A DNA stretch of 45,765 nt from Candidatus Poseidoniaceae archaeon. Lineage in GTDB: Archaea; Thermoplasmatota; Poseidoniia; Poseidoniales; Poseidoniaceae. Positions 1-45,765 of the stretch are shown here, piece after piece (the stretch's first letter is position 1; each line of letters starts with the position of its first letter). The stretch covers positions 1-45,765 of the forward strand of contig JAOMOG010000012.1 of assembly GCA_028353405.1 (NCBI GenBank), read 5' to 3'. The notes beneath the pieces were generated by a model, which ran no database searches, was not told the origin of the DNA, and saw nothing but the letters and a program-made list of their open reading frames with translations. Made by a program: the position numbers and the translations under genes.

Positions 1-100
1 GTGATTTAAATTTGCTAAGGCCGATATATTCTCCATGCGCAGCTGGAGGGCATTTCGGAAGAGTTCCGGGGTCTAACGGTGAATTCCCTTGGGAAGTCAT
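1..100 (-). CDS. N-terminus of an unidentified gene running off the left edge
   Basis: A minus-strand frame opens with ATG at 100 and stays open to base 1. It gives about 33 residues beginning [17 protein letters not shown]. It is divergent from the surface-protein gene at 225, so the 124 bases between them would hold two promoters. No family is recognisable from so short a piece, and chance openness over 33 codons is possible, so this is a tentative partial gene. Confidence 0.4.
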
Positions 101-162
101 TGATTCAACAAAAATTGCAGCATTACAATCCTGAGTTTGCTTAGCAACTCAAAATGTAGCCA

Positions 163-183
163 TTATACCGGCCCTTAGGGCCG
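163..183 (+). promoter_or_regulatory. TATA-like box abutting a perfect GC-rich palindrome
   Basis: TTATAC at 163-168 is followed directly by CGGCCC-TTA-GGGCCG at 169-183, a perfect 6-bp inverted repeat with a 3-base centre. It lies 41 bases before the ATG at 225. A palindrome between the TATA box and the expected start of transcription is a usual position for an archaeal repressor operator. It could alternatively fold as a small hairpin at the 5' end of the transcript. Confidence 0.5.
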
Positions 184-224
184 AACCTCTCAAGTGGGAT
201 GGATACCCCGCTAGTTTTGGTCCT

Positions 225-3200
225 ATGTCTTCACAATCAACCCGTGCAGTGACTCTCGTTGTTGTATTACTTATTGCAAGTCTAACACCGTTAGCGTTTT
301 CAGCTGCTGCAGATGAAGCGATTCACCTCTCAACAGATGTAACTCATGTTAGCCTCAGTGATGGCCAATCTAGCAATGTAACTCTTACAATTAATAACAA
401 TGGTACTGGAATTGAGTCCTATAACGTCACAATCAATTCAGCAACGCTATCCTCGGTTTGGGAGATAATTGCTAGCGAAGATGTAGTTGAAAATGTATTT
501 CCTACTTGGTCAAAAAATACTACGATTATAGTTAGACTCGGTGAGGGAGGTACTCCTAGTGATAGTGGTTCATTCGACATTATCGTAACCGAGCCAGATG
601 CCAATATTTCATCGACTACTACGGTTTTTGTATCGGTTGCACCGTCCTACGAGCCAGCACTAGAAAATAATTGGTCAGGAGGTATAGCTTTAGAACAGGG
701 AGAAAATACCAATCTAACCTTCACAGCATGGAATTATGGTTCAGTAGAGGACACATTCCTTCTAGATGTTGAGCATGAACCAGATTTGACTACTTGGTGG
801 CAAAACCAAACAGCAGTAATTGAACCATGGGATGAAGCAAGTGGAAATGAAACTCTGATGTTCACTCAGCCTACAAATGGGACTTCCTATGATTTAATCA
901 ACGGTGCAATGAATGTAAGTGTTGAAATAAATCCACTTGAATCAAATGTATCGTATCTTTTGGAAGTTGTAGCAGAAGATGATTTGGGAATTCAACTATG
1001 GTCGTGGAATGATACACAAAATGGAACTCTGATGATGGTAAACCTCTCCACAACATGGCAACCATTGGTCAACGGTAATATCACCATGACTGGAACATTA
1101 TCAAGCAATGGAACTACAATTGATTCTAATTCAATACAACTTTGTCTCTACACATTAATTGGATGCGGAGGTGGTTCATCTGGTAACGGAACTGGAAATG
1201 GAACTGGCAATGGAACTGGCAATGGCACCGGCAACGGAACTGGTAATGGCACAAATAGCACCTCAATTCAAGCAAAGGGGCTCGGTGGAAATCTGCCAGC
1301 AAATTGGAATGTCTTTTGGCATACTGATGAGTTGAATAACATCGCAGCAGGATCTTCAATACAATCTACATTACAGATTGAAGTTCCAGTTGATGCAGAA
1401 CCAGATTATTATGGATTTAGACTCTTCATCGCTTCAACAGAAGGCAATATTTCTTCATCAACATTACTTGTCATCGAAGTGACTGAAGAATACGAAGTCT
1501 CCTTTTCTTTCCTTTCACAAGAACAAGATTTCATTCCAGCAACATCAACAAATACCACCATCCAAGCAACAAACTTGGGTAATGGTCATCAAAATTATTC
1601 CATGCAATTAAGTGTTAATGGAGGTCCATGTACGGCTTCATTACTTGAAATGACGTCTCATGGTTTTGATTCTGGAGAATCCAAAGATATCGGTTTACAA
1701 CTCGTAGTTGGAGAAAATGCAACCGCTTCAGATTCCTGTGATTTGACAATTAGTGCAGAAACAGATATTGATGATACTCTCACATTAACAGCGGGAACAT
1801 TTTCCTTTACAATCGGAATAGATGAATTCGTTGATTTTACTATTGTAGTTCCTAATGGTGGCATTTCAGTAACTCCAGGAACACCTCTTGACTATGAGAT
1901 CAGAGTAAATAACTCTGGTTCAGAACCTGTGACTTATTATCTTGATATTGCAAATAATGAAGGTCTAACAACTTTGATTACTTCATCAACAGGAGTATTA
2001 GTTGAATCTGGTCAAGTTGGACTATGGGCGGTTTCCACCGATGCTGACATTGGTCAATTAGGCCAACTAATACAACAATTCTCTATCACTTATTCAGGTC
2101 TTACAGTATCGGCAGACCTTGACGTAGATGTTCAATCGATTGCATCTCTTGAGATGAACGGCCCACTAGACGGAAGGATTTCAGTCAAACCTGGGCAGTC
2201 TTCGTCAATTGCCGTACAGTTAGTCAACACTGGAACACAAGATCTCTCTCTAGTTGCTTCTTTGTTTGGATTGCCTGCAGGGGCTGAAGTGGAGTTAAGT
2301 CATTCTAGTGCGCAGATAGAAGCAGGTCAAAGTTTGCAAGTTAATCTAACAGTCAGCATGCTTTCAAGCGCTACTGCTGGTTCACACACGTTGACATTCG
2401 CCTACGGCGGAAATAGTACATCAGCAAGTCTATCCATTGATTTACAGATTTCACAAAAGGTGGAAGTTTTACTTTCTGGAACAACAGGAAGATTGGTAGC
2501 AGGTCCACTCTCTGGTGCTGAAATGACATTTGATGTCACAAACCTTGGTACTACTTCCGATACTCTTCATATCAGTTTAGAAGATAATGGAGCATCGCAA
2601 TGGTTTGAATTTGTATTATCTTCTACATCGGTCAGTTTGGATGCTGGAGCATCATCAGCGATCACTCTTAGTGTTAGAGAGGCTTCTTCTGGAGCACCTA
2701 ATGCTGGAACGGTAATTTCTTTGATAGTATCTTCATCTACAGATACAACAGTCATGGATTCTATGAATCTCACCATTGAATCGCTACAAGCGGGCGCAAT
2801 TATTACAGTAATCTCAGATGATGATAGTGCAAAACCTGGTGAAACAATTCACGGTAGTGTTGTAGTGACCAATAGTGGGACTGGAACTGATAATCTATTG
2901 CTGACTACTGTTGCAGATTTTGAATGTGGTGTTTCTGAATTACTTAACTTGGATGCAGGAGCATCAAGTCAAGCGATTAGTTGGTCTTGTATAATTCCTG
3001 AAAATGCAGCAGCGGGTATCTCTACTTTTGATTTCAGAGTGACATCGAGTGCAAGAACAACTTTCGTTGAAGAAATAGTTGAAGTCTACACCGTTGAGCC
3101 AGTGTGGAGTGACCAAGGTGCGATTTTCATCGCAATCGGAAACGATGAACTAACTGTGCCAAATGCTGGTGGTTCAAGTATGATACTGACTCTTTCAAAT

Positions 3201-3818
3201 CAAGCGAATTCAGTTGCTAGTGGTAACTTGTCAGTCGTTGGAATGGGTGATGGATTATTCTCCATTGAATGGCAAAGGTTGTCAGATCAAGTAATGACTT
3301 CAGAATATACACTCGGTCCTGGCCAATCTGTTGATTTTTCAGTTCAATTTAATTCTTTAGTTAGTACCCAAAGCCATGCGGAATTGACTATTAGGGCTAT
3401 CAGCCAAATCGGCTCTAGTACTAATTTAGATAATTCAAGAACTTTTACAGTAGACATCGAAGGTCCACAATTACCACCTTCCGGTATTTCACTTCCATTG
3501 GGCATTTCCATGAGCAATAGCGCCAGTATCAATGTTCTAGCAGGTGGCTGGTTAGCGGCAATTCTTCTTCTCGCAGTCGTTAGGGCTATGAGAAAGAAAA
3601 CTTCATCCGATGACGAATTAGAAACTACTGATGGTGAAGAAGAAGATGAGAGTGAATCTGAGGAAGAAGAACTTGGCTTTAATGAGTGTAGGATGAGTGA
3701 AGATAACAAAGTATCATGCCCGAATTGTGAGAGCAGATTAGGAGTGCCACGTGGTTCAACTGCACCGTTCCGATTCAGTTGTCCTTCTTGTGATAACAAA
3801 ATCAGAGTTGTTGAATGA
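225..3818 (+). CDS. giant cell-surface protein with Ig-like/CARDB-like repeats, one TM helix and a cytoplasmic zinc ribbon
   Basis: The 1197-residue protein starts with a signal peptide (basic start, hydrophobic residues about 9-28). Most of it is a Thr/Ser/Asn-rich extracellular part with recurring beta-sandwich units of the type NxGxxxxxYxLxI..., resembling archaeal CARDB or NPCBM-associated NEW3-like modules. Many N-X-S/T sequons suggest heavy N-glycosylation, including a run of NGT repeats at residues 320-343. Near the C-terminus lie one membrane helix (about residues 1105-1123), a strongly acidic Asp/Glu stretch, and a cytoplasmic zinc ribbon with CPNC and CPSC pairs. The topology suggests a surface-layer or adhesion protein able to contact cytoplasmic partners. 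The function is unknown. The gene is convergent with trmI. Confidence 0.85.
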   Translation: MSSQSTRAVTLVVVLLIASLTPLAFSAAADEAIHLSTDVTHVSLSDGQSSNVTLTINNNGTGIESYNVTINSATLSSVWEIIASEDVVENVFPTWSKNTTIIVRLGEGGTPSDSGSFDIIVTEPDANISSTTTVFVSVAPSYEPALENNWSGGIALEQGENTNLTFTAWNYGSVEDTFLLDVEHEPDLTTWWQNQTAVIEPWDEASGNETLMFTQPTNGTSYDLINGAMNVSVEINPLESNVSYLLEVVAEDDLGIQLWSWNDTQNGTLMMVNLSTTWQPLVNGNITMTGTLSSNGTTIDSNSIQLCLYTLIGCGGGSSGNGTGNGTGNGTGNGTGNGTGNGTNSTSIQAKGLGGNLPANWNVFWHTDELNNIAAGSSIQSTLQIEVPVDAEPDYYGFRLFIASTEGNISSSTLLVIEVTEEYEVSFSFLSQEQDFIPATSTNTTIQATNLGNGHQNYSMQLSVNGGPCTASLLEMTSHGFDSGESKDIGLQLVVGENATASDSCDLTISAETDIDDTLTLTAGTFSFTIGIDEFVDFTIVVPNGGISVTPGTPLDYEIRVNNSGSEPVTYYLDIANNEGLTTLITSSTGVLVESGQVGLWAVSTDADIGQLGQLIQQFSITYSGLTVSADLDVDVQSIASLEMNGPLDGRISVKPGQSSSIAVQLVNTGTQDLSLVASLFGLPAGAEVELSHSSAQIEAGQSLQVNLTVSMLSSATAGSHTLTFAYGGNSTSASLSIDLQISQKVEVLLSGTTGRLVAGPLSGAEMTFDVTNLGTTSDTLHISLEDNGASQWFEFVLSSTSVSLDAGASSAITLSVREASSGAPNAGTVISLIVSSSTDTTVMDSMNLTIESLQAGAIITVISDDDSAKPGETIHGSVVVTNSGTGTDNLLLTTVADFECGVSELLNLDAGASSQAISWSCIIPENAAAGISTFDFRVTSSARTTFVEEIVEVYTVEPVWSDQGAIFIAIGNDELTVPNAGGSSMILTLSNQANSVASGNLSVVGMGDGLFSIEWQRLSDQVMTSEYTLGPGQSVDFSVQFNSLVSTQSHAELTIRAISQIGSSTNLDNSRTFTVDIEGPQLPPSGISLPLGISMSNSASINVLAGGWLAAILLLAVVRAMRKKTSSDDELETTDGEEEDESESEEEELGFNECRMSEDNKVSCPNCESRLGVPRGSTAPFRFSCPSCDNKIRVVE
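1182..1253 (+). repeat. six tandem 12-bp units encoding (Gly-Asn-Gly-Thr)6
   Basis: Six in-frame copies of a GGN-AAY-GGN-ACN unit encode Gly-Asn-Gly-Thr six times, followed by a further Asn-Ser-Thr. Synonymous positions vary between copies, so the repeat is kept at the protein level and is not a fresh DNA slippage tract. Every unit holds an N-glycosylation sequon, giving a flexible linker that could carry one glycan every four residues. Confidence 0.9.
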
Positions 3819-3835
3819 TAATTTGAATCATAGAT

Positions 3836-4645
3836 TCATTGCTTTCTATATGCGAATAGAAGGAAAGCTGTATGGCCAAATGCGCCATTGACTGGTCTCA
3901 TGCCACCTTTACTGGCCATACCCCATTTGCGTTCCATTAATTCTCCCGCCCATTCAACTACTAATCCTGCACTTTCACAAGCCTTCCAAGCCAATTCCAC
4001 TTGGCTTGTTACAGGGCAATAGCAAGCGATTCTACCACCGATTGTCAGTAGGGGGGCGACTGCTTCAATCGCAGGTACATGCTGAGGTAAATCAAGGATA
4101 ATTGCGTCAAAACTATCGCTATGTTTTTTGATATCATCTACTACTTCTTCGATGAAACCTTCTACATGGGAGTGGGTTGGAAATTGAGGCCACATCTCCT
4201 TGGCTCTGCGTAAATTTTCAAGTCCAACTTCTGCATGCTCAGAACGCGGCTCTACAGTGACGTGTAATCCTGAGTCACCTAGCGAGCGAGCGATGTGCAT
4301 GGAAAGTCCTGCGCTACCAAGGCCAGCTTCAAGAACACGATCTCCTGGACCAATCCCTAATTTGGCGATAAAAAGACCTGCATCTTTGGCAGAAATAGTT
4401 TGTGCTCTTCTTTTCATTCCTTTATTCAATTCAGGTAATCGAGGGGCCACTCTTGTAAATGATTTATTACCAAGTTGAACCGAATCCCCAATCATTAATT
4501 GACCCAAAGTTGCCTTCGTATCTATCACTCCAATGCCCTTGATTTTAGTAACTCCATCGGATAATTCCACGACATAGATTTTTCCTTCTGGCTCGCTAAG
4601 AACTACCCAATTGCTGCCTTCCATGTGCCTGCGAGACAGCGTCAT
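3836..4645 (-). CDS. trmI: tRNA (adenine-N1)-methyltransferase, TrmI/GCD14 family (m1A57/58)
   Basis: The 269-residue protein has the usual length of archaeal TrmI, an SAM-dependent enzyme that methylates N1 of adenine in the tRNA T-loop. An N-terminal small beta domain precedes a Rossmann methyltransferase domain. The SAM motif I is LEAGLGSAGLSMHIA, followed by an acidic motif II (VEPRSEHAEVG), motif IV ILDLPQH and GGRIACYCPVTSQVE. The central RAQTISAKDAGLFIAKLGI corresponds to the family's R(R)TQ...KD...I region. The first ATG (4645) has no SD but AT-rich TATA-like sequence about 20 bases upstream, so the message may be leaderless; an internal ATG at 4624 is the alternative. It is divergent from the surface-protein gene at 4822. 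Confidence 0.88.
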   Translation of the reverse strand: MTLSRRHMEGSNWVVLSEPEGKIYVVELSDGVTKIKGIGVIDTKATLGQLMIGDSVQLGNKSFTRVAPRLPELNKGMKRRAQTISAKDAGLFIAKLGIGPGDRVLEAGLGSAGLSMHIARSLGDSGLHVTVEPRSEHAEVGLENLRRAKEMWPQFPTHSHVEGFIEEVVDDIKKHSDSFDAIILDLPQHVPAIEAVAPLLTIGGRIACYCPVTSQVELAWKACESAGLVVEWAGELMERKWGMASKGGMRPVNGAFGHTAFLLFAYRKQ

Positions 4646-4762
4646 GTTACAACAATTCCGATTAATATTTTAATTTCAAGAGAATTATATCTTAATAAAT
4701 GGAATCTCAATTTAATCGTGGCACTGCACTAGATTATTCCATATAATTGCAATGTTTTGAAG

Positions 4763-4772
4763 TTATATAAAA
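4763..4772 (+). promoter_or_regulatory. TATA box of the surface-protein gene at 4822
   Basis: TTATATAAAA is a near-consensus archaeal TATA box. It predicts a transcript start near 4795-4800, giving a leader of about 25 bases. That leader contains a short TACCG...CGGTA inverted repeat at about 4799-4818. No clear SD precedes the ATG. Confidence 0.6.
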
Positions 4773-4821
4773 ACGACATCTGTACGACGCTTTAAAATAC
4801 CGTCGGATTTGTCGGTAAATT

Positions 4822-7800
4822 ATGAAGATGTCCGCTCGCCTTCTTGCGCTAACTATAGTAACACTCTTTTTGGGCAGTTTATCCATGGGATTTACTGCAC
4901 AATTGAATGCACTTGAAATCAATGAAAACCTTGAGAATGAACCAATTATTGAACATGCTTCCTCGGCCACAAGTCCGGGGCATGTTGTCTTTGGACAATA
5001 TATTTCTTCAGATAACTGTGGGCACTGTTCCAAGACTGGTGGAGGTTCTGATGCACATCACGCAGTCAAGGGACTTCACCCTGACGAATATGTCTACATC
5101 ACTTACATGTCTGCTTCATACGGTGACACAGATACTGCACGTGCAGGAAATGTAGCGCCATACAACTGGGCATGGTCAACTGGTGGAGCACCAGATGCTT
5201 ACTTCGGTGACCGCACAGATAAGAATCAAGGCGGGGCTTCAGCGAATTATGACACATACGACACTCTCTTTTCTTCCGGTGGAGGAATGGCATCTACTAC
5301 TAATGACTACGGAATGAGTGCATCCATTAGTCAAAGTGGAGGGACTTATGATATTGATATTTCATACAAATACACTGGATCTGGGTCTGCAGCTAGCAAT
5401 ATGAAACTATACGCAGCCCTTGTTGATGAAGAATGTACAGGTTATTCTTACACAAGTGGAATTCCACATGGCTACAACTGCTGGATGGGTTGGTTAACCT
5501 CTGGTGATACATACAAATCCAAGAGCGCAGGCACAGGAACTTCCTTTGCTAGCGTTACACCAACTGCAACTTCGCAATCTCAAACTTGGTCTTCAGTGCC
5601 AACATCAGTAGTTCCTGGTGGATTGTCAAAGGCGATTGTTATCGGAGTCTTGATGTCTGGTAATAGCGTTTCAGCAGGTGGTACTTCAGCACACGTTTAC
5701 CACGCAATAGATTCTACAATGGGTCCAAAGATGGATCTAACTCCAGGCGCAGTTCAAATCACAAACCCAGAAGGGTCAGCAGGATACGTCACAGGCGATG
5801 TTCTAACCTTGCAATCTACAATTAGTAATGTAGGTGATTTAGATTACACTGCTGGTGGAGATGTTGAATTCTTTTACAAGAATGGAGTCAACGAGGTTGC
5901 AATAGATTCAGTTTCACTAAACAATTTGAACATGGGTGCAACACAATCGGTTCAAACTACATTTGACACATCATCTCTTCCTAGTAATGCTTGGAAGTCT
6001 ACCTTCGGAGTTCGTTTGAAGAACTTGGTAGATGAGACAAATGGCGCAAATAACGTAGTGCTACAGCAAGTTGACCACGACAGGGCTCCTTTGTCAAAGA
6101 AAGCTGCTGTACTCGACAGTAATATCGTTGAAAGGGGAGAACAATTCTCAGTATTAGCAAAGGGCGATGCGAATGATTTCGTAGATACCATTCACACAAT
6201 GTCATTTGACATTGAAGTGTCTGAAACCGGTGCTAACCAATGGATTTCTGAAATAGTCAGCGGTGGCGAATCAGTGGTCTATGAAGGAACAAATAATGAA
6301 GGAAGAGAATACGTGGTATCACCGGTTCTTGAGATGTCTGCCGGCTGGTATGACATCCGTTCACGAACAGTAGACTCCAGAGGGCAAACCGGCGATTGGC
6401 AGGTCTCATCAGGGAATGATGGATTCAAACTAGCAAACGGTGTTCCAACAATTGTCGCAGAACCTGTTCCTTCGGTAATGTGCGATATTTCAACAAAGGT
6501 TGACATGACCGATCATATCAACGATCCGGAAACTCATCTTTCAAACCTGCTAATCACTTCGGATGACTCTTCATTTGTCGCTTGGCATCCTACTACACAA
6601 GAACTTGAAGTCAAGTTTGAATGGGATTCAATTCAAGGTTGCCCTCTCGGTCAGCAAGGAATGGAAGTCAAAATGGATGACGGAGGAGATTATAGCGAAA
6701 CTGGTGAACTGCCATATGGAACACTATTATTCAATGTCATTGAAAATGGACAACCTCGTTGGGCAGGACTTCCAACTCAAATAGTAAATGAAGGCGGCAG
6801 TGATATTTTCTCCCTAATGTCTTATGTTACCGATACTGACGACATGGGTCAAACTTTGGACATCAGTACCTTGAGTTTACAAGTAATAGATAATACCAAC
6901 CCTGAACTTATTACAGCAGAAATCAATGGTAACATTCTTTCTTTTGAAACTGTTGACGATGATGTAAACGGTCAAACCACACTCACTCTAAGAGCCAGTG
7001 ATGGAGAGCAATATTCTGACCAAACAATAGTTATTCAGATTCAAGAAATCAATGATGCACCTCGTGTAGACATGGATGGAATTGAATCAATTACTATCAA
7101 GAGAGGAACTCAAATGGTAATCGACCTCGGTTCAAGAATTAGTGATGTTGATGATGATGCTGCTGAAGCATATGTTACAGTCGTTTCCAGTGAACCTGGT
7201 GCAGCTAGATTCAATTTGATTGACAACAGTTTAACACTACTATTCGATGACAATGGAGACCAAACAATCACTCTAATGGCAAGCGACAAGTACGATACAA
7301 ACACTTACCAGATATCAGTCGTAGTATTTGATGCATATCCATTCATTCTCTCAACAGATGATGATGGCTCAGGCCACATGTTTGTCGCAGTCACAGACAC
7401 ATATGTCGGACAAACACCAACTGTAGCAATGACACTTACAGAAGATTCACCAATTTTTACCAGTCTATCGGTTTCTTGGAATGTATGTAATGACTTAACC
7501 GGAACTTGTGATGGTCTTTTGGAATACGACCTTGATGTCTCAAAGTCGAATATCGGCTGGACCTCAGAATTACTCATCCCATCTCTACTCTTTGAAGGAC
7601 AACTTGCAAGAGAATCCGGTTCAAAGTACATGGATTATTACGAATTATCCATTGTTGGAGTTGATAGTAATGGCGATGACTACAAGGCCCTTGAAAGTGT
7701 CAAATGGCACATTACTGAAGAGATGCCAGCAGTTGTAGATATGGATGATACCATGTTTAGCGATTACCTTGCAGATCTATTAGCAAGCAAGGAAGAATTA

Positions 7801-8316
7801 AAGTTACAAATTACTGAATCTACTGAAGACACTACTGAATTAGATGCGCAGTTAGTTGAAATTGAAACTAAATTAGGACCTGCTTGTGAAGACCCACGAG
7901 CAGAAGCAGAATGTCCTAGTGAAGAGGTTCAAAGTAATTCTGAAACAAGTGATCAATCTGATAACATGGTAATGATAATTGTATTAGTTGCAGTAGTAAT
8001 AATTGCAGCACTATTGATTGGTTTGATGGTTATGCGTGGAGGTAATTCCGCAGAAGCAGAAGTCAAGTGGGGCAGCGAATTGCCTGCAGATGATTTAGTT
8101 GCAAACTCTATGTATGGTGGAACTCAACAATTGTTCCAGCAACCAGTTGCTGCAATGCCAATGCCACTACCAATGCCCCAACCAGTAGTTCAACAACCAG
8201 TGATTGCACAGGCGCCTGTAATGGGTCCTCCAATCCCTGCTGCTGGAATCCCAGTAGGATGGACAATGGAACAATGGCAGCATTACGGACAACAGTACCT
8301 AGAAGGTAAAATTTGA
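4822..8316 (+). CDS. giant surface protein: thioredoxin-like CGHC head, CARDB and cadherin-like repeats, TM helix, Pro/Gln cytoplasmic tail
   Basis: The 1164-residue protein has a signal peptide (about residues 1-30). Residues about 53-130 look like a thioredoxin-fold segment: VVFGQYISSDNCGHC carries a CxxC pair (Cys66, Cys69) identical to the protein disulfide isomerase motif, followed by GGAPDAYFGD, reminiscent of Omp28-type or redoxin domains. Next come a CARDB-like unit (about 310-410) and cadherin/Cadg-like modules with INDAP and DVDDD calcium-type motifs (about 640-860). A charged coiled-coil-like region precedes one TM helix (about 1048-1071). The 93-residue cytoplasmic tail is rich in Pro, Gln and Met and ends in GWTMEQWQHYGQQYL. 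The likely role is an anchored surface protein with a redox-active head. Redox activity is inferred from the motif only. Confidence 0.82.
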   Translation: MKMSARLLALTIVTLFLGSLSMGFTAQLNALEINENLENEPIIEHASSATSPGHVVFGQYISSDNCGHCSKTGGGSDAHHAVKGLHPDEYVYITYMSASYGDTDTARAGNVAPYNWAWSTGGAPDAYFGDRTDKNQGGASANYDTYDTLFSSGGGMASTTNDYGMSASISQSGGTYDIDISYKYTGSGSAASNMKLYAALVDEECTGYSYTSGIPHGYNCWMGWLTSGDTYKSKSAGTGTSFASVTPTATSQSQTWSSVPTSVVPGGLSKAIVIGVLMSGNSVSAGGTSAHVYHAIDSTMGPKMDLTPGAVQITNPEGSAGYVTGDVLTLQSTISNVGDLDYTAGGDVEFFYKNGVNEVAIDSVSLNNLNMGATQSVQTTFDTSSLPSNAWKSTFGVRLKNLVDETNGANNVVLQQVDHDRAPLSKKAAVLDSNIVERGEQFSVLAKGDANDFVDTIHTMSFDIEVSETGANQWISEIVSGGESVVYEGTNNEGREYVVSPVLEMSAGWYDIRSRTVDSRGQTGDWQVSSGNDGFKLANGVPTIVAEPVPSVMCDISTKVDMTDHINDPETHLSNLLITSDDSSFVAWHPTTQELEVKFEWDSIQGCPLGQQGMEVKMDDGGDYSETGELPYGTLLFNVIENGQPRWAGLPTQIVNEGGSDIFSLMSYVTDTDDMGQTLDISTLSLQVIDNTNPELITAEINGNILSFETVDDDVNGQTTLTLRASDGEQYSDQTIVIQIQEINDAPRVDMDGIESITIKRGTQMVIDLGSRISDVDDDAAEAYVTVVSSEPGAARFNLIDNSLTLLFDDNGDQTITLMASDKYDTNTYQISVVVFDAYPFILSTDDDGSGHMFVAVTDTYVGQTPTVAMTLTEDSPIFTSLSVSWNVCNDLTGTCDGLLEYDLDVSKSNIGWTSELLIPSLLFEGQLARESGSKYMDYYELSIVGVDSNGDDYKALESVKWHITEEMPAVVDMDDTMFSDYLADLLASKEELKLQITESTEDTTELDAQLVEIETKLGPACEDPRAEAECPSEEVQSNSETSDQSDNMVMIIVLVAVVIIAALLIGLMVMRGGNSAEAEVKWGSELPADDLVANSMYGGTQQLFQQPVAAMPMPLPMPQPVVQQPVIAQAPVMGPPIPAAGIPVGWTMEQWQHYGQQYLEGKI

Positions 8317-8339
8317 GCCAACAGGCTTTGAGTGAATCG

Positions 8340-8387
8340 TTTATAGGTATTATTGCTAATAATATGAAGGCTAAACCCCTAAAGGGG
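8340..8387 (+). promoter_or_regulatory. lonB promoter with a palindrome at the transcript start
   Basis: TTTATA at 8340-8345 is a TATA-like box predicting a start near 8370. A perfect inverted repeat CCCCT-AA-AGGGG (8376-8387) follows, within the first bases of the predicted leader. It could be an operator for a repressor blocking initiation or a leader hairpin. It ends about 20 bases before the GTG start of lonB. Confidence 0.45.
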
Positions 8388-8406
8388 AGCAATGTGAGGG
8401 AATATC

Positions 8407-10482
8407 GTGGCAGAAGACAATGAAGACATAGGTGACCTCGTAGAAGAGGAGCCTACGGCTATTGTTCTCGAAGAGAATGATACTGTTGATGTTGATGAAA
8501 CTGAAGTCACAATTTGGGCGCCAGAACCTAAAGGTTCAGATGAAGTTTTGCAATCTAGCATTGAAGAATGGATTATGGATGTTGAATTTGAGTCCACTGA
8601 GGATGTTCCAATTCCAAAGAGATTAGTAGACCAAGTGATTGGTCAAGAAGCAGGTTCTCTCATCATCAAAAAAGCTGCTGAACAACGTAGACACATGCTA
8701 ATGATTGGAGACCCAGGTACTGGGAAATCAATGCTAGCAAGATCAATGACCGACTTGTTACCTGCAGATTCACTGGAAGATATTTTGGTTTATCCTAATG
8801 AAGAAGATGAGAATGAACCTAGAGTTCGTTCAGTTCCGGCAGGTCGCGGGGATAGAATCATCAAAGTCCAAAAAGAAGCGATACGCCAACAAAAGGCTAA
8901 ATCACAAAAAGTATTATTGCTTGCATTTGGATTAATTGGCCTTCTCTTATTTTTCGCAGCATTACAATCCGGAGACATCATGACACTTCTATTCGGAGGT
9001 TTCCTCCTAGCCTTTGGATATATGTTCATCCGCAGCCGTCTAGGTTCGGTTGATGAAAGTAGAATTCCAAAACTCCTGGTTAAACATGAGCAAGGAGAAG
9101 ATCCACCATTTATTGATGCTACAGCGACATTAGCTGGTTCATTGCTAGGTGATGTAAGACACGACCCTTTCCAATCTGGCGGAATGGAAACTTCTGCTCA
9201 TGACAGAGTTGAACCTGGTGCAATCCACCGGGCTAACAAAGGAGTTCTCTATATTGATGAAGTTAATTTACTTCGTTTGGAAGAACAACAAGCATTGTTA
9301 ACAGCAATGCAAGAGAGGGCTTTTTCGATATCAGGTCGTTCAGAACGCTCCAGCGGTGCTCTAACCAAGACTGAACCAGTTCCATGTGATTTTATTCTTA
9401 TTGCAGCAGGTAACCTAGATGCAATCCAGGGAATGCATCCAGCACTGCGAAGCAGAATCAGAGGATATGGTTACGAAGTCTATGTTAATTCAGAAATGCC
9501 TGATACTGCACGTAATCGACGCCGTTTGATTAGATTCATTGCTCAAGAAGTATTGAGAGATATTGATACCTCTCGTGAGATTCCGCATTTTGATAAAAGT
9601 GGAGTCGGTATCATTCTAAGAGAAGCGCAAAGAAGATCAGGACGACGTGGAAAACTGTCACTACGCCTGCGTGAATTGGGTGGTCTTGTCCGTATTGCTG
9701 GAGATTTAGCAATGGAAGAAAACGCTCCTCTAACAACAGCAAAGCACGTTCTAAAAGCACGGGAAATTGCTAAACCTCTTGAACAACAAGTTGCTGACAG
9801 GATGATTGAAAGAAGATTAGATTATTCGCAAATAGTCAGCACTGGTGAAAGAGTTGGTAGAGTAAACGGTTTGGCTGTATTAGGTGCAAATTCAGGTTTG
9901 TCTGATTTCAGTGGTATCATGCTACCAGTAGAGGCATTAGTCACTCCAAGTCATGGTGGCGGCGGCAAAATACATGCTACCGGTGGTCTATCAGATCTCG
10001 CTAAGGAATCAGTAACAAATGTTAGCGCAGTAATCAAGAAGTTAACTGGTAAGGATGTATCTGATTATGATATCCATGTTCAATTCGTTAACACGCATGG
10101 TGTTGATGGAGACTCAGCATCCATTACCATTGCAACAGCGGTTATTTCAGCATTAGAGAATATTCCAATTCGCCAAGACTTAGCCATGACTGGGTCATTA
10201 TCGGTACGTGGAGAAGTACTTCCTATTGGCGGTGTAACTGCGAAAATAGAGGCAGCTGCACGTTGTGGAATCAAAACAGTAGTAATCCCTCGCGCTAATC
10301 TGCAAGATGTACTGCTTGATGACAAGTATGAAGACATGATTAATGTCATTGCAGTTGATACTTTGGATGAAGTCATGCTTCATGCATTGGTTAAGCACTC
10401 TGACAAAGCAAGTTTAGTAGAACGGTTAGAAGCGGTTATCGACAGATTAACGCCAGCAGCAGCATCAATTTCTCCGGCTTGA
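8407..10482 (+). CDS. lonB: archaeal membrane-anchored Lon protease (LonB)
   Basis: ATP-dependent protease that degrades misfolded and regulatory proteins at the inner face of the membrane. The 691-residue protein shows the LonB order. The Walker A motif is GDPGTGKS (101-108). Two membrane helices (about 169-208) are inserted between Walker A and Walker B, the defining feature of archaeal LonB. Walker B is VLYIDEVNLL (about 280-289), followed by AAA+ sensor elements (AAGNLDAI) and a C-terminal S16 protease domain. The catalytic dyad reads as Ser570 in DGDSAS and Lys613 in GGVTAK, the 43-residue spacing seen in E. coli Lon. The GTG start is set by an in-frame TGA 12 bases upstream and a GAGGG SD. 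The acidic first 60 residues are longer than usual. Confidence 0.95.
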   Translation: MAEDNEDIGDLVEEEPTAIVLEENDTVDVDETEVTIWAPEPKGSDEVLQSSIEEWIMDVEFESTEDVPIPKRLVDQVIGQEAGSLIIKKAAEQRRHMLMIGDPGTGKSMLARSMTDLLPADSLEDILVYPNEEDENEPRVRSVPAGRGDRIIKVQKEAIRQQKAKSQKVLLLAFGLIGLLLFFAALQSGDIMTLLFGGFLLAFGYMFIRSRLGSVDESRIPKLLVKHEQGEDPPFIDATATLAGSLLGDVRHDPFQSGGMETSAHDRVEPGAIHRANKGVLYIDEVNLLRLEEQQALLTAMQERAFSISGRSERSSGALTKTEPVPCDFILIAAGNLDAIQGMHPALRSRIRGYGYEVYVNSEMPDTARNRRRLIRFIAQEVLRDIDTSREIPHFDKSGVGIILREAQRRSGRRGKLSLRLRELGGLVRIAGDLAMEENAPLTTAKHVLKAREIAKPLEQQVADRMIERRLDYSQIVSTGERVGRVNGLAVLGANSGLSDFSGIMLPVEALVTPSHGGGGKIHATGGLSDLAKESVTNVSAVIKKLTGKDVSDYDIHVQFVNTHGVDGDSASITIATAVISALENIPIRQDLAMTGSLSVRGEVLPIGGVTAKIEAAARCGIKTVVIPRANLQDVLLDDKYEDMINVIAVDTLDEVMLHALVKHSDKASLVERLEAVIDRLTPAAASISPA

Positions 10483-10571
10483 ATATCCGCTCAGTGTGTT
10501 GTAATGCAGGGCATTATTGATATCCATCCGTCTATTACAAAAGGGTGAATCTTTCCCTTGAACTGGGTGGA

Positions 10572-11933
10572 ATGATGGGTGACACGGCTAAGGTCAAGGA
10601 TGCGAGTAAAGGCGCACTGGTTGTTTTATTCCTTGTAACTATGATCGATATGATCGGTTTTGGAATTGTGATTCCATTTCTAACCTATCTCGTAGAAGAT
10701 CTTGCTGGGGCAGAAGGAGTGACCGAAATAGGCCTCTGGGTCGGGTTACTAATGACTTCTTATTCAGCTGCACAATTTCTATTCTCTCCATTTTGGGGGT
10801 CACTGAGTGACCGTATAGGTCGAAGGCCAGTATTGATGGTTGGTCTAGTTGGAAACACAGTATTTTTTGCCGTATTTGGCCTCTCTAATACATTGTTAAT
10901 GGCCCTGGGGGCGAGATTTTTAGCAGGTGTTTTCAACGGAAATATTGCTGTTGCTAGAGCATATATTGGTGATGTTAGCAATCCGCAACAATTAGCAACT
11001 AGAATGGGAATTATCGGAGCAGCATTCGGTTTAGGTTTTACTATAGGTCCATTTTTAGGGGGTGAATTATCTGCACCAGCATTGAGGTGGGAAACATTTC
11101 AAGGAACTATTTTTGAAACCTATCCCTACTTATTACCTTGTCTTTTAGCGAGTGCATTATCTACGGTTTCCTTATTGGTAGCAATTAGAAATTTGCCTGA
11201 ATCATTAACTCCTGATATGCGTAAAGTTGACACAACAAGAACTTGGAGTCAGCAGATGAAGAATATGTTTGGCAACTCTAAGAAAATGCTCGGAGAAGGT
11301 TCGATTGCAGTTATTATCTGGGTAGCGATGTTATTCACATTTGGTTTCACCATAATGCATGCCATTTTTATTCTCTTTACAGGTATGCCGATTATCGATG
11401 GTGGACTTAATTTTAGTGAAGCAGATAATGGTCGCATATTTGCTATGATTGGAGTTACAGGAATTATCACTCAGGGATTCTTAATTGGCCCACTGACCAA
11501 GAAATTTGGTTCGCGACGATTACTTACAATTGCAGCATTGCTGACTGGTATTGGGCTTGTATTGATACCTTATTCACAATCTGACTATGCTTGGTTACAC
11601 ATACTTACTGTGACGTGTATCCTTTCAATAGGTAGTGGACTATTCCAGCCCTCATCATCAACCCTATTGGCTCAATTTGCAAAATCAGAAGGATATGAAT
11701 TGGGAGTTGTTATGGGGGCAAATGAATCACTTGGGGCATTTGCAAGAATACTAGGGCCACTTTCTGGTGGTCTAGTATGGGTCCTGACTTCCGATGGCAC
11801 ATATCCATGGGACTTCCATACAGCCTTCCATTTGTGCGGTTTGCTTATGCTCTGCTCAGCATTACTTTCATTAAAATTACCAGAGCCTAAAATATTCGGT
11901 GCGAGCAAAGAAGATTCTACTCAAGAAGAGTGA
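10572..11933 (+). CDS. MFS transporter, TetA-like drug:H+ antiporter family
   Basis: A 12-helix major facilitator protein of about 453 residues. The loop 2-3 signature is LSDRIGRRPVLM, and the motif-C-like glycine/proline region is GLGFTIGPFLGG; both are typical of the DHA1/TetA group of proton-driven multidrug or tetracycline-type exporters. Later helices contain the matching half-repeat GPLTKKFGSRRLL. The substrate cannot be told from the sequence. A GTG at 10545 is in frame, but the ATG pair at 10572/10575 directly after GGGTGG is the better start. It is read in the same direction as lonB and the permease after it. Confidence 0.85.
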   Translation: MMGDTAKVKDASKGALVVLFLVTMIDMIGFGIVIPFLTYLVEDLAGAEGVTEIGLWVGLLMTSYSAAQFLFSPFWGSLSDRIGRRPVLMVGLVGNTVFFAVFGLSNTLLMALGARFLAGVFNGNIAVARAYIGDVSNPQQLATRMGIIGAAFGLGFTIGPFLGGELSAPALRWETFQGTIFETYPYLLPCLLASALSTVSLLVAIRNLPESLTPDMRKVDTTRTWSQQMKNMFGNSKKMLGEGSIAVIIWVAMLFTFGFTIMHAIFILFTGMPIIDGGLNFSEADNGRIFAMIGVTGIITQGFLIGPLTKKFGSRRLLTIAALLTGIGLVLIPYSQSDYAWLHILTVTCILSIGSGLFQPSSSTLLAQFAKSEGYELGVVMGANESLGAFARILGPLSGGLVWVLTSDGTYPWDFHTAFHLCGLLMLCSALLSLKLPEPKIFGASKEDSTQEE

Positions 11934-11985
11934 ATTGCCACATTAGTAGGTGTCACCTTGAAGAATGATAAGGAGAGGGAGACAC

Positions 11986-13407
11986 ATGGAGCATGCGGTT
12001 GACACTTCAGATTTCGACTCATTTGATAGACGGCTATCTGCAGCAGCCAATGTATTAATCATACTAACTGTACTAACCATTGCAATGATATATTTGCAAG
12101 GTGTTTTACAACCGTTTTTTATTGCATTAGCGATTTATTTTGTTTTGAAACCAGGAGCAGATAAACTTTCAGTGAGTGGTTTTCCAGTTATACTATCATA
12201 CTTTACAATGCTAATGCTAGCTCTACTGATTGTTAGCAGTGCTGCACTTTTTGCATATCACCAAGCAGATGATTTGATCGGCGATGATGAAGAGATGCAA
12301 AAATATAACAATCTGTTAGATGAAAAGTGGTTAAATCTCAAAGGCATGCCGGTTATTGGTCCAGTAATAGTGGATGCAGTAGGTGGTGCTGATTCCGATT
12401 TAGGTAGCGATTTATCTGAGATGGGATTGTTATCGGATAATCAGCAGTTATCAGATGTACTGGTCGGGATGATGTCGAGTACAGGTGGCGCATTGACAAC
12501 GAGTTTGACTGTGACATTCTTCCTAATTTTCATTATTTTCGAAGCTAGTTTACTGCCGGGTAGAATAGAACGAGCGTGGCCAGGTGGAGCAAATGAAAAG
12601 GTTCAGATGGTAAGGGATCAAATTGAATCAAGTGTCAATACATATATCATTGTAAAAACTGGAGTTGGAGTTGGTACTGCGGTTATTGCCGGTGTCATAA
12701 TGGCAATTTTTGGAATTGATTTATGGTTCACTTGGGCACTTCTGACATTTTTACTAAACTATGTTCCTTACATCGGTTCTCTAATTGCAACAGTGCCTCC
12801 AATTATTCTTGGTCTAATCCTACTAGAACCGACCTCTTTGATTCTACTAACGGTCCTATTATTGACCAATCAACAAATGTGGGGTAATGTAATAGAAACG
12901 CGCTGGGCAGGAAGGGCATTAGATCTATCTCCTGTTGTTCTATTGTTAGTAACTGCATTTTCCTTCTGGTTATGGGGGATTCTAGGAATGATTTTAGCAG
13001 TACCATTCGCAGTGATAATTAAAATCGTACTAGAAAATATTGAGAACACTAGGCCAATAGCAATACTTCTGTCAGAGAGGGCTCCAACAATAGATGAAGC
13101 GTGGAAAAATGCTCTCAAGGATGGTAAGATTTCATTATATGAGACTAAAATTCTCAAGGAGTTGCAAACAACTCTCGGATTAAGCGATAAGCAGGTAGTT
13201 TTGATGTCGTCTAAATATTCAGCAGAACACGTCCTTCAGTATGGGAGAATTACAAAAGATCAGAAAGATTTGATTCTACAGGGAGCAAAGGAATCTATGA
13301 CTCCGGAGCAATATGGCGAACTAAAGGACTCGTTGAGTGAAGGGAAAGTCACTGCTGAATCACGTAAGATGCTAGATATATTCGTTGAACTAGTTGAAGA
13401 AGAATGA
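11986..13407 (+). CDS. AI-2E/PerM family membrane transporter
   Basis: About 473 residues with the family pattern: two or three N-terminal helices, a soluble segment (about 85-165), then a bundle of helices. The conserved middle GVGVGTAVIAGVIMAIFGID and LLNYVPYIGSLIATVPP, followed by VIETRWAGRALDLSPVVLLL, are diagnostic of the AI-2E transporter (PerM/YdiK) family. Members export diverse small molecules or act as Na+/H+ antiporters; the substrate here is unknown. A C-terminal extension of about 110 residues after the last helix is predicted soluble and is longer than usual. The ATG at 11986 is chosen over 11965 because AAGGAGAGGGAG lies just before it. Confidence 0.88.
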   Translation: MEHAVDTSDFDSFDRRLSAAANVLIILTVLTIAMIYLQGVLQPFFIALAIYFVLKPGADKLSVSGFPVILSYFTMLMLALLIVSSAALFAYHQADDLIGDDEEMQKYNNLLDEKWLNLKGMPVIGPVIVDAVGGADSDLGSDLSEMGLLSDNQQLSDVLVGMMSSTGGALTTSLTVTFFLIFIIFEASLLPGRIERAWPGGANEKVQMVRDQIESSVNTYIIVKTGVGVGTAVIAGVIMAIFGIDLWFTWALLTFLLNYVPYIGSLIATVPPIILGLILLEPTSLILLTVLLLTNQQMWGNVIETRWAGRALDLSPVVLLLVTAFSFWLWGILGMILAVPFAVIIKIVLENIENTRPIAILLSERAPTIDEAWKNALKDGKISLYETKILKELQTTLGLSDKQVVLMSSKYSAEHVLQYGRITKDQKDLILQGAKESMTPEQYGELKDSLSEGKVTAESRKMLDIFVELVEEE

Positions 13408-13409
13408 GT

Positions 13410-13676
13410 TCACAGTACTTCAATTAGTATTTTTTCTAGTTCAGTATTTATCATTAGAATCAGTGTTCCAAATTCTGGAGGAATATTAGGGTCCTCGTAA
13501 AGTTCTTCCAGTTTAGATTGTGACATTGCAATTCGAACATCTAGTTTCTTTGCTTTATTGAGAAGCCACAATTCACAAGTCTCTTTTGCTTGGCGGCGGA
13601 TGTTACGAGGAACCTTAGGGTCATCGATTTGTTTTATGACTGAAGCCACTTGTGTTAGTCTTGTTTCGATATCCAT
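13410..13676 (-). CDS. UPF0147 family small archaeal protein
   Basis: An 88-residue helical protein. The stretch VPRNIRRQAKE near the centre and EDPNIPPEFGTLILMINTELE near the end match the archaeal UPF0147 family, which is conserved but has no assigned function. The frame extends upstream to 13748, but the ATG at 13676 has a strong SD (GGAGG, about 7 bases before it) and gives exactly the family length. It is convergent with the AI-2E permease, only 2 bases apart, and divergent from the prepilin peptidase at 13752. Confidence 0.85.
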   Translation of the reverse strand: MDIETRLTQVASVIKQIDDPKVPRNIRRQAKETCELWLLNKAKKLDVRIAMSQSKLEELYEDPNIPPEFGTLILMINTELEKILIEVL

Positions 13677-13751
13677 GAGAGGTCCTCCATTGGGGGGTAA
13701 TGGTTGCTCCATGAAGGCCGTCTTTAAGGTGATTGCCACCATCCGCATAGC

Positions 13752-14750
13752 ATGTCCCTTAGCAATGACGCGATTCTTAACTGGACTAGAGTACTTGTTT
13801 TGCTAGTTGGAATGGGGTGGGCCGCATGGATGGATCACAAAGAAAGAAGAGTCAAAAATGAGCATTGGCTTGTCTGGATTAAGCCAGCAATTTTCATTTG
13901 GGCTCTAGATCTCATGATACAGGGTGCTGATTGGACAATACTGTTGACTGCATCAGCTGTAGTTGCCTATGCTAGTATGGCGGTAATCGGCAGGCCGAGT
14001 TTGAAGGACCTGTTACGCGGTTCAAAACTAGACCTCATAGTCACAACATGGTATATGGTTAGCCTTACTGGTGTCATCTGTGGTGCGATTTTGTATCAAC
14101 AGTCTTTGCCGCTAGAAGTTCTTGTAGGTAACGACACCTCTCTAGGTGCTCTCTGGTGGAAAACCTTGGCAGTAGGTGGATCAATACTGATAATTGATTT
14201 AGCCTGGAGGGTTAGAATGATACACGGTGGTGCAGATGCCAAGTGTTTGATGTGGGTTGCAATACTAATTCCAAGTTGGTCTGCTCTACCCCTGACCTAC
14301 TCAACTGCAACAATAGATTCTATTGTTTCATTACCACCTGCGATTTCATTACTAATGTGGGGTGGATTCATCTTCTTGCTAATACCATTCATTATGCTCG
14401 GCAAGAATATTTCAAACGGTAATGTCAAGAAATTATCAGATTTAAGGTTGGCATGGCATGCTTCAATGATGCCGCTCAAGGAAGTTGTTGATTCACATGT
14501 TTGGCTTCTATCCTCTGTTATCGAGATGCCAGACGGAACTACTACTGTGCATCACAAGACTAGAGCTCCGTCAAGAACTCCAACAGATGAAGAACTACTC
14601 ACTCATGTTTCAACATTACAAGAAATAGGTGTGGAATTTGTTTGGGTTAGTTACAAATTACCACTTTTGGTATTTTTATTCCCAGCGATAATACCGTTTG
14701 TCTTAATCGGCGACCCGATGTCATTATTATTACCAATGCTTGGACTTTGA
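13752..14750 (+). CDS. archaeal type IV prepilin/prearchaellin peptidase (A24 family aspartyl protease)
   Basis: A membrane aspartyl protease that cleaves class III signal peptides of archaeal pilins and archaellins. The 332-residue protein has the first catalytic Asp (Asp28) in WMDHKERRVKN, matching the family's D-x-R/K-x-R-x-V-x-N loop after helix 1. The second (Asp162) is in HGGADAKCLMW, an archaeal GGAD form of the GxGD motif. Several further helices follow, and an 80-residue soluble loop lies before the last helix. No pilin or secretion ATPase gene lies in the window, so its substrates are encoded elsewhere. Confidence 0.88.
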   Translation: MSLSNDAILNWTRVLVLLVGMGWAAWMDHKERRVKNEHWLVWIKPAIFIWALDLMIQGADWTILLTASAVVAYASMAVIGRPSLKDLLRGSKLDLIVTTWYMVSLTGVICGAILYQQSLPLEVLVGNDTSLGALWWKTLAVGGSILIIDLAWRVRMIHGGADAKCLMWVAILIPSWSALPLTYSTATIDSIVSLPPAISLLMWGGFIFLLIPFIMLGKNISNGNVKKLSDLRLAWHASMMPLKEVVDSHVWLLSSVIEMPDGTTTVHHKTRAPSRTPTDEELLTHVSTLQEIGVEFVWVSYKLPLLVFLFPAIIPFVLIGDPMSLLLPMLGL

Positions 14751-14816
14751 TAATACAAAATTGTTGACAAGGCTAACGCTATTTGTCGGATGAAAATAGT
14801 TAGTGATGAAAGGTAA

Positions 14817-14966
14817 TCAGATACCTTTGCGCTCAACGTTCTTCAATCGAAGACCCTTGTAATTACATTTTCTGCAGCGTGCTGCGCGCATAGCATTACG
14901 AGCATTACACTTCATGCAGATTTTACGGTGAAGCAAGCGAGCTTCTGCTTCAGGGAATCGTGCCAT
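14817..14966 (-). CDS. rpl40e: 50S ribosomal protein L40e
   Basis: A 49-residue basic protein starting [20 protein letters not shown]. It carries a four-Cys zinc finger made of CMKC and CRKC, and ends [12 protein letters not shown]. Length, zinc pattern and sequence match archaeal L40e, a component of the large ribosomal subunit (the ribosomal part of eukaryotic ubiquitin-L40 fusions). The short leader and the AT-rich GATTAAATAG about 25 bases upstream fit a leaderless or near-leaderless message. Confidence 0.95.
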
Positions 14967-15107
14967 GTAGTCGGCGACCAACTTCCTCTATTTAATCAAA
15001 ACCCGCAGTAATACCTTGGAATCAATACGGAGTTGCTCGTTTTTGCTCAAGACAAAGTATTTTTTCATTGCGCATAATTGAAGCACTTGAGGCTCAAGCA
15101 CCGGTTG

Positions 15108-15869
15108 ATGCGAATCACTCGCCTGCCAGCAATTCACCACGACTCCAACATCGTAGTGGTCAAAGGAAGTGCGAGCAGCATCTTAATCGATGTAGGAACA
15201 TCATGGTATCAAATGTTACAAGTTGAGAGAATCATCGGCGTGTTAGGTGATGAAAAATTAGACCGTATATTGCTTACATCTCGCCTCTATCCTTTCGCAG
15301 GCGGATCTAAATATGTCTCGCAATACTTCGATAATGCACCGGTTCATATTCATGAAGAAGGGCAAGCAGCATTGCAAACAGGAGATTTTTTCACTACTTG
15401 GGCTAATCGTTATGAATCCGACATGCCATCAATTGAAACCTCATTGGTTGAGGATGGTGAAATATTTGTCTTGGGAGATTGTGAAGTGGAAGCAGTGCTG
15501 ACCAATGGAATTAGTAGTGATGGAATGTCGTATTATATCTCACAAGAAAATCTGCTGATTGCAGGTGGAATCGTGATAAGGGCAGACAGGCCATGCAGAT
15601 GGGATTTGCCTGGTGCGAACCTAGTTACTCTCAGAGACAATCTTAAGAAAATAATGCTGATGAAACTTTCAGCTATTGTACCTATGCAAGGGCCAGCCAT
15701 AAAGGGTAAGAAACATGTTGCTGAAGTTCTAAAACGCCATCTTGAATTCTATCAAAGTTGTATCGATGATGGCGGAACTCCACCTTCAACATGGGCAAGA
15801 CCTGCACGTTCAACATTGTGGTTGACTCCGAGAACTCCATGGCCACTGGAAGAAAAAGAATCAGCTTAA
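15108..15869 (+). CDS. metallo-beta-lactamase-fold protein lacking the metal ligands (pseudo-enzyme)
   Basis: A 253-residue protein with the MBL-fold layout: MRITRLPAIHHDSNIVVV, then ILIDVGTS (first Asp), then the predicted metal loop DRILLTSRLYPFAGG. In active members this loop reads THxHxDHxGG; here the three metal ligands and the Asp are replaced by Ser, Leu, Pro and Phe. The third-histidine region reads TNGISSDGMSYYI (no His), and the SGD motif reads AGGIVI (no Asp). The fold seems kept while all metal binding is lost, so a structural, binding or regulatory role is inferred. A TTG at 15078 is in frame; the ATG at 15108 matches the usual N-terminus. It overlaps the stop of the convergent gene by 4 bases. 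Confidence 0.75.
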   Translation: MRITRLPAIHHDSNIVVVKGSASSILIDVGTSWYQMLQVERIIGVLGDEKLDRILLTSRLYPFAGGSKYVSQYFDNAPVHIHEEGQAALQTGDFFTTWANRYESDMPSIETSLVEDGEIFVLGDCEVEAVLTNGISSDGMSYYISQENLLIAGGIVIRADRPCRWDLPGANLVTLRDNLKKIMLMKLSAIVPMQGPAIKGKKHVAEVLKRHLEFYQSCIDDGGTPPSTWARPARSTLWLTPRTPWPLEEKESA

Positions 15870-16483
15870 GCAACAGCCGAAAGATCTGGAGATGGCGTAG
15901 CCGGATAATATGAATTATTTTTCTTTGCTTCCAGTAAACGGGCTCTTCGAACTGCCCTCATCTCTTCCTTTTCCTTGAACTTGGCCGAAACATCATGGTA
16001 AGATAATTCACAACCAGTAAAATCTAGTACACGTCGTTGCCATCCACTTTGCAAGTGAATCTCATTATTGCTAACTCTGATGCTTGTAATTGGGCCCTCA
16101 TTCTGGAAAAGGTGTATCTTCCTACTAGGAACTTGGTCGCCTACTATCCATATTGAGCCACTCTGGCATGCAGCTAGCAAACGGTGTGTGCTTTCACTAG
16201 CCGAACATATTGAGCGGATTGATTCCCCTTCCAGATTAAATTTGTTTATCACTTCAAGACAAGGAACTGACAAATGAGTAATTCCCCCACTGTTATCGCC
16301 TACGATGATGCTCTCTAGGCGGTTGTTGATACTTTTGAAGGCCAACAAGACAGTTACTAACGAATCTAATTTTGTTTGTTGGCGTCTGCCGAGTGTCGGT
16401 TTCCAGATGATCATTCCATCATCCATTGCGGTCAAACATCCATCGGATGTGACGAGGCTTCGTAGTACAATTCTATTATTCAT
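15866..16483 (-). CDS. uncharacterised protein, possibly beta-propeller (WD-repeat-like)
   Basis: About 205 residues. Short hydrophobic strands recur with patterns such as DGCLTAMDDGMIIWKP, SIIVGDNSGGITHLSV and LLAACQSGSIWIVGD, which look like blades of a WD40-type or PQQ-type propeller, though too few for a full ring. A charged helix rich in Lys, Glu and Arg and a Pro-rich tail end the protein. The frame is open upstream to 16741, but that part runs through the neighbouring zinc protein, so the ATG at 16483 is the likely start. No family was recognised with certainty. Confidence 0.6.
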   Translation of the reverse strand: MNNRIVLRSLVTSDGCLTAMDDGMIIWKPTLGRRQQTKLDSLVTVLLAFKSINNRLESIIVGDNSGGITHLSVPCLEVINKFNLEGESIRSICSASESTHRLLAACQSGSIWIVGDQVPSRKIHLFQNEGPITSIRVSNNEIHLQSGWQRRVLDFTGCELSYHDVSAKFKEKEEMRAVRRARLLEAKKNNSYYPATPSPDLSAVA

Positions 16484-16556
16484 ACAACAGAAATGAAAGG
16501 CGTAGGTACTACTTCCTTTCCCACACCCTATGATAAAAGTGAAAGTGAAAAGAAAA

Positions 16557-16835
16557 TCAATAGGTGTCCTTGTCAGACTTGTTCTCTTTCTTCCACAACC
16601 TATAGCAAGGCTTGCAGACGCGAACTCGTCCTTTTCTTTCGGTATAGCCGCTATCGCCCCATGTTTCAATTGCATTATCAACGGATAGAGAGCGACCTCC
16701 CATGTTCTTGTCAGCAAACCCTTCGCAGGATTTTCTGCCACATGGAATTACTCCTTCCTTTGCCGCAGTAGCCGATTTCTTTGAATCGTCACCAGACTTT
16801 TTTTGATGTTTGCGTGCATTGGCCTTGAATCCCAT
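16557..16835 (-). CDS. small zinc-binding protein of unknown function
   Basis: A 92-residue basic protein. It begins MGFKANARKHQKKSGDDSKK and has Cys pairs in CGRKSC and CKPC that would form a treble-clef or ribbon-type zinc site, with a Trp/Tyr-rich C-terminus (CYRLWKKE). An AGGAG SD lies about 6 bases before the ATG. It lies between TFB and the propeller-like gene on the same strand. Size and charge suggest a nucleic-acid or ribosome-associated role, but this is only inference. Confidence 0.75.
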   Translation of the reverse strand: MGFKANARKHQKKSGDDSKKSATAAKEGVIPCGRKSCEGFADKNMGGRSLSVDNAIETWGDSGYTERKGRVRVCKPCYRLWKKENKSDKDTY

Positions 16836-16888
16836 GATTATAGTCTCCTAGCCCTAGATTCATCAAGGTTGTTGCTGAAAAGTATCAA

Positions 16889-17899
16889 TCATTGCAATGA
16901 TTCATGACCAAGTTGTTGCAGTAGGCCATTAAATAAACGTAGTAATCCACGTAATGTGACCTCTGAGATATTCGCAACAGCGCACACTTCAGATTGAGTT
17001 CTTGGGTTACTAGATTCATTAGATGCTTTGTAAATTAGAGCAGCAGCAACGCCCATCGGTTTCTTTCCTTGCCAAATGTCGTCATGCGGCTTAATAATAT
17101 TCCAAAGGTTGTTGACTTGAATATGGATGTTGGCAGGTAATTGCAAATCGGAGATGAACTTGTCAAAGAATTGATCAGGAGAAGTAATTTTATGCATATT
17201 CATTTTTCTAGAAACTTGCCTAATCAATCGAGATAATTCTTTTTCAGTTACATCAAAGGATTCAGCTATATGTGAAATTTGTCTTGGTAGGCTCTCTTGC
17301 CTAGCAACTAAATATGTACAGGCTGCTGAAACACCAGCAATCGATCTGCCGGTAACGAATCCCTCAGTGGATAGTTTCCTGTAGATGCGGGCAACTTCCT
17401 CTTGTAACGGCCGTGGTAAACCTGATTTGTCTCTAATGAATTGATTAGCTCTAACCAAATTCCTCTCACGACTCTTTCTGGTTTTGCTTCTTTCATCAAC
17501 GACTCTCCTTCTTCTCCAATCGCGTCTTGCTTGATTGGACATACCGAGTCTTCCAGATTTTCCGGAATTCAAATCTTTTACATCAATAGTTGTGTTTAAG
17601 CCTCTATCGGCTAGTGTATAGGTCAAAGGTGCACCAACTCTTGATTTATCTTGGCCGCTATCGCCGTTAATCCACTCTGCGCCAGGGTCGATCACATTCT
17701 CTGCAGCAACAAGGCCACAGGAGTTACAGACGATTTCTCCCCTGTTTACATCCATATTCCAATCAACTGCAAAACATTCCTCACAAGGGCTGGTATGACC
17801 CTCTAAAGTTCGTCGCGGAGGACGTTCCAAGTCTACACCTCCATGGTATTGATTTTTCTTTGAAGACACAGGTTCCATATTTACTTGCTTCCGACTCAT
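16889..17899 (-). CDS. tfb: transcription initiation factor B (TFB, TFIIB homologue)
   Basis: Archaeal general transcription factor that binds TBP and the BRE and recruits RNA polymerase. About 336 residues: an N-terminal zinc ribbon (CEEC ... CNSC, with RGEIVCNSCGLV), the B-reader/linker region with DPGAEW and RVGAPLTYTLADRGLNT, then two cyclin-fold repeats (about 130-230 and 235-330). These include GFVTGRSIAGVSAACTYLVA and KKPMGVAAALIYKASN, and a C-terminal helix-turn-helix (TQSEVCAVANISEVTLRGL). A start codon pair GTG-ATG lies at 17902/17899; the ATG is used. The N-terminal extension before the ribbon (about 30 residues) is longer than in many TFBs. Confidence 0.96.
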   Translation of the reverse strand: MSRKQVNMEPVSSKKNQYHGGVDLERPPRRTLEGHTSPCEECFAVDWNMDVNRGEIVCNSCGLVAAENVIDPGAEWINGDSGQDKSRVGAPLTYTLADRGLNTTIDVKDLNSGKSGRLGMSNQARRDWRRRRVVDERSKTRKSRERNLVRANQFIRDKSGLPRPLQEEVARIYRKLSTEGFVTGRSIAGVSAACTYLVARQESLPRQISHIAESFDVTEKELSRLIRQVSRKMNMHKITSPDQFFDKFISDLQLPANIHIQVNNLWNIIKPHDDIWQGKKPMGVAAALIYKASNESSNPRTQSEVCAVANISEVTLRGLLRLFNGLLQQLGHESLQ

Positions 17900-17935
17900 C
17901 ACTTCTCAACTCTTAGTTAACTAGTAAACGCCGCC

Positions 17936-17944
17936 TTATATAAA
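17936..17944 (-). promoter_or_regulatory. TATA box of the TFB gene
   Basis: TTTATATAA on the minus strand, 36 bases before the ATG at 17899. It is one of the best TATA matches in the window and predicts a leader of about 10 bases or less. Confidence 0.7.
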
Positions 17945-17991
17945 CTCCTCGTTGGACTACCCTATCACTAATGAGGTGCATGAGGCCTTTT

Positions 17992-18009
17992 AAGCGTAAA
18001 AAAACGCTT
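17992..18009. repeat. inverted repeat AAGCGT-N6-ACGCTT between TFB and purA
   Basis: Perfect 6-bp arms flank an A6 loop, about 50 bases upstream of the TFB TATA box in the 281-base divergent region 17900-18180. It may be an upstream operator or activator site. The remaining region is AT-rich, with a T-rich run at about 18060-18073, and nothing else was recognised except the purA SD. Confidence 0.4.
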
Positions 18010-18180
18010 TAGGCGAATACAATAGTTTCTTTGTTCTACAGTTAATAAAGTAAGGTATTATTTTTCTTTTTTAATCATTTTCAGACAAGAAATTATTGAG
18101 AATTGAACAATTAAAATCTAGAGGTTGTAAGGATATAGTTCAAAGACGGTCAGCATTCCCCGCAAGATGAGGAGACTCTA

Positions 18181-19482
18181 ATGCCAGCAACAGTCATTCT
18201 AGGTGCCCAATGGGGCGATGAAGGAAAAGGAAAGCTAGTTGACCGCCTTGCCGAACAGGCGTCTTGGGTTGTTAGATTCCAAGGTGGGAATAACGCAGGG
18301 CATACAGTTGTCATCGGTGATAAAGTACTGAAGTTCCATTTATTACCAAGCGGAATTACACGGAAAGAGTGTAATCTTGTCCTAGGAGATGGAATGGTTG
18401 TTGATCCATGGGTACTCAATAAGGAACTTACCGATTGGGAAAAATCGACAGGTGAAGATCCAAGAGGTGACAGATTGTATGTTAGTGAAAGAGCTCACAT
18501 CATTCTTCCATATCATCGATTCATGGACAGTCTAGACAGCAAGATTGGAACTACTGGTAGGGGGATTGGTCCAACATATGCGGACAAGATTAACAGAATC
18601 GGTCTTCGCTTTGGAGACCTCAGTGAGATCATTAACGATGCTCAATGGATTACCTCAACAGTGGTAAGAATGAATGCATCCCTACAGGCTGCCGGTTCTG
18701 AAGATAGAGTCAGCGAAGAATCCTTGAGTGCTGATGTCAACTGGATATGGGATAATTACAACGGTTCAATCGGTAATACTGGCCTAATGGTTGACAATGC
18801 TCTCAAGTTAGGAGAACACATTATTCTGGAAGGAGCCCAAGGTTGCTTATTGGATATTGACCAAGGAACATATCCCTTTGTCACTTCCTCAGTTACATCA
18901 AGAGGAAATGCTTCACATGGTGCGGGTATTCATCCTGGCCACGTCAGCGAGGTAATTGGAATCACTAAGGCCTATATCACTCGAGTTGGTCATGGTGCAA
19001 TGCCTACTGAATTAGAAGATGCGGATGGTGATCACCTCGGTACAGTGGGTCATGAATTTGGTACAACTACAGGGCGAAAGAGACGCTGTGGTTGGTTTGA
19101 CATGGTGGTAATGCGCCACGCTAACCGAATCAATGGTTTCACAGGAATTGCCTTGACAAAGTTAGATGTTTTAGGCGGTCTTGAAGAAATCAAAATCTGT
19201 GTAGCATACGAACTAGATGGTAAAGAGATTCTAGAAATGCCATCTTCAGCAAGTGCAATCGCAAGATGCAAACCGATTTACATTTCAATGCCTGGATTCC
19301 CAGGGCATTCTTTGAGCGAATGGTTAGAGATTGCAAAGAAGGCTAACTCGGATGGAATTGGATTCAAGGCACTTCCAGCAGCAGCACAGAATTATATCTC
19401 TAAACTTGAGTCTTTGATGGGAGTCCCTTGCACTAGTATTGGTGTAGGCCCAGATAGAGATGCAACAATCGATCTTGTATAA
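18181..19482 (+). CDS. purA: adenylosuccinate synthetase
   Basis: Catalyses GTP-dependent condensation of IMP and aspartate, the first committed step to AMP. The 433-residue length matches the family. The N-terminal GTP/IMP loop is GAQWGDEGKGK, followed by GGNNAGHTVV, TTGRGIGPTYADKINRIGLR, LEGAQGCLLDIDQGTYPFVTSS and TTTGRKRRCGWFD, all standard PurA signatures. The C-terminal GVGPDRDATI binds guanine. A GAGGAG SD lies about 7 bases before the ATG. Confidence 0.97.
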   Translation: MPATVILGAQWGDEGKGKLVDRLAEQASWVVRFQGGNNAGHTVVIGDKVLKFHLLPSGITRKECNLVLGDGMVVDPWVLNKELTDWEKSTGEDPRGDRLYVSERAHIILPYHRFMDSLDSKIGTTGRGIGPTYADKINRIGLRFGDLSEIINDAQWITSTVVRMNASLQAAGSEDRVSEESLSADVNWIWDNYNGSIGNTGLMVDNALKLGEHIILEGAQGCLLDIDQGTYPFVTSSVTSRGNASHGAGIHPGHVSEVIGITKAYITRVGHGAMPTELEDADGDHLGTVGHEFGTTTGRKRRCGWFDMVVMRHANRINGFTGIALTKLDVLGGLEEIKICVAYELDGKEILEMPSSASAIARCKPIYISMPGFPGHSLSEWLEIAKKANSDGIGFKALPAAAQNYISKLESLMGVPCTSIGVGPDRDATIDLV

Positions 19483-19570
19483 TTATGAGAATTGTAAAAC
19501 CGTCAAGCGCTAATAGCACTTGATTGAAGGTGAAGGCTCAAAAGGGAAAGGCCCACCCGTTGGATTACAG

Positions 19571-19643
19571 GGGCGTTTAGCTCAGTTGGAAGAGTGCTTC
19601 GTTTGCAACGAAGATGCCAGGGGTTCAAATCCCCTAACGTCCA
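19571..19643 (+). tRNA. tRNA-Ala (anticodon UGC)
   Basis: A full cloverleaf with acceptor GGGCGTT/AACGTCC, D-stem GCTC/GAGT, anticodon stem CTTCG/CGAAG with loop TTTGCAA (anticodon TGC), T-stem AGGGG/CCCCT with loop TTCAAAT, and discriminator A. The G3-U70 wobble pair, the main alanine identity element, is present. No intron is seen and CCA is not encoded. Confidence 0.97.
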
Positions 19644-19727
19644 CTTCCCTGCTAAATATCGTGCAGAAAGATTGTCCTTTACTTGGTATTCGTGTCTTTG
19701 GTTAAGTTAGTTTGATTGGCTTGCCGG

Positions 19728-21053
19728 CTATTCAGAAACCGCATTAACAGTTAGCACTGCCAAAACTTCAGGTCCTGAATAATCTTCTTGCTCATCGTAA
19801 GCATAGGTCAGTTTTACGGTAACTTCGCATACCTCATCAGGTTCACCATTGCATAGGTGTCTGTATTCCGAAATCATGATGCTTTCTTCAGCAGTCAACT
19901 TGTTATCATCGATGCTTTCGAGGAAATCAAAGATGCACCTACTGTCGGCCGATATAGCGTAATCAGACTGTTCATATCCACATTGAACCCACTCTCCTTC
20001 ATTGATTTGAATCTCAATGTTGAAAAAGAGTATTCTATACATTGTAGACCGATCTATTAGGTCGATAACAACTAGAACATCATCTGACTCATTGGTAATA
20101 TTACCCACAGCATCACGGATTTGAAATTCCGGACCTTCGTATAGATCCTCTGATGCGTATTGATATGTTGCAAATATTCCAAGCCCTGCGAGGAGAAGCA
20201 TAATTGAAAGAACGATGGTTTTGATTTTACCGCGTAATTCTGCGTCCACTTCCTCGTAATCGAAATCGTCCTCATCGGTGAATTCTTCCCAATCTTCTTC
20301 ATCCTCAGGGTCAAATTCCGCCCACGATTTAAATGAGTTATTGACGACGATCAGTAAACATATAGCGCTCAAAATTGCTGGATAGAATGCGTCAATAACG
20401 CTGAGTGAAGGGGTGGGGATTTGGAAACAATATACCACCAGTGGGTTGCACGCTTCCACCCACTCTTTTTCCGCAGAAAATGCAGTAAAGACAGTAAACA
20501 TAAGTATTGATGTAAGAGATAAATGTGCGGCTGAAAGTCCCCACCATGGTGATTTTTTTAATAAACTCAAAGTTCCAATGGCGACCATAATTCCTGCCAA
20601 AACGATAGTTATGGTGTTGAGGGTTTGAACTGTCTTCAAGCCATCGAGCCAAATCTGGTCTTCTGGAACGGAACTTTCTGTACTCCAAAATTCATTTCTT
20701 TCAAGCATCCCGACATTCTCATCGGTCATTGGTATTGCAATGCTGTAGGTCCAGCCAATGACGGCAAGGGCAATTAAAATACCAATAATTGCAGTAAAAA
20801 CACTAATATTCGGGGTTGGAACTTTGGGAGAGAATTCATCATCATCATCATCTTCATCCTCTTCATCGTATGCTTTGGCGTCAACTTTAGATTCGTGAGA
20901 ATCAGTTTCATCCTCTTTCCACACAGTAAAACCATCCTCTGTCGAATGCCAATGAGTTCCATCATTGGCAAGATACCAATGAGTTCCTTCTTCATCATTG
21001 TCGAGCCATTCCCCCTCGGGAAGCTCTTCCCAAGAAGAAACATGCGTCTGCAT
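19728..21053 (-). CDS. uncharacterised multi-TM protein with N-terminal Trp-rich repeats
   Basis: 441 residues. The N-terminus (about 1-45) holds short Trp-containing repeats: EGTHWYLANDGTHWHSTEDG, with further Trp at EGEWLD and GFTVWKE. A very acidic linker (DEEDEDDDDDEF) follows, then about four membrane helices (about 83-105, 140-160, 170-190, 215-240). A second acidic cytoplasmic loop and a fifth helix (about 275-295) come next. The final 145 residues, with paired Cys, would lie outside the cell. The Trp-rich head resembles a small WW-like interaction module. No family is recognised; a sensing or surface role is inference. Confidence 0.75.
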   Translation of the reverse strand: MQTHVSSWEELPEGEWLDNDEEGTHWYLANDGTHWHSTEDGFTVWKEDETDSHESKVDAKAYDEEDEDDDDDEFSPKVPTPNISVFTAIIGILIALAVIGWTYSIAIPMTDENVGMLERNEFWSTESSVPEDQIWLDGLKTVQTLNTITIVLAGIMVAIGTLSLLKKSPWWGLSAAHLSLTSILMFTVFTAFSAEKEWVEACNPLVVYCFQIPTPSLSVIDAFYPAILSAICLLIVVNNSFKSWAEFDPEDEEDWEEFTDEDDFDYEEVDAELRGKIKTIVLSIMLLLAGLGIFATYQYASEDLYEGPEFQIRDAVGNITNESDDVLVVIDLIDRSTMYRILFFNIEIQINEGEWVQCGYEQSDYAISADSRCIFDFLESIDDNKLTAEESIMISEYRHLCNGEPDEVCEVTVKLTYAYDEQEDYSGPEVLAVLTVNAVSE

Positions 21054-21170
21054 AAATAATATTAAATCGGTTTAGTTTATTGACCTTGTCACATTATTTG
21101 AATTACTCTCGCCTCTAGCAAAGTTCTATAGGGTCTTAAAAGGTGATTAATTCTAAAGTGCCGGAAGAAC

Positions 21171-21178
21171 TTTTATAC
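21171..21178 (+). promoter_or_regulatory. TATA box of the small membrane protein gene
   Basis: TTTTATAC lies 53 bases before the ATG at 21232. The predicted leader (from about 21202) includes GGGAcaagtTCCC and the GGTGAT SD. Confidence 0.55.
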
Positions 21179-21231
21179 GCACTTGGGCAAAACCATGCTT
21201 TAGGGACAAGTTCCCACACATGGTGATTAAA

Positions 21232-21519
21232 ATGGATATAATGGAAATAATGAAATTTAGCAGCGAAGCAAAAATTACACGAATGACTTGGTGGCTCAGC
21301 GGACTTGCCATCGGTGTCATTAATATGATCTTGGGAATGGTAATTCCTGCTGGCATTGCAACAACTATCGTAGGATTACTTATCTTAGTTCCTGCTATCG
21401 CTTTCTGGGTTGCTAGACTACGTGACCGTGGACACACAGAGCCACTCGCTTTCGCACTTCGTATCATCCTCTTCCCTTGGGGAATCATCGAATGCGGATT
21501 CCTTGCTGGAACAGAGTGA
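21232..21519 (+). CDS. small two-TM membrane protein of unknown function
   Basis: About 95 residues: a short N-terminal amphipathic segment, two hydrophobic helices separated by only a few residues (about 20-55), then VARLRDRGHTEPLAFALRI and a C-terminal hydrophobic FPWGIIECGF. The ATG at 21232 is preferred because GGTGAT lies 4 bases before it; the frame also has an ATG at 21220. An opposite-strand frame covers the same bases but has no promoter or sensible composition. No family recognised. Confidence 0.7.
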   Translation: MDIMEIMKFSSEAKITRMTWWLSGLAIGVINMILGMVIPAGIATTIVGLLILVPAIAFWVARLRDRGHTEPLAFALRIILFPWGIIECGFLAGTE

Positions 21520-21570
21520 AGCCAATAGTCGGTTGCTAAATCGCAACCCATGTCTCTACTTGCAGATCCT

Positions 21571-22128
21571 TTACTCAACGCTGTAGCCAGTTTGTTCAAG
21601 AAGTTCCAAGAACTCCTTTTGCAGATGGTTAATTGCTCTGGGATCTCTTTCTGTACGAACTCTTTCTATTGCATCTGCCATAGATGAGCCTCGTAGCCAT
21701 AGATAAATGGAAACAAATGTTCCAGCACGGCTTAATCCGCCCATACAGTGAACCACTACAGTCTCTCCTTCGGGGACACTTGTTAGTAGTGAACGAAATA
21801 CCGGTTTAGCTGCTTCTAACCACTCTCTAGTAGGGACTGTAGTATCTTCAAGGGGAAGATGGTCCCAAACCATACCTTGTTCAGTAATCTCTTGAGGAAG
21901 TTCAGTTACGCGTAACAGTTCCATATCTTCGTCTGTGATTAAACTAACAACACGATCAGTTTTCAATTCTACCAAAGTTGCAACATCAATCGAAAGTTGC
22001 CGGTCCCAGCCACCCGTCCATGACACTGGCTGATACTTACCTGGGCAGAGAGTTAGTCCTATGCGGCCATTGTCTCCTTCAATAGACATCCAATTTACCT
22101 TTAGAGGATGAGTAGTGCTATTGCGCAT
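21571..22128 (-). CDS. CDKN3/KAP-like dual-specificity protein phosphatase
   Basis: A 185-residue Cys-dependent phosphatase. The P-loop HCMGGLSRAG matches HCxxGxxR, with nucleophile Cys and phosphate-binding Arg. The upstream GLTLCPGKYQ, the MVWDHLPLEDTTVP segment with its likely general-acid Asp, and the C-terminal RDPRAINHLQKEFLELLEQ match the CDKN3 (KAP)-type family found in eukaryotes and scattered bacteria. It likely dephosphorylates Ser/Thr/Tyr on proteins. It is the last gene of a three-gene operon; its ATG directly follows the TGA of the gene before. Confidence 0.85.
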   Translation of the reverse strand: MRNSTTHPLKVNWMSIEGDNGRIGLTLCPGKYQPVSWTGGWDRQLSIDVATLVELKTDRVVSLITDEDMELLRVTELPQEITEQGMVWDHLPLEDTTVPTREWLEAAKPVFRSLLTSVPEGETVVVHCMGGLSRAGTFVSIYLWLRGSSMADAIERVRTERDPRAINHLQKEFLELLEQTGYSVE

Positions 22129-22455
22129 TCAAAGACCTTCTTGACGATGCTTTTCACCGTATAAGAACATTGTATTCCATACTGAAAGGCAAACATCGTG
22201 GTATCCATTATCAGTAACGCTACTCTTGAAATTATCATAGCTCATTTGAGTGATATAACGTCCAACAGCACGCTCAACTACCATGCGGTGCAATACAACA
22301 CGGAATGGATAGTCTGCAGATGCTAGGAAAATCACATCTGCATCAGGAAATAAGGCGTTGATATGGTCTGGATGACGGGCACGAACGAGTAAATGCTCTG
22401 GTTTGTCTCGATGCGCAACTATTGATAAGAAGCCACCTGATACGTATAGCCACAT
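22129..22455 (-). CDS. conserved small protein of unknown function (phosphatase operon)
   Basis: 108 residues beginning MWLYVSGGFLSIVAHRDKP, with LLVRARHPDHINALFPDADV, ASADYPFRVV and MSYDNFKSSV, ending in a Trp/Tyr-containing helix. The pattern is reminiscent of a small uncharacterised family seen in bacteria and phages (from memory, unverified). No catalytic motif is visible. It lies between the 161-residue gene and the phosphatase with stop-start junctions (TGAATG) on both sides, so the three are probably co-translated. Confidence 0.75.
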   Translation of the reverse strand: MWLYVSGGFLSIVAHRDKPEHLLVRARHPDHINALFPDADVIFLASADYPFRVVLHRMVVERAVGRYITQMSYDNFKSSVTDNGYHDVCLSVWNTMFLYGEKHRQEGL

Positions 22456-22941
22456 TCAAGCCACCTCCATGCCTACAACATTGGTTTTGATTTGTTTAGA
22501 ATTAACACTTTGCGGAAAGTCATCATTTGAACTATTATCCTTTGATTCAACTTGAGGTGGTAATTGCTCGGGCATCTCCTCGTCTGGGTTGTCTGAAGGG
22601 TTAGTAAATGGCGAACGAAGTACGGTTGATCCATCGATAATCAAATTATAACCAATGCGATTGTATACATGATTGAAAATCGCAAGCGTACCCAAAACGG
22701 AACTCTTGTTAATTATCAATAATACATGCGCATTGGTGGCATCTATTGGGTGTAAGATTATTCCATTCTTTTTGTACATTTCAATTAATGGATATCCATA
22801 TGAGTGCTCATGATGAATTACCTCTTTCACATATTCAACCGCTTGTTCATCTGTCGCTATTTCCATTTGCTGTATTGACAACAATGGTAGTGTCAATTTC
22901 TGGCCCCCGTTCACTTCGTATTCTCTTATTTTATCATTCAT
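22456..22941 (-). CDS. unidentified soluble protein, first gene of the phosphatase operon
   Basis: 161 residues: a compact alpha/beta first part (about 1-105) and a Pro/Ser/Asn/Glu-rich, probably disordered tail (about 106-161). The start is secure: AAAGGAGG lies 8 bases before the ATG and a strong TATA box sits upstream. No family recognised. Confidence 0.75.
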   Translation of the reverse strand: MNDKIREYEVNGGQKLTLPLLSIQQMEIATDEQAVEYVKEVIHHEHSYGYPLIEMYKKNGIILHPIDATNAHVLLIINKSSVLGTLAIFNHVYNRIGYNLIIDGSTVLRSPFTNPSDNPDEEMPEQLPPQVESKDNSSNDDFPQSVNSKQIKTNVVGMEVA

Positions 22942-22990
22942 ATTAGTGCCTCCTTTTGTACCTTCTTAGGTATAAATAAATGCATTCAAT

Positions 22991-23035
22991 AGTATATAAA
23001 GAACTAAATCAATAAACGCTTATAGAGGCGCTTAT
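22991..23035 (-). promoter_or_regulatory. phosphatase-operon promoter: TATA box plus two ATAAGCG direct repeats
   Basis: On the minus strand, TTTATATACT (22991-23000) is a strong TATA box about 50 bases before the first ATG. Upstream of it the heptamer ATAAGCG occurs twice (23029-23035 and 23017-23023), 12 bases apart, close to one helical turn. This arrangement suits a dimeric activator or repressor. A second AT-rich TATATATTC lies further upstream. Confidence 0.55.
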
Positions 23036-23090
23036 TATAAGAATATATACAGTTGAGTATTAATTAACTCAGGTTGGTAAATTAAATGAC

Positions 23091-24575
23091 TCACAGAATA
23101 GGTTGATTCCTTAACCATTCCAAATCGGAAATGTATAATTGTCGAATATCATCTAGTCCTAGAACCAACATTGCTAATCGTTCTAATCCCATTCCCCAAG
23201 CTAGTACTGGGGTTGTGATTCCTAATGGCTCAGTAACCTCCGGGCGGAATATGCCAGCTCCACCCAGTTCTAGCCACTTTCCTTTCCATTTGACCTCAAC
23301 CTCAAGACTTGGTTCAGTATATGGGAAATAAGCAGGGCGAACTCTAACTTCAGGACAACCCATCTTGGCATAGAATGTTTTGAGAGTGGTGACCAACATT
23401 TGCAGATTAGCTCCTTCTTCCATTATGATCCCCTCTATTTGGTGGAACTCTGGTAGGTGAGTTCTGTCTATTGCTTCCTTGCGGAATACTCTGTCAACTG
23501 CGAAAACACGACATGCTTTGTCTGGATTGCGTGAAAGATACTGAATTGTATTGACTGTTGTATGAGTTCTCAATAATCCACGCTTACTGACCTCATTGGA
23601 GTAACTTCCTCCCCAGCCGGTTGAACCAGTATCTCCTCCATTGAGGTGTATCTCCTGCCAAGCATCAAGGATATTCTGAGGAATGTCCATCTCTGCTGGA
23701 TTGTCCAAGTAAAATGTATCTTGCATCTCTCTTGCTGGGTGGTCTTGAGGAATAAATAATGCATCCATATTCCATCCTGCAGTCTGAACGTAATCATCAA
23801 CAATTTCTGAGAAGCCCATCTCCAAGAAGGTGGCTCGAATGCGCTCAATTAGAGCTTGCATTGGATGACTACGGCCACTCGCTGGCGTAGAGGATGGTAA
23901 TGTCACATCGAATGAACGATAATCAGCATCACGCCAATTTTCACTTTGTAATAATTCCGTAGTGATCTCACTAATCATCTCGCTCTCTTGTAACTGTTGT
24001 GAACTCACTGCATTACCAGCGACGGTAACATTCCACATTCTTGAAGTCGTAATTACACTTTCAATTAGATTACGGCGACTCTTGAAATGCTCTAGTAACT
24101 CGGCATCAAGAGATTGTTCTAAAGCGGGAAGGCCTGCGATGAATTCGCTTCTTTTAGCAATTTCAGCATTGACTACATCCGCATCTGCTACGACGAACTT
24201 ACCAGCCTCAAGACTAACACCCAATCGCTTCAACAAACCAACACCAGGACCTGCTTCATGACGCTCAAAAGATTGCTGTAGATTCTGCATTGTCGCTTCA
24301 TCGGTTGAACATATCCAATTCCACAATCTTGCTTCTAGCAATCCATTTTCGATTGCATTAGCACCTTCGTTAGCCAATCTAATCTGAATAGAAGAAGTCT
24401 CTTTTGTTTTAGCTAATTTCTTGTTGGTTAACCCATGTCCAGCAGTAACAGCAATCGCTTGGTCTTGCCAATTACATGCTTGTAATATTTCTTCAAGAGT
24501 CCATTTCTTAGCAACATCGCCTTGGATGACGCCTAACATGCGACGCTCGGGATTGAGTAGCGCATGCCCTTCCAT
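23091..24575 (-). CDS. pheS: phenylalanyl-tRNA synthetase alpha subunit
   Basis: The 494-residue length and order are those of the archaeal/eukaryotic type. An N-terminal part with winged-helix character (about 1-80) precedes the class II catalytic core. This core shows motif 2 with VFRKEAIDRTHLPEFHQIEG, the GGAGIFRPEV region and motif 3 GMGLERLAML. It charges tRNA-Phe together with PheT. pheT is not next to it; the downstream gene belongs to the phosphatase operon. No ATG/GTG/TTG lies between this ATG and the upstream in-frame stop. Confidence 0.96.
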   Translation of the reverse strand: MEGHALLNPERRMLGVIQGDVAKKWTLEEILQACNWQDQAIAVTAGHGLTNKKLAKTKETSSIQIRLANEGANAIENGLLEARLWNWICSTDEATMQNLQQSFERHEAGPGVGLLKRLGVSLEAGKFVVADADVVNAEIAKRSEFIAGLPALEQSLDAELLEHFKSRRNLIESVITTSRMWNVTVAGNAVSSQQLQESEMISEITTELLQSENWRDADYRSFDVTLPSSTPASGRSHPMQALIERIRATFLEMGFSEIVDDYVQTAGWNMDALFIPQDHPAREMQDTFYLDNPAEMDIPQNILDAWQEIHLNGGDTGSTGWGGSYSNEVSKRGLLRTHTTVNTIQYLSRNPDKACRVFAVDRVFRKEAIDRTHLPEFHQIEGIIMEEGANLQMLVTTLKTFYAKMGCPEVRVRPAYFPYTEPSLEVEVKWKGKWLELGGAGIFRPEVTEPLGITTPVLAWGMGLERLAMLVLGLDDIRQLYISDLEWLRNQPIL

Positions 24576-24675
24576 GACTTTTGCAATTGAACCACCGCCT
24601 TCAATTAATCGGTTGTTGATAGTACACTTTGCACCAATTGAAGATGTTTACAAAGTTTTCAATTGAATCTATTAT

Positions 24676-25053
24676 TCATTCTTCTTCATCTAACCAAAGG
24701 AATCTCTCGCATGAAACGCATGTATATGTTTGAGGTCTTTTTCCATTAACTACTTCGATATGGGCACAAGAACCGCAAAGAATTGATGTTGTAATTGGTT
24801 GATCAATCGTAGTGTCAACTCTGTACATAACCCGTCCAGCATCCGGCATTCCTTCACTACTGGGAAGCCATTCTCTGATTTCTTTCTTTGACATGCTGTA
24901 ATCACTTTTGGTACTCATTCCAATAATGAATAATACAATTCCACAAATACCGATTGTACCTGCAAGAGTGAATATTCCAGCCACAGAAAAGAATGCTCCA
25001 AATACAATACAAACAATACCTGAAAGAATGAAGTTTTCACGGGGGTTACGCAT
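24676..25053 (-). CDS. small membrane protein with C-terminal zinc ribbon
   Basis: 125 residues from the ATG at 25053, which has a perfect SD (GGAGGTGA). Two hydrophobic helices (about 10-30 and 35-55) precede a cytoplasmic part ending in a zinc ribbon with CGSC and CVSC pairs and an acidic end. The frame is open upstream inside the aminotransferase gene, but that extension is a shadow. It is probably co-transcribed with the aminotransferase 14 bases upstream. Confidence 0.75.
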   Translation of the reverse strand: MRNPRENFILSGIVCIVFGAFFSVAGIFTLAGTIGICGIVLFIIGMSTKSDYSMSKKEIREWLPSSEGMPDAGRVMYRVDTTIDQPITTSILCGSCAHIEVVNGKRPQTYTCVSCERFLWLDEEE

Positions 25054-25067
25054 CAATTCACCTCCTT

Positions 25068-26351
25068 CTATGCCAGTGCATTGGCCAATGCTTCTGCAAC
25101 TCGTGGTATTTGTGAAAGAGGAACTGCACATAGGCCAATGCGCACTCCTCCAGTAAGTGGAACTAGGTAGACATCCTGTTCTGCACACGCTTCTGCAAGT
25201 GCAGCAGGGTCATCGCTTTCTATCCATGCAAAGAATCCATCCATTGTTGGATTGAGCGGAACTCCCAGTTTAGAACAGGATTCAGTTAGTACATTTCTTC
25301 GAGTGACCAATAATTCCCTCAATCGATCTCTTTCTCCAGCCCATGCTGCACCAGATTGCTCATCTGCATGCATTATGCTGACGGTGTATTGTGCAATACG
25401 AGGCGCAGCTGACCAAGTTTGGCGCCCAGTAACTCCCATTACGGTACCAATTTTTTCTGTGACTGCAGAGTCTGGATGTAAACTGACAAGTGCTCCGGTT
25501 CTCAAACCATATATTGTATGTGATTTTGATAGAGAGATTGAAATTGTTATCAATAAATTCTCAGGCCATGGCATTCCACTGTTTAGAGCTTCAGCAATCG
25601 TTTCAGCCCAGCCATGAGGTTCATCAGCATAGAGGTGGTATGCAGCATCTAAGAGTAATGTATGACCAACATTTTCATTGACGTTAGCACTTTCCATAAA
25701 CGCATCTAAGAGTGCCATTCTTCCATCTGCTGTCATCGACAAACCTGTCGGGTTGTGAGCAGGATCGTTTAGCCAAGTCATTACTTTGTCTTGTTCTTGG
25801 CATAACTTTGCCAATTCAGATTTGAAACCTGTAATATCAACATATGGTAAATCTGAATCTTTAGATGGTAATAGTGGATAACTTGCGTAGGACAAACCGC
25901 AACCGTTGAGGAATCCTTTGTAAGGCCCCCAATGTCTATCTCTAAGAAGTACCTTATCTCCTCTATTTGCAAAGTTTGCTGCTGCGAGGTAGAGTGCTCC
26001 TGAGCCACCAGGTGTAGCAGTAGCGGTAGTGGTTATTCCAAGCCCTTCTAATTCAGCACGGCTTTCACCGAGTGCCAGCGTAACAGCGAGGTCTAGGAAT
26101 GATGGCAAACCCTTGAGTGGTGCATAAGCGGCGATCTCAACCGGTGGTGCTTGGCGAATAGCCGCATCTACGACTTGATTAATCGCTAAAGTACCATCAT
26201 CTTCCAATAATGCACCAATAGTTCCGTTTACGGCATCAGCGCCAGAAGCAACCGCTTCTTGGAAACGAGCCCACCAGCCAAAAATAGTGTCGTTTCCGAC
26301 TTTGGTTTGGGCATATGGGTTCAGCAATCCAACGCCTGCTTCTTCGTCCAT
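25068..26351 (-). CDS. PLP-dependent class I/II aminotransferase (aspartate/aromatic type)
   Basis: 427 residues of the fold type I aspartate aminotransferase family. Visible are the cofactor loop GGSGALYLAA, the substrate/cofactor Asn in LNDPAHNPTG, the Asp-x-x-Tyr in LLDAAYHLYA, the PLP lysine in ISLSKSHTIYGLRTGALV, and the C-terminal Arg in VRIGLC. The overall pattern is closer to bacterial TyrB/AspC (Iα/β-like) than to archaeal AATs, suggesting a bacterial origin; the substrate is probably aspartate or aromatic amino acids. A GGGCGGG SD lies just before the ATG. Confidence 0.82.
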   Translation of the reverse strand: MDEEAGVGLLNPYAQTKVGNDTIFGWWARFQEAVASGADAVNGTIGALLEDDGTLAINQVVDAAIRQAPPVEIAAYAPLKGLPSFLDLAVTLALGESRAELEGLGITTTATATPGGSGALYLAAANFANRGDKVLLRDRHWGPYKGFLNGCGLSYASYPLLPSKDSDLPYVDITGFKSELAKLCQEQDKVMTWLNDPAHNPTGLSMTADGRMALLDAFMESANVNENVGHTLLLDAAYHLYADEPHGWAETIAEALNSGMPWPENLLITISISLSKSHTIYGLRTGALVSLHPDSAVTEKIGTVMGVTGRQTWSAAPRIAQYTVSIMHADEQSGAAWAGERDRLRELLVTRRNVLTESCSKLGVPLNPTMDGFFAWIESDDPAALAEACAEQDVYLVPLTGGVRIGLCAVPLSQIPRVAEALANALA

Positions 26352-26516
26352 AACCCGCCCAATGCAGACATCCTCTTTGAGTTGCCTCTTCTACAAGTAG
26401 CGAAGGAAGTGAGAAAAAGCGACATTTCGCGTAATAGTTTTTCAAATTAACAACATTCTCTCACAACGATTGCAACCACTTTATTCAAGAAGGGGAGGCA
26501 ACTCGCCCACCTTGTC

Positions 26517-26589
26517 GCCAACGTAGCATAGCTGGTAGTGCTTCGGATTTGTAATCCGACGGTCGGGAGTTCGAGTCTCTCCGTTGGCT
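26517..26589 (+). tRNA. tRNA-Thr (anticodon UGU)
   Basis: Cloverleaf with acceptor GCCAACG/CGTTGGC, D-stem GCAT/GTGC, anticodon stem TCGGA/TCCGA with loop TTTGTAA (anticodon TGT), T-stem GGGAG/CTCTC with loop TTCGAGT, and discriminator T, the usual one for archaeal tRNA-Thr. No intron and no encoded CCA. Confidence 0.97.
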
Positions 26590-26740
26590 CCTTATCATTC
26601 GCGTTGAGCGAGAAATCCTAGAATTCCGAGTTGACGGATTCTTATGCTTTCTTTTTATTCTCATCCGAGTTCAATATTTACCACAAACTGAATGACTGAT
26701 ACGATGTCTTGGGATGAGTTGACTTCAGTGGATGAATCAA

Positions 26741-26750
26741 CTTTTATACC
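26741..26750 (+). promoter_or_regulatory. TATA box of the lipoprotein gene (leaderless)
   Basis: CTTTTATACC lies with its centre 25 bases before the ATG at 26771. Transcription would begin at or very near that ATG. This decides the start: the upstream in-frame ATG at 26732 lies before the promoter. Confidence 0.65.
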
Positions 26751-26770
26751 AACTGCAGGTGAGTAAGGGT

Positions 26771-27529
26771 ATGTGGAGAGCCGGTTCATTATTGGTTCTT
26801 CTACTCTGTTCATCCAGCCTTGTTGGCTGCTTGGCCCAAAGTGAAAATGAAACGAAGTTCGAACTCATAGTCGAAGCAAGCACAATGAACGGGACTGTCG
26901 TTGAGTCGTACTCCGAGGGTGAACAAGTGTCTTGGTCAAACGTGAGCATTGATTTTGATTTCTCAAAGACAACGAGCAAGAATAGTTTGGTGACTTTCGG
27001 TATTGACCTTATGGATGGGAGCACCCCTGTTACAACGGATGCTTCAACAAGTTCGACCGTTTCAATCGAATTCTTTGAACATGGAATCTACAACATTACT
27101 GCCTATGTGGTCGATGCTTCAAACTTGCAACTCAACACTTCACTTGAGATTCAAATCGATTTGCGTATCGACTGGATTGAATCAAACACAAATGAACCTC
27201 AAACATTGAGGTACAATCCGAACCCAGCCAATGGTGGTGTGAAACCACTGTTTATCGTCATCAACTCAACCATTGAAAACCCAACTCTTCTTGATGGAGT
27301 TGGGGTTGGTGGACGGTCTGTTGAAATCTCATGGAACATTGCTGATGAGTACAACGATGTCTGTCAGAGTAAAAGCAGTCAGGTGAATGATGGTGAATCG
27401 GTGACTTGGGACACTATTCATTTCAGCACGTACCTTGCCCATGAATTAAGAATCAATTATGAAGATGGACAGGATTATATTTCTGTGCAGCAATCAGTTT
27501 CGATTTTATATTCAGACGATAGTTCTTGA
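26771..27529 (+). CDS. secreted lipoprotein with a PKD/Ig-like domain
   Basis: About 252 residues. A signal peptide with the lipobox LVGC (Cys20 from this start) indicates a lipid-anchored surface protein. The mature part is beta-rich, with VSWSNVSIDFDFSKT and FFEHGIYNITAYVVDAS, a PKD-like GxYxVTxxVxD strand pattern, and several NXS/T sequons. A second beta domain follows (about 150-250). No enzyme motif is seen; a binding or structural surface role is inferred. Confidence 0.75.
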   Translation: MWRAGSLLVLLLCSSSLVGCLAQSENETKFELIVEASTMNGTVVESYSEGEQVSWSNVSIDFDFSKTTSKNSLVTFGIDLMDGSTPVTTDASTSSTVSIEFFEHGIYNITAYVVDASNLQLNTSLEIQIDLRIDWIESNTNEPQTLRYNPNPANGGVKPLFIVINSTIENPTLLDGVGVGGRSVEISWNIADEYNDVCQSKSSQVNDGESVTWDTIHFSTYLAHELRINYEDGQDYISVQQSVSILYSDDSS

Positions 27530-27682
27530 ACAGAATTCGACGATTCAGTTCATCTCGTCAAAGCCTCAGCATTGTGCCTTTGATTTCAGTACAGATTACA
27601 CATGCAGTTCGTACAGAACAGTTGTTGATGATTGAGCACCGTAAAGCGAATCCTCAAAGAAGGTGTAGTGACAGCCCCCCAC

Positions 27683-28552
27683 ATGGTAGCACAGCGTCTT
27701 GACGGCAAGGCTTGCGCAGCGAGTGTCGAGGAAGAACTGCATGCTCGTATTTCAACTCTAAAGCAAGCAGGAATAATTCCACATCTTGCAGTATTAATCG
27801 TAGGGGATGACCCAGCGTCTCATGTATATGTTGGATCTAAGGTCAAAGCTTGTGAAAGATTAGGAATCAAATCAACCCATATTGAATTAGCAAGTGATAG
27901 TAGTGAAAATGAAGTAAGGGATATCATCAATAAACTAAATGCAGATGAATCATTACATGGCATTTTGGTTCAATCACCTCTTCCAAAGCATATGGATGAA
28001 GAAGGATTAACCGATTTAATTTCACCAAACAAAGACGTCGATGGTTTTCATCCAGAAAATCTTGGAAGATTGGTACAGGGGCGAATGGATGGCATGTTGC
28101 CTTGTACTCCAAGTGGTGTAATGCGTATGCTCAAGTGGGCAGGAATTGAAACATCAGGAAAAAGTGCAGTTGTTCTCGGTCGCTCACGAATTGTTGGTAA
28201 TCCTATGGCCTTGTTACTTGGAGCCAAAGGTGTGGATTGCACCGTTACAGTCGCACATTCAAGAACAGTTGACAGTAGAGATGTTTGCTCAAAAGCAGAT
28301 ATTCTAATCGCTGCAGTTGGTAGGGCTGAAATGGTTACTGCGGATTGGGTCAAACCGGGTGCTGTTGTTGTCGATGTTGGTATTAACCGTGTAGATGATT
28401 CAACCCGAGATAGGGGATGGAGATTAGCTGGAGACGTGGATTCGAGTGTTGCGGATAAGGCTGCATGGTTATCGCCTGTTCCTGGTGGTGTTGGACCAAT
28501 GACAATTGCAATGTTGATGGAAAACACTGTACGTGCAGCAGAGATGAAATAA
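27683..28552 (+). CDS. folD: bifunctional methylene-THF dehydrogenase / methenyl-THF cyclohydrolase
   Basis: Interconverts 5,10-methylene-, methenyl- and 10-formyl-tetrahydrofolate with NADP. Key signatures: YVGSKVKACERLGI with the catalytic Lys, VQSPLPKHMDE, DVDGFHPENLGRL, CTPSGVMRML, VVLGRSRIVGNPMALLL (dinucleotide loop), VDVGINRV and PVPGGVGPMTIAMLMENT. From the ATG at 27683 the protein begins MVAQRLDGKACA, aligning with bacterial FolD N-termini and giving 289 residues (family about 285-295). GTG at 27668 (with AAGGTG before it) and TTG at 27632 are in-frame alternatives. The sequence is bacterial in style. Confidence 0.94.
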   Translation: MVAQRLDGKACAASVEEELHARISTLKQAGIIPHLAVLIVGDDPASHVYVGSKVKACERLGIKSTHIELASDSSENEVRDIINKLNADESLHGILVQSPLPKHMDEEGLTDLISPNKDVDGFHPENLGRLVQGRMDGMLPCTPSGVMRMLKWAGIETSGKSAVVLGRSRIVGNPMALLLGAKGVDCTVTVAHSRTVDSRDVCSKADILIAAVGRAEMVTADWVKPGAVVVDVGINRVDDSTRDRGWRLAGDVDSSVADKAAWLSPVPGGVGPMTIAMLMENTVRAAEMK

Positions 28553-28603
28553 TCACGCTGGAAAACCCTCTTAGGTTCAGTCTTACCGTATCGTATTGAT
28601 AGC

Positions 28604-29485
28604 ATGGACCACAGAGCCCCTCGTCTTGTGATTATTGCTAGAATAATCACTGTAGTCTCCCTCATAGTTCTAATTGCTAATTTCAAATTGAATCTAATTG
28701 GCAATGCTGGCTGGAGGGTTGAGGAAAGCGCCATTACCATTACAGCAATCATTTGGGCAGCAATTGCATGGTGGGCGAGTAGGGAAAGAGAAATTCCACA
28801 ATTTGATACAAAGTTAACATTCGAACAACAGATTCAATCTTTTGAAGACATGCCTACAAAGGTTCGTTCCTCAGCAACTACAATGGATCAATATGGATTT
28901 GAAACAGTTGGTTCTAATCCTCAAACATCTGCTATAATTCATTCCATTCTTGGACAATCTAGTGCTAACGAACAGCAAAATATCCAACAAGCAATTGGCA
29001 CATTAGGAGTTGTAGAAAGTGAACAACCGATCGTATTGGCGCCGGTTCAGGAAGTTATTGAAGCACCAGTTCAACAAATAAATCAGCAACCGGTTGAGGC
29101 AGCAATTGAATCAGCACAAGTAATTGAAAACCAACCATCTAGGGTAAATGTGGAGAGAGTAGCACTACCTCATGAGAACCCAGAAAAGATAACTTCACCG
29201 ATTCTTCCTGGGTTGGAAGAAGACCGAGTTTTCGTCAGTGAAGGAATTGCTCAGATACCATTACCCGATTTGGATGAATTTTTTTCCACCCTTCCTCCAT
29301 TGGATGAACTATCTCAAGAGGATAGCGGATCTGAACAAAAGGTGACATCGGATTTAGAAAACTTATTACCGTCTCTTCCAGAATTACCAGAACTTGATTT
29401 GAAACCTCATCAGGAATTACCACCAGCGGTTGCAGTTATGACTACAGCGACTCCTGAATTACCGGACTTAGATGATCTATTCTAA
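28604..29485 (+). CDS. membrane protein with long disordered tail of Leu-Pro-x-Leu-Asp motifs
   Basis: 293 residues. Two membrane helices (about 9-28 and 42-60) form a hairpin; the remaining 230 residues are hydrophilic and rich in Gln, Glu, Pro and Ile. Towards the C-terminus short motifs recur: PLPDLDEFF, LPPLDEL, LPSLPELPELDL and the very end ELPDLDDLF. Repeated acidic-hydrophobic peptides like these are typical binding motifs for a partner protein. The partner is unknown, and no family is recognised. It follows folD by 51 bases. Confidence 0.75.
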   Translation: MDHRAPRLVIIARIITVVSLIVLIANFKLNLIGNAGWRVEESAITITAIIWAAIAWWASREREIPQFDTKLTFEQQIQSFEDMPTKVRSSATTMDQYGFETVGSNPQTSAIIHSILGQSSANEQQNIQQAIGTLGVVESEQPIVLAPVQEVIEAPVQQINQQPVEAAIESAQVIENQPSRVNVERVALPHENPEKITSPILPGLEEDRVFVSEGIAQIPLPDLDEFFSTLPPLDELSQEDSGSEQKVTSDLENLLPSLPELPELDLKPHQELPPAVAVMTTATPELPDLDDLF

Positions 29486-29523
29486 TAACACAACTTGAAA
29501 AACGTTTGATTGGAGGATTGGTA

Positions 29524-30411
29524 ATGATGCAATGGAGTGAGCGCTACGACCTTCACGGTCACTCAACTCATTCAGATGGAGAACTGAGTGTAGCGCAACT
29601 TGCACAAAAAATTGCATCTGAAGGGGTTGAAGTTTGGGCCTTGACCGATCACGATGTCATCAGTGGTTGGAAAGAAGCAAGTAAAGAAGCAAAACAAAGA
29701 GGCATAAGATTCATTCCAGGGGTAGAAATTACTTGTATTCCCGGTTTACCAGCACAAACAACTATTCTGGAGAAAGAGGGAAGGGATAGGTCTACGACAT
29801 CATGGCATTTACTTGCTTATTTTCCAAACCATAACCCTGATGTTAATTCACAATCAATTAGTGTTTTTAGAAAGTGGCTAGAGCCATTTGCTGAAGGTCG
29901 TATTGGAAGAATGAAGCGAATGGTTGAGAAAGTCAATGAATTGGGAATGGTGATTGATTTTGAGGCTGTAATGGCTAGGTCTAGTGGTGCCGTTGGAAGG
30001 CCACATTTGGCCAAGGAAATGATAGAAAAAGGCTATGCTAATTCCATGCAACAAGTCTTTGATGAATGGTTAGGAGATGGTTGCCCTGCTAGCGTTGAAA
30101 AAATAAAACCAACGATTGCTGAAGCGGTAAATGTGATTCATGCAGCAGGTGGAATCTGCTCATTAGCTCACCCCATATATTACGGAATAGAAAGCAATGA
30201 TTTACTTTCCTTTATCCAAAACATAGGAGTTGACGCAGTAGAAGCATTTCACCGTTCTCATCCAGATAAATACCGTATGGAATTGTTAAACGGTGCCCAA
30301 AAAGTAGGATTGAAAGTAACATGTGGTTCCGATTATCATGGTCCTAGTTACCAAGCAAGGCCTGGGCATATGGCGGTTCCAAGTTCATCTTTGCCCGAAC
30401 AAATAATTTGA
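29524..30411 (+). CDS. PHP-domain phosphoesterase (RNase AM/TrpH-like)
   Basis: 295 residues of the polymerase-and-histidinol-phosphatase fold. Metal ligands are visible in YDLHGHSTHSDGELS (motif I, HxHxxxSDG), WALTDHDVISG (motif II), FIPGVEITC (Glu), ICSLAHPIYY and TCGSDYHGPSY (final Asp-x-His). The order matches E. coli YciV/TrpH, a 3',5'-nucleoside bisphosphate phosphatase and 5'-3' exonuclease. The substrate here is inferred. GGAGG lies 7 bases before the ATG at 29524; the in-frame TTG at 29506 precedes that SD and is rejected. Confidence 0.87.
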   Translation: MMQWSERYDLHGHSTHSDGELSVAQLAQKIASEGVEVWALTDHDVISGWKEASKEAKQRGIRFIPGVEITCIPGLPAQTTILEKEGRDRSTTSWHLLAYFPNHNPDVNSQSISVFRKWLEPFAEGRIGRMKRMVEKVNELGMVIDFEAVMARSSGAVGRPHLAKEMIEKGYANSMQQVFDEWLGDGCPASVEKIKPTIAEAVNVIHAAGGICSLAHPIYYGIESNDLLSFIQNIGVDAVEAFHRSHPDKYRMELLNGAQKVGLKVTCGSDYHGPSYQARPGHMAVPSSSLPEQII

Positions 30412-30414
30412 ATA

Positions 30415-31209
30415 TTATTGCTCTCTTGTGATTGTATCAATCACTAATGCTACCTCGAATAGCAAGATTACTGGAATTGCAACCAAGAATAAACTGAGAG
30501 GGTCGGGTGGTGAAAACAATGCACCCATCACAAAGGAAGCAAACCAAATTTGGCGGCGGTATTGTTTGATTTGATTTCTATCCACAATACCAAATCTCAA
30601 AATCAGTAATGTGGCAACTGGTGCCTGGAAACCAATAATAGATGCTATGGCCAAATTTGTGATGAAACCAACGTAGCCAGATAATCTCCAATCAGTGGAT
30701 AAGCCCGCATTTTGTGCATCGTTTGTTAGGTATTCAAGCAGCATTGGTGTCAATAATTCCCATGAGTAATACAAACCTGAAATTGACAATAAGAGAATTG
30801 CCACTGTTGTAAGTAAAATGGTCGGAGCAGTTTTTGGTATTGAATAATTTAATTCCGCTAACCTTTGCTTCAGTGTTGGCGACTTTAGGCCTTCAAAGAT
30901 TCCGAAATACATCAATGTTGTAATGACGAAAAACACTCCGACACCCATTGCAATACGTAGTTGTAGCATGATGAATTCTACTGGTGAAATAACGATGATT
31001 TCTACACCATCAGGCAATCTACTCGGCTCGATTAGCCAAGTGATCAATTCTCTTGTAATCGGAAATCCAATTATTATTCCAAGAATGAACACAAATCCTA
31101 TACTTTTCATTTTTAGTCTCAAGAATAATCTTGATTGTTTGAGTAATTGTCCGCCTGGACTATCCATCAAATCGTCCACAGCACTTACCAAGTCACTGCT
31201 ATTTGACAT
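30415..31209 (-). CDS. tatC: Sec-independent protein translocase subunit TatC
   Basis: 264 residues with six helices. Visible are ISPVEFIMLQLRIAMGVG (the SPxExFxxxxk region after helix 1), GFQAPVATLLILRFGIV (helix 4 region FExP-like) and RRQIWFASFVMGALFSPPDPLSLFLVAIPVILLFE, the TatC signature including the PPDP loop and closing Glu. It exports folded proteins with twin-arginine signals. The ATG at 31209 is preferred to 31233 because GGTGAT lies 3 bases before it and just after the stop of the upstream gene. No tatA is in the window. It is probably co-transcribed with the PAP2 gene. Confidence 0.93.
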   Translation of the reverse strand: MSNSSDLVSAVDDLMDSPGGQLLKQSRLFLRLKMKSIGFVFILGIIIGFPITRELITWLIEPSRLPDGVEIIVISPVEFIMLQLRIAMGVGVFFVITTLMYFGIFEGLKSPTLKQRLAELNYSIPKTAPTILLTTVAILLLSISGLYYSWELLTPMLLEYLTNDAQNAGLSTDWRLSGYVGFITNLAIASIIGFQAPVATLLILRFGIVDRNQIKQYRRQIWFASFVMGALFSPPDPLSLFLVAIPVILLFEVALVIDTITREQ

Positions 31210-31219
31210 GATATCACCA

Positions 31220-32677
31220 TTACTCTGCTTCAATTATCTCCTGCTCCCACAGGTGACTTGGAGTTGAATCAATTAAACTGCGCTTGTATTTCTTCAAGCG
31301 GTATAATCTATGTATTACGAATCCTGTAATCCAAAGAGAAGGTAGTGAAAGCAATACTGCTTTCCACATTATATCTTCGTGGTAGTCATTGATGATGCGA
31401 ACTTGTACAACTTCATTTTCGCTCGAGCCATTACTATTGCCAGGGTTATGCATAATGATGAGATGGTAATTATTAGGGGAATCTATTTCAAGCATCAAAG
31501 TTGATTGAGGTTCCACAGTATAATATTCGCCTAAAGTCTTCATGATCTCCCAATCAATAGATCCATCCTCCATGGCAGGTTCACTCATTTCAACAATGAT
31601 CACAACAACCTCTAATGTAATACTTTCATGAAGATTAGTTAGATTTGATGAGACGCTCGAACCTGGATTGAACTCTTGAATTATCTCAAAGGTTGAATCA
31701 TCGGCTCCGAGCTGATAGGAGATTCTTGAATCTGCTGTTTCAGATTGGATGTTTACAGACATCAAAATGACAGTGAGCAATAATAGAGCAGCAACACCTT
31801 CAGCGAATACATGCCGCCATACCTTCTTTCTAGTAACTCCCTTGAACATCGGCCCGAAATCATTACGAAGGCGTGGTTGTAAGTGATGGATAAATAATGC
31901 ACCAATTGCACCAATAATGATTCCGAGTGGAATATCAACAACCCAATGGATTCCGAGATAGAGAATTGTGAAAATGAACAATAATGTGTTTATTGCAACG
32001 AATAAATGATATGGCCAGTGGCGCCATTCAGTTATTTTTATTCCCTTTTCCTTTACGTGCAAGTAATTGAGATAGAGGATACCAAATGGAATTGCGACAT
32101 GTAAACTCGGAACGGCATTATCCAGAGGGTCATGCAAAGCATAGAACGAACTATACCAGCCGTCATGATACAATAGAGCATCCATATTGGGGATCCAAGA
32201 AGAAGTAACTTCTACATTGAAAAACAAGTAATATGGTACAGCGAGAGCATAAATGAGTAAATAATTCAAAGCAACCTTATCAGTCATGTCGCGGTCATCG
32301 GTAAATGCAAAGTATACTGTAGTTACATAAATTAAGAATAGATATACGAATAGATAATGGAAGTTTAGAAAATCGGTTAATGCATCATTTTGGAAAGCAT
32401 CTTGAATCCACTTTGTAAAATCTCCTTCAATTGAATATACTAACTCAGTCCAATGTCCAGTTTTTATTTTGATAGGTTCATTTATTGTATCAGTTATTTG
32501 TTTCCATTTTATGATGACAATATATCCAAGGGCGTGAATATAGTATCGCTTATCATGAAAAGTCTGGGCCCATTGACGCCAAGGGACCCTCATTTCTGGA
32601 CGGTGCAGGGTGAACAACCAGCAAATGATTGGAGTGAGGATTACAATCATCAGCATCATGATTGTATATGGTTCCAT
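31220..32677 (-). CDS. PAP2-family membrane phosphatase or phospholipid-head-group transferase
   Basis: About 485 residues with roughly six N-terminal helices. The PAP2 catalytic motifs are VPSLHVAIPFG (motif C2) and YLGIHWVVDIPLG (motif C3, His and Asp). They are set out as in the inositol-phosphoceramide synthase/aureobasidin-type subgroup, where the reaction moves a phospho-head group on the outer membrane face. After the helices comes an extracellular beta-rich part (about 325-450), one more TM helix and a basic tail. This extra ectodomain is unusual for PAP2 proteins. ATG at 32677 is the likely start; an in-frame GTG at 32716 is possible. Confidence 0.75.
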   Translation of the reverse strand: MEPYTIMMLMIVILTPIICWLFTLHRPEMRVPWRQWAQTFHDKRYYIHALGYIVIIKWKQITDTINEPIKIKTGHWTELVYSIEGDFTKWIQDAFQNDALTDFLNFHYLFVYLFLIYVTTVYFAFTDDRDMTDKVALNYLLIYALAVPYYLFFNVEVTSSWIPNMDALLYHDGWYSSFYALHDPLDNAVPSLHVAIPFGILYLNYLHVKEKGIKITEWRHWPYHLFVAINTLLFIFTILYLGIHWVVDIPLGIIIGAIGALFIHHLQPRLRNDFGPMFKGVTRKKVWRHVFAEGVAALLLLTVILMSVNIQSETADSRISYQLGADDSTFEIIQEFNPGSSVSSNLTNLHESITLEVVVIIVEMSEPAMEDGSIDWEIMKTLGEYYTVEPQSTLMLEIDSPNNYHLIIMHNPGNSNGSSENEVVQVRIINDYHEDIMWKAVLLSLPSLWITGFVIHRLYRLKKYKRSLIDSTPSHLWEQEIIEAE

Positions 32678-32804
32678 GGATGTATGGCAATGCCACCTCT
32701 CTTTAGCAGTTGCCACAGTATACAGGGGCGGAATTAGCAGTTTGGCATTAATCGATGATATTCATTAGATGTACGATTATGAATCTCATCGCGAGATACG
32801 ATGC

Positions 32805-32837
32805 TTTTTACTTAACTTGAAAAGATAATCTTTCAAG
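32805..32837 (+). promoter_or_regulatory. AT-rich box with adjoining inverted repeat before the GDPD gene
   Basis: TTTTTACTTAA (32805-32815) is a TATA-like element followed at once by CTTGAAA-N8-TTTCAAG (32816-32837), a 7-bp inverted repeat. The placement between TATA box and transcript start is that of a repressor operator, as with the palindrome at 169-183, though the sequence differs. Confidence 0.4.
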
Positions 32838-32868
32838 GTGTAGCGCATGGACAGCATGGGGCGGGAAG

Positions 32869-34020
32869 ATGTATTGCCAAGAACCGGAAAATACATTGAA
32901 GAGTTTGCGTCATGGAATTAGCTTTTTTGACGGTATCGAATTTGATATCAGGATGACGTCCGATAACCAATTAGTAGTTCACCACGACAGGGATGTATCT
33001 ATTCTACAAAGTCGCTTACAAGGTAAAAGTAAGTGGGTTGAAGCATGGACCTTAGCAGATTTAGAGGCGGAAGGTTTTGTCTCTTTCAGAGGAATGTTAG
33101 AAGATCCAGTTATCCGTGAGAATTGGGTGGAAAAAGGAAAAATGGGATGTATTGAGATAAAACGTCCTCATCCTAATGCACCGATGGGTGGAGGATTCTT
33201 TTCACGAAAGAAACATAATCAGCATGTTGCCAACATTATCAAACTGGCAGACAAAATCCTTGATGAATTTAATGTTCCACATGAAAACATGATCTATTAC
33301 GCTTTTCACAAGGGCATGAAACAAAGTACACAACTAGCCAAAACCCTGCGTCCTTGGGCAGCTCTAATTCCATACATCTCTCCATATGGAAACAAAACGA
33401 CCCAGCGCATTCAAAGTTTTCCAACATATATTTCAACACCATTTTCATCATTGATAAAACAACACAATACTATGGGAAGCGCAATGCTACCATGCGCGAT
33501 AGAGTATTTTGTCGCTCCATACAACAAGTTGCCTTTTGGTAAAACTATTGGATTAAAAGGTAAGAATTTACATAACCTAAACAAGTTACGTAAAGGTATG
33601 CCTACATATGTTTGGCCAACCAAACCTGTCAATGAGAAATTGATACTAAATGCTGGACTTACCGGGTTGAGCGATAATGCAAATCACGAATTGACATGGC
33701 TGCCAACAGGTCATGCGCGCTGGGTAAACCCTGGTACACAGCCACTGGATAAGCAACAACAATTATTGTTAGATTCTGCTACAGAAGAAAATCATTTAGA
33801 AATATTGAAACAACTCAAACTTGAAGTTCCTACTTGGGCAGATTGCGATGATGCAAGGAGAAAAGATTTAGTTTCAATGTGGAAAGAAACCTGGAACTGG
33901 AAAAAAACTGTTGACGAACTGTTACAAGATGCAAGTGGTTCTTCACCGCCATGGCAAGTACCACGGTTAATTGGTCACAGGGGTTCAGGAAAAACATCCC
34001 GTCCAGTCATAGGACAATAA
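32869..34020 (+). CDS. glycerophosphodiester phosphodiesterase-like protein with the HRG motif moved to the C-terminus
   Basis: 383 residues. It begins MYCQEPENTLKSL and runs through GIEFDIRMTSDNQLVVHHD (metal and catalytic Glu/Asp/His), CIEIKRP, MIYYAFHK and PTYVWP...LTGLSDN, the successive strands of a GDPD TIM barrel. Normal GDPDs start with an HRG strand immediately before PENTL; here nothing in frame precedes it (in-frame TGA upstream, no other start). Instead, after a 90-residue helical linker, the protein ends PRLIGHRGSGKTSRPVIGQ, which would be the missing first strand and loop (His370, Arg371). Activity would be hydrolysis of glycerophosphodiesters to glycerol-3-phosphate. A non-permuted explanation (tandem remnant or frameshift) is open. 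Confidence 0.75.
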   Translation: MYCQEPENTLKSLRHGISFFDGIEFDIRMTSDNQLVVHHDRDVSILQSRLQGKSKWVEAWTLADLEAEGFVSFRGMLEDPVIRENWVEKGKMGCIEIKRPHPNAPMGGGFFSRKKHNQHVANIIKLADKILDEFNVPHENMIYYAFHKGMKQSTQLAKTLRPWAALIPYISPYGNKTTQRIQSFPTYISTPFSSLIKQHNTMGSAMLPCAIEYFVAPYNKLPFGKTIGLKGKNLHNLNKLRKGMPTYVWPTKPVNEKLILNAGLTGLSDNANHELTWLPTGHARWVNPGTQPLDKQQQLLLDSATEENHLEILKQLKLEVPTWADCDDARRKDLVSMWKETWNWKKTVDELLQDASGSSPPWQVPRLIGHRGSGKTSRPVIGQ

Positions 34021-35187
34021 TCACTCGACGTGACGTAACGTTTGTTGTTCTGCATAATACTTTGGACGGTAAAGTGGAGTACCTTTTCCATTGCGGAATA
34101 CAGTGCGCTCATCTACAATTTGTGCTCCGATTCCCATTACACGGGCCCAGCCAAAGAAGGTCGTGTAGTAGGTTGGGTCTTCAAGGCCAACATGGTGGAG
34201 TAAAGCTCCACTCGCAATGTCCACATTTGCATTTGGATTACTAATTTTTGGATTTTCAGCAAGGACTCTAGGTGCAACTTCTCTTAGAGTGCGAATAATT
34301 TTGAAATTCTCATCATTTGGACAGATTTCTTCTCCAAGAGCAAATTGAGCAGTAGCCCTTGGGTCTTCACTACGAAGAACTGCATGGCCAAAACCGAATA
34401 TTGGTCGTTTTTCTGCTAACTCTCCACGTACGAAACGCTCAACTTCTACAGGATCACTTGTGCCTATTTTGAGAACAAACTCGAGACATGATTGATTTGC
34501 CCGTCCATGTAATGGTCCACTTAGAGCATTCATTGCTCCCGCCATAGCGGAATACACTGTCGCTTTACTAGAGGCAATTGCTTTGCCGGTAAATGTTGAG
34601 AGGTTTCCTCCACCATGATCCATATGTAAGACTAGATATGTTGCAATTACTCGCTCCATTTTGTCATTATCAACTTCGTCTAGGTCTAAGGTTGAAACAA
34701 ATCTTTGAACCATACTCAACGATGTATCATCAGCAGGAATATCCTCGTCTCGACCTTCTCTGACCCTGTGCATTAGGCCCATGATGCGAGGCATGCGAGC
34801 AATTAGATTCATTGCATCTTCTTTCCAATCACCAGTAGTCTCCCACATTCCGATTGTATGAATTGCAACACTGAGCCAGTCCATTGGATGCCCGTATTTT
34901 GGTAGAGTTCTAAACACCGCTACTAGATCACCTGGAATTTCAGCTCTCTTTGCTAAGTCTTCGCGAATCTCCACAGATTGTTGAGGATTTGGTAATTCTT
35001 TATTGAATAATAGATAAACAATATCCTCTGGTGAAAAATTAGTTAATTCGTTAATAGGATATCCACAGTAATGAACTCCTTCAGTAGGGGTGACAAATGA
35101 TGTACGGCAGGTTCCTACTGGGACTCCACGCAATCCTGTGTTTAGATGGGCATTAGTTACTTCCAAAAGAACCTCTTCGTCGCTCAT
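34021..35187 (-). CDS. gltA: citrate synthase (or 2-methylcitrate synthase)
   Basis: 388 residues, the short archaeal/Gram-positive type. Catalytic residues are visible: first His in SGPLHGRANQ, second His in FGFGHAVLRSEDPRA, and Asp in NANVDIASGAL. HMDHGGGNLSTFTGK is a slightly altered form of the usual HELNASTF loop. It condenses oxaloacetate with acetyl-CoA; a methylcitrate role cannot be excluded. The ATG at 35187 has GGAGGG 6 bases before it; the frame upstream to 35220 lacks an SD. It is convergent and directly adjacent to the GDPD gene. Confidence 0.9.
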   Translation of the reverse strand: MSDEEVLLEVTNAHLNTGLRGVPVGTCRTSFVTPTEGVHYCGYPINELTNFSPEDIVYLLFNKELPNPQQSVEIREDLAKRAEIPGDLVAVFRTLPKYGHPMDWLSVAIHTIGMWETTGDWKEDAMNLIARMPRIMGLMHRVREGRDEDIPADDTSLSMVQRFVSTLDLDEVDNDKMERVIATYLVLHMDHGGGNLSTFTGKAIASSKATVYSAMAGAMNALSGPLHGRANQSCLEFVLKIGTSDPVEVERFVRGELAEKRPIFGFGHAVLRSEDPRATAQFALGEEICPNDENFKIIRTLREVAPRVLAENPKISNPNANVDIASGALLHHVGLEDPTYYTTFFGWARVMGIGAQIVDERTVFRNGKGTPLYRPKYYAEQQTLRHVE

Positions 35188-35305
35188 TAATTTCCCTCCA
35201 ATGCAACGGAAAAGCCACACTCATATAAGTGCGGTCCTAATTTGAATACTTACTAGAGGTTGGTGTTGCTAAAAACACTTAATGTGTTTGACTGACATTG
35301 TTATT

Positions 35306-35770
35306 TTATTTTTTACCCTTCACCGGCCACTGACGAAACCCTCTACTCGATTCACGATCTGAAAAAATTTGTATTCTAATGCTATTACCATCGATCAATA
35401 TTACATCCTCTGCAGTAAGCCCGGGACATTCCTCAACTACTCGATTCCACGACCTTTCAGTTGCAAGGTTTTCACCCCACCAAGGAAATGCTGCACATTG
35501 TTGAGGTCTTACTTTGTAGATAGTGCATTGCTTGTTTTCATCTAAATTAATACAGATCTCATCTTCAGCTCTACTTTGTAAAATATATCGGCCATCAATT
35601 GTTTGTTTGCAATCTCTTTTCAACCAACTTTCGACATCCATTCCATGGTGTTCAGAGATTCTCAGTGCGTCCTTTTCTGATAGATAGACAATTCCGCCGG
35701 GTTCATCACAGCACCGGCCGCAATTTGATTGACATTTGAACGGAACCCCGTCCATCCACCATGGTTTCAT
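35306..35770 (-). CDS. YkgJ/UPF0153 family Cys-cluster protein
   Basis: 154 residues. The N-terminal FKCQSNCGRCCDEPGG carries the CxxxCxxCC signature; later Cys residues occur in EICINLDENKQCTIYKVRPQQC and EECPG. The family is thought to bind Zn or an Fe-S cluster and is sometimes described as a protein-modifying or chelating domain; the function is not established. Its ATG overlaps the stop of the AAA+ gene (ATGA), so it is translationally coupled as the last gene of the DUF835/AAA+ operon. Confidence 0.85.
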   Translation of the reverse strand: MKPWWMDGVPFKCQSNCGRCCDEPGGIVYLSEKDALRISEHHGMDVESWLKRDCKQTIDGRYILQSRAEDEICINLDENKQCTIYKVRPQQCAAFPWWGENLATERSWNRVVEECPGLTAEDVILIDGNSIRIQIFSDRESSRGFRQWPVKGKK

Positions 35771-37944
35771 TCCTCTTCACCTGAACTTTGGCCTGCAATA
35801 TGTAGTGCTAATTCCGGAGGTTTATCGATATGATTTTCATTGGTGCTTTTGGGAGTTTTTATTACTCGAACTATTTTTTCCTTAACAGGTTGTTTTACTA
35901 CCTTAGAATCTAGTGCACTATCATCTAATAAATCTGTCATGTCGATATTTTCTGCCTGAATATTCCATTCTCCTTCAGGTTCAAAACTATCCAATGATTG
36001 TTCGTAACTATCAGTATTCTTTACAACTTTTTTTGGGCTGCGGCGAGTAACCTTTCTCTTTGATTTCCCCTTTCTTCTCTTAGCGACTCGCCGAGGTTTA
36101 GCGTCTTCTTCAAACGGTGGAAGCTCTTCTCTAGTTGGATCAATTGCAACTAATTTTTCTTCAAGATGACGTAATTCATCAGCGATAGCAATTAATTCTT
36201 CAATATCTGCACTACCCGCTTTTTGTGCTAATTCTAGCATTTTATCCTCAAGGTCACTAAGGAGTATTGAATTATTAAACACCTCTAATTCTGCATCTCT
36301 TATTCTAGAATCAATCCTATCATCTAATTCGGTTAAAATATCTGCAGCTCGGCCATAATCTCGTTCTTCAATACGATTAGGTCGTGCAATTAAATGCTGC
36401 TCATTTTCGTTTACACTCAGCACGGAAGGTGCTTCGGGTGTTAAATCCTCAAGTGTTGTATGAACAAACTTTTCAAGCATTTCCCCACCATCCAATGACA
36501 TATCATTTGCATCCCATTGCGGTGGCTGATAATCATCCTTTTCCGGTTCAGGAATATTACGAACTAAGTCAATTCCGCCAATATCATGAACAGAATAGAC
36601 TGTGTCGACTGCATCAGTAATCAACCGAGTTGCGATATCATCTACATTGTGGCGAACGATTTCATCTTGAATTTCAGATTGATGCAGTATTTCATCCCGT
36701 AATGTGCGAATGACATCTTCTCCATCGAGTATATCGTCTCCGGATTCAATCGCAAGAGCAATCTTATCAAAATTAGCAATAGTACTTCTCCAACCGATTT
36801 GATTGAAGGTGACAATGCTGGTCATCTGCCCATCATCTAGCATTAGGTTCCTTGAACCAGCTAATCTTCTTGTAAACATTACCAGGCTTGTAGCAGTTGG
36901 AATTTGCATATGAGTTTGAGCAGAATTACGGCAGATATCCCAAAGACGGGAAGAAGGCCATTCATCTGGAGACTCTACGCTTGTGAGAATCACATGTACT
37001 CCTAAGTTTATTGCGTGGTCGATCATTATTCCAATCTGATTGGCCAAATTGATATCATCTGCAATAATATGAGCATCGTCAATCGCCAAGAGACTTGCCC
37101 CAACTAGTGCTTCTTGCCAATCGTTAGGGAGTGTTTCCATTCCAATCAAATCAACAGCACTGATGAGAAATACCAACCCCTCCATTCTTCTAGCTATGCC
37201 TTGCGCAGTTGCGTGAATTAGATGTGAGCGACCGGTTCCGCTTTCACCAATAATAAGTAGCGGATTAAGGCTAGTTCCAGGAGAGTCCACAATTGATTCA
37301 CAGGCTCTACTGGCGTGAGAGTTTTCAGAGCACACAAACCATTGTTTGAATGTACGTTGTGTATCGATTCGCAGTGGTTTAGGCCAAGCTGCTTTAACTT
37401 GTAATGAGCGGCTGTGGTGATAAATTGAATCTTCTTTAACCGCTGCTAATTCATCAGGAAGTGCATTGGTTACTCTCCCTCTCTGTCCATCTAGGACGCT
37501 TAGCCAAATTGGCCTTGCATCACTTTCTATTCCTACATATTGATCTTCTGAATCCATATCTAATGCTAATTCCTCCGACTTCAATAGGCTAATTTCTCTT
37601 AATGATTTAATTCTCCTTGCAGCAATGCTAGCAAAGTCATGGCCGTCATTTTGCAGATTTATCACCGGTGTGTGGCCTCTACTATCAGTGCCTAAATTTG
37701 AATCAGCAATCAAATCAAAGGTTGGCCTTTGGGCTACACCGGTTCGCTGCAAAATACTGCTATGTCGTGTATCGGCAACTGTAGATTTTCCAAGCAGCCT
37801 ATTCATTCTTGATAACGGTAATTTTGGTTTTTCTTGTTTTACAGAAGTTTCCCGCGGGAACTGTAGGCTGTTGACACCATTTTGAATTAATTGATTCTTG
37901 GCCTTCTGTATTGCAAGGTCAAGTCGTTCTTTCCTGCCAATCAT
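35767..37944 (-). CDS. DnaA/Hda-like AAA+ protein with Arg in place of Walker A Lys
   Basis: About 725 residues. The segment TFKQWFVCSENSHASRACES ... LNPLLIIGESGTGRSHLIHATA resembles the entry of bacterial DnaA (TFDNFVVG.SN..A, then NPLFLYG..GLGKTHLLHA). Walker A reads GESGTGRS (about 233-240), so the Lys is Arg239. Walker B is LLAIDDAHII, and sensor 1 is VILTSVESPDEWP, both DnaA-like. After the lid come no recognisable DnaA domain IV, an acidic stretch, a coiled-coil region (about 560-620), a very basic patch KRRKGKSKRKVTRRSPKK and an acidic tail. It probably acts on DNA or as a scaffold; ATP hydrolysis is doubtful. ATG at 37944 follows GGAGG by 9 bases; GTG at 37950 overlaps the preceding stop. 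Confidence 0.75.
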   Translation of the reverse strand: MIGRKERLDLAIQKAKNQLIQNGVNSLQFPRETSVKQEKPKLPLSRMNRLLGKSTVADTRHSSILQRTGVAQRPTFDLIADSNLGTDSRGHTPVINLQNDGHDFASIAARRIKSLREISLLKSEELALDMDSEDQYVGIESDARPIWLSVLDGQRGRVTNALPDELAAVKEDSIYHHSRSLQVKAAWPKPLRIDTQRTFKQWFVCSENSHASRACESIVDSPGTSLNPLLIIGESGTGRSHLIHATAQGIARRMEGLVFLISAVDLIGMETLPNDWQEALVGASLLAIDDAHIIADDINLANQIGIMIDHAINLGVHVILTSVESPDEWPSSRLWDICRNSAQTHMQIPTATSLVMFTRRLAGSRNLMLDDGQMTSIVTFNQIGWRSTIANFDKIALAIESGDDILDGEDVIRTLRDEILHQSEIQDEIVRHNVDDIATRLITDAVDTVYSVHDIGGIDLVRNIPEPEKDDYQPPQWDANDMSLDGGEMLEKFVHTTLEDLTPEAPSVLSVNENEQHLIARPNRIEERDYGRAADILTELDDRIDSRIRDAELEVFNNSILLSDLEDKMLELAQKAGSADIEELIAIADELRHLEEKLVAIDPTREELPPFEEDAKPRRVAKRRKGKSKRKVTRRSPKKVVKNTDSYEQSLDSFEPEGEWNIQAENIDMTDLLDDSALDSKVVKQPVKEKIVRVIKTPKSTNENHIDKPPELALHIAGQSSGEEE

Positions 37945-37946
37945 AC

Positions 37947-39995
37947 TCACTGGCCTCCGTAGCGTTCAATGGCATTCCCTTCTTTGTCATATAGGGTACT
38001 ACTGTCAAGTATTCTTTTTGAACCTAATTCTTTCCATTCTTCTACGACAACATCAATCGTTTTTGAGGATTGAGAACGACTTGCAGATTCTCTCATATCT
38101 TCCTCATTTTGCCTTATCGGATTAATTGAATCTAGGGCCATGGATGGAGTAAGTTTTGTTTCAGTACCAATGGGTCTGATGTCGTCTACTACGTCCAATA
38201 CATTAGGCCCTCCGCTAGTTGGCGGTAGAGTTGCAATATGTTTGGCAGCCAATTGAACAGATGCCTGTTGAAGTTCTAAATCCTGCTTAGGAGATACAGG
38301 TTTGAATGTGCTATCAAGTGCTTTTCTTTGGATGATATCTCGCTCCTTTATTGACCTGAAAAGATGTTTTTCAGGTTGTGCAGTAATTGTGAGTTCTGGA
38401 AGGTCTGGAGAATCTTTAGCAACTTGAATTGCAGCATTTGCTTGCATTGTATGCTTTCTATTGGTGATCGGTGGGAGATTGACACTCTTCTTTGTTCTCT
38501 TTACAATAGTGGCTTTTCTCGGACCAGTTGTTTTAGTTGGAATTTGTTTTTGAATTGGAAGTTGCTCAATTACTGGGTTTGAGACAGAATCTAAATTCTC
38601 TTCTTCAAGAGTCTGTTGCGCAGCTATCGGTTGTACTCCTTTGGCGGCAGATTTCTCAATAGTTTCTCCACTGTGGAATGTTGGAGTCCAATCATCGCTT
38701 GGTCCTTGCGCACTAGGTGGAGTTGTAGATTGGGAAGTTTCGTTTTGCATCATTGATTCAATTTCCGAATCACCAGCCCACTCTTGCATCATTGCAGATA
38801 GGTTTCCTGTAGCATCGCTAATCTCTTGAGGGTCTAATGATTCTTCACCACCAGATATTCCATGCATAGAATCAGCTGCACTTGCCGGTGATTGTAAATT
38901 AACTGCTAATACCTTTTTCAATTGAGATTCTATCCATAGGACTTCATCTTGGTCGGGAGTCATACAAATTGGATGGTCTAGTAATAGATCATCTTCTAGC
39001 AACCAGTGGTCTAGGGTTTCTGGTTTTACCACATCTAACTCACGAGTCAATAATTGCCTTTTGGATAAGTTGAATGCAGTTAAGTCGGCAGTGGAAAGGA
39101 ATAAGTGATCTTCTAATTTCACTCCATCGCAAATATCTCTGATCATTCCAATCATTCGCTCATCACCATGGATGCTGGCCAAATATTCTAATCCCTCAAA
39201 AGCAACTACTGCTCTCTTATTAGCCCACAAAAAAGCGTCAATTTTCATTCTAATTGTCTCTAGGGACGGATCGAGTGAGTTATCAGTTTCTGCATTACTT
39301 AGCCATGAACACGATTCAATCGGCAAATCATATTTTACATTCAATTCTTCTACTTCGTAACGAGAAATAACAAGAACTGGTCTTCCATGTGTTGCTAAAT
39401 CACTAGTTAATTGGAATAATTTTGCTGGGTCTTCACTATCATAAATGAGTGCTTGGCCTGGACTCAACATCTCTACAATGCCGCCATGCCGTTCAAGCAT
39501 CGCCTTGCTTTTTTGACGGATGAATTCAGGTGTCTCAACTGAAGGTTCTAATTCTGGCAGTCTTTCTTCACGCTTCCATGTGGATTTTAGAATACGTGAT
39601 TTTGTCCACCACTCTCCTTCTCCCTCTCGGTGATTCGAAATATTCTCGGCCTCAAGGTCAAGATATGCTGCCGGGAATAATTTAGCGATAACATCAACAT
39701 CCTCTATTTCTTGTACGTGAAGTGAAATTGTAGCATCAAGTGCCGAACAATCACTTTCAATCTCAAGTAATGCCTCCAAACCGGTAAGTAGGTTATCTGC
39801 TTCATGCAGGGCTAAGATTGGTTTCCCTTCTCTTAGAACTATTTGGCTGATTCTAGGCATTATCCCCTTAGGTCGGCGTTCAATTCGGATGTGTCCTGAA
39901 CGACCAAGTCTAGCCATATCATTGGTCAAACGAGCCAATATGTCAGCACCGCCGCGGCGAGATTCAACAACTTCCCCCTGCGCTAATTCAACCAT
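37947..39995 (-). CDS. DUF835-domain protein with long disordered tail
   Basis: About 682 residues from ATG 39995. An N-terminal alpha/beta domain (about 1-110; MVELAQGEVVESRRGGADIL) resembles DUF2226/DUF4388-type modules. DUF835 spans about 178-322, with ALIYDSEDPAKLFQL, VLVISRYEVEELNVKYDLP, WLS and the hallmark VVAFEGLEYLASIHGDERM. The following 350 residues are mostly low-complexity (Ser, Gln, Pro, Thr), with a conserved-looking short C-terminal block DVVVEEWKELGSKRILDSS. DUF835 occurs in archaeal signalling proteins, with unknown function. The stop overlaps the GTG of the AAA+ gene, and an ATG/GTG frame extends to 40082 across a palindrome. Confidence 0.75.
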   Translation of the reverse strand: MVELAQGEVVESRRGGADILARLTNDMARLGRSGHIRIERRPKGIMPRISQIVLREGKPILALHEADNLLTGLEALLEIESDCSALDATISLHVQEIEDVDVIAKLFPAAYLDLEAENISNHREGEGEWWTKSRILKSTWKREERLPELEPSVETPEFIRQKSKAMLERHGGIVEMLSPGQALIYDSEDPAKLFQLTSDLATHGRPVLVISRYEVEELNVKYDLPIESCSWLSNAETDNSLDPSLETIRMKIDAFLWANKRAVVAFEGLEYLASIHGDERMIGMIRDICDGVKLEDHLFLSTADLTAFNLSKRQLLTRELDVVKPETLDHWLLEDDLLLDHPICMTPDQDEVLWIESQLKKVLAVNLQSPASAADSMHGISGGEESLDPQEISDATGNLSAMMQEWAGDSEIESMMQNETSQSTTPPSAQGPSDDWTPTFHSGETIEKSAAKGVQPIAAQQTLEEENLDSVSNPVIEQLPIQKQIPTKTTGPRKATIVKRTKKSVNLPPITNRKHTMQANAAIQVAKDSPDLPELTITAQPEKHLFRSIKERDIIQRKALDSTFKPVSPKQDLELQQASVQLAAKHIATLPPTSGGPNVLDVVDDIRPIGTETKLTPSMALDSINPIRQNEEDMRESASRSQSSKTIDVVVEEWKELGSKRILDSSTLYDKEGNAIERYGGQ

Positions 39996-40002
39996 TTTAA
40001 CA

Positions 40003-40017
40003 CACCCCGTAGGGGTG
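40003..40017 (-). promoter_or_regulatory. palindrome covering the SD of the DUF835 gene
   Basis: CACCCC-TAC-GGGGTG on the minus strand has perfect 6-bp arms. Its 3' arm GGGGTG ends 7 bases before the ATG at 39995 and is the only SD-like sequence there. In RNA it would fold into a hairpin hiding the SD; in DNA it could be an operator. If translation instead starts at 40082 it is merely coding. Confidence 0.45.
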
Positions 40018-40152
40018 AACTCGCACTTACCGTTATTGAAGGGTGCGGATAAAATAGATGCTACAACGAAGTTCTTCGCCATCGTTGGTAATAGCCATCA
40101 ATAATTTAGCAGAGATATATTTTGACTCATAACCTTCAAATGGAATTAGATA

Positions 40153-40842
40153 ATGGTTAGTTTGATGGCTTTTGATTCATTTAACGACCCGCCATCAACA
40201 ACCAAAGTTTACTTTGAAACGATGGTGGCTAAACAATCGTATTTAGACAATTCCAAAATGCCGAAATTAGCAATAATTATCACCCTGATATTATGTTCAT
40301 TATTTTTCCTATCAAGGCCATTTGAATTAGCCAATGCAGTATTGCCTATATTGCTATTTTTTGCTATTGCAATACCGATCATCTTGATTATTGAAAGAGA
40401 TAGGAATATTCCATTTTCAGTAAATTTCAATCATCCTTTGATGAGCGATGAACCAATGGGTAAGGCTCAAGTCTTTGTTTGGCTATCATCGGATAAGAAA
40501 TGGGTCTTATTGCAAGAAATGAGAGTCCGTTTAGCCACGAGCGCTCTACTTGGTGGATTAGATCTAGTCTATGATGATGAAGATTATACAAGGATTGGCC
40601 ATTTTACTAATAAGAAAAAAACCACAACACAACTTAGACGTTCAATAGCGCTATTAAATCAAGCAATTATATTAGCAAATCTCTGCAATGATGAGGATGC
40701 TGAAGAATCAAGTATTACGGATGATATTGAAAGGAGACAAAGAGAGAAGCAAGAAAGTGAATTACTTCAGCGATCTTGGCTAGAAGAAGAACAAGAGATT
40801 GAAGTTGAAGGCCCTCTGGCTAAATTTCTTAACAGAGAATAA
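40153..40842 (+). CDS. uncharacterised two-TM membrane protein
   Basis: 229 residues: a short cytoplasmic start, two adjacent helices (about 37-55 and 60-79), then a soluble part with PMGKAQVFVWLSSDKKWVLL, a possible small beta domain. A charged Glu/Gln/Arg-rich coiled-coil-like tail ends in PLAKFLNRE. It is divergent from the DUF835 operon with only about 150 bases between. No family recognised; a link to the operon is unproven. ATG at 40165 is an alternative start. Confidence 0.7.
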   Translation: MVSLMAFDSFNDPPSTTKVYFETMVAKQSYLDNSKMPKLAIIITLILCSLFFLSRPFELANAVLPILLFFAIAIPIILIIERDRNIPFSVNFNHPLMSDEPMGKAQVFVWLSSDKKWVLLQEMRVRLATSALLGGLDLVYDDEDYTRIGHFTNKKKTTTQLRRSIALLNQAIILANLCNDEDAEESSITDDIERRQREKQESELLQRSWLEEEQEIEVEGPLAKFLNRE

Positions 40843-40868
40843 ACCGTATAATGCGTTATTGACTCACC

Positions 40869-40877
40869 TCTATATTC
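40869..40877 (+). promoter_or_regulatory. TATA box of the four-TM protein gene
   Basis: TCTATATTC lies with its centre about 33 bases before the ATG at 40906, predicting a leaderless or very short-leader message; no SD precedes the ATG. Confidence 0.5.
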
Positions 40878-40905
40878 AAAAACCTAATCTTAGGCCATTG
40901 AACTA

Positions 40906-41523
40906 ATGAGTACTTCTTCGGCATGGGAAAAACGCCTCGAATCACTTGATGCGAGTGAGAGAGACACTCTTCTCGGAACTTCACTTTCCCGTCGCTTCAC
41001 AAAATTGCCTTTGTGGCTATCTCACCCAGCTAATATCGGTGGTTTTTATGGGATGTTAGTATCCATTGCAATTATCCTTCCATACAAATTTGCACAATCA
41101 GGTTCTGGATGGGTTAGCGGATGGTTATTCCATTCTGCGTTATTGGTCGCTGCTTGTTTGGTATTGGGATTGGTTTCAATTCTATTAGTAGGGCTGTTCA
41201 AACGGTTCCCGATTTCACCACCGCGTGGAATTCTCTACCCTATGCCATTTATCGGATTTGCGTTATTGACCATTGATAGAACTGATATGATGCAAATACC
41301 ATCGCTCATTTCGTGGTTCCTGTTACTATTGCCTGGACCAATGTATGTCCATTTGTCTTGGGCTCCAAGGTGGAGATTACTGTGCATGATAGAAGATGGA
41401 AAAGATCCATTTGCTGAAATGACCAAAATTGAAGATGAACCTAAGCATGCTGAATTGATGGTTGGTCAGGATAAAGAAATGCTCGAAGTTGTCGATACAT
41501 TTGATGAATTTGAAGAAGAGTGA
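40906..41523 (+). CDS. uncharacterised four-TM membrane protein
   Basis: 205 residues. A basic N-terminal segment with TSLSRRFTKLPLWLSHP precedes four helices (about 46-63, 75-97, 110-124, 132-150). An acidic cytoplasmic tail follows, ending FDEFEEE. No enzyme motif. It is close behind the two-TM protein on the same strand and may share its function; no family recognised. Confidence 0.7.
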   Translation: MSTSSAWEKRLESLDASERDTLLGTSLSRRFTKLPLWLSHPANIGGFYGMLVSIAIILPYKFAQSGSGWVSGWLFHSALLVAACLVLGLVSILLVGLFKRFPISPPRGILYPMPFIGFALLTIDRTDMMQIPSLISWFLLLLPGPMYVHLSWAPRWRLLCMIEDGKDPFAEMTKIEDEPKHAELMVGQDKEMLEVVDTFDEFEEE

Positions 41524-41525
41524 CT

Positions 41526-41993
41526 TCAAATCAGTTCAATAGTAACTTCTGCTCCATCTTCAATATTGAAGAATTCTCGCAAAAAAGTCCCAGAAATAAC
41601 TTCGATCACATCAATATGACGGGTTAAATCAGGAATTAGAATCGCACAGTTGACACTTTTATCTGAATGAGATATTTTGGCGTTGAATGCAGTTGCGCCT
41701 CCAAATGAAACACCATCTCGTAAGAATCCGCGAATTCTCGTTGAAGCGATTTCACTGACATTTATTTTCATCGCCGATTTCATTGCTTCTTCATCCGCAT
41801 CTAAGGTATCAATTCCAGCTTTATTTCTCAATGCAATGTATTTTGCTAAAACATCACCCTTAACTGCGACATTTAAAGTTCCAGGCCAAGCGGTATGGCC
41901 AAGGAATCTTCTGAATTGCTCTTGATAATGCTGCTGTGACATGAAAACATGTGCTCGGCCGAGGCCACTACTAACAGTACCAGTGAGCAGCAT
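41526..41993 (-). CDS. ribK: CTP-dependent riboflavin kinase (archaeal)
   Basis: Makes FMN from riboflavin, using CTP in place of ATP, a reaction confined to archaea. From ATG 41993 it has 155 residues starting MLLTGTVSSGLGRAHVFMS, followed by LGHTAWPGTLNVAV (family G-x-x-x-[WY]-PGTLN) and the C-terminal IDVIEVISGTFLREFFNIEDG, all matching the family (about 130-150 residues). It has no N-terminal winged helix. The frame is open to 42056, but the extension lacks family similarity. It is divergent from the kbl-like gene and convergent with the four-TM protein. Confidence 0.87.
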   Translation of the reverse strand: MLLTGTVSSGLGRAHVFMSQQHYQEQFRRFLGHTAWPGTLNVAVKGDVLAKYIALRNKAGIDTLDADEEAMKSAMKINVSEIASTRIRGFLRDGVSFGGATAFNAKISHSDKSVNCAILIPDLTRHIDVIEVISGTFLREFFNIEDGAEVTIELI

Positions 41994-42093
41994 TAGTACG
42001 GCCAAGTCAATCACCTTTTTGAGTTTGAGGGAAAAGTGGTCAACAAGAAAGAACATGAAGGGCCGTCAAGTTCCTATGGATGAGGGGAGCCAT

Positions 42094-43275
42094 ATGCCGG
42101 GTGACATGTCATGGATGAAAGACCGTTTTAATGAGTTAAATAAGGATTCATTGTTATGGGAACCACCAACGCTTCAAGGTGCAAATATACCAAGATGTCA
42201 GATGGATGGCAGACCAACTATTATGCTCTCAGCAAATAATTATTTGAATTTAACAACGCATCCAAAAGTAGTCCAAGCAATGCTTGATGCAACTATGAAA
42301 TACGGCGCAGGTAGCGGTTCAGTTCGAGCCATTGCCGGAACAATGGATATTCATTTAGAAGCAGAAAGAAAGGTTGCGGAGTTCAAAGGGGTTGAATCTG
42401 CACTGATTTATTCAGCAGGTTATACTGCAAATGTTGGATTAATCCCTACTTTGGTTTCGGGAGCAGATGATGTAATTATTTCTGATTCTTTGAATCATGG
42501 TTCAATTATTGATGGTGTGAGATTGACAAAGGCGGCTAGAGGAGTTTATGCTCATAATGACATGGGAGAATTAGAGGCGGTATTGAAATCGCACCAAGAT
42601 TCAGTTCGTAAACTAATCATCACCGATGGCGTATTTTCAATGGACGGAGATATTGCACCTCTGGATGAAGTTCATGCATTGGCAGAGGAATATGATGCGA
42701 TGGTTTACGTCGATGATTGTCATGGTGAAGGAGTTCTTGGTGAGACAGGTGCTGGAATAGTAGACCACTTCAAATTACAAGGTAAAGTTGATTTTGAAAT
42801 CGGTTCTTTCTCTAAAGCGCTGGGTGTACAAGGTGGAATTGTTGCAGGTACAGAGATGACTAGAACTCATGCACTCAATCATTCGCGTTCATGGCTTCTT
42901 TCAGGTTCGCAACCACCCGGTGTTGCTGCTGCACAGAAAGCTGCAATTGAAGTTTTGATGAGTGAGCCTCAACACCACGCTAAGTTGTGGGAGAATACTC
43001 ACTATTTCCGAAAGGAATTACAATCACTTGGTTTTGACACAGGAGTTTCAACAACTCCAATTATTCCAGTTATGTGTGGTGATTCAAGCGTTGCAAAGGC
43101 TATGACTACTGCTTTGGGCAAAGAAGGAGTAATGGCAGGTGCAATTGTATTCCCAATGGTTGCACGTGATAAAGCAAGAATTAGGACTCAGATGTCATCT
43201 GGTTTGACAAGAGAAGATCTCGATGAAGTATTACGCTTATTTGAAAAAGTTGGCCCAACATTAGACCTGATCTGA
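42094..43275 (+). CDS. kbl: alpha-oxoamine synthase, probably glycine C-acetyltransferase (2-amino-3-ketobutyrate CoA ligase)
   Basis: 393 residues, the Kbl length. PLP-dependent fold type I: SANNYLNLTTHPKV, YGAGSGSVRAIAGTMDIHLEAE, SDSLNHGSIIDGVRL, TDGVFSMDGDIAPL, VDDCHGEGVLG and the PLP lysine in GSFSKALGVQGG. This set is that of Kbl/BioF/serine palmitoyltransferase; DGVFSMDGD and the length favour Kbl (threonine to glycine plus acetyl-CoA). No threonine dehydrogenase is adjacent, so SPT-like activity is possible. The ATG at 42094 has GAGGGG 6 bases before it; upstream in-frame ATGs at 41941 and 42055 lie in the ribK gene or before the SD. Confidence 0.82.
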   Translation: MPGDMSWMKDRFNELNKDSLLWEPPTLQGANIPRCQMDGRPTIMLSANNYLNLTTHPKVVQAMLDATMKYGAGSGSVRAIAGTMDIHLEAERKVAEFKGVESALIYSAGYTANVGLIPTLVSGADDVIISDSLNHGSIIDGVRLTKAARGVYAHNDMGELEAVLKSHQDSVRKLIITDGVFSMDGDIAPLDEVHALAEEYDAMVYVDDCHGEGVLGETGAGIVDHFKLQGKVDFEIGSFSKALGVQGGIVAGTEMTRTHALNHSRSWLLSGSQPPGVAAAQKAAIEVLMSEPQHHAKLWENTHYFRKELQSLGFDTGVSTTPIIPVMCGDSSVAKAMTTALGKEGVMAGAIVFPMVARDKARIRTQMSSGLTREDLDEVLRLFEKVGPTLDLI

Positions 43276-43277
43276 AT

Positions 43278-44192
43278 TCAAGAATCGCGATGATGGGTAA
43301 TGGGTAATTCACCTATTGCAGCCCATTCATTATACAGTAGAGATTTCATTTCATGTTCGGCTGCCAATCTCCAGCGCTTACGCATAGTTCTCTCAGCAAC
43401 CCTTCCTTCGGGTACTGAAGTGAAATAGGGTTCAGTATTAGATTCGGGTAACGGTAATTGCTGCCAATTTACTCCCCACAAAATTAACCACTCTGGTGGT
43501 GCTACACCAAAATCAACAGTTGTTTCGGGATTTTCAATTGCTTGTTTCACTTGTTCAATAGTCAAATCACCTATTGACATTTTGAAGATTGCATTTGCAG
43601 TTCTGCGCACTTGATTCCACAAGAAAGCCAGCCCAACAATTTCAAAACCTACAACTCGGTTATTTACTATCCATGGGGTGCAGGAAAGTATTGTCCTCAT
43701 CGGCTCTTTACCCTCTTCTATACGTGCGAAGTTGGAAGCGTCATAAGTTCCTGTAAACAGATCACAATATTCGGTAAATACATCACCTGGATATTTCCAG
43801 AATTCAATTCCTTCAATTCTATAACGGTATACGCGGTATTGTGCTAGTCTGGGATTCCAATCATCAGCAACTTTGATCACATCAAGAAATGCAATTCCTT
43901 CACAGAGACGGTCATCGATCGCACGAATCATTTTTTTAGCACCTAAAGAATCCCATAGGTCCTTTTTTATCGTTACCACTCCACCGTTTACCCTGACATT
44001 GACTCCAGCATCAGTGCGGCTTGAAAGAACCAAATTATGCTCTGTAATGTTTTCATCAATCCATTTGAGACTTTGAAATACGCGGACTAACTCCCCTTGA
44101 ACTGTCTTTACATCGGGTTGAATCTGGCTACCATGAAATCCGTTACCTAAGTATCCAATTCTAAAGGCGAGCTTCACAGTCTCGCCCGTCAA
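43278..44192 (-). CDS. truA: tRNA pseudouridine(38-40) synthase TruA
   Basis: 304 residues. FRIGYLGNGFHGSQIQP is the family's Y-x-G-x-x-x-x-G-x-Q start, the catalytic Asp lies in SSRTDAGVNV, and YRVYRYRI, GLAFLWNQVRRTANAI and the GVAPPEWLILW end are also typical. It isomerises uridines of the tRNA anticodon arm. It is convergent with the kbl-like gene (2 bases apart) and follows the TPR gene by 9 bases on the same strand. Confidence 0.93.
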   Translation of the reverse strand: MTGETVKLAFRIGYLGNGFHGSQIQPDVKTVQGELVRVFQSLKWIDENITEHNLVLSSRTDAGVNVRVNGGVVTIKKDLWDSLGAKKMIRAIDDRLCEGIAFLDVIKVADDWNPRLAQYRVYRYRIEGIEFWKYPGDVFTEYCDLFTGTYDASNFARIEEGKEPMRTILSCTPWIVNNRVVGFEIVGLAFLWNQVRRTANAIFKMSIGDLTIEQVKQAIENPETTVDFGVAPPEWLILWGVNWQQLPLPESNTEPYFTSVPEGRVAERTMRKRWRLAAEHEMKSLLYNEWAAIGELPITHHRDS

Positions 44193-44201
44193 ATCCTCAC
44201 C

Positions 44202-44720
44202 TCAAATTTCACGAGTTATCATTTCAACGGCTTCGTCCTTACTGTATCCTAGGCCGCCAACAGCCCAAATTAGAGCTTGTTGAAGCCAAGGCTGAACCAT
44301 AGGATTTTTCTTACTAGGGTCCATCACTTCAATCGCATCAACAATATTGCGGCTAGCGGTGAAAAGGATTTCATCAATTGGAATGTCTTCAAGTTCAAGA
44401 CGTCGTGCATAGCGTTGGAATTCTTTGACCGCTACTGGGATACGGCGGCACTCAAGTGCAAATGATGCGAAGTCAGCGATGTATTCCATGTTTTCTTCAT
44501 CGAGTTCCATTGCTTTTTTGTACATCATCATAATTTTACGGCCAGGGATTACATCTTCTTGTGCTTCAGAATTTTTCATGTTTGCAAATTCAGCATACAT
44601 GTGGTGTACTTGTGCATTATCAGGATTGTCTGATAGCATCGATTCTAGATGCTCAATAGCACCATCTAAATTTCCTTGGTTGAATAAATCAATAGCAGTT
44701 TGTAAGAAATCGTCACTCAT
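44202..44720 (-). CDS. TPR-repeat protein
   Basis: 172 residues, all helical. The start MSDDFLQTAIDLFNQGNLDGAIEHLESMLSDNPDNA is a good TPR (A-x-x-L-x-x-G-x-x-x-x-A) unit; two or three looser repeats follow. A GGAGAT SD lies before the ATG. It probably mediates protein contacts; it is likely co-transcribed with truA and perhaps functionally unrelated. Confidence 0.82.
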   Translation of the reverse strand: MSDDFLQTAIDLFNQGNLDGAIEHLESMLSDNPDNAQVHHMYAEFANMKNSEAQEDVIPGRKIMMMYKKAMELDEENMEYIADFASFALECRRIPVAVKEFQRYARRLELEDIPIDEILFTASRNIVDAIEVMDPSKKNPMVQPWLQQALIWAVGGLGYSKDEAVEMITREI

Positions 44721-44789
44721 AATAGTATCTCCAATAATCTATGTGAAGGGCTTGAGGTTCTTCAATGACTCGCTCTTAACTGCTGGTAA

Positions 44790-45765
44790 TTATTCTGCTT
44801 TTGGCTGAGTCAATGAATCTTTTAAATCAGATAATAGGCTTGATGAAGAGTGCTTTTTGTGTAATTCATCAATTAATAATTTGGTCTTTTCCCAATTTCT
44901 AATAGAATAAAAACAGTACTTTGGATCTGGCGATACTTTGGTAACAGTTCTTTGATATGTCATTAGTCCAAAAATACGGCGAACCCATGACTTTCCTGCC
45001 GCAGTAGTAGTCGAATCAGAATCATTCTGTGAGGTTCCTGGTAAGGAGGCACCTGCTCCCATTCCAATCGTCTCTTCTGCAAGGCCAACGCCGGTATCTG
45101 TTAGAATAGAAATAGTTGAAAATCCTAACATCACACCCAAAGGATTTCGTTCTTCAATAACTTCAGAGATTCTGTCGTAAAGAACCCTTCTGTGATCTCT
45201 GGAGAATAAGAATCTGTGATCGAAAATCAGAGCATCGGAAGTGATGGCATAGTGGAAACTTTTCTGATAATAATAAATCAATCCCCAAAGCATAGATGTG
45301 TATATGAATCCAAAGAATGTGTAGTTATAACTAATGAAATCAGGTAAGAATCCACCGATTGGGTCCTTCATGAAAATACCAGTCACGAACTCAAGCACAT
45401 CATCTATTTGGATAATTATCGGTGTAAATGTTACTAATAATAACCAAGTAGTAACCCATCTTCCGGAAGTGGACATATTCATCATCCTGTTTAACCATGT
45501 GATGATTAACATTATGAACACAAATCCGAAAGGAACCGTTTCTCCACCACTAATCTTTATGATTGCAATAACAAATTTTACCATCCCGCTTGAATCGCCA
45601 TCAGATAATAAGTCGGCTTGTCCAAACAATAAGTGAACTCCAAGAACCACTATTCCCAATATGTACATGCTAAGAAATGCAAAAGCACTAGGTTGTTTGG
45701 TCAACAATATTTCCTCGCCATCAATAGTTCTAAATTTTTGTTCTAATTTTTCCTGCTTAGCACTA
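44790..45765 (-). CDS. membrane protein with bPH (DUF304) domain, cut by the right edge
   Basis: The frame is open to the last base; the visible upstream part includes EQKFRTIDGEEILLTKQPSA, a typical bPH-family lead-in, so the true start lies outside the window. Four or more helices (from about 45675 downwards) are followed by YAITSDALIFDHRFLFSRDHRRVLYDRISEV, which matches the bacterial PH domain (DUF304/YdbS-type). A Gly/Ser-rich insert and a charged C-terminus end the protein. bPH proteins are of uncertain function. A TTG at 45707 is in frame but has no support as the start. Confidence 0.75.
   Translation of the reverse strand, partial: SAKQEKLEQKFRTIDGEEILLTKQPSAFAFLSMYILGIVVLGVHLLFGQADLLSDGDSSGMVKFVIAIIKISGGETVPFGFVFIMLIITWLNRMMNMSTSGRWVTTWLLLVTFTPIIIQIDDVLEFVTGIFMKDPIGGFLPDFISYNYTFFGFIYTSMLWGLIYYYQKSFHYAITSDALIFDHRFLFSRDHRRVLYDRISEVIEERNPLGVMLGFSTISILTDTGVGLAEETIGMGAGASLPGTSQNDSDSTTTAAGKSWVRRIFGLMTYQRTVTKVSPDPKYCFYSIRNWEKTKLLIDELHKKHSSSSLLSDLKDSLTQPKAE

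Follow-up and report, generated by a model that had tools for sequence, protein, structure and literature searches.

A probable natural one-strand circular permutation of a GDPD in the archaeal order Poseidoniales

The gene at positions 32869 to 34020 (forward strand) of the window, the 45,765-nucleotide stretch of contig JAOMOG010000012.1 (Candidatus Poseidoniaceae archaeon, assembly GCA_028353405.1) that was analysed, very probably encodes a glycerophosphodiester phosphodiesterase (GDPD) of the TIM-barrel type with a natural circular permutation by one strand, which arose in the Poseidoniales lineage. A possible permutation was proposed in the initial annotation of the stretch and is supported here by orthologues, by a rotation test and by structure models. 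The protein is regarded as a permuted variant rather than as an ordinary member of the family because its HRG strand is C-terminal and does not lie ahead of the ENT segment. Circular permutation occurs naturally in other enzymes. A catalytic strand that has changed ends across an order would offer a natural experiment, with replicates, on folding, evolution and activity. Some genomes have both permuted and ordinary GDPDs, and family models miss the relocated first strand.

Gene and protein features

The gene has an ATG start, which is the first ATG, GTG or TTG past the upstream stop, and a stop codon at 34018-34020. The product of 383 residues begins with MYCQEPENTL and ends with LIGHRGSGKTSRPVIGQ; that it opens at PENTL and carries the HRG strand with its loop at the C-terminus, as was noted initially, is seen in the ORF translation. 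In ordinary GDPDs the PENTL-type segment comes after the first strand. Here PENTL (residues 6-10, 32884..32898) stands at the N-terminus, and PF03009 matches the protein with 45.4 bits (cut-off 23.6), residues 6-67 lying on profile positions 9-67. As Pfam covers these residues only, annotation would read the gene as an N-terminally truncated enzyme. It is the sole PF03009 match in the window genome, which is 65.9% complete.

The remaining elements follow along the same strand. E24 and D26 (E-x-D in strand beta2, 32938..32946) are predicted metal ligands, and H39 (32983..32985), in the GDPD insert after beta2, is the predicted second catalytic histidine. The EIK motif of strand beta3 (33154..33162) holds E96 and K98, which we take to be a further metal ligand and the active-site lysine, respectively. 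DSSP on the model places the strand that precedes the linker, taken to be beta8, at residues 265-268 (33661..33672). After it come the linker (residues 269-364, 33673..33960), for which the model gives helices at 295-302, 309-319, 328-342 and 348-354, and the first strand in its new place with the catalytic loop, PRLIGHRGSGKTSRPVIGQ (residues 365-383, 33961..34017), identified by conservation, by a predicted strand at 367-369 and by the rotation test. The codon of H370 is 33976-33978. No signal sequence was seen by eye, so that a cytoplasmic enzyme is likely.

Two details of the initial annotation were revised, the loop at the join and the neighbouring gene (see below). The end of the chain joins its start cleanly, but the resulting loop from HRG to PENT is longer, with 16 residues where the ordinary consensus HRGASGKYPENT has about 5. 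The linker, initially put at 90 residues, is helical as described and about 98 residues long in the window protein; it is shorter in L045, L055 (73 residues), L056, L104 (about 59, counted by hand) and L105.

Distribution, genome context and history

The family profile matches 228 of 243 Poseidoniales genomes and all 22 sampled genera (E <= 1e-5). Among the matches listed, most cover nearly the whole profile and a few are weak or partial, e.g. those of G006, G418, G440 and G504. A protein search found relatives in 55 of 59 near genomes, the window's own genome counted, and a single-protein scan of genome contigs, a method that reaches close relatives only, gave six loci, named as Poseidoniales, Poseidoniaceae or Euryarchaeota archaeon. 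A pattern search of viral contigs matched 77 stretches, and a relative is encoded in none of these.

The window protein was aligned with the products of 50 loci (51 proteins). The 13 loci left out of the total of 63 were the window's own gene (L001, L002), copies of L003 and L006 (L033 and L007, respectively), one gene with a run of N (L004, L037, L061), another locus with such a run (L031), contig ends or fragments (L011, L062, L063, L060) and L059, whose ORF ends before HRG. Start codons were chosen by the analysts as the nearest ATG at most 30 codons upstream of the motif, or else the nearest GTG or TTG; for L024 a near GTG was preferred over a farther ATG. PF03009 matches all 51 members at E <= 0.01.

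A citrate synthase gene (34021..35220, reverse strand) is the conserved neighbour, located downstream and convergent in 48 of the 50 loci and present in both families of the order. The next gene had been described as convergent and as starting right after the stop; the orientation holds, and it is the end of the citrate synthase gene that lies there, at 34021. On the other side is a divergent gene for a PAP2-superfamily membrane protein of 498 residues (31220..32716, reverse strand; PF01569, E 1e-6). A gene of this kind, upstream and divergent, was found at 29 of the 50 loci, which belong to the genus of the window or to close relatives of it; none was found at the 21 loci from the other family. 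The tatC gene is nearby in at least the 20 of 50 loci where it could be seen, many loci being too short to show it: three near the window and 17 of the 21 of the other family. A protein of 727 residues encoded at 35767-37950 (reverse strand) contains an ATPase domain of the bacterial DnaA type (PF00308, E 1.7e-11), which is unexpected in an archaeon; 8 of the 50 related loci have similar sequence near citrate synthase, a lower bound given how many of them are short.

In the phylum as a whole, 187 of 389 genomes have a PF03009 match. Positive genomes outside the order number 67 (counted by eye), seven of them in the same class, and among the matches listed, those of 66 of the 67 all start at profile position 1, with no permuted GDPD among them; a second match in G357 was left out of this tally. 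The remaining genome, G145, was rejected as a permuted case, having a truncated frame (profile 65-240) next to a transposase-like ORF, with no HRG at its end. A truncated GDPD frame at L116 (1468-1953, reverse strand), from another family of the phylum, adjoins ORFs labelled by eye as transposase-like and FAD-dependent oxidoreductase-like.

Some Poseidoniales genomes contain ordinary GDPDs (L077, L094, L095), with HRG near the N-terminus in L077 and L094 and GHRL in L095; in G311, G275, G400 and G051 an ordinary and a permuted copy occur together. L095 to L098, from the other family of the order, are short second GDPD-like frames of 193-236 residues, matched by PF03009 from position 2 to 117-176 only, and the ordinary strand order was read in L095 alone.

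Since the listed matches outside the order start at profile position 1 in 66 of 67 genomes, the rearrangement probably arose in the ancestor of the order. The citrate synthase neighbour shared by both families points to one event before the family split, followed by vertical descent. The gene would have come about by duplication and fusion, acquiring new start and stop sites, before the two families diverged. Another route to the same topology, loss of the N-terminal strand and its replacement by a partial 3' duplicate instead of duplication and fusion of the whole gene, is possible, if rather unlikely. Just one strand differs in position, and no tandem intermediate was noticed among the loci read; nothing decisive speaks against this route. 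It bears on the history of the protein and not on its anatomy, as the end product is identical.

Predicted structure

The AlphaFold2 model from the alignment of the window protein has a mean pLDDT of 92.8 and a pTM of 0.92, with strands at residues 22-29, 35-37, 92-97, 141-145, 163-165, 207-210, 246-251, 265-268 and 367-369. The pLDDT is 96 in block 361-370, and 75 and 46 in the residues after it. For L055, a shorter member that belongs to the other Poseidoniales family, a second model reached the same mean pLDDT (92.8) and pTM (0.92), with a strand at 338-341 immediately before R342 and a pLDDT of 97 in block 331-340. In both models the LIG or LIGH just before the C-terminal motif is a confident beta strand. 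The structure prediction suggested in the initial annotation as a check thus yields the C-terminal strand before HRG at high confidence. This strand would pack beside PENTL and beta2, so that beta1 would dock between beta2 and beta8.

Nearly all of the best 50 PDB matches in Foldseek are GDPD-type enzymes, with T. maritima 1o1z at E 1.1e-7 and TM 0.64 by target length; model and PDB matches together predict a GDPD-type TIM barrel. The beta1-alpha1 loop of GDPDs lies at the catalytic mouth of the barrel. In the permuted protein, both start and end of the chain would be placed in this loop, the old termini being bridged by the helical linker (about 60-98 residues), and the chain would finish with beta1 and its HRG motif.

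A strand at a free chain end behind a long linker is also what domain swapping might use, the C-terminal HRG strand of one subunit completing the barrel of a second, so that an active site would exist only in the oligomer. Swapped and unswapped forms should share the same sequence evidence. Exchange between subunits is nevertheless improbable, given single-chain models with a pTM of 0.92 and a linker whose length ranges from about 98 down to about 59 residues with the strand kept throughout.

Conservation and rotation test

All 51 aligned proteins have the E or Q of the ENT-type motif (ENT or ENS) within residues 7-12 and the HRG histidine at a distance of 8-17 residues from the C-terminus (inclusive count), and HRG is absent from the first 60 residues of every one; four further members inspected by eye (L104, L105, L107, L108) have the same ends. 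E24, D26, H39, E96, K98, H370, R371 and G372 are invariant in 51 of 51. Between the window gene and five relatives, dN/dS is 0.05-0.10, and the last 19 codons show 5-12 synonymous against 0-3 non-synonymous changes in the five pairs. The tail is under purifying selection.

Similarity to the parent family increases on rotation, as expected of a circular permutant, when profile is compared with profile. For reference, a profile was built from 33 ordinary GDPDs of the phylum, including two from Poseidoniales (one of 34 was dropped for a wrong frame). The native alignment scores 124.4 and is aligned from template position 16. Columns of the tail were moved to the front one by one up to 60, then in steps of six. 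The score is 123.8-124.4 with 0-13 columns moved, rises from 14 columns on to 143.5 at 19, and stays at 142.8-143.9 from 19 up to 156. None of 100 column-shuffled tails reached 143.5 (maximum 137.8, mean 125.4). When 35 other segments of 19 columns were prefixed, the three that overlap HRG gave 143.1-149.1, whereas 125.2 was the highest score among the remaining 32. The canonical profile aligns only poorly with residues 225-300 of the query (score 19.3, probability 3.8); judged by alignment, the second half of the barrel has diverged strongly from that of ordinary GDPDs.

With single sequences, the gains on rotation are small or mixed. The rotated window protein scores 49.8 instead of 45.4 bits against Pfam, a gain of 4.4 bits, and is now matched from profile position 1. 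One NCBIfam family scores lower (22.2 vs 25.8) and the other slightly higher (23.5 vs 22.6). In phmmer searches of the PDB with the rotated protein, 9 of 10 hits do not extend into HRG; only 2otd_A does, at a score below the unrotated one (16.0 vs 17.2). The relocated piece is one strand, 19 of 383 residues or 5%. A search tool for circular permutations is described as asking for a permuted piece of at least 20% of the chain, loosened to 10% (PMC2395249); the tail lies below both values, which are a search criterion and not a definition.

The C-terminal HRG might instead belong to a tail of different function, on a GDPD remnant without a first strand. This is very improbable. The small contribution of the tail in single-sequence searches would suit such a remnant, as would L059, the one complete ORF seen without the HRG strand, with HRG-x-G absent from all three frames of its strand. 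Against it stand the tail HRG, invariant along with the catalytic residues of the barrel, the gain in the rotation test, the purifying selection on the tail, and the strand predicted there at a pLDDT of about 96. The genome with L059 (G037; L059 on the reverse strand) also has, as a separate and short GDPD-like ORF, L095, GHRLGASGTTAENTL, in which the order is the ordinary one. L059 may be a permuted copy in decay or may reflect a sequence fault.

A frameshift, mis-assembly or wrong start that hides a real protein with N-terminal HRG has next to no probability, even in a genome as fragmentary as that of the window (54 contigs at the completeness given above), as many other genomes have identical ends, relatives across the order share them, none of the 51 orthologues has the N-terminal HRG named in the initial annotation as the refuting observation, and an in-frame stop is the codon immediately before the start in L017, with a single codon between the two in L040 and L056. 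A remnant HRG upstream of the start was likewise rejected. No HRG-like word is found in any of the three frames of the 300 nt upstream of 32869, and among the 51 loci such words occur in only three, beyond a stop in L008 and out of frame in L032 and L051; the word of L032 is missing in the window, and that of L051 in L052 and L053.

Predicted activity

The GDPD catalytic set of HRG, E-x-D, insert histidine and E-x-K is complete, each being identical in all 51 proteins. In the permuted barrel, H370 and H39 would be the paired acid/base histidines, and E24, D26 and E96 would bind a divalent metal as in ordinary GDPDs. Glycerophosphodiesters (lipid headgroup diesters) would be cleaved to glycerol phosphate and an alcohol. 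In LpgD of S. aureus the HRG histidine is presumably His51, whose place H370 would take. His51, the metal-binding Glu78 and the insert histidine His93 of LpgD are reported to carry the reaction through a cyclic intermediate, and the spacing of Glu78 and His93 is that of E24 and H39, 15 residues (PMC10404611). From this correspondence of residues a metal-dependent glycerophosphodiesterase is predicted. The LpgD variant H51A is reported to keep significant activity (PMC10404611), and by analogy an H370A exchange may reduce rather than abolish activity.

With beta1 and HRG made last and the two termini placed at the active-site mouth, the permutation could be adaptive: the enzyme might stay inactive until release from the ribosome (or until a strand swap in an oligomer), and the free tail might gate or select the substrate. 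This is doubtful; if true, an enzyme would have been redesigned across a whole lineage, and the new form would have become fixed throughout one order of marine archaea.

Comparison with known systems

No published circularly permuted GDPD was found in the searches of open-licence papers; a report elsewhere is possible. Permuted TIM barrels are already known, e.g. transaldolase (PMC2213659, PMC2395249), and permuted folds are described in other protein families (PMC9503650). Transaldolase B, compared with class I aldolase, is likewise a natural circular permutation of a barrel enzyme; it belongs to another superfamily and is described as shifted by two alpha/beta units, whereas the permuted GDPD is shifted by one strand (PMC2213659).

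LpgD (8ghh), which is reported to convert lysophosphatidylglycerol to lysophosphatidic acid by a mechanism tested with mutants, has the two histidines and the metal site that are predicted here (PMC10404611). Unlike the permuted protein, it has the canonical strand order. In the initial annotation the pattern GHRGxGK...ENT was likened to that of eukaryotic GDE1-type GDPDs, a resemblance that may exist. The predicted fold resembles ordinary members of the GDPD/GlpQ family (PF03009), namely T. maritima TM1621 (1o1z), T. tengcongensis 2pz0 and T. kodakarensis 4oec (Foldseek E 1.1e-7, 8.3e-7 and 1.4e-7, respectively). Ordinary GDPDs and the permuted protein have in common the ENT segment, E-x-D, the insert histidine, E-x-K and the HRG motif. 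The permuted protein differs from them in having the HRG strand last, a longer loop after HRG, an additional helical linker and a very diverged second half.
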